DNA from: Actinomycetota bacterium
GTDB taxonomy: Bacteria > Actinomycetota > Geothermincolia > Geothermincolales > RBG-13-55-18
Length of the DNA stretch: 47,739 nt
Reading direction: 5' to 3'
Assembly (NCBI GenBank): GCA_030019255.1
Contig: JASEFK010000017.1
Span: forward strand, 1-47,739
In this document: in pieces, positions 1 to 47,739 of the stretch
How positions within the stretch are numbered: position 1 is the first letter of the stretch
How the letters are laid out: each line of letters starts with the position of its first letter
Program-made: the position numbers and the translations under genes
The notes under the pieces: model-generated
Seen by the model: the letters and a program-made list of their open reading frames with translations, nothing else
Databases searched by the model: none
What the model was told of the DNA's origin: nothing

Positions 1-1884
1 CTCCACGGCGGCGTTCAGGGCCAGGAGGTTGGTCTGGAAGGCGATCTCGTCGATGGTCTTGATGATCTTGGCCGTCTGGTCGGAGGAGGCCTTGATCTCG
101 GAGATGGCCTGGGTCATCCTCTCCACCGCCTCGCTCGCCCGGTCGGCGGAGCCCTTGGCCTCCTGGGCCAGCTTGCGGGCCTCCTCGGCGCTCTCCGCAT
201 TCTGGCGGCTCATGCCCGCTATCTCCTCCACCGAGGCGGTGACCTCCTCCAGGGAGGAGGCCTGCTCGGAGGCCCCCTGGGCCAGGGACTGGGAGGAGTC
301 GGAGATCTGCTCCGAGGCCCCGGCGGTCTGGGAGGCCGCCTCCCTCACCTGGGAGAGGGCCTGGTTGAGGTTCTCGATCATGGTCCGGAAGGCGATACCG
401 AAGGCGTCCTTCTCCGAGAGGGGCCGCACCTCCTGGTCCAGGTCCCGCACGGCTATCTTGCCCGCCACCTCGGCCATCTCCCGGAGGTAGGAGACGAGGC
501 GGTCCAGGGACTCCTTGATGGCCAGGTAGGATTCCTTCACCGAGGCGGTATCCTCGTCCCCCGGGTCCACCTCGTAGGCGGTGTCCAGGTCGCCGGTGGA
601 GAGGGACTCCATGGCGGAGATAAGCTTCTCCGTCTCCCGGGACTGGTATTCTCCCAGCTTCTCCATGCGCCGGGCGGCACGTTTGATCTCCGTCTGGTCG
701 ACGACAAACTCGCTGGCGCCGATGACCTCTCCTTGCATATCCCGCAGGGGTAAGCCGGTATACGAGATCTCCAAGTCCTTGCCGCCCGGATGAGCGTGGG
801 TCTTGCTGCTGGCCGCGGAGCCGTCCCGCATGGCCCTTCCCACGGCGCAATTCGTCGTATGACAATCGCCGGTCTTGAAGTGGCTGTAGCACTTGGTGCC
901 GCGGAGCTGTTCCTTGGGAGCCCCGATCACCTCCGCTCCTGCCCGGTTCATGAAGCGGATGTTGAATTCCCTGTCCACGATCATGAAGGGAGAGGGAAGG
1001 TTGTCGATGTACCCGACCAGTCGGTCCAGGACGGCGTTGAAGCCCTCGATGATGGGCCGGAACTCGAAGTTCACCTTCTCCGGGTCGCCGCGGGCGTCCA
1101 GGTCACCCGCGATAGCGGCGGAGGCCAGGGACTCGACCTGGGCCATGAGCCCCCCGAGGATGCCCTTCACGTTCCTCCAGAAGTAGAGGCCGATAAGCAG
1201 GGCGGCTACGGCCCCCAACACCAGGATGATCACGGACACCACGGTGGAACGGGAGGCCGTGGAATAGGCAGCGTCCCGGGAGGTGGCTGCCACGGCCATG
1301 TTCTCCTCCACTATCTGGTCCAGGGTTGCGTTGGCTTCCTTCCACTTCTCCCGGGCGGAGAGCATGAGGTCCTCGATGCGGGTGTCCAGCTCTTCCACCC
1401 GGGGGTCATCCTCGTCCGCACCGGAATTGAGTAGCGATTCGTATTCCCGGGCCGCGGCCACGAAGGCGTCCGTTTCCTCCTTGAAGGCCTGGTACTGGGG
1501 CTTGAACTGCTCCCACAGGCGGGTCTCCTCGGTGGTCTTGGGCAGGGACTCGTACAGCTTCAAATGCTCCTCGATGCGCGAGAACCCAGCCCCCTGGTAC
1601 TGCCCGGTGCCCGCGATGTAGTCGAACTGGGCCTGGCGGGTGGTGGGATCCCGGAATATGCGCCCGATGCACAACCCCCGGGTACCCACCAGGATCTCGT
1701 TCATTCCTATATCCACCTGGTCGAGAGCCTCCACGGAAGGCAAGACGTCGTCCCCCAAATCCTTCACGCCGCCGCGCACGGATCCCATGCCGACGATACC
1801 CACCACTCCCACCACCACCAGGAGAACCAGGCAGAGGGCGAAGGATAGAAGGATCTTGGGTCCCAGTTTCACCTTTCGCAACAT
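1..1884 (-). CDS. Methyl-accepting chemotaxis protein with PAS domain (3' end cut by window)
   Basis: Membrane chemoreceptor that passes ligand or redox signals to CheA through CheW. The reverse-strand frame is open from ATG at 1884 to base 1 (628 codons); a GGAGGTGAGCGGG site precedes the start. In order: a membrane segment near residues 11-33, an extracytoplasmic helical sensor region to about 212, a second membrane segment near 213-235, a PAS domain near 292-400, then the coiled-coil methyl-accepting signalling domain. The sequence stops inside the hairpin tip (IDEIAFQTNLLALNAAVE), so the last part of the signalling domain lies outside the window. The PAS domain carries three cysteines (about 332, 341, 346) in a KCYSHF...DCHTTNC pattern, which could bind metal or a cofactor. 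It is the last visible gene of a cheA-cheW-mcp run. The family is certain; the ligand is unknown. Confidence 0.95.
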   Translation of the reverse strand, partial: MLRKVKLGPKILLSFALCLVLLVVVGVVGIVGMGSVRGGVKDLGDDVLPSVEALDQVDIGMNEILVGTRGLCIGRIFRDPTTRQAQFDYIAGTGQYQGAGFSRIEEHLKLYESLPKTTEETRLWEQFKPQYQAFKEETDAFVAAAREYESLLNSGADEDDPRVEELDTRIEDLMLSAREKWKEANATLDQIVEENMAVAATSRDAAYSTASRSTVVSVIILVLGAVAALLIGLYFWRNVKGILGGLMAQVESLASAAIAGDLDARGDPEKVNFEFRPIIEGFNAVLDRLVGYIDNLPSPFMIVDREFNIRFMNRAGAEVIGAPKEQLRGTKCYSHFKTGDCHTTNCAVGRAMRDGSAASSKTHAHPGGKDLEISYTGLPLRDMQGEVIGASEFVVDQTEIKRAARRMEKLGEYQSRETEKLISAMESLSTGDLDTAYEVDPGDEDTASVKESYLAIKESLDRLVSYLREMAEVAGKIAVRDLDQEVRPLSEKDAFGIAFRTMIENLNQALSQVREAASQTAGASEQISDSSQSLAQGASEQASSLEEVTASVEEIAGMSRQNAESAEEARKLAQEAKGSADRASEAVERMTQAISEIKASSDQTAKIIKTIDEIAFQTNLLALNAAVE

Positions 1885-1914
1885 CGCCCGCTCACCTCCA
1901 CACGCAGCATCCGC

Positions 1915-2433
1915 TCACTCCATCCCCGGGGGTTTGGAGGGTTCCTCCAGGCGGGCCAGGGAGGCCAGCTCCTCCCCCAGGAGCACTTTCCCTATGTCCA
2001 AAAGCATGATCACCCGGTTCCCGGACTTCCCCATGCCGGTGATGAACTCGGTGTCCACGGAGGCGCCGAACTCCGGGGTCTCCTCGATGTCCTCGGACAC
2101 CAGGTCCAGGACCTCGGAGACCCGGTCCACCACCACCCCCATGTTCGTCCCGTCCAGGTCCACGACCACGATGCACGTCTCCCGGGTGTCCTCCTGCTCG
2201 GGCATCCCGAACTTGCGCCGCAGGTCGACGACCGGGATGATCCTGCCCCGCAGGTTGATGACTCCCCGCACGAAGTCGGGCATGCGGGGCACCTTGGTGA
2301 TCTCCATGAGGCCGATGATCTCCTTGACCTTCAGGATGTCCAGGCCGTACTCCTCGTCTCCCAGGACGAAGGTGAGGTACTTGTTCAGGCCCGGGTTACG
2401 GCTCCGGTTCAACTGAGCGGTGGATGTCTCCAT
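1915..2433 (-). CDS. cheW: Chemotaxis coupling protein CheW
   Basis: Cytoplasmic SH3-like scaffold that links chemoreceptors to the kinase CheA. 172 residues, the usual CheW length. Conserved stretches include LTFVLGDEEYGLDILKVKEI near the N-terminus, PDFVRGVINLRGRIIPVVDL in the middle, and VVDRVSEVLDL further on. The frame stays open 12 codons upstream, but ATG at 2433 is preceded by GGAGGTGAGCGC, the same site type used by the neighbouring receptor gene, so this start is preferred. It lies 30 nt upstream of the receptor gene and 148 nt downstream of cheA in the same orientation, consistent with one chemotaxis operon. Confidence 0.96.
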   Translation of the reverse strand: METSTAQLNRSRNPGLNKYLTFVLGDEEYGLDILKVKEIIGLMEITKVPRMPDFVRGVINLRGRIIPVVDLRRKFGMPEQEDTRETCIVVVDLDGTNMGVVVDRVSEVLDLVSEDIEETPEFGASVDTEFITGMGKSGNRVIMLLDIGKVLLGEELASLARLEEPSKPPGME

Positions 2434-2507
2434 GCGCTCACCTCCTACATGGCTCCAGGAACGACGCATCGTGACGCCGCCTAATTACCTGACCTTTCTC
2501 TGGTCCC

Positions 2508-2544
2508 GTAAAGGGTGTCGCATAAAGATGCGGGACCCTTTTAC
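2508..2544 (-). other. Intercistronic hairpin between cheA and cheW
   Basis: An imperfect inverted repeat pairs GTAAAAGGGTCCCGCAT with ATGCGACACCCTTTAC (minus-strand reading) around a 4-nt CTTT loop, giving about 14 base pairs with a small internal mismatch and one bulged base. No T-run follows on either strand, so it is not a classic intrinsic terminator. It could stabilise or process the mRNA, or weakly attenuate transcription into cheW. Confidence 0.55.
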
Positions 2545-2581
2545 GAAGGATCCGGCAATATCCCCCTTTTCCCTCACCGCA

Positions 2582-5386
2582 TCACCTCCTCAGGGCCAGG
2601 GCGAGCAGCTCCTGGGGATCGAGGATAAGGGCCACCCGCCCGCTGCCCATGATGGCGCCCCCGGCCACCCCTGGGAGGCGGGGAAGGGCTTCCCCCAGCG
2701 GCTTGATGACCACCTGCTGCTGGCCCTCGATGTCGTCCACCAGGAGCCCGCACTTCCTCCCGTTTTCCCCCAGGACCAGGACCAGGGCCCGGTAGGGATC
2801 CTCTTCCGCCCCGGGTAGCGCGAAGAGGCGATGCAGGCGGAAGAGGGGTATGAGTTCCCCCCGGGAGAGGATGACCTCGCCCCGGCCGGAGACCGTCTTC
2901 ACCTGTCCCGGCTCGGGACGGAAGGATTCCCGGATGGCGATGGAGGGCAGGATGTAGTTCTCCCCGGCTACCCGGGTAACCATGCCGTCGATGATGGCCA
3001 GGGTCAAGGGGAGGCGGAGGGTGACTCGCGTGCCGCGGCCCGGCTCGGAGTGGACCTCCACCCTTCCCCGGAGGTTCTCCACCGTGCGCCTCACCACGTC
3101 CATGCCCACGCCCCGCCCGGATATGTCGGTAACCTTGTCGGCGGTGGAGAAACCCTCGCTGAAGATGAACTGCAGGATCTCCTCCCGGGTGAGCTCCTCG
3201 CCCTCCCGCACCAGGCCCAGGGAGATGGCCCGGGCCAGGACTTTCTCGGTGTCTATTCCCCGGCCGTCGTCCTCGAGCTCGATGACTACGTTGCCCCCCT
3301 GGTGATAGCCGCGAAGGTGCAGGCGGCCCGCCTCCGGCTTGCCGCGGGACCGCCTTTCCTGCGGCGGCTCGATGCCGTGGTCGATGGCGTTGCGAATCAT
3401 GTGCACCAGGGGGTTAGCGATCTCCTCCACTACGTTGCGATCGATCTCCGTGTCCTCGCCGGAATAGGTGAACTCCACGGGCACGCCCGAGCGCACCGAG
3501 AGGTCCCGGGCAGCCCTTGCCATTTTCTGGAACGTGTTTCTCAGGGAGACCATGCGCAGGGACATGGCCAGTTCCTGGAGCTCGCGGACGATCTTGGAAA
3601 GCTGGGAGAGGTTCTTGGCCAACCGGGGATTCCTGGTGAATCTCAATTCCTCCTCCTGGGCCACCATGGAGTGGGCGATGACCAGCTCGCCCACCACGTC
3701 GACTAGGGAGTCCAGGCGCCGGGTGCTTACCTTCACGAAATGCTCCTTGGGCTGGGAAAGAGATGGGCCGCCGGGCGCGGAGCCCCCGCTCTCCTGGGCC
3801 GTGGAGGGGGCCCTCGCCCCGGCTTTCTCGCCGCACCCGACGGCGGGGCGCCCGGGAAGGAAAGACCGGGTCTCGGTTCCGCCGGGGGAATCGCCACCCA
3901 ACTCCTTCCACGCCAGGAGCCTCTTCATCACCTGAGGGTAGTTCAGGGGCGAGGAGTACCCGTTCCCGCGCGTGTGCTCCTCCACCCTTCGCAGCATCTC
4001 CTTGAGCAGGTCGAGGGCGCAGAGGGCCAGGTCGGCGTAAGCGCCGGTCAATTCCACCCTTCCTTCCCGGGCCTCGGACAGCAGGTTCTCCGCGGCGTGG
4101 GCCACGTTCACCATGTCCTTGAGGTTCAGGAAGCCCGCGCTTCCCTTGAGGTTGTGAAAGCCCCGGAAAGCCTCGTGGAGCCATTCCCTGGAGGTGGGAT
4201 CCTTTTCCAGCTCGAGGAGGGCGGTCTCTATCCTCTGGACGTCCTCCGGGGCCTCGGCCAGGAAATCGGCAAGCTCCTCCTCGTCCGCCTCCAGTCCTTC
4301 CTGGGGCCGAAGTTCGGGTGATTCCTGGACCGCGCCACCCGATTCGGGAGCAGTCTTCCGGTTTGACGGAGTGGAGAAGGAAGAGACGGTTTCCAGGATC
4401 TCCAAGATCTCCTCGGCATCTTCCTCTCCCCCCTCCATTCGGGACCGGAGAAGATAATGCGTTCGGTCCTTGAACCGGAGAAGGAGGTCAACCAGGTCGG
4501 AAGACGGGGGTAGCGAGGCCAACATTTCGGACACCCCGGCCAGCGGCTCGGAAAGGCGGGCGAAGCCGAGGGAAGGGGCTCTCTCCGCGAGCTCCCTTAA
4601 AAGGCGTGCCACCGGGGCGAGATCCGGCCGCGGATCTTCCTCCGCCGCCAGGAGCAGGGATTCCAGTTCCTCCAGCCGCTCCAGACCCTCTTCCAGGGCG
4701 GCTTCCTCCTCCGCGGCGCGCGAGCCCAGGCCCCGGGCGAAGACCTCACCCAAAGAGGAGAGTTCCTCGCGGATGGCCTCCAGGAGCGCGGGGAACTCCG
4801 CGCCCGCGTCGGAGTCTCCCTCCTGGATGCGGAGCAACAGTTCCCTGGCGGAATCGAGCCTCTCACCGAGGGACGGTGGGAGGTAGGGGCGGTTGCGGTT
4901 GCGTTCCACGATGTTGAGCATGCCGGGCAAGAAGGAGGGCTGCAGTTCCTCGGCCAGTCCCGCGAGGACGTCGAGGTCCATGCACAGTTCCTCGACCTCC
5001 CTCTCCGTAAGGGCGATCTCCGAGTCCGGAGGAATGCCGGCCGCGGTTTTTGCTCCCGGGCGTTCCCCGCCTGGGATCGCTTCTCCTTCCGCGTCTCCGG
5101 GTTGCTTTTCCATGGATTCTTCCTGAAGGGCGATGATCAGGCGGTCGAGGGCTCGAGACAGTTCCTTGAAGCCCCCCTTCCTTCCCCGCAGGAACTTGCC
5201 CGCGGCCCTGGAGAGGGCCACGGCCTCGTTCTTGACCTCCGGAGGGGGAGGCTTGAGAAGGGCAAGCACCCTTTCCAGGACGGGGCGAACCTCGGGAAGC
5301 GAATCCTTCTCTTGCTCGTCCACCGCGGCAAGGGCCAGGGAAAGGCTCTCCAGCTCCTGTTGGAGCACTTCCAGAGAAGAAGGCAT
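2582..5386 (-). CDS. cheA: Chemotaxis histidine kinase CheA, long N-terminal form
   Basis: Central kinase of chemotaxis: it autophosphorylates on a His in the HPt domain and passes phosphate to CheY or CheB. 934 residues, longer than the usual 650-750. The N-terminal 370 or so residues are acidic and helical with no recognisable domain. The HPt domain follows, with FHNLKGSAGF placing the phospho-His near residue 411. A Pro/Gly-rich linker (about 480-547) stands where a CheY-binding P2 domain would normally be. Then come the dimerisation helices (about 548-610), the ATPase domain (HMIRNAIDHGIE near 662; DDGRGID near 706; GRGVGMDVV near 757) and a C-terminal CheW-like domain. ATG at 5386 has a GAGGAGGGGG site about 12 nt upstream. 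It is first in the minus-strand che operon. Confidence 0.96.
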   Translation of the reverse strand: MPSSLEVLQQELESLSLALAAVDEQEKDSLPEVRPVLERVLALLKPPPPEVKNEAVALSRAAGKFLRGRKGGFKELSRALDRLIIALQEESMEKQPGDAEGEAIPGGERPGAKTAAGIPPDSEIALTEREVEELCMDLDVLAGLAEELQPSFLPGMLNIVERNRNRPYLPPSLGERLDSARELLLRIQEGDSDAGAEFPALLEAIREELSSLGEVFARGLGSRAAEEEAALEEGLERLEELESLLLAAEEDPRPDLAPVARLLRELAERAPSLGFARLSEPLAGVSEMLASLPPSSDLVDLLLRFKDRTHYLLRSRMEGGEEDAEEILEILETVSSFSTPSNRKTAPESGGAVQESPELRPQEGLEADEEELADFLAEAPEDVQRIETALLELEKDPTSREWLHEAFRGFHNLKGSAGFLNLKDMVNVAHAAENLLSEAREGRVELTGAYADLALCALDLLKEMLRRVEEHTRGNGYSSPLNYPQVMKRLLAWKELGGDSPGGTETRSFLPGRPAVGCGEKAGARAPSTAQESGGSAPGGPSLSQPKEHFVKVSTRRLDSLVDVVGELVIAHSMVAQEEELRFTRNPRLAKNLSQLSKIVRELQELAMSLRMVSLRNTFQKMARAARDLSVRSGVPVEFTYSGEDTEIDRNVVEEIANPLVHMIRNAIDHGIEPPQERRSRGKPEAGRLHLRGYHQGGNVVIELEDDGRGIDTEKVLARAISLGLVREGEELTREEILQFIFSEGFSTADKVTDISGRGVGMDVVRRTVENLRGRVEVHSEPGRGTRVTLRLPLTLAIIDGMVTRVAGENYILPSIAIRESFRPEPGQVKTVSGRGEVILSRGELIPLFRLHRLFALPGAEEDPYRALVLVLGENGRKCGLLVDDIEGQQQVVIKPLGEALPRLPGVAGGAIMGSGRVALILDPQELLALALRR

Positions 5387-5985
5387 GGTTATTTGTACCC
5401 CCTCCTCACCAAGCTGAGTTTCTTCGAGTCAGCGCACCGGTTTTATCAATTGTCTGCAACAAGGTTCATGCTTCGTGAGGGAATGGACATCAACCGGATA
5501 GTTCTATGGGGTGGGAAAAACGGGGGAGTGCCGGGAGGGAGAGGGTTCCGGGCCGGGGAGGACTAGCCATGGACGGGAGGACCTCGCGGAGCTCGCTAGC
5601 CGATGACCGAGGGGCGGCTTGAGCCCTTTCCCCGGGAAAAGGCGGACGGATTCCGCGAACTTCGGGTTGAAGTTGCAGCTGAGAAAGACACAGACTTCGC
5701 ATGTCGGTCCGCAGATGAACATCTTCACCACTCCGTCCCTCAATTCCGGTTGCTATTGTTGTACGTGACTCGGCATATATAGACGCCTTCAATGACATTG
5801 TCGATGGGAAACGCCTGCGGGGAATCCATACATGGGAGGAAAGCAAAGGGGTAAAAAGGAAGGATTAAATTATAGGTGCAAAGGCATTGATCTTGAAACT
5901 TGAAAAAAGAATGCTTAAATTTAATGAGGATTATTAATTTAATAAATTATTTAACATTTAAAGTCGCCAGAAAGGAGGAGGGGGC
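5387..5985. other. Divergent intergenic region between cheA and the XRE regulator
   Basis: About 600 bp between oppositely transcribed genes. Frames of up to 118 codons exist on the minus strand, but they show no recognisable family, no good ribosome site and no conserved-looking composition, so no gene is called. The rightmost 130 bp (about 5855-5970) are clearly AT-rich compared with the cluster and include TTGAAA-type and TTAAAT-type hexamers, so a promoter for the XRE gene probably lies there. The exact site cannot be fixed by eye. Confidence 0.5.
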
Positions 5986-6870
5986 TTGGACCTTAAAGAG
6001 GCGGTCGACATCCTGGGCATGCTCCTGGAGGGGAAGGACAGAAAACCCCAGGCGGCGGAACTGCGCAGGGTGGGATCCATGATCCTTGACCTCGCCCGGG
6101 AGATGGACACGGTTCCCGGTGGGAAGCCACTCTCTTTAGATGAGCTGGAGAGAGCCTTGGGCTACCTGGAGAACCATATCGGTGAATTGGGTGGCGATGC
6201 CCTTCGCGAAGCCATGGACTTGAGGAAAAACCTTGTGGACATAAGCGAGGGAAGGGAAAAGAAATCGAGGCATGGTCATGGAGTAATAAATCAACCTCAA
6301 CTTAACATTAAGTATAAGGATACTGAGACAAAGGATAGGGTTATAGAGCCGGTCATGGAAGCGGACGAGGAGGAAGCGTACGAGGCAAAAAGAGAGCCGG
6401 TCCCCTCCAGGCAAAACTTAATATCCGGGAATTCATTAACCTTCCGGGAAGGAAGGACACTCGGTAGAATGTTAAGAGATAAAAGGTTAAGTTTAGGGTT
6501 AAAACAGAAGGAAGTGGCGGAACGAATAGGCGTATCCCCGTCTTACCTGTCGTTGCTCGAAAACGAAAGGTGCCCTCGTATCTCGAGGAGATTGAAGGAA
6601 AGGGTGGAGGCCTTCTTGGAAAGGGAGGGGGACACGGAAGGGGTCGTGGAGGTCCCCGCTAACGCTTCTACCGGAACAAGTAACTTGAATAAGAAGGGAG
6701 TGACTTACACACGTACCTGCAAGGGGGGTAAAATGGAAGTTGAAGGTATCGATAACTCCCATCGCCGGGAGGATGCGCTGAAAAAACTTCTCCAGGCCTC
6801 GCTGCGACTGGGAAGGGAAGAATTATTGTTGTTGTATGAAATAGCGAGGCGGCTTGGGGAGGAAAATTAA
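5986..6870 (+). CDS. XRE-family helix-turn-helix regulator with unknown N-terminal region
   Basis: Probable DNA-binding regulator, 294 residues. A Cro/C1-type HTH sits near residues 160-215: LGRMLRDKRLSLGLKQKEVA, followed by RIGVSPSYLSLLENERCPRI, the typical recognition-helix pattern. The first 90 or so residues are helical and resemble no family I recognise; the middle is charged and probably disordered; the last 35 (ALKKLLQASLRLGREELLLL) form another helix. The start is TTG at 5986 behind AAAGGAGGAGGGGGC, a strong site at good spacing. The gene is less GC-rich than the flagellar genes. It is divergent from cheA and isolated by long gaps on both sides, so it may control itself, cheA or the downstream sensor genes. 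Target unknown. Confidence 0.8.
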   Translation: MDLKEAVDILGMLLEGKDRKPQAAELRRVGSMILDLAREMDTVPGGKPLSLDELERALGYLENHIGELGGDALREAMDLRKNLVDISEGREKKSRHGHGVINQPQLNIKYKDTETKDRVIEPVMEADEEEAYEAKREPVPSRQNLISGNSLTFREGRTLGRMLRDKRLSLGLKQKEVAERIGVSPSYLSLLENERCPRISRRLKERVEAFLEREGDTEGVVEVPANASTGTSNLNKKGVTYTRTCKGGKMEVEGIDNSHRREDALKKLLQASLRLGREELLLLYEIARRLGEEN

Positions 6871-6894
6871 AGTTCTACTAAAAGATAATTCTTA

Positions 6895-6916
6895 ATGAGT
6901 ATAAATTCAAACTCAT
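6895..6916 (+). terminator. Possible weak terminator after the XRE gene
   Basis: ATGAGT and ACTCAT are paired around a 10-nt loop in very AT-rich sequence 25 nt after the stop codon. The stem is only 6 bp and AT-rich, and no uninterrupted T-run follows, so this is tentative. Confidence 0.25.
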
Positions 6917-7633
6917 AATATTAAATTAATTAAAATTCATTTAATTTACGCGAACCTGTAGAACGCATGGGGAGGAATTTTATATCCATGGATTGAGCCT
7001 GGAAAACAAAGCCGCAAGAGCTTGAACCATGACTCATCTTCTAAATAGATCCGTGTTCCGGGAGTTGGAACATGTAAGCCTGGCCTTAAGCGCAAGATCC
7101 GTGAGTCTTCCTGAAGAATTTATATCCCGGGGCGTGGGTCTGGTAATTGAGAAAACGGAAAAACGGGAATGCCGGCCGGAGTTTCGAGTACCGGTGCTTG
7201 GGTCGGGCTTTTCCTCGACGAGGTTGACGAGAACAAGGAAAATGCAAGGAATATTGCATCGTATTCCGGCCCTGTGCCGGGAATATAAATGCCATGCGCT
7301 ACATCTTCGAGATCTACACTCTTGGGCCGGTCGAAGCAAGGCATGCCGTTTGGAGGTAAGAGGAAAAGAAAGTAAGGCTCTTGGGAAATGCGTGCCGGGG
7401 AGGTCCATCCAGACGAGGAACGCGAGAAGCACGGCGGAAGACCAGGCGGCTGGAGCCGCGAAGTCCACTCGAGTCTTTCCCGGGGAGTGAAGCCCGGTGT
7501 CCCGGTTGGATATGCCCGATGGACATCCCAGATAATATGCGTCTTCGTGCAATTGCATGTTTTCAATGGCGATTGCTCCGGGAACTTGTTGCGCACCCTT
7601 CGGGCTCCGTGGCCTGGAGGCCCGAAATCCCCC

Positions 7634-7649
7634 CAAAGGTGTACCTTTG
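7634..7649. promoter_or_regulatory. Perfect 16-bp palindrome, candidate operator
   Basis: CAAAGGTGTACCTTTG is two perfect 7-bp half-sites (CAAAGGT and ACCTTTG) around a 2-bp centre. It lies about 195 bp upstream of the kinase gene starting at 7843. The size and symmetry suit a dimeric HTH regulator, possibly the nearby XRE protein, but no binding partner can be shown from sequence. Confidence 0.4.
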
Positions 7650-7842
7650 CATCAACCCCTTTTATGGTTTACGTCGTGGATCTTGCAAGGCGGTTCGATT
7701 AATATAGTTATGCATTTTGGCGTGGAAACACGACGGTAACACGATGGAGAGGGAGGAAAAGCTCGGCGAAGGGTGGGGCGTGGGCTACTTCCACATCCCC
7801 TGGACCGGCTGAACAGTTTGGGGCTCTGGGAGAAGAGAAACC

Positions 7843-9687
7843 GTGGTATACATTGGAGACGAACAACGCCTCTTTAGCGACCTCAAGCTGGCTGGGGAAC
7901 GTTCCGCCGCCTGGAACGATCTCCCTTCCCTCGGCGTAGCGGTGGAACCCTCGGAGGCCCTCTCCGAGCTGTTCGAATGGCTGGTGACCCGCATGGGTTT
8001 CGCGGGAGCATACCTGGCCCTTCCCAACATCTCGCTGCGGCAGTACCTGCAGAAGAAAAGGCATCCCCGCCTTCACTTCGTACCCCTGGAAGCCGAGGAG
8101 TTCATCCTTAACCTGCTGGCACGCGGCGAGGAAGAGGTCCTGTTCATCAACGGCCACGAGGATGGTATCCCTGCCTTTTTCCGCGGTTTCAAGAACGCGG
8201 CTTTTCCCGTGCCCGGACGCCTGGCGGCCGGCGGGTGCGAGAGGGTGAATTGCCTGTTCTCCAGGCGGGCAAGGGCTTCCGGGAACCGTTTCTACTGCTG
8301 GGAGGTACCCTTCTATTCCGGGGACTGCTGTTTCAAGAAGAGCGCGCGCGGAAATGGGTTCGGCTCTGCCTGCCACGGTTGTGCGCTGCTCCCCGTCTCC
8401 GTGGTCCTGGTCCTCCAGAAGGAGGATTGGACCAGGGAGGACGTCCTGGCCTTCATGCTGGCCTCCGAGCGCTGTTCCCTGGTCATGGACGATCTCTTCT
8501 TCCGGGATTTCAACGAGCGCCGGCAGAGGCTGGACGCCACCATCTCCAAGATCGCCACCCGGATGGGGGAGATCACCGACTTCCGGAAGGCCATGAACCT
8601 GCTCCTCTCCACGGCCATGGCCCTGCTGGCCGCGGACCGCGGATCCATATACGTTTACGAGGAACAGAGCGGCGAGCTGCGCTTCGCGGCCTGGCACAAC
8701 CTCCCGGAGAACGTGGACGTAAGCGCTCCCCGCAAGGCCGAGTCGGGCATCGCGGCCTGGGTGGCCAAGCACGGCAAGCCGCTCATCCTGCAGGACCGGG
8801 TGGAGGGGGAGGCCTTCAAGGGCATAGACCCCAAGGTGAAGAGCGCCATTTCCTATCCCCTCTTCCACAAGGGCGAGCTCTTCGGGGTCCTGAACCTGGG
8901 GATAACCGACGAGGAAAGGAGGTTCTGCGAAGCCGACCTCCGTGTTCTGGAGTCGCTGACCGCGGTGGGGTCCATAGGCATGGAGAACGCCTTCCTGCAC
9001 CGGAACATGGAGGAAAAGGAACAGCTGCATCGCAAGCTCCTCACCAAGATCATCAACGCCCAGGAGGACGAGAGGAAGAGGATTGCCTCCGACATCCACG
9101 ATGACACCATCCAGTCCCTCATCAGCTGTTTCTACCAGCTGGAGGCGGCGGAGATGATGCTGGAGGAGGAGAACAACGCCAAGGCCTTGGACCTCTTGCG
9201 GGGAATAAAGAAGGACTTGCAGAGGAACATTACCTGCATGCGTCGCCTTCTCTTCGACCTGCGCCCGTCCATCCTCGACGACGCGGGGTTGGTGCCCGCC
9301 CTGGAGGATTACCTCAACCGCCTGGAGGAGGAGCTGGACATCAGGAGCTTTCTCTACGTGGACGAGGAAATGGGGGAGCTGGACCACGACGTGGGGGTGA
9401 GCGTGTACCGCATGGCCCAGGAGATATTTTCCAATGTAAGGAAACACGCCCGGGCGACGGAGGTGGAGGTGAAGCTCTACCGGAAGGGAAAGTTCCTGGT
9501 CATGGCGGTGCGGGACAACGGGGTGGGCTTCGATCCCGAGAGGGTGCTTACGGGTCGCGGAAGCGAGGAGCATTTCGGGTTGAGATCCCTCCGGGAGAGG
9601 GTGGATCTCAGCGGGGGGGAGATGGACATCCGATCGAGGCCGGGTGGGGGAACCGAGGTGGTGATAAGGATTCCAGTCGCCGTGTAG
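7843..9687 (+). CDS. Cytoplasmic sensor histidine kinase (Cys-rich N-terminus, GAF, HisKA_3, HATPase)
   Basis: NarL-system-type kinase of 614 residues. The N-terminal 230 residues form an unassigned sensor-like module with clustered cysteines (about 132, 137, 152, 162, 163, 177, 180), ending in SACHGC, which could hold a metal or Fe-S centre. A GAF domain covers about 245-385. The HisKA_3 helix contains ERKRIASDIHDD, with the phospho-His near 419, and the ATPase domain covers about 515-612 (RDNGVGFDP; FGLRSLRERV). No membrane segment is visible. The start is GTG at 7843, the first candidate after an in-frame stop, with GGGAGAAGAG upstream. The response-regulator gene follows 102 nt later, so the two are likely partners. 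The signal is unknown. Confidence 0.88.
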   Translation: MVYIGDEQRLFSDLKLAGERSAAWNDLPSLGVAVEPSEALSELFEWLVTRMGFAGAYLALPNISLRQYLQKKRHPRLHFVPLEAEEFILNLLARGEEEVLFINGHEDGIPAFFRGFKNAAFPVPGRLAAGGCERVNCLFSRRARASGNRFYCWEVPFYSGDCCFKKSARGNGFGSACHGCALLPVSVVLVLQKEDWTREDVLAFMLASERCSLVMDDLFFRDFNERRQRLDATISKIATRMGEITDFRKAMNLLLSTAMALLAADRGSIYVYEEQSGELRFAAWHNLPENVDVSAPRKAESGIAAWVAKHGKPLILQDRVEGEAFKGIDPKVKSAISYPLFHKGELFGVLNLGITDEERRFCEADLRVLESLTAVGSIGMENAFLHRNMEEKEQLHRKLLTKIINAQEDERKRIASDIHDDTIQSLISCFYQLEAAEMMLEEENNAKALDLLRGIKKDLQRNITCMRRLLFDLRPSILDDAGLVPALEDYLNRLEEELDIRSFLYVDEEMGELDHDVGVSVYRMAQEIFSNVRKHARATEVEVKLYRKGKFLVMAVRDNGVGFDPERVLTGRGSEEHFGLRSLRERVDLSGGEMDIRSRPGGGTEVVIRIPVAV

Positions 9688-9789
9688 GGGTATTCCTTCT
9701 TCGGGAGGCGTGATCCTGCGGGGAGGAAGGCACGGGATGCCGTCCCGGGAGCGTGTAGTCCCCGGGAGGCGGGGGGAGGAGGACGCGAG

Positions 9790-11319
9790 GTGGAAAAGGA
9801 AGCGAGCCTTTCATTGTCCGGAGGGCATGAAGCCGAGAGCGACACCGAGCATGACACCGGCACCATCGGCATCGTGGTGGTGGATGACCACGAGAGCGTT
9901 CGCTCTTCCATTGCCCGCATCGTTTCCCTGCAGGAGGACATGACCCTACTGGGAGAAGCTTCCAACGGGCGCGCGGCGCTGGAGGTGGTGGAGAGAACGC
10001 GCCCCGACCTGGTGCTGGTGGACATCCGCATGCCGGAGATGGACGGCCTGGAGCTCATCCGCGTCCTCCGGGGGAATTACCCGGGCCTGAGGATCGTGGC
10101 CCTTAGCGCCCACGAAGAGGAGCTCTACGTCTCGGAGGCCCTGAAGCACGGGGCGGACACCTATGTCCTCAAGGGCGTGCCCTTGAAAGACCTCGTGGGA
10201 ACCATCCGCCGGGTGATGTGGGGCAGGATCGATCTTCCTTCCGAGGTCACCGAACCGCTCATCAGTAGCTTCCGGCTGGCCGATTCCGTCCTCGGGATGC
10301 TGGGCCAGGCCTTCGCCGCATTTTACAGGGGTGAGGAGGCCCTAGATTTCCTGGCCTCCTGCGCGGCGGAGCTCTGTGGGGGAGAGCTGTACGCGCTGGC
10401 CTTCCGGAACGGCGACGCCTTTGGCATGGAAACCGGAAAGCTCAGGAAGGAGAGGAGACCGCCTATCTGCGAGGCGGAAGGATGGTCGCTCTCGGAAAGG
10501 GACCTCTTCGAGTTGGTCGCCCTGGTGGACGGAAGGCATCCAGTTGTGTGCAACGAACACCGGCTCAGGAACCGGGCCCGGGGTTGGAGAAGTCCCTACA
10601 TCCACCTGGTGATCAACCCCGTGTTCTTGGGGGACGGGCTGGAGGCCCTCATGCTCATCGCCGGTTCCAGGCCTTTCCATCTCTCGCCGCCTCTCGTCCG
10701 CTACCTGGGTCTCCTTTCCGACCAGGCGGCGGTGTTCCTGGACCTCCTCGGCCTGCGCCGGGAGAAATCGAGGCTGGAGGAGGCCAACGGGAGGCTCAGG
10801 GACCTGCTCCGTTACGTGGCGGGCGAGGCGGCAGGCGGTGCAAACCTGCGGAGAATGTTGGAGATCCTGGTGGAGAGCCTGGGGCTGAGGTCGGGAACCT
10901 TGTTCGGGAGGAGCGAGGGGGGAAGGTGGAGGGTGGTTTGCAAGTACGGCCTTTCCGAGGAAGAGGCCGCCGCCCTGGCAAAGGTCATCGCCGGAAGTAC
11001 CGCGTACGTGGATCCCCCGCGAACCCCGGTGTCTCCCAGCGGGACCCGGAGATGGCAATGGCAGGAAACGGAAGACGACGGCTCCACTCTCCTGGTCCTT
11101 CCCGTCGACCCGGATGCCCCGGAGAGGGAGGGCGAGAGGGAAGAGGGTTTCCTGCACCTGGATGGGGGGAGCTCCAGGGCGTGGCCGCCCTTCCCCCCCT
11201 TCCTCTTGGCCCTGGTCCTCCCGGAGGATTTCTCCCCCGAGGAGGAGGCGGACGTCTTGCAAGGTTTTGCGGCCTGCATGGGAAGTCTCCTCAAGGGGTT
11301 GAGCGAGGAGACCTGGTGA
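9790..11319 (+). CDS. Response regulator with GAF-like output region and no DNA-binding domain
   Basis: 509 residues. The N-terminal receiver is NarL-like: acidic pair VVDDHES near 31-33, phospho-acceptor in LVLVDIRMPEMDG near Asp78, Ser in VALSAHEE near 106 and Lys in TYVLKG near 128. The LuxR-type HTH expected after such a receiver is missing. Instead there are about 350 residues in two GAF-like halves (about 160-330 and 345-505) joined by a helical stretch (REKSRLEEANGRLRDLLRYV). The start is GTG at 9790 after GGAGGACGCGAG. The gene lies between two histidine kinases in the same direction, so it may take phosphate from the upstream one and act by protein contact. The receiver is certain; the GAF assignment is by general pattern only. 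Confidence 0.85.
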   Translation: MEKEASLSLSGGHEAESDTEHDTGTIGIVVVDDHESVRSSIARIVSLQEDMTLLGEASNGRAALEVVERTRPDLVLVDIRMPEMDGLELIRVLRGNYPGLRIVALSAHEEELYVSEALKHGADTYVLKGVPLKDLVGTIRRVMWGRIDLPSEVTEPLISSFRLADSVLGMLGQAFAAFYRGEEALDFLASCAAELCGGELYALAFRNGDAFGMETGKLRKERRPPICEAEGWSLSERDLFELVALVDGRHPVVCNEHRLRNRARGWRSPYIHLVINPVFLGDGLEALMLIAGSRPFHLSPPLVRYLGLLSDQAAVFLDLLGLRREKSRLEEANGRLRDLLRYVAGEAAGGANLRRMLEILVESLGLRSGTLFGRSEGGRWRVVCKYGLSEEEAAALAKVIAGSTAYVDPPRTPVSPSGTRRWQWQETEDDGSTLLVLPVDPDAPEREGEREEGFLHLDGGSSRAWPPFPPFLLALVLPEDFSPEEEADVLQGFAACMGSLLKGLSEETW

Positions 11320-11601
11320 GCGCACGGGCGCGCTTCGAGAGCCGGATACCCTTCTTCTCCGCACATCTTTCCCGGTAATATCCCCCAAAATGCTCCTCCG
11401 CGCCTCTCCATTAGGGTGGTCAGGTATCTCCATGCCCGGGTGATTATGCAGGAGAGACGGAAAGGCGTTTTCTCGCGGTTCGGATCGCGCCTGGCCCGGC
11501 CGCGGGAGGGCGCCGCCTGGGTATCCCCGGCCTTCCGGGGAATGCCGCCGGTCACGGAGACGCGGTTTCGGCGTTCGGGCAGGAAGAATCAAGAGAGGGA
11601 A

Positions 11602-14259
11602 ATGCAGGCGAAACGCTGGGAACGGAGAAGAGGCCGGGTGGCCGAGTTCGGTCGCCTCTACTCCCTGCCCTCCGGGCGGGACCTGGGAAGAGGAGCCCGG
11701 GAGCTCCTGGAAAAGCTGGCCGGGCTGGTTCCCTTCGACGTGGGACTGGCCTTCCTCAAGGAAGGCGAAACCGGGCACCTGGTTTACCTCGCCGGTTATC
11801 CCGGGGAGGACGAGGGCTTCCCGGTGGAGGATGTTCCCGTGCCGATGCAGGGAGGCATTTCCCCTCCGCGAACGCTTTCCGCCGGGGAGGACGAGGGTCT
11901 TTCCTCCTTTTTATTGCACTTCGTGAACCGGCTGGGGCTGCGCCATTTCGACTTCTTCGACATCCCCGCCGGGGGGCGCAGGACCCTCTATATCGTCCTG
12001 GGGGACAGGGGAGAGTACCGGGGGAGCCTGCGGTCCCCGACCACCGTGGGCGACGCGGTCAGGGAGAGCCTGGGCAGGCTTATCCGTGGAGCGGCGGAGG
12101 AGGAAACGCGGAGCGGCAGGCACTCGCGGGCCCTCATGGAGGTCTCCCGTATCCTGGCCGAGGAAACGGACCCCGAGCGCTTGATGGAGAGGGTCCTGGG
12201 CATCGTGGAGCGCCTGGTGGGCGCCAGGATGGCCTACCTGGCCCTCCTCGATCCCTCCGACCGCTCCCGGCTGCGGGGCGTAGCCGTGAAACTCGGCGAG
12301 GAGCTGATCGAGCTGGATACGGGGATGCGCAACGCCCTTTACCGCAAGGCCCGGGAAAAGGGGCTGGACAACCTGATCGCGGCCATGGAGGAGTGCCTGA
12401 CCCCCGGCCTGGTGCGGGAGGGGGCGGTCATCCTCGAGGTGCCCGTGCGCCTGGAGGGCGAGCTCCTGGGAATGATCAAGTGCGCCCTCCGGGAGCCGCA
12501 CGTGGACGAGACGGACCTCGAGTTCCTGCAGGCCTTGGCCGCCCAGCTGGCCGCGGGAATCAAGATCTCCGACCACTACCGGAAGCTGCGGGAGAGGGAA
12601 AAGGGTCTCTCCGCCCTCAACGCGCTCCTCTCCGATCTCTCCGAATGCCTCTTCCGGGAGGAGATGGCGGACTACCTGGCCCGGACCCTCCCCTCCATGG
12701 TGGGAGGAACGGAGGCCTTGCTCCTCCTCTGGAGCCGGGAAGGCGACGCGCGCCCCTCGGTGCTCGCCCGCTGGGGAGAGGGCAAGGAGCGGGGAACAAA
12801 CCCCGCGGCGCTTCCCTTCCTGGAGAGGGTGCTCGGGGAGGCCCGCCTCCGGACCTCGAACGGCGAGAAGTGGGCGCTTTTCCGGAGGCTGGACCTGGTG
12901 GGCATCTGCGGCGGTCCGGAAGCACTGGAGGAGGCGGGAGTGGAGGAGGCCTTTCTTTTTCCCGCCTCCTCCTCGATGGACGGCGAATGGTGGTGCGTGG
13001 TCCTCTCCTCCCGGGAAGAGGGACTGGACGGCGATTTCCTGTTCTCGATTGCCGATTCACTGGTAGGTGCGGTGCAATCCTCCTTCTTGAGAGCGGCGTT
13101 CTACGAGGAGGCCCTCCGCGAGGAGGGCAAGTTGACCGCGGTCTTCGACGCCATGCAGGACGCGGTGTTGGTCTTCGACGGGGAGGGCAAGCTCATCGCC
13201 GCCAACCGGGTGGCCGACCGCCTCTTCGATTTCCGGAAAAGGGGCGTGATCGGCCGCGGGCTGGAGGAGGAAGACCTCCACCCCTCCCTTTACCGTTTTG
13301 TACGCGAGTCGAGCGGCGAGGGAGGAAACGTGGTCAGCGAGGAGATGATGGTTCCCATGGAACCTCCCCGTTACGTTCGGGCCTACAAGTCCAAGGTCCG
13401 GCTCCCGGCGGGGGAGGCGGCGGGGGAGGTGGTGGTGGTCAGGGACGTCACCGAGGAGAAGGAGGTGGAATTCCTCAAGGACGATTTCCTGGCCTGCGTC
13501 TCCCACGAGCTCCGGACCCCCCTGTCCATCGTCCTCGGGTACCTCGAGGTCCTGTGCGAGAACTGGGAGCGCCTGGACGAGCTCACCCGGCGGGATTCCC
13601 TGTGGCACACCCGCCGGGCGGCGGAGAAGCTCAAGGGTGTGATCGTGGACATCCTGGACACCGCCAAGGCGAGCAGGCGGGAACTGGTCCTCCGAAAAGC
13701 CCCGGTGGAGCTGGACCTGGTCGCCGAAGAGGTGACCAGGCAGGCCCGGGTGGCGGACGGGGACCACGCCTACAGGTTCGTGCGCATGCCAGGGTCCTGC
13801 GCGTGCCTGGCGGACGAGACCAAGATGAGGCGGGTGCTCTGGAATCTTCTGGACAACGCCAGGAAATTCTCGCCCCCGGGAACGGAGGTCACGGTGACCG
13901 TGGGCCGGAGGTCCGACGGCGTCTTCCTCTCCGTCGAGGACCGGGGGATAGGGATATCCCAGTGGCACCTCCCCCTCATCTTCCGCCGGTTCGCCCAGGT
14001 GGACCGCGGCGACGCCAGGAGATCGCAGGGGCTGGGCATAGGGCTTTTCCTGGTGGCGGAGATAGTGGAACTCCACAGGGGGAAGGTGGAGGTGAGGAGC
14101 GAGCCGGGTCGCGGCTCCACGTTTACCGTGCTGCTCCCCCCCGCCGAGGCCGTGAGCGCGGAGGGGGAGGCGAACGCGGGTTCCGACATGGAAGAAATTA
14201 CAAGCAAGGTCATGGGCCTGGTCGAGGCCCAAGAGCAGCGAGATACGGGGAGGGCTTGA
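11602..14259 (+). CDS. Large sensor histidine kinase (GAF repeats, PAS, HisKA, HATPase)
   Basis: About 885 residues, cytoplasmic, no membrane helices seen. GAF-like modules occupy roughly 180-320 and 335-500. A PAS domain follows near 510-620 (AVFDAMQDAVLVFDGEGKLI). HisKA carries SHELRTPLS with the phospho-His near 635. The ATPase domain has LWNLLDNARKFSPPG, DRGIGIS and GLGIGLFL boxes. The frame is open back to GTG at 11416, but the first 62 codons there encode basic, irregular sequence. ATG at 11602 directly follows AGAGAGGGAA and begins more typical protein, so it is preferred with moderate certainty. The stop lies 1 nt before flgF, so this kinase is probably co-transcribed with flagellar genes and may sense a state relevant to motility. 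Confidence 0.85.
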   Translation: MQAKRWERRRGRVAEFGRLYSLPSGRDLGRGARELLEKLAGLVPFDVGLAFLKEGETGHLVYLAGYPGEDEGFPVEDVPVPMQGGISPPRTLSAGEDEGLSSFLLHFVNRLGLRHFDFFDIPAGGRRTLYIVLGDRGEYRGSLRSPTTVGDAVRESLGRLIRGAAEEETRSGRHSRALMEVSRILAEETDPERLMERVLGIVERLVGARMAYLALLDPSDRSRLRGVAVKLGEELIELDTGMRNALYRKAREKGLDNLIAAMEECLTPGLVREGAVILEVPVRLEGELLGMIKCALREPHVDETDLEFLQALAAQLAAGIKISDHYRKLREREKGLSALNALLSDLSECLFREEMADYLARTLPSMVGGTEALLLLWSREGDARPSVLARWGEGKERGTNPAALPFLERVLGEARLRTSNGEKWALFRRLDLVGICGGPEALEEAGVEEAFLFPASSSMDGEWWCVVLSSREEGLDGDFLFSIADSLVGAVQSSFLRAAFYEEALREEGKLTAVFDAMQDAVLVFDGEGKLIAANRVADRLFDFRKRGVIGRGLEEEDLHPSLYRFVRESSGEGGNVVSEEMMVPMEPPRYVRAYKSKVRLPAGEAAGEVVVVRDVTEEKEVEFLKDDFLACVSHELRTPLSIVLGYLEVLCENWERLDELTRRDSLWHTRRAAEKLKGVIVDILDTAKASRRELVLRKAPVELDLVAEEVTRQARVADGDHAYRFVRMPGSCACLADETKMRRVLWNLLDNARKFSPPGTEVTVTVGRRSDGVFLSVEDRGIGISQWHLPLIFRRFAQVDRGDARRSQGLGIGLFLVAEIVELHRGKVEVRSEPGRGSTFTVLLPPAEAVSAEGEANAGSDMEEITSKVMGLVEAQEQRDTGRA

Positions 14260-14260
14260 C

Positions 14261-15013
14261 ATGTTGCGGGGTCTCTATTCCTCGTTCGCGGGCATGCGCG
14301 CTTGGCTTTTCAGGCAGGACGTGGTGGCTTCCAATCTGGCAAATGTTTCCAGTCACGGGTACAAGCAGGACCTGGCCGTGTTCCGCTCCTTCCCCTCCCG
14401 GTCCATGGTGGCCCTGGAGGGGGAGGAGGGAAGCGTCGGCTCCAGGGCCCAGCCACTGGGGGCGTACACGGGCGGGGTCCTCCTCGGCGAGGTGAGGACC
14501 GATTTCTCCCAGGGAGCGCTCGAGGAGACCGGCGTGCCCACGGACCTGGCGCTGGACGGGGAGGGATTTTTCGCCGTGCGGCGGGGAGGGGAGATCCTCT
14601 ATACCCGCAACGGCTCCTTCCACCTGGACGCCCGGCGTATCCTGGTCACCTCCGACAGCGCCGAGGTGCTTGACGAGGAAGGCCGTCCCATCCTGGTGGA
14701 CGGGGAGCTCGTGGTGGAAGAGGACGGGACGGTCAACGTGAACGGCGCGGCGCGGACCCGCTTGGGACTCTACGCCTTCGACGACCTGGGGAGCTTGCGC
14801 AAGGTGGGCGGGGGATATTTTTCCTCCACCCAGGCCCCGCGCCGGGCTGGCGTCCGGGTAGCCCAGGGGTACCTGGAGGCCTCCAACGTCAACGCCGTGG
14901 ACCAGATGGTCAAGATGATCGAGGGCCTGCGGGCGTACGAGAGCAACCAGAGGCTGATCCTGGCCCAGGACCGTACCCTGGAAAAGCTGGTCAACCAGAC
15001 GGGGAAGGTTTAA
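14261..15013 (+). CDS. flgF: Flagellar basal-body rod protein FlgF (FlgF/FlgG family)
   Basis: Proximal-rod protein exported by the flagellar type III system. 250 residues. The N-terminal family signature (LYSSFAGMRAWLFRQDVVASNLANV) and the C-terminal one (YLEASNVNAVDQMVKMIEGL, then RAYESNQRLI) are clear. The middle contains DLALDGEGFFAVRRGGEILY, typical of FlgE/F/G proteins. ATG at 14261 begins 1 nt after the kinase stop codon, implying coupling. A second FlgG-type gene follows 240 nt later, so this first copy is named FlgF by order and by the usual flgF-flgG arrangement. The two names could be exchanged. Confidence 0.88.
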   Translation: MLRGLYSSFAGMRAWLFRQDVVASNLANVSSHGYKQDLAVFRSFPSRSMVALEGEEGSVGSRAQPLGAYTGGVLLGEVRTDFSQGALEETGVPTDLALDGEGFFAVRRGGEILYTRNGSFHLDARRILVTSDSAEVLDEEGRPILVDGELVVEEDGTVNVNGAARTRLGLYAFDDLGSLRKVGGGYFSSTQAPRRAGVRVAQGYLEASNVNAVDQMVKMIEGLRAYESNQRLILAQDRTLEKLVNQTGKV

Positions 15014-15065
15014 TCACCATGGGCTCCGACGCGCTTTTCGGAGCGGATGGAGGGGGAACGGGGTG

Positions 15066-15227
15066 ATGAGGGTAGGCGTGGAGGGAGGTACCGCGATTTC
15101 GGGGCGTGGTAGAAGATCGCCGAACCGCATCCCCGCCGGGCGGGGAAGGCTGGGGGTGCGGGAGATATCCCGCGTGCTGGAGAACGTGGGAAGCGCCGTC
15201 CCGGCGAGGGATCGCGCGAGGCGGTAG
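15066..15227 (+). CDS. Possible small protein between flgF and flgG
   Basis: 53-codon frame beginning with ATG at 15066 after a GGGGGAACGGGGTG stretch and ending 26 nt before flgG. The product is basic and Gly/Arg-rich, with a helical-looking VREISRVLENVGSAV segment. It matches no family I recognise and is not a convincing FlgM. The 240-nt gap it fills is long for this tightly packed region, which is the main reason to list it. It may be chance. Confidence 0.2.
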   Translation: MRVGVEGGTAISGRGRRSPNRIPAGRGRLGVREISRVLENVGSAVPARDRARR

Positions 15228-15253
15228 GCAAGGAGGAAGGGGAGGCGAGGAAC

Positions 15254-16015
15254 ATGTTACCGGCCTTGAGAAACGCCGCTTCCGGCTTGTTGGCTCACCA
15301 GTTGATGATGGACGTCACCGCGAACAACCTGGCCAACGTGAACACGCCGGGCTTCAAGCGTTCCCTTCCCCGCTTCTCGGACCTCGTGGCTCCCCCCGGC
15401 GGGACCAGCCCCGAGCCGGTGGACCGGATAGGCCTGGGGACCAGGCCGGGGGAAGTGAGCAGGGACTTCCGGCAGGGGATCGTGGAACGCACGGACAACC
15501 CCCACCATCTGTGCGTGGAGGGAGAGGGCTTTTTTTTGGTCCACTTGGAGGACGGGAGCCTGGGCTTCATGCGGGCGGGCGTCCTGGGCTTGGACGCGGA
15601 GGGACGGCTCACCCTGAACGGACGGTACTTCCTGGAGCCCCCCCTGCGCCTGGACCCGGGGGTCACGGAGCTGGTGGTGGACGAGAGGGGCGCGGTGAGG
15701 GTCCCCGTCCCCGGGGGAGGGGAGGAGGAAATCGGTCGCATCATCCTGGCGCGCTTTCCCAATCCCCAGGGACTGGAGGCCAGGGGAGACGGCATCTTCG
15801 TGGCCACCGCCGCCTCGGGGGAACCGGTGGCCGACCTGCCCGGCGAAGGGGGGCTGGGGCTCCTGCGCCAGGGCTGCCTGGAGAGGTCCAACGTGGACGT
15901 GGCGGACGAGATGGTGCGCATGATTACCGCCCTGCGGGCCTACCAGCTCAACTCCAGGATGCTGCAGGCCTGCGACGAAGCCCTGGACGCGGCGAACAGG
16001 ATAGTGAGAGGTTGA
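15254..16015 (+). CDS. flgG: Flagellar distal rod protein FlgG
   Basis: Structural protein of the distal rod. 253 residues. It opens with LRNAASGLLAHQLMMDVTAN and NLANVNTPGFKRS, the conserved rod/hook N-terminus, and ends with ERSNVDVADEMVRMITALRA and YQLNSRML, the matching C-terminal helix. A core VEGEGFFLVHLEDG segment corresponds to the FlgE/F/G internal motif. ATG at 15254 is preceded by AGGAAGGGGAGGCGAGGAAC. It forms a pair with the FlgF-type gene upstream and precedes the rod-binding protein gene. Confidence 0.9.
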   Translation: MLPALRNAASGLLAHQLMMDVTANNLANVNTPGFKRSLPRFSDLVAPPGGTSPEPVDRIGLGTRPGEVSRDFRQGIVERTDNPHHLCVEGEGFFLVHLEDGSLGFMRAGVLGLDAEGRLTLNGRYFLEPPLRLDPGVTELVVDERGAVRVPVPGGGEEEIGRIILARFPNPQGLEARGDGIFVATAASGEPVADLPGEGGLGLLRQGCLERSNVDVADEMVRMITALRAYQLNSRMLQACDEALDAANRIVRG

Positions 16016-16156
16016 GGCGGGACGGCATGGCGAGCGGGATGGGAAAAAGCCTGGAAATAGCGGACCGCGACGGGATATGGAGCCGGGGAACGGAATGCAA
16101 GGCTCTTCCCGCCCCCGCCGGGGACGGGAAATCACGAGGGGGAGGGTAGGTCGTCG

Positions 16157-16531
16157 ATGAACGCCATCTGGCCGTGGGTTTATGGGGTCGCCTCCGTGCC
16201 CGGCACGAACTCGAGTATCGCAGAGACGGGAAGGAACAACGGGGACCGGGACCTGCGGAGGGCCTGTTCGCGCTTCGAGGCCCTCTTCATCCGGGAGATC
16301 CTCTCCGCGTCCGGCCTGGAGCGGATACTGGGGTCCCCGTCGCCCCTCTTCGGCGAGGGGGAGTCGGGAGGCTCGCCGGGCGCGATGGGGGCGGAATTGT
16401 ATGCCTCGGACGCCTTGAGCGCCCTGGCCGAATTCCTCGCCGCGCGGGGCGTCTTAGGGCTGGGGGAGGCCCTCTACCGTGGCCTGGTAGGTATTGCCGG
16501 TGAGGAGGGGAAAACGCCTGGGGACGGGTAG
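16157..16531 (+). CDS. FlgJ-type rod-binding protein
   Basis: 124 residues, matching only the N-terminal rod-binding half of proteobacterial FlgJ, which helps rod assembly in the cell wall. The signature is LRRACSRFEALFIREILSAS near residues 33-52, followed by a Gly/Ser-rich loop and a hydrophobic C-terminal helix (ALSALAEFLAARGVLGLGEA). There is no muramidase domain; separate wall hydrolases are encoded near 39.2-40.5 kb. ATG at 16157 lies after GAGGGGGAGGGTAGG. It sits between flgG and yvyF. Confidence 0.82.
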   Translation: MNAIWPWVYGVASVPGTNSSIAETGRNNGDRDLRRACSRFEALFIREILSASGLERILGSPSPLFGEGESGGSPGAMGAELYASDALSALAEFLAARGVLGLGEALYRGLVGIAGEEGKTPGDG

Positions 16532-16548
16532 GCGGGTGGTGAGCGGAA

Positions 16549-16953
16549 ATGCGCATGATCAACTGCGAGAAGTGCGGAAAGCTGTTTTCTTCCCTGTCCA
16601 GTCGCCTTTGCGAGGAATGCCGGGAGGAGGAAGAGGCCATGCTGAAAAGGGCCAAGGAGGAACTCTATCGCCATCCCGGCCTGGGGATGATGGAGCTGGT
16701 GCAACGCTTGGACATTCCCGTGGAGACTTTGGAGAAGTTCGTGAGGGAAGGACGGCTGGTCCTGCGCTCCAAGGAGCGGGTGACGCTAACCTGCGAGATG
16801 TGCGGCAAGGAGATCTCCGCCGGGAAGCGTTGTCCGGCCTGCGAGGCCAAGGTACGCAAGATGGCCCGCGAGCTCTACCGCGAGTCCAGGACCCGGGAGG
16901 GCATGTACTCGCTGCGCACCATCAAGGCGCGGAGGGAGGACGCCCATGAGTGA
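16549..16953 (+). CDS. yvyF: YvyF-type flagellar operon protein (TIGR03826 family) with two zinc knuckles
   Basis: 134 residues. Two cysteine clusters (CEKC...CEEC near 6-24 and CEMC...CPAC near 82-98) look like zinc-binding sites. Between them lies a MerR-like helix-turn-helix stretch (HPGLGMMELVQRLDIPVETL, then EKFVREGRLVL). This matches the small flagellar operon proteins typical of Firmicutes and related bacteria, which are thought to be regulatory. Its last codons overlap the flgN start by 8 nt (ATGAGTGA), so the two are translationally coupled. In Bacillus an flgM gene separates these two genes; here nothing does. Confidence 0.88.
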   Translation: MRMINCEKCGKLFSSLSSRLCEECREEEEAMLKRAKEELYRHPGLGMMELVQRLDIPVETLEKFVREGRLVLRSKERVTLTCEMCGKEISAGKRCPACEAKVRKMARELYRESRTREGMYSLRTIKARREDAHE

Positions 16954-17557
16954 GGAGAAAGCGAGGGCGCGCCTTTCCGGTTTGCCCTTCACGCGGGGGC
17001 ATGCCGCCGGCGTGGAGGGTTTCCGGAAAGGGGAAGTGCGCATGGCGGGGTGGACCGCCGCGAGGGGAGCCCTGTATCCCCGGGCGGAGGAGGTGCGCGG
17101 AGAGGTGGAATCCCTGCTGGAGAAACTGATTGCGCTTCTCCAGGAGGCCCGCCTCCTGGCGGAGAGCCTCCGGGAGGCGGCGGGCGAGCAGGGGAGAACC
17201 TCGCGATTGTGCGGTGAGCTGGACGCCGTAACCGGGGAACTGGAAGCCCTCGGGACGAGGATGAAGAACTGCCTCGCCGGTTTTCCGGAAGGTATCGACA
17301 TGCCCGCCCTGGCGCGTCTCCTGGACCGCGGAGAGGATGGGCCCGTGACCTCGCGGTTGGAGCACGTGGGCAGGCTGGCGGCGGAGGTCCTGCAAAGGCA
17401 GGCGGCCAACGAGAAGCTCTTCTTCCTCCTGGGTGCGGGGATGGAGCGTTACCTCTCCGTCGTCGCCGAGGCCTCGGGAGGATGGGTTCCCTACGACTGC
17501 AGCGGCGCCCGGAGGTGGACGCGGGGATGGGAAAAAAGGACCTTGTACAGCACGTGA
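16946..17557 (+). CDS. flgN: FlgN-family export chaperone
   Basis: Probable chaperone for the hook-filament junction proteins FlgK and FlgL, whose genes follow directly. 203 residues, mostly helical. Two regions are FlgN-like: EEVRGEVESLLEKLIALLQE in the first half, and RLAAEVLQRQAANEKLFFLL leading into GAGMERYLSVV in the second. The first 40 residues are an extra basic leader, so translation might start later, but the ATGAGTGA overlap with yvyF supports the start at 16946. The name rests on helical pattern and position. Confidence 0.8.
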   Translation: MSEEKARARLSGLPFTRGHAAGVEGFRKGEVRMAGWTAARGALYPRAEEVRGEVESLLEKLIALLQEARLLAESLREAAGEQGRTSRLCGELDAVTGELEALGTRMKNCLAGFPEGIDMPALARLLDRGEDGPVTSRLEHVGRLAAEVLQRQAANEKLFFLLGAGMERYLSVVAEASGGWVPYDCSGARRWTRGWEKRTLYST

Positions 17558-17644
17558 TGAGACCGGGGAGGCGTGCTTCCGCGGTGGGGAAGAAGGGACG
17601 CGCCGCGCCGGCGGGTCCCACGGGACCGCGGTGGAGGTGACGAG

Positions 17645-19057
17645 ATGAGTTCCACGTTCTTCGGCCTGCAGATAGCCTTTTCCGGCCTGCGGACCCAGCG
17701 CAAGGTGATGGAGACCATCAGCCACAACATCGCCAACGCCTCCACCGCCGGCTACACCCGGCAGAGGGTGGAGCTCACCGCCTCCCCGCCCTATCCCTTG
17801 GAGACCTCCCTCTACTTCCACGTCCGCCATCAGCAGGGGACGGGGGTGGAGGCGAAAAAGATCGTGCGGGTGGCCGATGCCTTTATCGACTACCAGCTGC
17901 GCGAGCAGATGGGCCTCCTGCAGGAGAAGCAGCAGATGGCGGACGTCATCTCCCAGGTGGAAGGGATATTCGGCGAACCCGGCGAGCAGGGGCTGGGCAG
18001 CGCCCTGGCCGCCTTCTTCAGCGGCTGGGAGGAGCTCACTCTGAACCCGGAGAGCCTGGCCGTGCGACGGAGTCTCATCTACCAGGGGGAGGCGCTGGCG
18101 GGGGCCTTCAATCGGCTGGGAGCAGAGATACGGGCGCTGCAGGGCAACCTGGACTTCGAGCTTGTCAGTTCGGTTGCCTCCATCAACCATCACGCCTCCT
18201 ACCTGGCGGACATCAATGGCAAGATTCGCCGGATGGCGGGAAGCGGGGTGAATCCCAACGACCTGCTGGACGAGAGGGACCGTCTCCTCTCCGAGCTCCA
18301 GAAACTGGTTTTCGTGCACGTGGTGCAGCAGGAGAACGGGGAGGTCGACGTGTACATGGGCAACCGGGCGCTGGTGCGCGGGGATGCCGTCTACCGGGTG
18401 GCGGCGGAGGAGGAGGCCTCGGGTTATCACCGGCTGACCTGGGAGACCGACGGACGGCCCCTGGAGGTGCGGGGAGGCTCCCTCTACGCGGTGTACGAGA
18501 TGCGGGACGAGTACCTTCCGGGCCTGAGGGAGGAGCTGAACCGGCTGACGGAGACCCTGGCCCAAAGGGTGAACCAGCTGCATTCCGAGGGATACGACCT
18601 TGCGGGCAACGCCGTGGCCGGCACCCCGTTCCAGGACTTTTTCCTGGGGAGCACCCTGGAGGAAATCAGGGTCAATCCCGCCTTGCTGGAGGACCCGTCG
18701 GGCATCGCCGCCTCCCTGGGGACGGGGCCCGGGGACGCGGAGAACGCCCGTCGCATCGCCTCCCTGCGGGACGAGAGGACCATGTTCGGTGAATATACCT
18801 TCATGGATTATTACCGGGGCGTGGTGGCCAGGGTGGGCACCGACGCCCGGGCCATGTACGCCGACCTGGAGAACACCAAGATCCTCACCTCGCAGGTGGA
18901 GAAATGGCGGGAATCGGTGAGCGGGGTGAACCTGGACGAGGAGATGGTGCGCCTGCAGGAGGCCCTCCACGCCTACCAGGCGGCGGCGCGCGCGGTGACG
19001 GCCATGGACGACGCCATCGCCACCCTCATCCAGGGAATGGGCATCGTGGGGAGGTAA
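17645..19057 (+). CDS. flgK: Flagellar hook-associated protein FlgK (HAP1)
   Basis: Joins hook to filament. 470 residues. The N-terminus FFGLQIAFSGLRTQRKVMET, then ISHNIANASTAGYTRQRVEL, is diagnostic. The C-terminus SGVNLDEEMVRLQEALHAYQ and AAARAVTAMDDAIATLI forms the matching coiled coil. The middle holds the FlgK-type NDLLDERDRLLSELQKLV segment. The frame stays open upstream to 17573, but ATG at 17645 has a perfect GGAGGTGACGAG site, so it is chosen. It is flanked by its likely chaperone gene (flgN) and flgL. Confidence 0.96.
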   Translation: MSSTFFGLQIAFSGLRTQRKVMETISHNIANASTAGYTRQRVELTASPPYPLETSLYFHVRHQQGTGVEAKKIVRVADAFIDYQLREQMGLLQEKQQMADVISQVEGIFGEPGEQGLGSALAAFFSGWEELTLNPESLAVRRSLIYQGEALAGAFNRLGAEIRALQGNLDFELVSSVASINHHASYLADINGKIRRMAGSGVNPNDLLDERDRLLSELQKLVFVHVVQQENGEVDVYMGNRALVRGDAVYRVAAEEEASGYHRLTWETDGRPLEVRGGSLYAVYEMRDEYLPGLREELNRLTETLAQRVNQLHSEGYDLAGNAVAGTPFQDFFLGSTLEEIRVNPALLEDPSGIAASLGTGPGDAENARRIASLRDERTMFGEYTFMDYYRGVVARVGTDARAMYADLENTKILTSQVEKWRESVSGVNLDEEMVRLQEALHAYQAAARAVTAMDDAIATLIQGMGIVGR

Positions 19058-19385
19058 GCGGGAAGGGAGGCGTGCCGGGGACGGGAACGGGTGGCAAGGC
19101 CCTCGCGGCGAGGGAAGGGGAAGCGGCGGGGATAATGGTAACAATTACCAGATAACGGACGGAGCGAGGGGTTACTGGCGGGCGAAAGGTCGCTCCGGGC
19201 GCCGGGCGAACCGAGGGAGTGATGAAAAGACGAGAGGGAGGACTTCACGGTCCGCGCAGAGGAGACGCGCGGGGAGTCGGCCCACGCGCTTCGCGGTGGC
19301 GGCGCGCGGAGAGGCACGAGGCGGGGAGGGGCGAGCCTTCGGGCGATGGAGCAGCCTTCGCGAGAGAAGCGGGGAGATGGTGACG
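19058..19385 (+). other. flgK-flgL intergenic region
   Basis: About 330 bp with no convincing gene. It contains a short inverted repeat CCCTCG/CGAGGG (19100-19114) and GGTAACAATTACC (19137-19149), a 5-bp inverted repeat around CAA in the only AT-rich patch. A 53-codon basic frame starting near 19219 is not supported by composition. The gap may hold a regulatory site or an internal promoter for flgL. Confidence 0.35.
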
Positions 19386-20285
19386 ATGAGGGTGACCAAC
19401 CGGATGGCCAACCAGATGGTGCTGGCCGACCTGCAGAGGAGCCTGGAGAACCTCATGCGGGCCCAGGAAAAACTTTCCACAGGAAAGCGGGTCAACCGGC
19501 CCTCCGACGACCCCACGGCCGCCCACCGGGCGATCAGCTCCAGGGCCCAGCTGGCGGTCCTGGACCAGTTCACCCGCAACATCGGCGAGGTGAAGGCCTG
19601 GGTGGCGACGACGGAATACGCCTTGCGCGCGGTCTCCGATTCCCTCATCGAGGTGCGCACCCTGGCCGTGCAGGCGGCCAACGGGACCCTCTCCGACTCC
19701 GACCGGGAGAACATCGCCCAGCGCGTGGAGGAGTTCAACGAGCACATCTTCATGCTCACCCAGGAGCGCTATTTCGGGCGTTACGTCTTTTCCGGGACCC
19801 GGACCGGGGAGGTTCCCTTCGTGCGGTCCGGGGACGACGTCGCCTACCAGGGAAACGCGGCTCACATGAAGGTGAACATAGGGGAAGGAACTCCCCTGGT
19901 TTTCAACCTCACCGGGGAGGAGGTCTTCCTGGACCTGGGGAGCGGGGGGCACAGCCTGTTCAAGCTCCTCTCGGACCTCGCGGCCGCCATCCGCTCGGGA
20001 GATATCCGGCAAGTGGGAGGGGGACTCTTGGCCGACCTGGACGCCGCCCTGGACCGGGTGACGGAGAAGCTGGGCACGGTGGGTGCCGTCTATAACCGCC
20101 TGGAGAAGATGGAGGAGGTCATCTCCGGGCTGGTGGTGAAGCACAAGGAGTTACTCTCCCTGGCCGAGGACGCTGACCTGGCCGAGGCGGCCATGGATTT
20201 CCAGTTCAAGCAGACCGCCTACCAGGCCTCCCTGGCCGCCTGCGCCAAGGCCATCATGCCCACCCTCATGGATTACCTGAAATAG
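19386..20285 (+). CDS. flgL: Flagellar hook-associated protein FlgL (HAP3)
   Basis: Second hook-filament junction protein, related to flagellin. 299 residues. The N-terminus carries RVTNRMANQMVLADLQRSLE then RAQEKLSTGKRVNRPSDDPT, the FlgL signature, and the C-terminus carries DLAEAAMDFQFKQTAYQASL. An upstream in-frame ATG at 19377 abuts the GGGGAG site too closely, so ATG at 19386 is preferred. It follows flgK and precedes fliW, the usual order in Gram-positive-type clusters. Confidence 0.95.
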   Translation: MRVTNRMANQMVLADLQRSLENLMRAQEKLSTGKRVNRPSDDPTAAHRAISSRAQLAVLDQFTRNIGEVKAWVATTEYALRAVSDSLIEVRTLAVQAANGTLSDSDRENIAQRVEEFNEHIFMLTQERYFGRYVFSGTRTGEVPFVRSGDDVAYQGNAAHMKVNIGEGTPLVFNLTGEEVFLDLGSGGHSLFKLLSDLAAAIRSGDIRQVGGGLLADLDAALDRVTEKLGTVGAVYNRLEKMEEVISGLVVKHKELLSLAEDADLAEAAMDFQFKQTAYQASLAACAKAIMPTLMDYLK

Positions 20286-20365
20286 AAACCGTGGCCGGGG
20301 TGGGGCGCGGCGTCCCGGCGGGCGGAAGGGGGGCCAGGGTCGACTGGAAGGGAAGCGAGGCCCGG

Positions 20366-20393
20366 TTGACGGGGAGGCGGAAAGGAATATATT
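20366..20393 (+). promoter_or_regulatory. Candidate housekeeping-sigma promoter for fliW-csrA
   Basis: TTGACG (20366-20371), a 16-bp spacer and TATATT (20388-20393) form a near-consensus vegetative promoter in an otherwise GC-rich gap. Transcription would begin near 20400, about 23 nt upstream of the fliW start at 20423. This would give the FliW/CsrA pair expression independent of the upstream flagellar operon. Confidence 0.5.
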
Positions 20394-20422
20394 AGGAAAG
20401 AACCGGACTTGGAGGTGCGACG

Positions 20423-20923
20423 GTGCGGGAAAGCGAGGAAACCCGGGAGAGAGGGGAGCTGGAGAGCTTCCACAGCGAGAAGCTGGGCTGGATCCGGTAC
20501 CGGCCCGACCAGGTGCTGGAGTTCCCGGAGGGACTTCTCGGCTTTTCCGACCTACATCGCTACGTGCTCATCGACCACCGCAAGGGCGTCTTCATGTGGC
20601 TGCAGTCCCTCGAGGACCCCGCGGTGGCTTTCCTGGTGGTGGACCCGTGGGCCTTCTTCCCGGATTATTCGCCCGAGGTCCCGGACGAGGACGTGGAGGC
20701 GCTGGAGCTCCGGGAGCCCTACAACTTCTCCCTCTTCTGCCTGGTCACCGTTCCGGCCGATCCGCGGCGGATGACCGTGAACCTGAGGGGCCCGGTGGTG
20801 GTCAACCTGAACAACCGCCGGGCCAGGCAGGTGGTGGTCTCCAACCCGGAGTATCCCATAAGGCAACCGGTCTTCCCAGAGGGGGAGGAGGCGGAGGGGG
20901 AGCGGCGAGAACCGCGGGATTGA
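20423..20923 (+). CDS. fliW: Flagellar assembly factor FliW
   Basis: In Bacillus FliW binds CsrA and is released when flagellin accumulates, so flagellin translation tracks export. 166 residues. Recognised by FPEGLLGFSDLHRYVLIDH near 33-51, then FMWLQSLEDPAVAFLVVDPW and VNLRGPVVVNLNNRRARQVV near 117-136. The start is GTG at 20423 behind GGAGGTGCGAC. The C-terminal 15 residues are acidic and probably flexible. csrA follows 154 nt later, the usual pairing, and a candidate promoter lies just upstream. Confidence 0.95.
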   Translation: MRESEETRERGELESFHSEKLGWIRYRPDQVLEFPEGLLGFSDLHRYVLIDHRKGVFMWLQSLEDPAVAFLVVDPWAFFPDYSPEVPDEDVEALELREPYNFSLFCLVTVPADPRRMTVNLRGPVVVNLNNRRARQVVVSNPEYPIRQPVFPEGEEAEGERREPRD

Positions 20924-21077
20924 CCGTTGCGGCTTCCTCCGCCCCGTGGGCTTATGGCTTGGCTGCAGGAGCGGGACGGCGCAGCGGGCGCGGGTCGGCG
21001 GCCCGGAGCGAGGAGGGAAGAGGAGGCCGGAAGCCGGAGACGTAGGTTCGGAAGGGTAGAGGAGAAGGCGGGCAGGG

Positions 21078-21326
21078 ATGCTGGTTCTCACGCGCAAGAT
21101 AATGGAGAGCGTGGTCATCGGGGACGACATAGAGGTCTTCATCCTGGAGATCAAGGGCGACCGGGTGCGCCTGGGTATTAAGGCCCCCCGGGAGGTTTCC
21201 GTGCACCGCAGGGAGATATACGAGGAGATAACGCGCGCCAACGTAGAGGCCGCCTCGGCCACTCCCGAGGCCACCCGCGAGATGGATCGCCTGCTGGGCG
21301 AAAGGCACTTGCCGGGAGGGGGTTGA
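21078..21326 (+). CDS. csrA: Carbon storage regulator CsrA (translational repressor)
   Basis: RNA-binding protein that blocks ribosome access at GGA-containing leader hairpins; in this setting the expected main target is flagellin mRNA. 82 residues. The signature [20 protein letters not shown] is followed by [20 protein letters not shown]. The RNA-contact residues L4, R6 and the VHR motif are present. A C-terminal tail of about 20 residues extends beyond the usual 61-75. ATG at 21078 follows GAGAAGGCGGGCAGGG, and fliW lies upstream. Confidence 0.97.
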
Positions 21327-21584
21327 CCGCCGGGTAGACGTCGCGGACGGCGGTGGATCGGGAACGGGGAGGGGCCGAGCGGAAGAGGCGAACGCCCATG
21401 ATATTCCAGTGGCTTGGAAAACAGTTTAAGGGTGGAAAAGGGAACTGGAGGAAGTTGAGTTTATCCTCGGGGCCGGGAGGTTACCGGTTCCGGTCCGGCG
21501 AGGGCAGAGGCTGCATTAGGGGAGAGTCTAAGCCCTCCTCGAGGTCAGCGGGAGCGTGAGCCCGGCCTGCTTAGGAGGTAGAAC

Positions 21585-22358
21585 TTGGAAGACAAGGACA
21601 CGGGCCACGGGAAAAGGATAGTGTGTATCGAGGACGACCCCGATGTCTCCACCATGATCCGTACCGTCCTTTCCATGGAGGGCTACGAGGTGGTGGAGGC
21701 GGCCAAGGGCACCATGGGCCTGGACCTTCTTTACCGGACCTTCCCCCACGCTGTCCTCCTGGACCTACGCATGCCCATCCTGGGCGGCATGGGCATCCTG
21801 GAAATCCTCAAGGATAAAAGCGGCCTCCGGGAAGTTCCGGTGATCTGCGTGACGGCGGCGACCGACGAATTCTCCATGTACGAAGCCCTCTACCGCGGCG
21901 CCGATGCCTACCTTTTCAAGCCCATCAAGATCGATCTGCTCAAGCTGGTGCTGCGATTTCTCCTCGAGGAACGCGACCGCCCGTCCCGGGCGAGGGAGCT
22001 AGCCGGCTACGGGCGGGCGCGCGAGTTCCTGGACCTCGTGGGCCGGGACGTGGATCACCTCCCCAAGCTGGAGGCCCTCCTGGTCATATCCTCCCGGGGA
22101 CGCATTGCCCGACACCGATTGGACGAGAGCATGGTCTACGGGGGTGGGGACTTGGCGTGCATCCTGGAGGAGATGGTAGAGTCGGGAATCCTCGTCGGCG
22201 AGGGAGAGGAAATCGCCGTCTCGGAGGCCTGGAGGGCCAGGGCGAGGAGGATAAGGGACCTGGCCGCGGAGCACCGTGGGCTGGAGCTCTTGGCCAACCT
22301 GGTGCACATGGGGATCAACCTCTTCGAGACCGGCGCCCCAGGGGCGGAAACGGGCTGA
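21585..22358 (+). CDS. Response regulator with winged-helix-like C-terminal region
   Basis: 257 residues. The receiver domain covers about 10-128: IEDDPD near 15-20, phospho-acceptor in VLLDLRMP near Asp60, Thr in VICVTAATDE near 90, and Lys in YLFKPIK near 112. The remaining 120 residues are not a known output domain to me. One segment (DLACILEEMVESGILVGEGE) looks like the recognition part of a winged helix. The start is TTG at 21585 with TTAGGAGGTAGAAC, a very strong site. It ends 9 bp from the convergent glycosyltransferase gene. No kinase is adjacent, so the partner may be CheA or one of the upstream kinases. Confidence 0.85.
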   Translation: MEDKDTGHGKRIVCIEDDPDVSTMIRTVLSMEGYEVVEAAKGTMGLDLLYRTFPHAVLLDLRMPILGGMGILEILKDKSGLREVPVICVTAATDEFSMYEALYRGADAYLFKPIKIDLLKLVLRFLLEERDRPSRARELAGYGRAREFLDLVGRDVDHLPKLEALLVISSRGRIARHRLDESMVYGGGDLACILEEMVESGILVGEGEEIAVSEAWRARARRIRDLAAEHRGLELLANLVHMGINLFETGAPGAETG

Positions 22359-22367
22359 AGAGGTCAC

Positions 22368-23447
22368 TTACCGGGAACTTTGCGCGTGGACGCCGGACCG
22401 CGAGACCTGGCTGCTTGGCGGGGAAGCTTCTTCGGCGATGGACAGCGGAAACGCACCTTCCGCGTGCGACCAGCGTTGAAGCAGGAAGTCCAGGTTCCGG
22501 AGGGAGGATTCGTCGTGGACGGGGGACTCCGCCGCGGACATCGATCCCAGGCGGAGGGCCTGTGATGCGTGAACCACCAGGAAGCGAAATCCGTATAAGC
22601 GGGCCCTCAGGGTCCAGTCCACGTCCCCGTAGGTGCCGGGAGGGAGGTAGCCCTCCTCGTCCAAGAAGCCCGTCTCCAAGGCCGGGCGACGGCGCAGGAG
22701 GGCGCAGTAAAGGGCCAGGGCTGGCACTTCATCCGTTCCTTCCACGGAGGAGGGCCTTTCGCCCTTGCGCAGTGGTAGGAGCAGGGGTTTGCCGTCCGGG
22801 GTGCGCGACGGGCGGTAGCCGGCATGGCAAATATTACCATCCATGTCCAGGATCAGCGCGGAGGCCGCCAACGCCCCGGGATCGCTTTCCAGGGCCGATA
22901 GAAGGTGGCGCAGCCAGTCCGGGCGCACCAGGACGTCCTCCCGCACCACGGCCAGGTAATCGCCCCGCGCCTCCAGAAGAGCCTGGTTCACGGCTGCCGG
23001 GAGGCCCGTGCCCCCCGGGTTCTCCAGTTTACGACAAGGAATGTTTTCCAGGTATCGACCGGGAACCGAACCGGGTTTGGCCAGGGAAACCATCAGCTCC
23101 CCCTCCTTCCCCAGGCTCCGGAGAATTGCTCCCAGGCACAGGTGAAGGAGGGGATGTCCCCGGAGGACGGGGACCAGCACGGTCACCCGGGTGTCCCCTT
23201 CCCGTGGCCCGGCGCCGGGATCGTCGCCCGTGTCCTCGGCGGGGGAAGGACGACTTGCGCAGCGGGGACAGGGACTGAGGGGGGAGAGGAAGCGCAGCTC
23301 GGAGAGGTGCAGCTCTCCGCAGAGGGGACAGCGCAGCTCCACCAGGGTGCCACGGCGCAGGGCCTCCTCCAGGTCCCTGAGCCCGGCGGGGCGCCCTTTG
23401 AGCAACGCCTCCCTGAATTTCTCGTGGGGAATGAAGTATTTCCTCAC
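22368..23447 (-). CDS. GT2-type glycosyltransferase with N-terminal zinc ribbon
   Basis: 359 residues. Residues 40-63 contain CPLC and CPRC separated by 16 residues, a likely zinc ribbon, unusual for this family. The GT-A fold follows: DTRVTVLVPVLRGHP at about 85, then NQALLEARGDYLAVVREDVL near the metal-binding position (ED in place of the common DD/DXD), and GTYGDVDWTLRARLYGFRFL resembling the ED...R acceptor motif of GT2 enzymes. The start is GTG at 23447. It is the downstream member of a two-gene minus-strand unit inserted among plus-strand flagellar genes between csrA and flagellin. Flagellin glycosylation is a reasonable inference, but sugar and acceptor cannot be read from the sequence. 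Confidence 0.8.
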   Translation of the reverse strand: MRKYFIPHEKFREALLKGRPAGLRDLEEALRRGTLVELRCPLCGELHLSELRFLSPLSPCPRCASRPSPAEDTGDDPGAGPREGDTRVTVLVPVLRGHPLLHLCLGAILRSLGKEGELMVSLAKPGSVPGRYLENIPCRKLENPGGTGLPAAVNQALLEARGDYLAVVREDVLVRPDWLRHLLSALESDPGALAASALILDMDGNICHAGYRPSRTPDGKPLLLPLRKGERPSSVEGTDEVPALALYCALLRRRPALETGFLDEEGYLPPGTYGDVDWTLRARLYGFRFLVVHASQALRLGSMSAAESPVHDESSLRNLDFLLQRWSHAEGAFPLSIAEEASPPSSQVSRSGVHAQSSR

Positions 23448-23480
23448 CGCTCGGACCTCTCTCCCGGGCCGGCGCGTCCC

Positions 23481-24548
23481 TCAGTTGGGGGAGGAAATCG
23501 CTTCCACGGCGGAGAGCAGGCGGCGTCTCAGGATGAGCGTCTCCAGTATCCCCTCCCAGAGGGGAGCGTAATGGTCGGACATGCGCCTCTCCACTATCTC
23601 CCTGGCCCGCCGCCCCATCCTGCGGCGCAGGTCCTCCTTCTCCACCAGCACGCTCAGGCGACCGAACCACTCCCTGCGGTGGGAGCAGAGGAAGCCGTTC
23701 TCGCCTTCCTCCACCAGGCGCCGGTAGGCGGGCAGGGGACTGGCCACGAAGGGGATGCCCAGGGCGGAGTACTCCAGGCCCTTGAGATCGCTCTTGCAGC
23801 GATTGAAGGAGTTGTCCGCCAGGGGCACCAGCCCCACGTCGAAGCGGGCCAGCATCCCAGGGTACTCCTCGAAGGGCACCGGGGGGAGGTATTCCTTCTG
23901 TTCTTCCGGTACCTGGTCAAGGAGGGCGAAGACCTCCTTGGGTCCCCCCACGGCCACCTTGACCTGCGGGTAGCGGCGGCACAGGGCCTCGAGGACCGGG
24001 ACCAGGGGGCGGAAATCCTCCAGGTGGGTGGGGGAACCGGCCCAGCCCACCACCACCCTTCCCGCCTCCTTCTCCGGCCGCGGGTTCCACGCCGGGTCCC
24101 CCAGGTCGATGCAGTTGGGGAGGGGAAAGGTGTTGGGGTTCAGGGGGGTGAACAGCTCCGCGAGCTCCGGGGTGGACACGGTCACCCCGTCCGCCGCCCG
24201 GGCGCACTCCTCCAAGGCGCGAGCCTTGCCGTCCCGGCCTCGAAAGGCCCGAAAGGCCGGGTTGTAGAAGGGGGTGGCCCGCACGTGGTCGTCCACCTCC
24301 ACCAGGCCCACCTTCCCCAGCGCGGCCAGCCTCCGCAGGAGGGTGAGCACGCCCTTGTGCTGGGCCATCTGGATAACGTAGACGTCGTAGGAGGTGTCCA
24401 CGGGATCGTAGGTCTCCGGGTTGAGGCTCACCCCTACCCGCCAGTCGGCTCGGTGGCCCCGGCGGCGCAGGGCACGCGCCGGGTAAACGCACCGGTAATG
24501 CCCGCTCCCCGACAGGTTGGCGCAGTAGAAAAGCACCCTCATGCCCAT
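23481..24548 (-). CDS. GT4-like (GT-B fold) glycosyltransferase
   Basis: 355 residues. The N-terminal Rossmann-like strand is MRVLFYCANLSGSGHYRCVY. The donor-binding half has VVVGWAGSPTHLEDFRPLVP, then KGLEYSALGIPFVASPLPAY and EEGENGFLC, equivalent to the E-x7-E region of GT4 enzymes. ATG at 24548 follows GGAGGGAGGG; a second ATG 6 nt later is possible. The next gene starts 33 nt downstream in the same direction, suggesting a two-gene operon transcribed away from flagellin. The position supports a role in modifying flagellin, as in many flagellar glycosylation islands. This is inference. Confidence 0.85.
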   Translation of the reverse strand: MGMRVLFYCANLSGSGHYRCVYPARALRRRGHRADWRVGVSLNPETYDPVDTSYDVYVIQMAQHKGVLTLLRRLAALGKVGLVEVDDHVRATPFYNPAFRAFRGRDGKARALEECARAADGVTVSTPELAELFTPLNPNTFPLPNCIDLGDPAWNPRPEKEAGRVVVGWAGSPTHLEDFRPLVPVLEALCRRYPQVKVAVGGPKEVFALLDQVPEEQKEYLPPVPFEEYPGMLARFDVGLVPLADNSFNRCKSDLKGLEYSALGIPFVASPLPAYRRLVEEGENGFLCSHRREWFGRLSVLVEKEDLRRRMGRRAREIVERRMSDHYAPLWEGILETLILRRRLLSAVEAISSPN

Positions 24549-25067
24549 CCCTCCCTCCAGGCCTGCTCCGCCGCGCGCGACCCCTGGTCTATGACCTTGG
24601 CGGGCGCGGGGCGGGACGGTTGGATCCTCCCCGCGCCGCCGAGTGCCATTCCATCACCCGTGGAGCGGCGGCGCAATAACCCAACGGCGGCTATGAAGTC
24701 CCCCTTTGGGGGGATTGACGTGAAGGCGACGCCGACGGCTCGAGGTCATTGGTCCACGGTGTCCCCTCCACGTGTGTAACCGTCGTGGCCGAGGCGAGAC
24801 TTCAACCCGGGTAGTCGAGGTCGCGGGCCTCGATGGGCCTCTCCTGGTGCCTTCCCCGGGGGTGGCGGGCGCCGGGCGGCATGGACCCGCTTGGTTTGAC
24901 ACGGCCGGCGATACCGCGGCCCCTTCCCTCAATCCACCCTGCGTCGCCTGCCGCCCCGACAATCGGTGGATGGAGGAAAGGGCCGGACGTCCGAAGATGA
25001 AGGCGAGCGGGAAGGGAGCCTTCCCGGATTGACCAAGGAGGGATGCCCGTTGACCAAGGAGGGAAGG
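24549..25067. other. Intergenic region between glycosyltransferase and small ORF
   Basis: About 520 bp between a minus-strand and a plus-strand gene. It probably holds promoters for both directions, but no clear -35/-10 pair was found. It contains a small CCCCC-TTT-GGGGG inverted repeat (24700-24713) and two copies of a 15-mer just before the small ORF (listed separately). No supported gene. Confidence 0.4.
25029..25064 (+). repeat. Two direct copies of a Shine-Dalgarno-like 15-mer
   Basis: TTGACCAAGGAGGGA occurs at 25029-25043 and again, identically, at 25050-25064, a period of 21 bp. Each copy contains AAGGAGG. The first precedes ATG at 25042, the second precedes the small-ORF ATG at 25068. 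Because 21 is a multiple of three, the repeat would also encode a duplicated LTKEG if translation began upstream. The GGA cores also resemble CsrA contact sites. Confidence 0.6.
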
Positions 25068-25238
25068 ATGGAGCTCACCGACAGGCAGCTGGGGCTGCTG
25101 GAGAACGCCGTTTTCCTCTGGCTGACCATACTCCCCCCCGTCTCAGCCGAGGTGCAGAGGGAGCTAGGGGAGCTTCTCAACCAGCTGGGGAGGATGCGCT
25201 CCGCGTCCGTGGTGGGTAGGGAGCAATCCACCTCTTGA
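25068..25238 (+). CDS. Small hypothetical protein upstream of flagellin
   Basis: 56 residues starting at ATG 25068 behind AAGGAGGGAAGG. The product is amphipathic and helical (MELTDRQLGLLENAVFLWLT; PPVSAEVQRELGELLNQLGR), with no family recognised. The frame extends upstream to GTG 24966, which would add 34 residues including the duplicated LTKEG; the good ribosome site favours the short form. It sits alone between the glycosyltransferase pair and flagellin, so a role in filament assembly or its control is possible but unproven. Confidence 0.55.
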   Translation: MELTDRQLGLLENAVFLWLTILPPVSAEVQRELGELLNQLGRMRSASVVGREQSTS

Positions 25239-25477
25239 CCGACTTCCCATCCGCCTTCGGGGGGATGGGCGGAGGCGCCCGGCGGGGCGAGATTAGGGTA
25301 AAAGCAGGGAAGCTCTTGGAGGTTCAAGGAAGGACGGTGATGCCATGGAGAGGGGACCTTAAGGATGCCCAGGGAGGGGCGGAGCCGGCCGGCCCCGCGG
25401 ACAACAGGCCGGGAGCAGGCAGGAAGCCGTTGGGTCCGCGAGGACCCGGGAAAACTCGTCAAGGAGGATGATCGAAG
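25239..25477 (+). promoter_or_regulatory. Flagellin upstream and leader region
   Basis: The 239 bp before flagellin start with CCCATCC/GGATGGG (25246-25269), a possible 7-bp hairpin closing the small-ORF transcript. The rest is rich in GGA triplets (for example TTGGAGGTTCAAGGAAGGAC near 25317, and GCGAGGACC followed by CAAGGAGGATG at the ribosome site). Such GGAs are what CsrA binds in Bacillus hag mRNA, and csrA and fliW lie 4-5 kb upstream. No clear sigma-28 box (TAAA-N15-GCCGATAT) was found by eye. Confidence 0.35.
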
Positions 25478-26584
25478 ATGGCACTCAGGATCAACCAGAA
25501 CATCGCGGCGTACAACGCCCACCGCAACCTGACCCTCACCGACAGCCTGCTGTCCAAGTCGCTGGAGCGCCTGTCCTCGGGCCTGCGCATCAACCGCGCC
25601 GCCGACGACGCCGCCGGGCTGTCCATCAGCGAGAAGCTGCGCAGCCAGGTGCGGGGCCTGCAGCAGGCGGTGCGCAACGCCCAGGACGGCATCTCCCTCA
25701 TCCAGACGGCGGAGGGCGCCCTGCAGGAGACCCACGCCATCCTACAGAGGATGCGAGAGCTGGCGGTGCAGGCGGCCAACGGAACCCTGACGGATGCCGA
25801 CCGCCAAGCGATACAGTCGGAGGTGTCGAATCTCATTAACGAGGTCACCAGGATCGCCAATTCCACCAAGTTCAACGGTGAGGCCCTGCTCAATGGAGGC
25901 CTGGGATCGAGTATCACCGTGTCGGGATCCAGCCTCAACCCTCAGTACGGTATCAGTAACATAGAATCCCTCGGAGCCGCCGCCGGTACATACTACCTTT
26001 CTTTCGTCGCCAGCAGCAACGAGCTTACCTTGTCCGATGGAACCAATTCCGAGACCCTTAGAGTAACGGTTCCGAGCGGCGAGTTCGAGACCTCGGTGGT
26101 TACCTTCTCCAGTTTCTCCGTGGCGGTAACCATCAACTCCGCCCTCACCGCTGACATCGCCAGCGGAAACGGCGCTTTCGACGTGACCGCAGGGGCCATG
26201 AGCCTGCATATCGGGGCCTACAAGGATGAGACCATCACCGTGAGCGTGGGGGACATGAGGGCATCGGCACTGGGAATTGATTCCCTCGACGTGAGCTCCA
26301 TAAGCGGGGCGGAAGCCGCCATCGAGTCCCTGGATTCAGCGATAAACCAAGTCTCCGAGCAGAGGTCCAACCTGGGGGCCGTTCAGAACCGCCTGGAGCA
26401 CACCATCGCCAACCTGGGCGTGGCGGTGGAGAACATCTCCGCCTCCGAGTCCCGCATCCGCGACGTGGACATGGCCGCGGAGATGGTCAACTTCACCCGC
26501 CAGCAGATCATGATCCAGGCCGGCACGGCCATGCTGGCCCAGGCCAACGCGGTGCCCCAGACCGTGCTGCAGTTGCTGCGTTAA
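25478..26584 (+). CDS. hag: Flagellin
   Basis: Filament subunit, 368 residues. The conserved D0/D1 N-terminus is complete: MALRINQNIAAYNAHRNLTL, then KSLERLSSGLRINRAADDAA and GLSISEKLRSQVRGLQQAVR. The C-terminus is also complete: RIRDVDMAAEMVNFTRQQIM, ending in QANAVPQTVLQLLR. The central variable region (about 140-275) is short, rich in Ser and Thr, and a plausible site for O-glycosylation by the neighbouring glycosyltransferases. ATG at 25478 has a strong CAAGGAGGATGATCGAAG site. A GC-rich hairpin follows the stop. Only one flagellin gene is present in the window. Confidence 0.97.
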   Translation: MALRINQNIAAYNAHRNLTLTDSLLSKSLERLSSGLRINRAADDAAGLSISEKLRSQVRGLQQAVRNAQDGISLIQTAEGALQETHAILQRMRELAVQAANGTLTDADRQAIQSEVSNLINEVTRIANSTKFNGEALLNGGLGSSITVSGSSLNPQYGISNIESLGAAAGTYYLSFVASSNELTLSDGTNSETLRVTVPSGEFETSVVTFSSFSVAVTINSALTADIASGNGAFDVTAGAMSLHIGAYKDETITVSVGDMRASALGIDSLDVSSISGAEAAIESLDSAINQVSEQRSNLGAVQNRLEHTIANLGVAVENISASESRIRDVDMAAEMVNFTRQQIMIQAGTAMLAQANAVPQTVLQLLR

Positions 26585-26596
26585 TCCGGGAGGACC

Positions 26597-26620
26597 GGGC
26601 GGGGGCCCCGGCCCCCGCCC
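26597..26620 (+). terminator. GC-rich hairpin after flagellin
   Basis: GGGCGGGGG pairs perfectly with CCCCCGCCC around CCCCGG, which can add two more pairs. It begins 12 nt after the flagellin stop. No T-run follows (TATCTCGC), so it may act as a partial terminator or as a 3' end-stabilising structure that raises flagellin mRNA over the downstream flaG-fliD genes. Confidence 0.6.
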
Positions 26621-26712
26621 TATCTCGCACTCGGTAGGATGCCGCCCCTCCACGGCGCGTCCGCCGGAGGGGCGGCCCCGCCGGCCAGGGCCAGGGATGG
26701 AAGGTGATGGAC

Positions 26713-27114
26713 ATGGACGTCGGAAAGGTAGGAGCCGCCTACGCCTCCTTCTTCCAGGGGACCCGGCCCGCGGAAAGGCCGCGTGAGGAGAGTACCTCGG
26801 ACCGCGCCCAGGTCTCGTCCGAGGAGACCCCCCTCGCGGCATCCAGGGCCGCGGAACGGGGACGCCCCGGCGGCGCCGAGGCGCTGACGCAGAGCCTCCT
26901 CTCCCGCCTGGTGCAGCGGCATCCCCGGGAGGTCAAGCTCCAGGTCCACGAGGCAACCAACCGGGTGATCATCCGCATCACCGACGCCCAGACGGGGGAG
27001 ACCCTCACCGAGGTCCCCCGGGAGAGCTACCTAGACATGGTGGCCAGCTTCCTCTCCCGCCTGGACCGCCTGCAGGGGGAAGCCAGGGGGGTGAACCTGG
27101 ACCGGGTCTTCTGA
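26713..27114 (+). CDS. flaG: FlaG-family protein
   Basis: 133 residues. The C-terminal half is the FlaG domain (KLQVHEATNRVIIRITDAQT, then GETLTEVPRESYLDMVASFL); the N-terminal half is charged and probably disordered. FlaG proteins influence filament length and are usually encoded between flagellin and fliD, as here. In-frame starts also exist at 26704 (GTG) and 26707 (ATG). ATG at 26713 gives the best spacing from AAGGTGAT and matches the site layout of neighbouring genes. Confidence 0.9.
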   Translation: MDVGKVGAAYASFFQGTRPAERPREESTSDRAQVSSEETPLAASRAAERGRPGGAEALTQSLLSRLVQRHPREVKLQVHEATNRVIIRITDAQTGETLTEVPRESYLDMVASFLSRLDRLQGEARGVNLDRVF

Positions 27115-27196
27115 GGAGGAGACGCGGTCCCAAGACGGGTACGCGGAGGCACGGGCGCTCGAGGCGATAATCGAATATTACCGGGGGTGAAGGCCC

Positions 27197-29983
27197 ATGA
27201 GTTATTATCTGAGCTCGATAGGAGGGGTTTCCGGTCTTTCCAGCGGGGTCGACTGGAGGGGCATCATCGATTCCCTCCTGGCCCTGGAGAGGAGGCCGGT
27301 CACCCTGCTCCAGCAAAGGCAGCAGAGGATCGCTGCGCAGGTATCAGCCCTGAACGAGATCAACGCCCGCCTTCTGGAGCTCAAGACTCGGGCCTTCACC
27401 CTCGGGCTGCCCTCCAGCCTCCTCGCCCGGAGGGTGGAGGTATCTGGGTCCTCCCTGACCGCGACCGCCTCCGCGGAGGCCCTTCCCGGCACCTATCGAG
27501 TCACCGTGCTCTCACTGGCCACCCCCACCACTGCCTCCGCCTCCGCGCCCCTGGGGATGGCGGTGGACGAGACCCTGCCCCTTGCCCAGACCCTTCCCAC
27601 CGCTCCGTCGGTTGGATATTTCACCGTCAACGGGTCCCGTGTGTACGTGGACGCCGAGACCACCCTGGCCTCCGGGGATAACTCGGTGGTTGAGAGGGTG
27701 AACGCCTCCGGGAGCGGGGCGCGGGCGGTGCTCATCACCGACGCCGGGGGGCGGCTCAACCTCCTCGGTGTCTATACCACCGGGGACCGCCTGGTCCTGG
27801 GCGGCGCCTCGGACACCAGCGATTTCCTGAGCCTGGCCGGTCTTTACGGTTCCGCTGCCACCTCCGCCTGGGTGGGGGGCGTGGCCGAGGGCCCCGTGGA
27901 GGGTACCCTGGCGGGAGACCTTTCCAGCGACGTGACCGTGGCCTTCACCTACGGCGGGAACGACTACGTGACCGACGCCGGGGACCTGGGCTCCGCCCAG
28001 GCCGGCGTCACCACCCTCGAGGAGCTGGCCTCCCGCCTGGAGGCGGCCATGAACCGCGCCCTGGGGGAGGAGGGCCGAATATCGGTGGCGGTGGACGATC
28101 CCTCAGGATCCGGCAACGGGAGACTGGTGGTCGTGGATCGCTCCGGGGGCGGGGAGGTTGTTCTTACCGGGCTTTCCGGGACGGAGACCGCGGGCCTGCA
28201 GTCCCTCCTGGCCGCCGGCGGGGCCGAAGCGGGGCTGGCGGCCACGGGACAGGTGCCCCTGGGCAGGCTTTCCACCTCCCGCTTCCTCTACCAGGCGGGG
28301 TTCTCCGCTCACCTCCGGGACGGCTGGCTCTCCGGCTTTCTATCCTCGGGGGACGGAAAGGCGGGCTTTGACCTGGAGGGCACGGAGACGGTGAGCTTCA
28401 CCTACAGGGGCGTGAACTACGAGACTGCCGCCCTGGAGTCCGTGCAGGCGGGGGTTACCGAGCTCTCGGCGGTGGCCGCCGACCTGGAGAGCAAGATGAA
28501 CGCCGCCCTGGGGGAGGCGGGATCGGTGCGCGTGTCCCTCCTCCGGGACGAGAGCGGGAGGTACCGCCTGGCGGTGACCGATCTCGTGAACGAGGCTTCG
28601 GAGTCTCGCACCCTGGAATTCACCGCCGGCCCGGAGGTCCTGCGTCTTACAACCAGCCTGGGAGGCGAGGCGAAGGGTGCGGTATCCCTCAACGGCAAGG
28701 TGGTCTATTACGACAAGTATTCCGACACCCTCTCGGGGCTGCTCTCCCGCATCAACTCCGCAGGGGCGGGGGTTCGAGCCACCTATGACCCTCTTACCGA
28801 CCGGGTGACCTTCATCTCCACGTTCACCGGCCCGGTATCCCTCGAATTGGTGGACGTGGCGGGGAACATCCTGGAGGGCCTGGGAGTGGCCGACGTCGCT
28901 TCGCAGGCCCTGGGGCAGGCTGCCTCGCTGGTCGTGGAGGGCTACAACGATGGCCTCCCCATCCATTCGGCGTCCAACACGGTCATCGGGGTGATACCCG
29001 GCCTCACCTTGACGTTGAGGGAGGTCAGCAAGAGTGACGAGCTCGGGAACCTCGTGCCCACCGTGCTCACCGTGGTGAGCGACGTGGACGCCGCCGTGCA
29101 GAAAGTAAAGGATTTCATCGATTCCTACAACCAGAACGTTGCCAAGATATCCGAATACCTAAGGTACGACGCAGAACAAAAGCAGGCTGGGCTGCTGGCC
29201 GGGGTCTCCCAGGCCCGGGACATCCTCAACCGGCTGCGCTCTCTCCCCTCGTGGGTGCCCGAGGGGTTGGAGGGGAGTCCCCGCACCCTCATGGATATCG
29301 GCATCTCCCTGGGAAGCGTGGGAACCTCGGTGGAGGAGGTGAAGGGTGGCCAGCTCCGGGTGGACGAGGAGAGGCTCTCCGCCGCCCTGCGGGACAACCC
29401 GGATAGGGTCTTCCGCATCCTGGGCCACTACGCGGGCCAGGTGACGCTGGAACCTGGAGGTACAGGGAGCATTATCTCCGCTTCCGGCCGGCCTTCCCAG
29501 GAAAGCAGGGCGGGGACCTATCGCATAGTCTCCGACGCGGAGGGAAACCTCACCGCCTACTTCACCCCGGCCGGCGGCATGGAGGAGCTGGTGGGGACCG
29601 GAATCATCTCCGCTTATGGCACCAACGACACCCTCATCCCCGGGGTGACCCTGAGGGCGGGCGCCCTGCGGGCGGGAGAGGACTACATCGTGAAGGAGGA
29701 GAACGCCACAGGGGTGGTGAAGCTCCTCGAGGAATATCTCGCACAGGTGACCTCACAGGGAGGGGTGCTCGACGGGTTGACGGCATTGCTACAGGAGAAC
29801 TCAAGGGACCTGGCCTCCCAGGTAGAGAGGATGGAGGAACGCGTTAAGGCCACCGAGGCCCGGCTCATCGCCCAGTTCACCGCCATGGAAACGCTGCTGG
29901 CCCGCATGCAGACCCAGAGCCAGTGGCTGACCAACCAGATCCAGTCCCTGAACCGGAACTGGAGTGGTGGTGCTGGCTCGTGA
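27197..29983 (+). CDS. fliD: Flagellar filament cap protein FliD (HAP2), enlarged
   Basis: Caps the growing filament and helps flagellin insert. 928 residues, well above the usual 450-700. The N-terminus has ISSIG-like YYLSSIGGVSGLSSGVDWRG then IIDSLLALERRPVTLLQQRQ. The C-terminal coiled coil has QVERMEERVKATEARLIAQF and TAMETLLARMQTQSQWL. The extra length comes partly from a duplicated module: VAFTYGGNDYVTDAGDLGSA near residue 247 resembles VSFTYRGVNYETAALESVQA near residue 398, and both continue into QAGVT..L...A..LE..MN.ALGE. ATG at 27197 follows GGGGGTGAAGGCCC. It is followed by fliS, the normal order. Confidence 0.95.
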   Translation: MSYYLSSIGGVSGLSSGVDWRGIIDSLLALERRPVTLLQQRQQRIAAQVSALNEINARLLELKTRAFTLGLPSSLLARRVEVSGSSLTATASAEALPGTYRVTVLSLATPTTASASAPLGMAVDETLPLAQTLPTAPSVGYFTVNGSRVYVDAETTLASGDNSVVERVNASGSGARAVLITDAGGRLNLLGVYTTGDRLVLGGASDTSDFLSLAGLYGSAATSAWVGGVAEGPVEGTLAGDLSSDVTVAFTYGGNDYVTDAGDLGSAQAGVTTLEELASRLEAAMNRALGEEGRISVAVDDPSGSGNGRLVVVDRSGGGEVVLTGLSGTETAGLQSLLAAGGAEAGLAATGQVPLGRLSTSRFLYQAGFSAHLRDGWLSGFLSSGDGKAGFDLEGTETVSFTYRGVNYETAALESVQAGVTELSAVAADLESKMNAALGEAGSVRVSLLRDESGRYRLAVTDLVNEASESRTLEFTAGPEVLRLTTSLGGEAKGAVSLNGKVVYYDKYSDTLSGLLSRINSAGAGVRATYDPLTDRVTFISTFTGPVSLELVDVAGNILEGLGVADVASQALGQAASLVVEGYNDGLPIHSASNTVIGVIPGLTLTLREVSKSDELGNLVPTVLTVVSDVDAAVQKVKDFIDSYNQNVAKISEYLRYDAEQKQAGLLAGVSQARDILNRLRSLPSWVPEGLEGSPRTLMDIGISLGSVGTSVEEVKGGQLRVDEERLSAALRDNPDRVFRILGHYAGQVTLEPGGTGSIISASGRPSQESRAGTYRIVSDAEGNLTAYFTPAGGMEELVGTGIISAYGTNDTLIPGVTLRAGALRAGEDYIVKEENATGVVKLLEEYLAQVTSQGGVLDGLTALLQENSRDLASQVERMEERVKATEARLIAQFTAMETLLARMQTQSQWLTNQIQSLNRNWSGGAGS

Positions 29984-30086
29984 GGCGGCAGGCAGTCGGG
30001 AAGAGAAGGCAGCCACATGCGGGGTCGCCGCGTGGCAGGCCTTGCGGCCGGAAGGGTTTCAGGAGTTCTTTGGTAAGGGGTGAGCG

Positions 30087-30524
30087 ATGTACGACGCAAG
30101 GATAACGAGGCTCAACAGCGGCAAAGCGGCCGACGCGTACCGGGCCAACCAGGCGCAGACGGCCACCCCCATGGGCCTTATCGTTATGCTCTACGAAGGC
30201 GCCGTGTCCTTCCTGGACCAGGCGGAGAAGGCCGCCCGTGCCGGGAACTGGGAAACGGCCCAAGGCCTCGTCCGCCGGGCCCAGGACGTGGTCTATGAGC
30301 TCATGGGGTGCCTGGACATGGAGAAGGGTGGCCGCATCGCCGTGGACCTTTTCCGGATCTACGAGTACCTGGGCTACCGGCTGGTGCAGGCCCAGGTAAG
30401 GAGGGACCCGGGGCCCCTGGAGGAGGTGCGCGGCCACCTTTCCTCCCTGCGGGAGGCCTGGGTGGAGGCGGAGAAGAAGCTGCGGTCGGAGGCCAGGAGG
30501 GAGGAAAGGAGCGCCGTGCTTTGA
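30087..30524 (+). CDS. fliS: Flagellin export chaperone FliS
   Basis: Binds the flagellin C-terminus and prevents premature polymerisation in the cytoplasm. 145 residues, slightly longer than usual. Typical segments: AYRANQAQTATPMGLIVMLY then EGAVSFLDQAEKAARAGNWE, and LDMEKGGRIAVDLFRIYEYL. ATG at 30087 follows AAGGGGTGAGCG. It lies 103 nt after fliD. The FliT-like gene is 262 nt downstream, with a GC-rich gap that holds no supported gene. Confidence 0.95.
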   Translation: MYDARITRLNSGKAADAYRANQAQTATPMGLIVMLYEGAVSFLDQAEKAARAGNWETAQGLVRRAQDVVYELMGCLDMEKGGRIAVDLFRIYEYLGYRLVQAQVRRDPGPLEEVRGHLSSLREAWVEAEKKLRSEARREERSAVL

Positions 30525-30786
30525 GGGCTCCTCCCCTCGAGTGAGGCGGTTTCCTGATCACGGCAGCGACCGGGAAAGCGCGCGGCGCTCCAGGGCCTCG
30601 TCCCTCGGCCGCACTCTTGGAGGGCGGGTTCGGGAAGGGGAAGGTAATTCCGCGGCCCGGCGCCCCGAGTTCCCGGAGCGAGGCCCCCGGCGCCCGCTTT
30701 CGGGCAGGCGGCGAGGTGAAGGGGGCGACCCCGGGATAACCGGCTCAACGGAGGGGATGTCCATCGTCCTTTAGGGGGATGTAGGG

Positions 30787-31137
30787 GTGAGGACAAGGGA
30801 ATACCCTGCGGTGGTGGAGGAACTGGAGAGGGCCTTCGAGAAGGAGAGGAAGGCCATCTTGAGCTCCGACGTGGAAGGTATTTCCAGGTCGCTTTCCGGG
30901 GTGGAGGAACTCCTGGACGAGCTCCTGGAAGCGTTGAGGACGGAGGAACCCCGCCGGGCCGCGGAGGTCCTCAAGTGGGCGGCCCGCAGGTGCGAGGAGA
31001 ACGCTTCCCTCCTGCGGGCCCGCATGGAGGAGATAGGCGCGGAGGTGTCGAGGCTAAGGCGGGGGAGAAGGGCGGTGGCCGCCTACTCCCCTCCCTTGCC
31101 GGGAGGGTCGGGCAGGGCGGTGGATAGCGACGTGTGA
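30787..31137 (+). CDS. FliT/FlgN-like flagellar chaperone
   Basis: 116 residues, almost entirely helical: YPAVVEELERAFEKERKAIL, then GISRSLSGVEELLDELLEAL and ENASLLRARMEEIGAEVSRL. The ending LRRGRRAVAAYSPPL resembles the RG..A..AY tail common to FliT- and FlgN-type proteins. Its place right after fliS suggests a chaperone for FliD. The start is GTG at 30787 behind GGGGGATGTAGGG. The stop codon runs straight into a strong hairpin, so the filament operon probably ends here. Confidence 0.65.
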   Translation: MRTREYPAVVEELERAFEKERKAILSSDVEGISRSLSGVEELLDELLEALRTEEPRRAAEVLKWAARRCEENASLLRARMEEIGAEVSRLRRGRRAVAAYSPPLPGGSGRAVDSDV

Positions 31138-31160
31138 GGTCCTCCGCGCCGCGGAGGACC
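31138..31160 (+). terminator. Perfect hairpin directly after the FliT-like gene
   Basis: GGTCCTCCGCG and CGCGGAGGACC are perfect reverse complements separated by one base, so in RNA about 10 pairs with a 3-nt loop can form. It begins at the base after the stop codon. There is no T-run, but a second hairpin with a partial T-run lies 100 bp further on. Together they likely separate the filament operon from the next one. Confidence 0.6.
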
Positions 31161-31262
31161 CGTGGCGAAGAAAAACAACCGCCTCTCTCCCCGGGATGTC
31201 GAGGGACGCAAGGGGACTCTCCTCCACCCGAAGGGGGAGGGAAGGGAATCCGAGGAAGGTTC

Positions 31263-31294
31263 AGGGAAGGACAGCCCCCGGGTTGTCCTTCCCT
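31263..31294 (+). terminator. Strong stem-loop before the HDOD gene
   Basis: AGGGAAGGACA pairs perfectly with TGTCCTTCCCT around GCCCCCGGGT, which can pair further (CCC/GGG). The stem is followed by CGTTTATC. This is the most terminator-like structure in the window, and it lies 80 bp upstream of the HDOD start codon. Confidence 0.6.
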
Positions 31295-31373
31295 CGTTTA
31301 TCGGACCGCGCGGCGGGGTCGCGGCCGGGATGGAGAGGCTACGACCGGGCAAACGCTGGGAAAGGAGGCCGCC

Positions 31374-32354
31374 TTGGACGGCGCGGAATCCCTGCAGGAA
31401 AGGATACGGGAACGCATCGAGAGGATGCCGGCTCTGAACGCCGTGGTCCTGAAGCTTTTGTGCCTCACCTCGGGGGAGGATTATTCCTTCCAGGAGGTGG
31501 CGGAGACCCTGGCCTCCGACGCCTCCCTGGCCGCCCGCGTCCTGAGGGTGGCCAACTCCGCCTACTACGGCCTGCCGCGGCGGGTGGAATCCCTGGGCAT
31601 GGCCGTGTCCATGATCGGCATACGGGCCGTCCGGCGCATAGTCATGAACATCACCACCTATGACCTCCTGAACGTGAACCTCCTGGGGTACGGGCTGGAG
31701 GAGGGCGGGCTTTGGGCCCACTCCCTGGCCGCCTCCCTGGCCACGGCGGAGCTCTGCGACCTCATCTCCTACCCGCACCAGGAGGAGATGCGCCTGGTGG
31801 CCTTGTTGCACGACGTGGGAAAGGTGGTGCTCTCCCCCTTCCTGGTGGAGGCGGTGGAGGACGGGGAGGTTCTCGCCGCGGGGGGCAGGAGGGGAGTGGA
31901 GATGGAGGACGAGCTCCTGGGCATCAACCACGCCGAGGTGAGCTCCCTCATCGCCGACCGCTGGAACCTCTCCCCTCGCTTCGTGGAGATCCTCAGGTGC
32001 CACCACGCGCCGGAGGAGTCGGCCAACCTGCCCCGCGGTACAGCCATCGTCAACCTCGCGGACACCATGGTCCGGGAGCTTATCAGGAGCGAGGAACCCT
32101 TCAAGGCGCTGATGGAGCTCGACCGCGAAGCCCTCCGTATCCTGCACCTCACCGAGGCCGATCTCATTCCGCACCTGGTGACCATCAACTCCCGCATCCT
32201 GGAGGAGATTCGGCAGTGGACGGGAGAGATGCTGGAGGAGGGGGGCGACGGGGAGCGGGCGCGGGCCGGTGAGTTCGACGACGAGTGGGGTCCCCTGCCC
32301 TGGGGGGAAGAAGGGCGGCGCGTGCAGGAAGGAGGCGGTGGCCGTGACATATGA
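31374..32354 (+). CDS. HDOD-domain signalling protein
   Basis: 326 residues. The HDOD domain spans most of the protein: ASLAARVLRVANSAYYGLPR, GMAVSMIGIRAVRRIVMNIT, VALLHDVGKVVLSPF and INHAEVSSLIADRWNLSPRF. HDOD proteins are HD-superfamily relatives without proven enzymatic activity, often tied to chemotaxis, cyclic-di-GMP or stress signalling. An open frame extends upstream to 31134, but it crosses two hairpins and has poor composition. TTG at 31374 directly follows AAAGGAGG at ideal spacing and is preferred. Its 3' end overlaps flgB by 11 nt, so it is part of the flgB-fliM operon and probably its first gene. Confidence 0.88.
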   Translation: MDGAESLQERIRERIERMPALNAVVLKLLCLTSGEDYSFQEVAETLASDASLAARVLRVANSAYYGLPRRVESLGMAVSMIGIRAVRRIVMNITTYDLLNVNLLGYGLEEGGLWAHSLAASLATAELCDLISYPHQEEMRLVALLHDVGKVVLSPFLVEAVEDGEVLAAGGRRGVEMEDELLGINHAEVSSLIADRWNLSPRFVEILRCHHAPEESANLPRGTAIVNLADTMVRELIRSEEPFKALMELDREALRILHLTEADLIPHLVTINSRILEEIRQWTGEMLEEGGDGERARAGEFDDEWGPLPWGEEGRRVQEGGGGRDI

Positions 32355-32715
32355 TCTTTTCGGCGACCGGGTTTTCCAGCTTCTCGGAAAGGCCATGGAC
32401 GTCTACGCGCTGCGTCACGAAGTGACGGCCAACAACATCGCCAACGCCAACACCCCGGGTTTCAAGCGCTCCTACGTGCCCTTCGAGTCCGAGCTGAGGG
32501 AGCTCCTGGAGGAGGGCAAGGGGAGTCTGGATGACCTGGAGCCGGAGGTTCGGGTGGACGAGATGACCCAGGCCCGGGAGGACGGGAACAACGTGGACAT
32601 GGAGCAGGAGACGGCGGAGATGGTGAAGAACAGCCTCCGCTACTCGGCGGCTGGATCCGTTCTCCGCACCAGGTTTTCCATGTACCGCTACGTGATATCG
32701 GAGGGCAAGCGTTGA
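32344..32715 (+). CDS. flgB: Flagellar proximal rod protein FlgB
   Basis: 123 residues, typical length. LGKAMDVYALRHEVTANNIA then NANTPGFKRSYVPFESELRE is the FlgB signature, and EQETAEMVKNSLRYSAAGSV closes the protein. An upstream in-frame start at 32269 is less likely, because GTG at 32344 has AAGGAGGCGGTGGCC before it. It overlaps the HDOD gene end by 11 nt, implying translational coupling. flgC follows after a 205-nt gap with no supported gene. Confidence 0.94.
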   Translation: MTYDLFGDRVFQLLGKAMDVYALRHEVTANNIANANTPGFKRSYVPFESELRELLEEGKGSLDDLEPEVRVDEMTQAREDGNNVDMEQETAEMVKNSLRYSAAGSVLRTRFSMYRYVISEGKR

Positions 32716-32920
32716 GGGATGCGGGCTTCGCGACGGCGTGTTCCGGGCGGGAAACCGCACCGGTTCGCCGTGCCTCCGCGGGGGCGAGGCGGCGGTTCCG
32801 GGGAAAGCCGGTGATGTCCTCCGCCGGGAGGTCACGGACGGCGAGGGCTTCGCTGCCCGGGGATGTCGTGGGCGAAGTCCGGCGATCGGCACGGGGAGGA
32901 TCGGTACCGGGAGGTAAGAG

Positions 32921-33340
32921 ATGGGTCTTTTCAACGCCTTGAATATCAGCGCCTCGGGCATGACCGCCCACCGCATGTGGATGGACGTCATCGCCTCCAA
33001 CATCGCCAATTCCGAGACCACCCGCACTCCCGAGGGGGGACCCTACCGACGGAGGGAGGTGGTCTTCTCCGCCGAGGCGGGAACGGGGGCGGATGACGGC
33101 CGGGAGACGGGTCGGGGGGTGAAGGTGGTGGGGGTGGTGGAGGACCAGGGCCCGCCGCGCCTGGTCTACGAGCCCGACCACCCGGACGCCCGGGAGGACG
33201 GCTACGTGGAGATGCCCAACGTCAACCCGGTGACGGAGATGGTGGACCTGGTGGTGGCCTCACGGGCCTACGAGGCCAACGCCACCGCCCTGGAGGCGGC
33301 CAAGTCCATGTTCACGAGGGCCCTGGACATCCTCAGGTGA
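32921..33340 (+). CDS. flgC: Flagellar proximal rod protein FlgC
   Basis: 139 residues. LFNALNISASGMTAHRMWMD then VIASNIANSETTRTPEGGPY at the start and NVNPVTEMVDLVVASRAYEA then NATALEAAKSMFTRALDI at the end are classic FlgC. ATG at 32921 follows GGGAGGTAAG. It lies between flgB and fliE, the standard order for the proximal rod set. Confidence 0.96.
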   Translation: MGLFNALNISASGMTAHRMWMDVIASNIANSETTRTPEGGPYRRREVVFSAEAGTGADDGRETGRGVKVVGVVEDQGPPRLVYEPDHPDAREDGYVEMPNVNPVTEMVDLVVASRAYEANATALEAAKSMFTRALDILR

Positions 33341-33401
33341 AGGGCCGTCGGGGGTACGACGCGAGGACCGGAGGAGACCCGTTGAGGGGGGAGGTGAGAG
33401 G

Positions 33402-33722
33402 ATGAAGATCACCCCGTACGGGACCTATCCCTACCAGGCGTCAAGGAACGCCGGCGTCTCCACCGGCGCGCGGGCCGGGAAGGCCTTCGCGGCGGGGGAG
33501 GGGGTGGATTTCGCCCAAGGGCTGGGGAAGGCCCTGGACCGGCTGGAGAGGGTGCAGGCCCAGGCTGACGACATGGTTGCCAAGCTGGTCACCGGGCAGG
33601 CCGAGGACATCCACAGTGTCATCCTGGCCGTGGAGAAGGCCAACCTCTCCCTCCAGATGGCGGTGCAGGTGCGCAACAAGGTCCTCGAGGCCTACCAGGA
33701 GATCATGCACATGCAGGTCTAA
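33402..33722 (+). CDS. fliE: Flagellar hook-basal body protein FliE
   Basis: Links the MS ring to the rod. 106 residues. The conserved C-terminal half reads DIHSVILAVEKANLSLQMAV then QVRNKVLEAYQEIMHMQV. The N-terminal 35 residues are variable, as usual. ATG at 33402 has a GGGGAGGTGAGAGG site. It is followed by fliF 75 nt later. Confidence 0.96.
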   Translation: MKITPYGTYPYQASRNAGVSTGARAGKAFAAGEGVDFAQGLGKALDRLERVQAQADDMVAKLVTGQAEDIHSVILAVEKANLSLQMAVQVRNKVLEAYQEIMHMQV

Positions 33723-33797
33723 TCCCCCGCGGCGACCTGGCGGGCAAGCGAGGCCCCGGTCCGTCGGGGGGCGGAAAAGCGAGGTGAGAAGCGGGAG

Positions 33798-35321
33798 ATG
33801 CAGGGACTGTTGGACTGGCTGCGACGCGTATCCGGCCGCTACACCACGGCCCAGAAGGTGGGGACCCTGCTGGTCGCGGTAATCCTCATCCTGGGGCTGG
33901 TGATGGCGGCGCGCTGGGCGTCGCGTCCCCGCTACCGGGTCCTCTTCTCCGGCCTGGAGGGCGAGGAGGTCTCCAAGGTGCTGGCCAAGCTCGACGAGCA
34001 GAAGGTGGATTACCGCGTGGAGGGGTCGGCCATCCTGGTCCCCCAGGACCAAGTGGACAAGCTGCGCCTGGAGCTCTCCATGGAAGGGGTGCCCTCGGGG
34101 GGGAAGGTGGGGTACGAGGTCTTCGACTCCACGGGTTTCGGGGCCAGTGAGTTCAGCCAGAAGGTTAACTACCAGCGGGCCCTGGAGGGCGAGCTCTCCC
34201 GCACCATCTCCTCCCTCGAGCAGGTGGAGGCCGCGGACGTGCACATCGTCCTGCCCGAGGAGGGAATATTTACCAGCGGCGACCGGAAGGCCTCCGCCTC
34301 GGTCCTGGTGAAACTGAAACCGGGTCAGAAGCTCAGCTCGGGACAGGTGGAAGGGGTGCGAAACCTGGTGGCCGGGGCGGTCATGGGCCTGAGTCCCGAG
34401 GACGTGGCCGTGGTGGACGAGGCGGGGAACACCCTCACGGGGGGCGAGTCCTCCATGGCCCAGGCCGCCACCCAGCTGGAGGCCCTGCAGGCCTACCGCA
34501 GCTACTTCGAGTCCTCCCTCCAGGAGGTGGTGGACCGCGTGGTGGGGAGGGGCAAGGGCATCGTCAAGGCCCACGTGTCCGTGGACTTCTCCCAGAGCGT
34601 GACCCAGGAGGAGAGTTATCGACCTTCCACGGAGGGAGGCCTTCCCAAGAGCCAGCAGACCTTCGAGGAGGTGTACAACAACGGGGTTGGAACCGCTACC
34701 GGGGTGCCCGGGACCGGCTCCAACATCCCCGATTACCAGTCCCTCACCCAGGGGAGTTCCGGAGCCGCCTACCAGAAGCGGGAGACCAAGACGGAATACG
34801 AGAACAACCGGGAGGTTACCGAGAAGACCAGTCCCCCGGGAAAGATCACCGGCGTCAGCCTGGCCGTGTTGGTGGACCAGGGGGTGGATCATGCCACGGT
34901 GACCGCCCTGGAGGAGGCCCTCTCGGCGGCGGCCGGGATCGACCCGGGCCGGGGGGACGTGATAGCCGTGCAACAGGTTCCCTTCGACACCGCCCAGCAG
35001 GAGGAGGCGCGGGCCGCCCTGGCCAAGGCCGAGGGCGGAAGGCGGTTGATGGAGTGGGCGCGGCTGGGGGGACTGGTCCTTTTGGTCGCGCTTTTCGCCT
35101 TCTTCCTCCTGCGCAGGCTGAAGCGGGTTAAAAAACGTCTCGCCGAGCTTCCCATGCTCGACGTGACCGCTTCCCAGGCCCTTGAGGAGGCGGTGGAAAA
35201 GGCCCGGCCCATGCTCACCGGGACAACCAAGAGCCCCGTGCTGGCCTCCATCGAGATGTTCGCCAACCAGAGGCCGGACGAAGTGGCCAAGGTGCTCCGG
35301 GCCATGCTCAAGGAGAGGTGA
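33798..35321 (+). CDS. fliF: Flagellar MS-ring protein FliF
   Basis: Membrane ring that seeds flagellar assembly. 507 residues. The first membrane segment is near residues 16-35 (VGTLLVAVILILGLVMAARW). The periplasmic ring-building motifs include YRVLFSGLEGEEVSKVLAKL and NYQRALEGELSRTISSLEQV, then VEAADVHIVLPE. A second membrane segment lies near 418-436 (LGGLVLLVALFAFFLLRRL). The C-terminal FANQRPDEVAKVLRAMLKER is the FliG-binding tail. ATG at 33798 is preceded by GAGGTGAGAAGCGGG. Confidence 0.97.
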   Translation: MQGLLDWLRRVSGRYTTAQKVGTLLVAVILILGLVMAARWASRPRYRVLFSGLEGEEVSKVLAKLDEQKVDYRVEGSAILVPQDQVDKLRLELSMEGVPSGGKVGYEVFDSTGFGASEFSQKVNYQRALEGELSRTISSLEQVEAADVHIVLPEEGIFTSGDRKASASVLVKLKPGQKLSSGQVEGVRNLVAGAVMGLSPEDVAVVDEAGNTLTGGESSMAQAATQLEALQAYRSYFESSLQEVVDRVVGRGKGIVKAHVSVDFSQSVTQEESYRPSTEGGLPKSQQTFEEVYNNGVGTATGVPGTGSNIPDYQSLTQGSSGAAYQKRETKTEYENNREVTEKTSPPGKITGVSLAVLVDQGVDHATVTALEEALSAAAGIDPGRGDVIAVQQVPFDTAQQEEARAALAKAEGGRRLMEWARLGGLVLLVALFAFFLLRRLKRVKKRLAELPMLDVTASQALEEAVEKARPMLTGTTKSPVLASIEMFANQRPDEVAKVLRAMLKER

Positions 35322-35328
35322 GGAGAGA

Positions 35329-35451
35329 TTGCTTTCCCACTACACTCCGTGGGGCGTGGAAGAGTGGGAGAAATACCAGTTCCTGGAAGGTAAGGTTCGC
35401 GCAGGAGGGATCGGAAAGTGGCCTTGGACGTCTCCACCCTGCACGGGATGA
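35329..35451 (+). CDS. Possible 40-residue ORF between fliF and fliG
   Basis: A TTG at 35329 stands just after AGGAGAGA, 7 nt past the fliF stop. The frame encodes an aromatic- and acid-rich peptide (LSHYTPWGVEEWEKYQFLEG) and runs 34 nt into fliG in another frame. The composition is unlike the usual out-of-frame translations in this GC-rich DNA, but nothing else supports it. It may be a coupling ORF for fliG or chance. Confidence 0.22.
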   Translation: MLSHYTPWGVEEWEKYQFLEGKVRAGGIGKWPWTSPPCTG

Positions 35452-36446
35452 ACAGCGAGCGGAAGGCGGCCATCCTCCTGGTTTCCCTGGCCCCGGAGGT
35501 GGCCTCCAAGGTCATGCAGTACCTGAGCGAGGAGGAGATCGAGACCCTCACCCTGCACATAGCCAACCTCACCCGGGTCAGCCAGGAGGAGAGGGATTTC
35601 GTCCTGGAGAACTTTTACGACCGTATCGCGGGAGGCGGGGAGCTGCAGGCGGGGGGTATAGCCTTCGCCAAGGAACTCCTGGAAAGGGCGCTGGGCCCCC
35701 AGAAGGCCCAGGTCATCCTGGAGAAGTTGAGCACCTCCGTCCGGGTGGCCCCCCTCTCCTTTTTAAGGGAGGTGGACGTGAACCAGCTGGCTGCGGTGCT
35801 CCAGAACGAGCATCCGCAGACCATCGCAATTATCCTGGCCCACATGCCGCCCAGGGAGGCCGCGGAGATCCTCTCCACCCTCCCCGACGAGATGGCCATA
35901 GACGTGTCCATGCGCCTGGCCCTCATGGACCGGACGGCTCCCGACGTCCTGCACAGCATCGAGAGGGTGCTGGAAAAGAGCCTGGCTGGGGCGGTGGTGC
36001 GAAGCTACGAGGAAGACGTCTCCGGGGGGGTCAAGGCCCTGGCGGAGATTCTCAACAACGTGGACCGCTCCACGGAGAAGTCCATCCTCGAGGCCTTTTC
36101 CCAGAAGAACCCGGAACTGGCGGAAGAGGTCAAGAAGCTTATGTTCGTCTTCGAGGACATCGTCACTCTGGACGATCGCTCCATACAAAAGGTCCTCCAG
36201 GACGTGGAGACCAAGGAGCTGGCCCTGGCCCTCAAGGGAACCGCCCCCGAGGTGAGGGACAAGATACTCAGGAACCTGTCCGAGAGGGCCGCCGAGATGC
36301 TGCAGGAGGAGATCGAGTACCTCGGCCCGGTGCGCCTGCGCCAGGTGGAGGAGGCGCAGCAATCCATAGTCTCCAAGATCCGGGCCCTGGAGGAGGCGGG
36401 GGAGATCATCATCGCCCGAGGTGGAGAGGATGAGATCATCGAGTGA
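35418..36446 (+). CDS. fliG: Flagellar motor switch protein FliG
   Basis: Rotor protein that contacts FliF, FliM and MotA. 342 residues. Conserved stretches: MNSERKAAILLVSLAPEVAS, the EHPQTIAIILAHMPPREAAE armadillo segment, and near the C-terminus MFVFEDIVTLDDRSIQKVLQ with the charged torque helix. The start is GTG at 35418, after GCAGGAGGGATCGGAAA. Its 3' end overlaps fliH by 17 nt. Confidence 0.97.
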   Translation: MALDVSTLHGMNSERKAAILLVSLAPEVASKVMQYLSEEEIETLTLHIANLTRVSQEERDFVLENFYDRIAGGGELQAGGIAFAKELLERALGPQKAQVILEKLSTSVRVAPLSFLREVDVNQLAAVLQNEHPQTIAIILAHMPPREAAEILSTLPDEMAIDVSMRLALMDRTAPDVLHSIERVLEKSLAGAVVRSYEEDVSGGVKALAEILNNVDRSTEKSILEAFSQKNPELAEEVKKLMFVFEDIVTLDDRSIQKVLQDVETKELALALKGTAPEVRDKILRNLSERAAEMLQEEIEYLGPVRLRQVEEAQQSIVSKIRALEEAGEIIIARGGEDEIIE

Positions 36447-37185
36447 CCCCTGGGAGAGCCTGGACGCCCTCCTCGAGGGCGGCGGGTTGCCCTCACCGGG
36501 GAGCAGGGTCTTCAAGCGGGTGCGCCTGGCCGGGGTGTGCCGGGTGCCGGCACCCCTGGGCGAGCAGGCGGGGACGCGCCTGGAGAACGGGTACCCCCTG
36601 GAGGTGACCGCCATCCTGGACGCGGAGAGGGAGAGGGCCCGCGAGGAAGGGGCCAGGAGGGGTTACGAGGAGGGTTTCCGCGAGGGATGGGAGGAGGCGC
36701 GCCGGGAGGCGGCGGAGCTGGTCCGGGCGGCGGCCGCCCTGAGGGATGGACTGGAGAGGGCGAGGCGGGAGCTCCTCGCCGGCCTGGAACGCGAGGTGGC
36801 GGAGATGGCCCTCGAGGTGGGGGAGAAGCTGGCCCTGCAGAAGCTGGACGGGAACGCGGACTCCCTGGGAGAGATGGTGAGGGCGGTCATCTCCAGGGCC
36901 GCTGACAGGCGATCCCTGAGGGTGCGCATGCACCCAAGGGATCTGCGTCTCCTTGCCGACCGGGTGCGCGAGATCGCCTCCTCGTTCACCGACGTGGAGG
37001 GAATGGAGCTGGTGGAGGACGCCGAGATCCTCCCGGGAGGTTGCGTGGTGGAGACCCCGGCGGGGACCATAGACGGCCGCCTGGAGGAACGGCTGGAAAG
37101 GGTAAGGGGTGCCGTTCTCCCGGAGGAGGGAGTGGAGGTCACCGGTCCGGGGACGCCCCGGTCCGGGGATGGGGCTCATGGTTGA
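36430..37185 (+). CDS. fliH: Flagellar export ATPase regulator FliH
   Basis: Stator-like peripheral subunit that binds FliI. 251 residues. The long Glu/Arg-rich helix carries Gly-spaced repeats ([20 protein letters not shown]), a hallmark of FliH. The C-terminal domain has [20 protein letters not shown] and [20 protein letters not shown], as in FliH and V-type ATPase E subunits. GTG at 36421 is also in frame, but ATG at 36430 has a GAGGTGGAGAGG site matching its neighbours. Confidence 0.93.
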
Positions 37186-38578
37186 GGACGGGAACCGGGT
37201 TTGGGAGCGGGATGGCGCGATGCAGATACGGGATGAGGAGATCCTCGAGGAAACCAAGAGGGGACTTTACCTCCGCAGGAAGAGGCTTCGGGAAACCGAT
37301 CCCCTGCTCTTCACCGGTCGGGTGGAGAGGATGGTGGGACTGATCGTGGAGGCCAGGGGTCCGGGAGGCACGGTGGGGGAGCTTTGTCGTATACGGGATC
37401 GAGAGGGCCAGGACCTGCTGGAGGCCGAGGTGGTGGGATTCCGGGAGGGCAAGGTGCTCCTCATGCCCCTGAGCTGGACACACGGGGTGGGTCCCGGATG
37501 CGAGGTCCTCGCCCTGGGCAGGCCGCTCTGCGTTCCCGTGGGGGAGGAACTCACGGGAAGGATACTCGACGGCTTGGGCCGTCCCGCCGACAACCGGCCC
37601 CTTCCCCCCGGCCTGGAGATGCGCCCGGTGGAGAACGACCCTCCACATCCTCTGGAGCGCAGGAGGATCACGGAGCCCCTGGGCCTGGGGATAAAGGCCA
37701 TCGACGGCCTTCTCACCTGCGGCAAGGGACAGAGGATGGGCATCTTCTCCGGGAGCGGGGTGGGCAAGTCCACCTTGCTGGGGATGATCGCCCGTTACAC
37801 CCAGGCCCAGGTAAACGTCATCGCCCTGGTGGGCGAGAGGGGCCGCGAGGTGAGGGAGTTCATCGAGCGCGACCTGGGCGAGGAGGGACTGCGGCGTTCC
37901 GTGGTGGTGGTGGCCACCAGCGATGAGCCGGCGATGATCCGGGTGAAGGCGGCCCTGGCCGCCACCACCATCGCCGAGTATTTCCGGGACCTGGGGATGG
38001 ACGTGCTCTTCATGCTGGACTCGGTGACCCGTTTCGCCATGGCCCAGCGGGAGATCGGCCTGGCCGCGGGGGAGCCTCCCACCACCCGAGGTTACCCTCC
38101 CTCCGTCTTCGCCCTCCTTCCCCGGCTCATGGAGAGGACCGGGTGCGGGAAACGGGGGACCATCACCGCCCTCTATACCGTGCTGGTGGAGGGCGACGAC
38201 ATGAACGAGCCCATCGCCGACACCAGCCGCTCCATACTCGACGGTCACGTGGTCCTCTCCCGGGAGATAGCGGCCCGGAACCATTACCCGGCCATCGATG
38301 TCCTGCAGAGCGTGAGCCGCCTGGCCTCCGAGATAACCAACGCCCGCCACAGGGCGGCCGCCGACTGGTTGCGCAGGAACCTGGCCGTCTACCGGTCCAA
38401 CGAGGACCTCATCAACATTGGCGCCTACCGGGCCGGCTCCAACCCGGAGATAGACCGCGCCCTGAGGTACATCCAGGACATCAACGCCTTTCTCCGCCAG
38501 AAGGTGGAGGAGAGCTTCACTTACCAGGAGGTGGTGGACATGCTGGTCAACCTGCACGAGGAGGCGGAGGGGCGATGA
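37178..38578 (+). CDS. fliI: Flagellar export ATPase FliI
   Basis: Hexameric ATPase of the flagellar type III export apparatus. 466 residues from ATG 37178. The Walker A motif [15 protein letters not shown] is near residue 190 and Walker B is [39 protein letters not shown] is the F1-type family signature. ATG at 37178 overlaps the fliH stop by 8 nt (ATGGTTGA), the same geometry as yvyF/flgN, which supports coupling. Starts at 37169 and 37220 are possible alternatives. Confidence 0.97.
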
Positions 38579-38687
38579 CCATCCGCCTGGCATGGGCATG
38601 TTACGGATCGCGGAAGCGGCCGGGTCGCGCTCCACGGGCGGCGGGCAGGACCGCTTCCCGAAAGAAGACCGGGTGGGATGGTGAGAG

Positions 38688-39176
38688 ATGAAGAAGTTCT
38701 CCTTTCGATTGGAGTCGGTGCGCAGGCTGCGAACCGCCCAGGAGGAGGAACGCAAGAGGATCTTCGGGGCCGCCGCCAGGCGATATCACGAGGAGAGAGA
38801 GGCCCTCCACGCGCTCACCGAGCGGGAAAGGAAGGCCCGCGAGAGGCTGGCCCGGGAGCTCTCTTCCGGATGTGCCAGCGGGGTCCTGGCGGCCATGAAC
38901 GAGTTCTTGCGGGGAAACGCGGTGCGCATCAAGGCGCAGGTGGAAAGGACGGAGGAGGCCAGGGCCAGGATGGAGGAGGAGCGCCGTCTGCTGGCGGAGG
39001 CCTCCAAGGAGCGCAAGGTGGTGGATAGGCTCCGGGAGCGGGCCCTGGAGCGCCACCGGTACGAAAGTTCCCGGGAGGAACAGGGTTTCCTGGACGAGGT
39101 GGCCGGGGTGCGTTTTGTCCTCGGCGGAAACCTCCCGGCGGCGGGAAGGAAGTGGACGGAGCGGGACGGGACGTGA
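38688..39176 (+). CDS. fliJ: Flagellar export protein FliJ
   Basis: Coiled-coil protein that fits in the FliI ring and helps export. 162 residues, nearly all charged helix. It begins KKFSFRLESVRRLRTAQEEE, the typical FliJ opening, and contains RHRYESSREEQGFLDEVAGV near the end, matching the E...Q...DE pattern. ATG at 38688 follows GGGATGGTGAGAG. Confidence 0.92.
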   Translation: MKKFSFRLESVRRLRTAQEEERKRIFGAAARRYHEEREALHALTERERKARERLARELSSGCASGVLAAMNEFLRGNAVRIKAQVERTEEARARMEEERRLLAEASKERKVVDRLRERALERHRYESSREEQGFLDEVAGVRFVLGGNLPAAGRKWTERDGT

Positions 39177-39225
39177 CGGGAGCGACGTGTGCCGGGCTAA
39201 GAACCAAGGGAGCGGGTGACGAGCG

Positions 39226-39768
39226 ATGCTCGAGGGAGTACGCGGAGTGCAGGCGCGTATCGCGGAGATCGAGGCCGGCCTTTCCACGCTGAGGCGCAGA
39301 CCCCTCGCCCCTACCTTCCGCGCCCTGGTGGAGAAAGCCCTGGCGGAACCGGCGGCAGGCGGCGCGACCCGCCTTTACGGGGTCGGGGTCTCCGCCGCGG
39401 CAGCCGATGACGCCGCGCGGGTGGAACGGCTCCGGAACTACATGCGCAACCGTCTCTTCAATCCCGAGCTGGCCGCCTGCGCCGCGGACTTCGTGGAAGC
39501 GGCCGACCGCTACGGCATGGACTGGAGGCTGGGGGTGGCCCTGGCCACCGCGGAATCCTCGGGAGGAAAGTATTGTTTCCGCCCTTACAATCCCTTCGGG
39601 ATCATGGGCAGGAGTTTTTCCAGTTTCCGGGAGGCCGTCTGGGAGGTGAATCGCCTGGTGGACTCCTACGGTTTCGGAAACGACCCGAGGGCCATTCTTC
39701 GCAAGTACAACCCCTCGGGAGGGGAAGCGTACGTAAGCAAGGTCCTCTCCGAGATGTCGAGGATTTAA
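39226..39768 (+). CDS. Lysozyme-like peptidoglycan hydrolase
   Basis: 180 residues. The catalytic half has the lysozyme-superfamily pattern RYGMDWRLGVALATAESSGG, with the likely catalytic Glu near 110, followed by YNPFGIMGRSFSSFREAVWE and KYNPSGGEAYVSKVL. The N-terminus LEGVRGVQARIAEIEAGLS is shared with the NlpC/P60 protein encoded next, so the two may dock to the same partner. No signal peptide is visible; export through the flagellar apparatus is possible. Its place between fliJ and fliK suggests wall remodelling for rod insertion, replacing the muramidase half of proteobacterial FlgJ. ATG at 39226 follows AAGGGAGCGGGTGACGAGCG. Confidence 0.8.
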   Translation: MLEGVRGVQARIAEIEAGLSTLRRRPLAPTFRALVEKALAEPAAGGATRLYGVGVSAAAADDAARVERLRNYMRNRLFNPELAACAADFVEAADRYGMDWRLGVALATAESSGGKYCFRPYNPFGIMGRSFSSFREAVWEVNRLVDSYGFGNDPRAILRKYNPSGGEAYVSKVLSEMSRI

Positions 39769-39806
39769 GGCCATGGTAGGTCGAGCTCAAGGCCGTGGAT
39801 GGAGAG

Positions 39807-39884
39807 ATGGTAGATATTGCCATGGCAAAGCGTGGTGGGAGTGGATGGGAACCGCCGTCTCCTCAAACGGAACGGATGGAGTAA
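39807..39884 (+). CDS. Possible 25-residue leader ORF (repeat copy 1)
   Basis: ATG at 39807 with GGATGGAGAG upstream; stop TAA overlaps the next start as TAATG. The product resembles that of the next mini-ORF: SGWEPPSPQTERME here against AGWDPQAPLTERVE there, 12 of 25 positions identical. A second reading phase of the repeat is also open and about as conserved, so coding is not proven. Confidence 0.25.
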   Translation: MVDIAMAKRGGSGWEPPSPQTERME

Positions 39885-39982
39885 TGGAAGGAATTACCGG
39901 GATGACGCGTGGTCAGGCTGGTTGGGACCCGCAGGCTCCCTTGACCGAACGGGTGGAGAGATGGAAGGGATTACCAGTGTAA
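39884..39982 (+). CDS. Possible 32-residue leader ORF (repeat copy 2)
   Basis: ATG at 39884 shares its A with the stop codon of the preceding mini-ORF and ends 22 nt inside the NlpC/P60 gene in another frame. It starts MEGIT like the true gene. The chain of overlaps would let one ribosome pass from copy 1 to copy 2 to the real gene, but the ORF could equally be a non-functional duplicate. Confidence 0.25.
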   Translation: MEGITGMTRGQAGWDPQAPLTERVERWKGLPV

Positions 39983-40500
39983 CGCAGAGGATAGCGGAGA
40001 TCGAGGCCCGCCTCAGGGAGCTTTTCCGGGCGGGGACGTACCCTCCCGGGATGAACCAGGTGCAGGCCCCGGAGGGCGCGTCCACCGTCTTCTCCCCCTT
40101 CGGGACCTACCTTCAATCCTCCCTTAACGGGGTTGGGGAAGCGGTGGTGCAGGAGGCCGGCAAGTTCCTCGGGGTTCCCTACGTCTACGGGGGCGCCACG
40201 CCGAGCGGTTTCGACTGCTCGGGGTTGGTGCAGTACGTTTTCCGGAAGTTCGGGGTGGAGCTGCCCCACTACACGGTCACCCAGGCCCAGCGGGGAACTC
40301 CCGTGAGCAGGTCGGAACTGCGACCCGGGGACGTGATTTTTTTCGGGGAGAACGGGGGCCGCGGTTTCCTGTACCACGTGGGGATTTACATCGGCGGCAA
40401 CCGTTTCATCCACGCTCCCCACACGGGGGACGTGGTGAAGATAAGCGAGTTGGTGGGAAAGTACGACCGCAATTTCGCCTGTGCCCGCAGGTACCTTTGA
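39961..40500 (+). CDS. NlpC/P60-family peptidoglycan endopeptidase
   Basis: 180 residues. The papain-like catalytic Cys is in SGFDCSGLVQYVF (about Cys86), the His in FLYHVGIYIG (about His139), and the third residue in FIHAPHTGDVV (about His151). The family normally cleaves peptide stems of peptidoglycan. The N-terminus MEGITSVTQRIAEIEARLRE resembles the lysozyme-like protein encoded upstream. No signal peptide is seen. The frame extends upstream to 39817 through degenerate repeats; ATG at 39961 with GGTGGAGAG is the likely start. Like its neighbour it probably opens the wall for the flagellar rod. Confidence 0.9.
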   Translation: MEGITSVTQRIAEIEARLRELFRAGTYPPGMNQVQAPEGASTVFSPFGTYLQSSLNGVGEAVVQEAGKFLGVPYVYGGATPSGFDCSGLVQYVFRKFGVELPHYTVTQAQRGTPVSRSELRPGDVIFFGENGGRGFLYHVGIYIGGNRFIHAPHTGDVVKISELVGKYDRNFACARRYL

Positions 40501-40670
40501 AAAGCTCTTGAATTCGCCCGTTTCGCGTCCGGGGGCGGACCGGGTGGGGGATTCCCGTCCGGAGGCCACGTGGCCGGAAAGGGATGGACGGTGCCATCCC
40601 GGAACCCGGGCCCGGAAGGGCGGGCGGGTTGAAAAAAGGACCCTGGGTCCGCAGGAAAGGAGGTGAGAAG

Positions 40671-42227
40671 ATGCAGGGAACGGCAGTGCGGCTGCCGGTC
40701 GAGGACTCCTCGCGGGAGGCGCGCGGACGTCAACAGGCCGCCGGTCGACCTCGCTTGCCCGGTCCCCTTGCGTGGCAAGCCTTAGCCGGGGAAGGCCGTT
40801 GCGCCGGGCTGATGGCCGGGGCGGGCGTTTTCGCCGCCCTGGTGGGAAAGATGGCGCCACCGGAAGCGGCGCGGGGGGAAATCGTGGATGGAGGACGGGA
40901 GCCGGGGCTCCTCGCCATGGTCTCGGATGCGCGCCTCGTGGCGCTCGCGGGACGCGGTGAGGTCATCCCGGCGCATGATGCGCCCACCGGGAGGGAGCCG
41001 CGAGTCGCCGGGGAGGCCGGGAAAGGCCTTTCTCCCGCCATCGCCCAGCCCGGCTCGCCGGAAGGGGCAGGAAAGGCATGCGGGAAAGTGGAGCTACCCG
41101 CCTCCGCTGGTGGTGGGGTGGAAAGTGTGTTCCTAGTGACCCGCGTGACCCCTGCGCCCGACTCCGGTGAAGCCGAGGGACGTATCCCTCTCGCGGTTCG
41201 TGGGCCTGAAACGGGCGGGTCCGCGTCCTTGGCGCGGGAAATGCCCCTTGTCAAGGTGGAAGGCGACCCGGAACCAGGAAACTTGAAGGCGTTATTAGGG
41301 TCACCGGGTGCCCCTGTTCCCCATGCGGGCGGAAAAGCTGAGGGAGACCCGCCGTGGTTTCCGGTAACGCGACACCTCGCCGGGGATCCCACCGGGACAC
41401 CATTCACTGACCCCGCGGTGGGGGAAGGGGAAGGGAGGCAAGGCGCGGAGAAAGAGACGACCCGACCGGAGTTCCGCGGTCCCGGCCCGGGAAAGGTCCT
41501 TAAACTCGCCCGCGGGGAGCGGTTCGCCGGTCCGGGGATGGCCACGGCGGACGGGGATGACCGGCGCGTCGAGGGAACCGCGTCTTCCTCGCCCATCGCC
41601 CGGGGGCCGTTTTCGGCAGAGGCGGAGCAGCCTTTCGCCGGGAGCGGGAAGGTCGTGGGCGACCCTGTCCCCGGGGAGGTGATCCATCCCGGGGCCACGA
41701 GGGGCAAGGAGGTCCGGATCGGCGGCGAGGCCGGGAGCCCTCACGGTATCACGGCGGCCCAGGCGCCGCGCGAGCCCGGGCAGGCGATAACACTCCAAAA
41801 CGCGGCCGGTTCCACCGTCTTGGACTATTACGGTTGGGAGAGGCTTCTGGAGAACCTGGCCGGCTCCCTACGCGGGATACGCGAAGGCGAGGTGTACCGG
41901 GCGCGCCTGAGACTGCATCCCCCGCAGCTCGGAAGCCTGGAGCTGGAGGCGGAATGGTCGGGCTCCCTGAGAGTAAGCCTCGAGGCCCGGTCGCTCCAGG
42001 CCTTCCAGGCCCTGCGCGAGGGACTGGATCAGCTGAGGCAGTTCCTCGTTTCGCAGGGACTTCCCCTGCAGGACCTCCGGCTCTCGTTGAAGGCCGGGGA
42101 CAGCAGGAGGGAGGAACGCGGGGAAGGCGGGCCCGTTCCGACCTCCGCCCGGGAACAGGAAAGGGAGCCCGTTCCGGCGCGGGTGGGGTACAGATGGCGC
42201 CTGGGAACTCTCGACCTGTTGGTATAA
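40671..42227 (+). CDS. fliK: Flagellar hook-length control protein FliK
   Basis: Molecular ruler and export switch. 518 residues. The first 370 or so are low-complexity, rich in Gly, Pro, Glu and Arg, as expected for the disordered ruler part. The C-terminal domain is conserved: GEVYRARLRLHPPQLGSLEL, then RVSLEARSLQAFQALREGLD and QLRQFLVSQGLPLQDLRLSL. The frame is open upstream to 40584, but ATG at 40671 has GGAAAGGAGGTGAGAAG, the best ribosome site in the area. Confidence 0.92.
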   Translation: MQGTAVRLPVEDSSREARGRQQAAGRPRLPGPLAWQALAGEGRCAGLMAGAGVFAALVGKMAPPEAARGEIVDGGREPGLLAMVSDARLVALAGRGEVIPAHDAPTGREPRVAGEAGKGLSPAIAQPGSPEGAGKACGKVELPASAGGGVESVFLVTRVTPAPDSGEAEGRIPLAVRGPETGGSASLAREMPLVKVEGDPEPGNLKALLGSPGAPVPHAGGKAEGDPPWFPVTRHLAGDPTGTPFTDPAVGEGEGRQGAEKETTRPEFRGPGPGKVLKLARGERFAGPGMATADGDDRRVEGTASSSPIARGPFSAEAEQPFAGSGKVVGDPVPGEVIHPGATRGKEVRIGGEAGSPHGITAAQAPREPGQAITLQNAAGSTVLDYYGWERLLENLAGSLRGIREGEVYRARLRLHPPQLGSLELEAEWSGSLRVSLEARSLQAFQALREGLDQLRQFLVSQGLPLQDLRLSLKAGDSRREERGEGGPVPTSAREQEREPVPARVGYRWRLGTLDLLV

Positions 42228-42261
42228 ATTACCAGACACCGATCGGAAGGGAGGTGAGAGG

Positions 42262-42684
42262 ATGCAGGTTTACGACTACGTTTCCGGGGCCGTCGCCCGC
42301 GGGGGGACGACGGCGTCCATGGCGACGGGAGGGGCCCGCGAGGACCAGGTGCTGGGCCGGGACGCCTTCCTCAAGCTGCTGGTGGCGCAGCTCAAGAACC
42401 AGGACCCGCTCAACCCGGTGGACAACCAGCAGTTCGTGGCCCAGCTGGCTCAGCTGCAGAGCCTGGAGGAACTGAGGTCCCTGGGCGAGTCGCTGAACGT
42501 CATGGCCAATCTCCTGCTGGCGGGACAGGCCGGAGGGTTGCTCGGCCGAAGGGTGAAGGCCCTGACCCCGCAGGGAGAGGTGGAAGGACGCGTGGAATCC
42601 CTGCGCCTGGAGAGCGGGAGGATCCTTCTCGCCACGGACGCCGGGGAGGTGGACCTGCGGGACGTGGTGGAGGTACACGCCTGA
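42262..42684 (+). CDS. flgD: Flagellar hook cap protein FlgD (short form)
   Basis: Scaffold for hook assembly. 140 residues, the short form seen in Bacillus without the large C-terminal domains. Signature: LGRDAFLKLLVAQLKNQDPL then NPVDNQQFVAQLAQLQSLEE, followed by LGRRVKALTPQGEVEGRVES. ATG at 42262 follows GGGAGGTGAGAGG. Confidence 0.96.
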   Translation: MQVYDYVSGAVARGGTTASMATGGAREDQVLGRDAFLKLLVAQLKNQDPLNPVDNQQFVAQLAQLQSLEELRSLGESLNVMANLLLAGQAGGLLGRRVKALTPQGEVEGRVESLRLESGRILLATDAGEVDLRDVVEVHA

Positions 42685-42700
42685 GAAAGGAGGCTCAAGG

Positions 42701-43108
42701 ATGGGCGGCGTCGGGGAAGTTCTGGGAGCGGGACGGCCGGAGGCGATCCGGTCCGCCCGGGAGGAACGGAAAGGGACGGGAAATAAGGGAGGCCCTTCCT
42801 TCCGCGACGTCCTGGAGGAGACCGGACTGCGCTTCAGCCGCCACGCCGCGGAGCGCCTGGAGAGGCGTGAGATTCCCTTGGAGAAGGGGGACCTGCGCCG
42901 GGTGGAGAGGGCGGTGGCGGCGGCGGAGAGGAAAGGAGCCGTCCAATCCCTGGTCCTGGTGGGGGACGCGGCGCTGATCGTCAACCTGCCCACCAGGAAC
43001 GTGATCTCCGCCTTTCACCGCGCCAAGCTGAAGGACGGGATATTCACCCGCATAGACAGCGCGGTGGTGGTGGAGCGACCCGAGGGCAGGGACGCGGATG
43101 GAAGGTGA
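42701..43108 (+). CDS. TIGR02530-type flagellar operon protein
   Basis: 135 residues. The conserved core is RFSRHAAERLERREIPLEKG then VERAVAAAERKGAVQSLVLV and GDAALIVNLPTRNVISAFHR, the pattern of the small protein found between flgD and flgE in Gram-positive-type clusters. Its molecular role is not established. The N-terminal 40 residues are charged and variable. ATG at 42701 follows GAAAGGAGGCTCAAGG and lies 16 nt after the flgD stop. Confidence 0.88.
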   Translation: MGGVGEVLGAGRPEAIRSAREERKGTGNKGGPSFRDVLEETGLRFSRHAAERLERREIPLEKGDLRRVERAVAAAERKGAVQSLVLVGDAALIVNLPTRNVISAFHRAKLKDGIFTRIDSAVVVERPEGRDADGR

Positions 43109-43195
43109 TGAAGGGTTACGCAAGCGGGTTGCCGGACCTCCTGCGAGGAAGCGACCCGCGTCGATCGGGAGGTCAACGAGGAGGTAGATGGTGCC

Positions 43196-44428
43196 ATGAT
43201 GCGATCCATGTTCTCAGGGGTCTCCGGACTCCGCAACCACCAGACCATGATGGACGTGGTGGGCAACAACATCGCCAACGTGAACACGGTGGGCTATAAA
43301 TCCAGCCAGCTCAGCTTCCAGGATGCCCTCTGCCAGACCCTGAGGGGGGCCAGGGCCTCCACGAGCTACCTGGGGGGGACCAACCCGGTGCAGATCGGGC
43401 TGGGGGTCAAGCTGGCCCTGGTGAGCACCAACTTCACCCAGGGCTCCCTGCAGAACACCGGCCGCATGACCGACCTTTCCATCCAGGGAGACGGGTTCTT
43501 CATCCTCTCCGACGGTGGGGGAGCCTACTACACCAGGGCGGGATATTTCAGCTTCGACGCCCAGGGGAAGCTCATAAACCCCTCCAACGGGTACGTGGTG
43601 CAGGGGTGGATGGCCGACGACACAGGGGTAATCGACACCAACGCTACCCTGAACCCCATCTCCATACCCGTGGGCCAGACCATGGCTCCCCAGGCCACCA
43701 CCACGGTGCGTTTCCAGGGCAACCTGCCCGCCGGCGCCTCGGTGGGCGACAGCTTCGTGACCTCCATCGAGGTCGTGGATTCCCAGGGAGGCAAGCACGC
43801 CCTCACCTTCACTTTCGCCAAGACGGACGTCAACCAGTGGTCCTGGGAAGCCCTGGGCCCGGCGGGAATCTCCGGAAACACCGGGGTCCTGACCTTCGAC
43901 GACACGGGGGCCCTGGCCTCGGTTAGTGGCGGTCCCATAGTGTTCACGCCCGCCGGAGCGGCCACGGTGAGCATTACGCTGGATTTCGGCACCGTGGGCG
44001 GGATCTCGGGGGTCACCCAGTTCGCCTCCGCTTCCACCGTGGCCGCCGTGTACCAGGATGGCTACACCGCCGGTTACCTGCAGAGCATCACCATCAACGA
44101 CAACGGGATCATTACCGGGTTCTTCTCCAACGGGTTGAACAAGCAGCTGGCCCAGATAGCGGTGGCGGTGTTCAACAACCCGGAAGGCCTGATCAAGGTG
44201 GGGGACACCATGTACAGGGTGTCCAGCAATTCCGGGGAGCCCCTGGTGGGCACCTCGGGCACCGGGAACCGTGGGGTGATCACCGCCGGGACCCTGGAGA
44301 TGTCCAACGTGGACCTGGCCCAGGAGTTCACCAACATGATCATCGCCGAACGCGGTTTCCAGGCCAACTCCCGCATCATCACCGCCACCGACCAGATGCT
44401 GCAGGAGCTGGTGAACATCAAGAGGTAA
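43196..44428 (+). CDS. flgE: Flagellar hook protein FlgE
   Basis: Hook subunit, 410 residues. N-terminus: SMFSGVSGLRNHQTMMDVVG then NNIANVNTVGYKSSQLSFQD. Middle: TDLSIQGDGFFILSDGGGAY. C-terminus: LEMSNVDLAQEFTNMIIAER then GFQANSRIITATDQMLQELV. Two adjacent ATGs occur at 43196 and 43199; GAGGAGGTAG is upstream. A GC-rich hairpin follows the stop, much like the one after flagellin. Confidence 0.97.
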   Translation: MMRSMFSGVSGLRNHQTMMDVVGNNIANVNTVGYKSSQLSFQDALCQTLRGARASTSYLGGTNPVQIGLGVKLALVSTNFTQGSLQNTGRMTDLSIQGDGFFILSDGGGAYYTRAGYFSFDAQGKLINPSNGYVVQGWMADDTGVIDTNATLNPISIPVGQTMAPQATTTVRFQGNLPAGASVGDSFVTSIEVVDSQGGKHALTFTFAKTDVNQWSWEALGPAGISGNTGVLTFDDTGALASVSGGPIVFTPAGAATVSITLDFGTVGGISGVTQFASASTVAAVYQDGYTAGYLQSITINDNGIITGFFSNGLNKQLAQIAVAVFNNPEGLIKVGDTMYRVSSNSGEPLVGTSGTGNRGVITAGTLEMSNVDLAQEFTNMIIAERGFQANSRIITATDQMLQELVNIKR

Positions 44429-44436
44429 GGCGGTAG

Positions 44437-44465
44437 GGCCGGGGGCGGAGACCCCGCCCCCGGCC
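44437..44465 (+). terminator. GC-rich hairpin after flgE
   Basis: GGCCGGGGGCGG pairs perfectly over 12 bp with CCGCCCCCGGCC around AGACC, starting 8 nt after the flgE stop. No T-run follows. Because flbD, motA, motB and fliM continue in the same direction, it is more likely an attenuator or mRNA stabiliser than a full stop. Confidence 0.6.
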
Positions 44466-44491
44466 GCATCTCCGAAAGGGAGGTACAGGCT

Positions 44492-44761
44492 TTGATCGAG
44501 GTGACCAGGATAAACGATGACCCGGTGGTCATCAACGCCGAGCTCATCGAGATGATCGAGGCCCGGCCAGACACCATCATTACCATGACCACGGGAAAGA
44601 AGATCCTCGTGGCCGAGAGCGTGAGCGAGGTTGTGCGCAGGGTCATCGAGTACCGGCAGATCATTCGGCCCATCATCCGCACCAACGTTCCCCTCGACTT
44701 CACCGAGTGCACGGTGGTGGAGGATCCGGATAGCGACGTGGTGGAGAAGCGCAAGCAGTAG
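44492..44761 (+). CDS. flbD: FlbD/SwrD-family flagellar protein
   Basis: 89 residues. IEVTRINDDPVVINAELIEM then IEARPDTIITMTTGKKILVA and ESVSEVVRRVIEYRQIIR are the family hallmarks. In Bacillus the homologue SwrD increases motor torque, and the gene is found next to flgE, as here. The start is TTG at 44492 behind AAAGGGAGGTACAGGCT, a strong site. It is followed by motA after 62 nt. Confidence 0.92.
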   Translation: MIEVTRINDDPVVINAELIEMIEARPDTIITMTTGKKILVAESVSEVVRRVIEYRQIIRPIIRTNVPLDFTECTVVEDPDSDVVEKRKQ

Positions 44762-44823
44762 GGAACGAGGCGGCGACATGCGGTTGTTGACGGGAAAAGG
44801 AAATTAATCCGGGAGGCCGAGGA

Positions 44824-45654
44824 GTGGACGTAGCGACCGTCGTGGGCTTGGCCATCACCTTCGGAACCTTCTTCGTGGGCCTTTTCATGTCCGGGAGCAT
44901 CGGGCAATACATAGACGTGCCCTCCCTGGTCATCGTCCTGGGGGGCACGGTGGGAGCGAGCATCCTCGCCGTGGACCTTTCCACCATCAAGGCCGTGCCC
45001 GGGATGCTGAAGCTCATCCTCAGAAAGTACAAGGTGGACGCCATGGGGATCATGGCCCAGCTGGTGCGCTATGCCGAGATGGCCAGGAGAGAGGGCATTC
45101 TCTCCCTGGACAAGGAGCTGAAGAACATCGAGGACCCCTTCATCCAGAAGGCGGTGCAGTTGCTCGTGGACGGGACGGAGCCCGAGCTCATCCGGGACAT
45201 CCTGGAGACGGAGATCATCTTCCTCGAGCAGCGCCACCAGGGGGGGATCCGCTACTTCAACATCTGCGCCGCCCTGGCACCCGCCTTCGGGTTCCTGGGC
45301 ACCCTCATCGGGCTTATCGCCATGCTGGCCAAGTTGAGCGAGCCGGAGAAACTGGGTCCGGCCATGGCCGTGGCCCTGGTCACTACCCTGTACGGGGTTA
45401 TCCTCTCCAACATGGTCTTCATCCCCTTCGCCGAGAAGCTCAAGGGAAAGCACGAGGACGAGGTGCTGGTGAAGGAGATGGTCATCGAGGGAGTCATGTC
45501 CATCCAGTCGGGAGACAACCCGAGGATGGTGGAAGAGAAGCTGAAGACCTTCCTCCCTCCCTCCCTGCGCGAGGAGGCCTCCAAGGCCAGGGAGAAAGCC
45601 AAGGCTAAGGCGGCCGTGGAGGAGGCGGGGGAGGGCGCGCTAAGGGGAGCATGA
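44824..45654 (+). CDS. motA: Flagellar stator protein MotA
   Basis: Ion-channel half of the stator. 276 residues. Four membrane segments are visible: near 1-22, 33-52 (PSLVIVLGGTVGASILAVDL), and a pair near 150-200 (FNICAALAPAFGFLGTLIGL; AVALVTTLYGVILSNMVFIP). The cytoplasmic loop with RREGILSLDKELKNIEDPFI contacts FliG. The start is GTG at 44824 behind GGGAGGCCGAGGA. motB follows 29 nt later. The coupling ion cannot be told from sequence. Confidence 0.96.
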   Translation: MDVATVVGLAITFGTFFVGLFMSGSIGQYIDVPSLVIVLGGTVGASILAVDLSTIKAVPGMLKLILRKYKVDAMGIMAQLVRYAEMARREGILSLDKELKNIEDPFIQKAVQLLVDGTEPELIRDILETEIIFLEQRHQGGIRYFNICAALAPAFGFLGTLIGLIAMLAKLSEPEKLGPAMAVALVTTLYGVILSNMVFIPFAEKLKGKHEDEVLVKEMVIEGVMSIQSGDNPRMVEEKLKTFLPPSLREEASKAREKAKAKAAVEEAGEGALRGA

Positions 45655-45683
45655 GAGCCGCTGGGCAAGCGGGAAGGTGAGCG

Positions 45684-46553
45684 ATGAAGAAGAGAAGGAG
45701 GTCCGCGGGGCAGGACGAGGTCACCGCCACGTGGCTGCAGTCCTACGGAGACATGATCACCCTGATCCTCTGCTTTTTCGTGCTTCTCTTCTCCATGTCC
45801 AGCATAGATGCCAAAAAATGGCAGGCAGTAAGTGAGTCCCTCCAGGAGGCGCTGGGAGGGGCGCCGGAACGGGGCAGCGGCATACAGGAGGGGGATCTAC
45901 CGGCCCTGGAGCAGAAACTGCAGATCGAGGAAGCCGCCGAGCTGGATCTGGAGGAGCTGCAGGAGCTCATGGAGCTGAAGAAGAAAATAGACGCCTACGT
46001 GAAGGATAAGGGCCTTGAGAACATGATCGTTACCGACATCGAGGATGTAGGCCTGGTGGTGCGCATCACCACCGACGAGGTGGTCTTCGACCTGGGGAGC
46101 GCCGTGCTCAAGCCCCTGGCCCTGGCCTTCCTCGACCACCTCGCCCCGCTGCTCAAGGAGACGCGACACGAGATCTGGGTGGAGGGGCACACCGACGACA
46201 TCCCCATCCAGCCGGGGTTCGTCTACCCCTCGAACTGGGAGCTCTCCACCGCCCGGGCCTCCGCGGTGATCAGGTACTTTATCGAGAGGTGGGGGTTCGA
46301 TCCCGCCCGCCTGAGCGCCGCCGGCTATGCAGACACCAAGCCCCGTTTCCCCAACGATTCCCCGGAACATCGGGCCCTGAACCGGAGGGTGGAAATGGTC
46401 ATTCGGCCCTCGAGGAAGGAGAAGGCCGTGGAATCGGCGGGCGTCGACGTGTGGGAAAAGGTGGAGACGGCCTTGGAACAGGCGGCGAGCGAACCGGGGG
46501 TGTCCGTACCGGAGGGGGACTCCGGGGAGGGAAATTCCGCGGAGGGGAATTGA
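45684..46553 (+). CDS. motB: Flagellar stator protein MotB
   Basis: Peptidoglycan-anchored stator half. 289 residues. The single membrane helix has the essential Asp in LQSYGDMITLILCFFVLLFS (Asp23). The OmpA-like domain near 165-250 binds peptidoglycan: HEIWVEGHTDDIPIQPGFVY then SNWELSTARASAVIRYFIER and HRALNRRVEMVI. The Glu-rich C-terminal tail is poorly conserved. ATG at 45684 follows GGGAAGGTGAGCG. Confidence 0.96.
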   Translation: MKKRRRSAGQDEVTATWLQSYGDMITLILCFFVLLFSMSSIDAKKWQAVSESLQEALGGAPERGSGIQEGDLPALEQKLQIEEAAELDLEELQELMELKKKIDAYVKDKGLENMIVTDIEDVGLVVRITTDEVVFDLGSAVLKPLALAFLDHLAPLLKETRHEIWVEGHTDDIPIQPGFVYPSNWELSTARASAVIRYFIERWGFDPARLSAAGYADTKPRFPNDSPEHRALNRRVEMVIRPSRKEKAVESAGVDVWEKVETALEQAASEPGVSVPEGDSGEGNSAEGN

Positions 46554-46639
46554 TGATAGCGAAAGGGAAAGAGGCGGGGGTTCGAGGAGACGGGTAGAGA
46601 ACGGGATTTCGTTGGCATCGCAAGGGAGGTAGGAACAAG

Positions 46640-47626
46640 TTGTCCGAGGTGCTTAGCCAAAAGGAGATCGACGCCCTGCTGGAGGGCCTGCGCAGCGGGG
46701 AGGTGCGCGAGGAGGAGCTCCTGGAGCGGGAGCGCTCTTTTCGAGTGTACGATTTCCGCCGTCCCACCAAGTTTTCCAAGGACAACCTGCGCACTATCCA
46801 CCTGCTGCACGAGACCTTCGCCCGCCAGTTCGCCAACATGCTCACCGGCTACCTCCGCCTGACGGTGCGCGCCACCGTGGAATCCGTGGAACAGCTTACC
46901 TTCGAGGAGTTTTTACGTTCCCTTTCCTCGCCCACCTACATCGCCGTCTGCTCCCTGGGCAGCGAGGAGAAGCCGATCCTGGTGGAGGTGGGACTGGCCC
47001 TGGTCTTTTCCCTCGTGGACCGCATGCTGGGTGGGCCGGGAGTGGGCAACTACGAGGAAAGGGAGCTCACGGAAATAGAGACGGCCATCATGGAGGAGGT
47101 GATGACCCAGCTCCTCATCGCCCTTTCCGGCGCCTGGTCCATGGTCACGGAGGTGAATTTCCGTTTCGACCGGGTTGAGTTCCGGCCCCAGTTCGCCCAG
47201 GTAATATTTCCCAACGAGATCGTTCTCAACGTCTGCGTGGGGGTGAACTTGGGACCGTCGGAGGGTTTCGTAAATCTCTGCCTGCCCTATACCACCCTGG
47301 AGGACGTCCTCGACGAGCTCAACGCCGAGAAGTGGCTCTCCACCCGTCCTCCCGAGTCCCGGCCCATGGGGAAGGAAATGCTATTCCGCACCGATCTTTC
47401 CTCGGCGCGCGTGGAGCTGGTGGCCGAGCTTGGTCGCACCCGCCTCCGGGTATCGGATCTCCGGCACCTGCAGGTGGGCCAGGTGATAAGGCTCAACCGG
47501 CGCATAAGCGATCCCATCAGCGTGAGACTGCAGGACAGGCCGGCCTTCGCCGCCATTCCCGGTACGGCGGGGAGAAGGATGGCGGTGCAGATTACCAGGG
47601 TGTTACTGGAGGACCTGGTGGATTGA
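46640..47626 (+). CDS. fliM: Flagellar motor switch protein FliM
   Basis: C-ring protein that binds CheY-P and changes rotation. 328 residues. The N-terminal VLSQKEIDALLEGLRSGEV is the CheY-P-binding helix. The CheC-like middle contains NLRTIHLLHETFARQFANML and LRLTVRATVESVEQLTFEEF. The C-terminal SpoA/FliN-like domain carries VELVAELGRTRLRVSDLRHL then QVGQVIRLNRRISDPISVRL. The start is TTG at 46640 after GGGAGGTAGGAACAAG. The presence of the CheY-binding helix links this motor to the cheA operon at the other end of the window. Confidence 0.97.
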   Translation: MSEVLSQKEIDALLEGLRSGEVREEELLERERSFRVYDFRRPTKFSKDNLRTIHLLHETFARQFANMLTGYLRLTVRATVESVEQLTFEEFLRSLSSPTYIAVCSLGSEEKPILVEVGLALVFSLVDRMLGGPGVGNYEERELTEIETAIMEEVMTQLLIALSGAWSMVTEVNFRFDRVEFRPQFAQVIFPNEIVLNVCVGVNLGPSEGFVNLCLPYTTLEDVLDELNAEKWLSTRPPESRPMGKEMLFRTDLSSARVELVAELGRTRLRVSDLRHLQVGQVIRLNRRISDPISVRLQDRPAFAAIPGTAGRRMAVQITRVLLEDLVD

Positions 47627-47739
47627 GCGGGAATCACTACGCCGTTTACCGCTTTTATGGCCGGGTCCGGTGGGAAAAACAACGTTGGTAGCGTCAAGGA
47701 TTTTGTGTCAGCCACCTAGCCTTCCTCCTCCCATCCCAG
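47627..47739. other. Window end after fliM, no gene seen
   Basis: The last 113 bp hold only a 23-codon frame overlapping the fliM stop (47621-47692; TTG start), with no family recognised. fliN or fliY, the usual next gene, does not begin here. The base composition is less GC-rich than fliM. Confidence 0.4.

Follow-up and report, generated by a model that had tools for sequence, protein, structure and literature searches.

A small candidate flagellin-glycosylation island in the flagellar gene cluster of an actinobacterium related to Candidatus Solincola

Gene content of the minus-strand unit and its surroundings

The stretch of DNA analysed here (the window; 47,739 nucleotides) is contig C17 of a 2.93-Mb draft genome (G000; 98.76% complete) from a bacterium related to Candidatus Solincola, a member of the Actinomycetota assigned to Ca. 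Geothermincolia in the NCBI taxonomy. Among its relatives are Candidatus Solincola tengchongensis, Ca. S. daggyaiensis and further Actinomycetota MAGs, and on the strength of these the window is taken to be from the class Ca. Geothermincolia. A gene caller based on codon position predicts 37 genes between 14261 and 47626, of which 35 are on the plus strand, and the sole minus-strand genes are a pair of glycosyltransferase (GT) genes (Table 1). Both open reading frames are intact, the first starting with GTG and the second with ATG. They are separated by 33 bp, and their third-position G+C (0.78 for the first and 0.90 for the second) is as in real genes of this DNA. The neighbouring FliW, CsrA, response regulator, flagellin and FlaG genes were verified with Pfam. 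A preliminary description had reported that the flagellar genes from 14 kb onward are on the plus strand, except for a two-gene unit that separates csrA and the response regulator from flagellin, one of its genes being GT2-like and the other GT4-like. The open reading frames and gene calls agree with that layout, and both family assignments exceed their Pfam cut-offs (23.3 bits for the GT2-like gene; 39.1 bits against 25 for PF13524 in the GT4-like gene, with PF13692 and PF00534 likewise above theirs).

Table 1. Features of the minus-strand unit and its borders in the window
Feature	Coordinates	Strand	Evidence
GT4-family glycosyltransferase (predicted GT-B fold), 355 aa, constant island core	23481..24548	-	Pfam, AlphaFold2, Foldseek, VIA-align; 8 of 31 class genomes
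Zinc-ribbon-GT2-like fusion, 359 aa, variable second gene	22368..23447	-	PF00535, 34.4 bits
N-terminal zinc-ribbon-like domain (CxxC...CPxC), encoded by a separate gene in one related genus	23238..23447	-	Alignment, profile search
Flagellin, 368 aa, presumed acceptor	25478..26584	+	PF00669 and PF00700, composition
Conserved small ORF, 56 aa, between GT unit and flagellin	25068..25235	+	Substitution pattern; 7 of 8 flagellin genomes
Response regulator, 257 aa, left island border	21585..22358	+	PF00072, 74.8 bits
CsrA, left island border	21078..21326	+	PF02599

No sugar-nucleotide genes are present at the window's own locus, and no RNA element was found in the window or in its 0.9-kb intergenic region. 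A first sigma-28-like promoter pattern has no match in the window; nor does a second, and none was found close upstream of either GT gene. Among eight stretches upstream of flagellin genes, the second pattern matches once, 892 bp from the flagellin gene of relative G027. Elsewhere in the window, a 294-aa open reading frame (5986-6870, plus strand) has a third-position G+C of 0.59, compared with 0.75 or more in the other called genes, and is possibly foreign.

The central region of the flagellin (residues 141-282) was described earlier as short and Ser/Thr-rich, and Ser+Thr do make up 27% of its 142 residues, compared with 14% elsewhere in the protein. This discriminates only weakly, because flagellins of genomes with a close GT4 gene have 23-30% Ser+Thr and those of three relatives within the phylum that lack one still reach 18-23%. 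Two of the relatives (G010 and G006) each have two nearly identical tandem flagellin genes (L071:6489-9287 and L072:10061-12850, respectively).

The 56-aa ORF is conserved at 98, 93 and 89% in the nearest relatives, which equals or exceeds flagellin conservation. Relative to each of two congeners it has 8-9 synonymous and no non-synonymous codon changes in 44 codons. It has nothing above cut-off in Pfam and no match in NCBIfam. Besides the flagellin genomes, it is found in G028, which has no flagellin, adjoining a homologue of the window's response regulator, and there is one more weak match in G021. The product possibly works with that response regulator, and we do not claim it as a glycosylation component.

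Distribution and history of the GT4 gene

Class-level counts refer to 31 genomes of the class. A GT4 profile (E 1e-30) and the flagellin profile PF00700 identify the identical set of eight among them (G000, G002, G003, G005, G006, G010, G012 and G027), although the genomes are related and the co-occurrence therefore represents fewer independent events than 31. G001, a genus mate that is 96% complete, has neither gene. Outside the class, three genomes of the phylum (G033, G039 and G049) have a true flagellin and no close GT4, and in a fourth (G035) the flagellin query matched only at its FlgL.

The GT4 gene adjoins flagellin in divergent orientation in seven of the eight genomes, apart from the 56-aa ORF where that is present. 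In the eighth, G027, it shares the strand of flagellin at a distance of about 4 kb, and the intervening stretch holds the gene of a 907-aa GT-like protein and the small ORF. In G033 and G049 flagellin is the gene immediately after csrA, which makes the GT unit an insertion with respect to those distant relatives; in G035 the gene after csrA encodes a DegT aminotransferase. Comparison of cluster order thus bears out an insertion with respect to some distant relatives, but the unit is common to all flagellin-bearing genomes of the class that were examined.

This arrangement also bears on which flagellar protein is modified. It is quite improbable, in our view, that GT4 acts on the cap protein FliD, the hook-associated proteins or the hook and not on flagellin: the genetic link is to the flagellar cluster as a whole, with FliD, FlgK and FlgL within 7 kb of the unit, but flagellin is the filament gene nearest to GT4 in all eight genomes, and flagellin is also the presumed target of known islands with a comparable layout (PMC5109656).

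The GT4 protein is predicted to have a GT-B fold, and its family profiles score above cut-off. The AlphaFold2 model (pLDDT 78, pTM 0.78) aligns with BshA (Z 24.8, rmsd 3.1, 310 residues) and PimA (Z 24.7, rmsd 4.3, 312 residues) in VIA-align, and Foldseek and VIA-align together match it to PimA, BshA and MshA, as well as to the protein-modifying SdgB. The solved structures of PimA, BshA and MshA share the GT-B fold with it (Z 21.7-24.8 across ~300 residues), but differ in having 13-20% identity, other acceptors and another genomic setting. The best NCBIfam match, to a GPMC-system enzyme (NF038229), was rejected at a score of 40.5 against a cut-off of 400.

Beyond the eight close orthologues, homologues are remote. 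In a first search of relatives (59 genomes), 33 had some GT4 match at E 0.001, mostly remote GT4-like stretches, and only eight had close matches (46-100% identity). A search of 396 genomes of the phylum at E 1e-30 found 20 with a match, consisting of the eight close ones and 12 with distant homologues. Of 14 distant-homologue loci retrieved, 13 were annotated (L121 and L125 are outside the annotation). The window's flagellar proteins have no match in these 13 loci from the 12 genomes, several of which are on contigs of only 3-10 kb. Close orthologues beside unrelated polysaccharide genes, which would speak against a flagellar role, were not seen; outside flagellar loci there are only distant homologues, with best BLAST identities of 27-40%.

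In view of these observations, a role of the GT pair in the synthesis of a cell-surface polysaccharide or glycolipid, with an accidental position at the flagellar locus, is very unlikely. The nearest solved folds are indeed those of GT4 enzymes with lipid or small-molecule acceptors, and the distant homologues do lie outside flagellar loci. However, the fold says nothing about the acceptor, given that SdgB is matched too, and all eight close orthologues are in flagellar loci, with GT4 absent where flagellin is absent.

The preliminary description also suggested that the pair was possibly acquired separately. For GT4 this is unsupported, because the gene is under flagellin-like constraint (dN/dS by NG86 of 0.13-0.27, compared with 0.16-0.35 for flagellin) and trees of GT4, flagellin and FliD have the same genus-level splits, the order within genera being weakly supported (44-78). 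On the basis of the congruent genus-level trees and the normal G+C (0.680 for the pair, 0.651 for the window), a recent separate acquisition of GT4 was rejected.

The zinc-ribbon-GT2 gene and variable island content

Conservation differs between the two genes, with GT4 alone being constant and the second gene variable. The full zinc-ribbon-GT2 fusion is present in three of the eight genomes (G000, G002 and G005), while G003 has a broken remnant of two short fragments within about 0.4 kb. In G006, G010 and G012 the first 65 residues of the fusion have a homologue that is a separate protein of roughly 100 aa without a Pfam match, and neither a zinc-ribbon nor a GT2 gene was detected in G027. Strong matches to a zinc-ribbon profile (E below 1e-30) occur in only six of the 31 class genomes, every one of them in this island; a further match, in G024, is weak, and G005 additionally contains two partial repeats.

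The GT2 part is the less well-defined portion of the protein. Its structure model, for which PF00535 membership would predict a GT-A fold, is poor (pLDDT 48), for which reason PDB matches of the model were not used. A sequence search against solved structures returned only SpsA (E 0.0044) and toxin glucosyltransferase chains (E ~0.06), which we read as chance or fold-level similarity. Assignment as MftF (TIGR03965, the best NCBIfam match) was rejected at 41.2 against an equivalog cut-off of 280. The DxD-like motif, a putative metal site whose residues we presume to have catalytic roles, reads RED in two of the three fusions and REG in the third (G005), where Gly replaces the last Asp; a homologue in G311 has NND and EDVD where the window has RED and GDVD.

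The gene may be dispensable, because its dN/dS is high (0.35-0.43 by NG86, above that of GT4), it is broken in G003, and its DxD-like motif contains Gly in G005. Taken further, with the weak Pfam scores of the GT2 part (25-35 bits), these features could mean that GT4 alone works and that the zinc-ribbon-GT2 gene has lost its function and is decaying. We regard this as rather unlikely, since the frame is open over about 350 codons in three of the eight genomes, the dN/dS is below 1, and all four zinc-ribbon cysteines are invariant in six of six aligned sequences.

Three direct copies of the beginning of the zinc-ribbon-GT2 gene, spaced about 140 bp apart, occur in G005 (L070:11595-11942), and the corresponding junction in G003 carries shorter repeats. 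These repeats may reflect slippage or domain shuffling.

Among the relatives, island content ranges from two genes up to a larger, multi-gene locus that includes sugar genes. In G010, GT4 and the zinc-ribbon gene are followed by genes for a 439-aa GT-B-type protein (no solved-structure relative at E 0.1), a DegT aminotransferase, a Gfo/Idh protein, a hexapeptide acyltransferase and another GT4. The aminotransferase is closest to PseC in NCBIfam (312.6, cut-off 423.5) and the Gfo/Idh protein to UDP-GlcNAc 3-dehydrogenase (278.4, cut-off 450). A 2,3-diamino sugar in G010 is a guess, because none of these proteins reaches its NCBIfam cut-off. The 907-aa protein of G027 is 34% identical to the 439-aa protein of G010 and is accompanied by a UDP-GlcNAc-3-dehydrogenase-like Gfo/Idh protein, and G006 encodes a GT2-TPR protein of 790 aa.

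Known systems and proposed role

The profile PF01973 (MptE-like domain), which we take to be linked to the Maf flagellin glycosyltransferase, has no match in any of the eight flagellate genomes, although its controls matched only in archaea and it may miss bacterial Maf. The NeuB-type profile PF03102 has weak matches (33-41 bits) in all eight. We inspected two of these, one in G003 and one in G000, and presume from their features that they are DAHP synthases. An island of the Maf or nonulosonic-acid type was set aside on these grounds, and the best reading is an island with neither Maf nor a credible NeuB. Because PF01973 is absent from all eight genomes and the inspected NeuB-profile matches look like DAHP synthases, the GT locus is the obvious glycosylation candidate.

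Variable sets of GT2, GT4 and sugar genes beside flagellin are also a feature of Geobacillus flagellar loci, for which De Maayer and Cowan (2016; PMC5109656) describe islands of 13-30 kb between flaA2 and flaG in half of the strains, with G+C about 10 points below that of the genome and Maf sometimes present. The island described here differs from these in having two genes in the window, in its location between csrA/response regulator and flagellin, in its normal G+C, in its lack of a Maf-type domain and in its presence in every flagellin-bearing genome of the class that was examined. A second parallel is Caulobacter FlmG, a flagellin-dedicated glycosyltransferase that binds flagellin through an N-terminal TPR domain and has pseudaminic acid as its sugar (PMC7591256). 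It can serve as a model for combining a GT with a distinct substrate-binding part or helper domain, but the window's proteins have no TPR match in Pfam and its genome has no credible NeuB.

That this is a flagellum-linked glycosylation locus, ordinary in kind, is well supported. Comparison lends good support to the flagellin-glycosylation module proposed in the preliminary description, through the shared occurrence of flagellin and GT4 in eight of 31 genomes, their adjacent and divergent placement in seven of eight, and the sugar-nucleotide genes of enlarged loci. We therefore consider it likely that the locus is a small flagellin-glycosylation island, with GT4 as its constant, flagellum-dedicated core, an exchangeable zinc-ribbon-GT2 gene, and flagellin as the probable acceptor. 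We infer the acceptor, linkage and donor from position and from the known systems (PMC5109656; PMC7591256).

In the most likely mechanism, GT4 would act in the cytoplasm before flagellin export, and would transfer, or extend, a sugar from a nucleotide donor on Ser/Thr of the central flagellin region, giving a putative O-linkage. The zinc-ribbon-GT2 protein would then add a second sugar or aid substrate handling, the order of transfer being likewise conjectural. It would be exchangeable, other genera having in its place a free zinc-ribbon protein together with a larger GT-B protein and sugar-nucleotide genes. A more specific proposal, which we think unlikely, is that the zinc-ribbon domain is a new type of dedicated flagellin-glycosylation adaptor, free in one genus and elsewhere fused to a partly degenerate GT2-like partner, that presents flagellin or docks on GT4 in a role like that of the FlmG-type TPR domain. 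We found no literature joining flagellin glycosylation with a zinc ribbon.

The locus is thus a gene cluster of a familiar type, met here in a lineage for which it has seemingly not been described. A search of the literature, thin for subscription papers, found no description of flagellin glycosylation in this class, and the main text of a 2023 survey of actinobacterial flagella (PMC10746217) does not contain the string 'glycos'. If the glycosylation reading is right, filament glycosylation goes with flagella across this actinobacterial class, which is deep-branching and mostly uncultured, and the two are lost together. The two-part design – a constant GT4 and an exchangeable zinc-ribbon partner – is unusual, and allows flagellin recognition to be tested. 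Beyond the class, the flagellate G049 has, downstream of fliS (L078:1-3893), genes for a fusion of a GT with a methyltransferase and for a GT2-TPR protein, which are possibly an unrelated flagellar glycosylation set.
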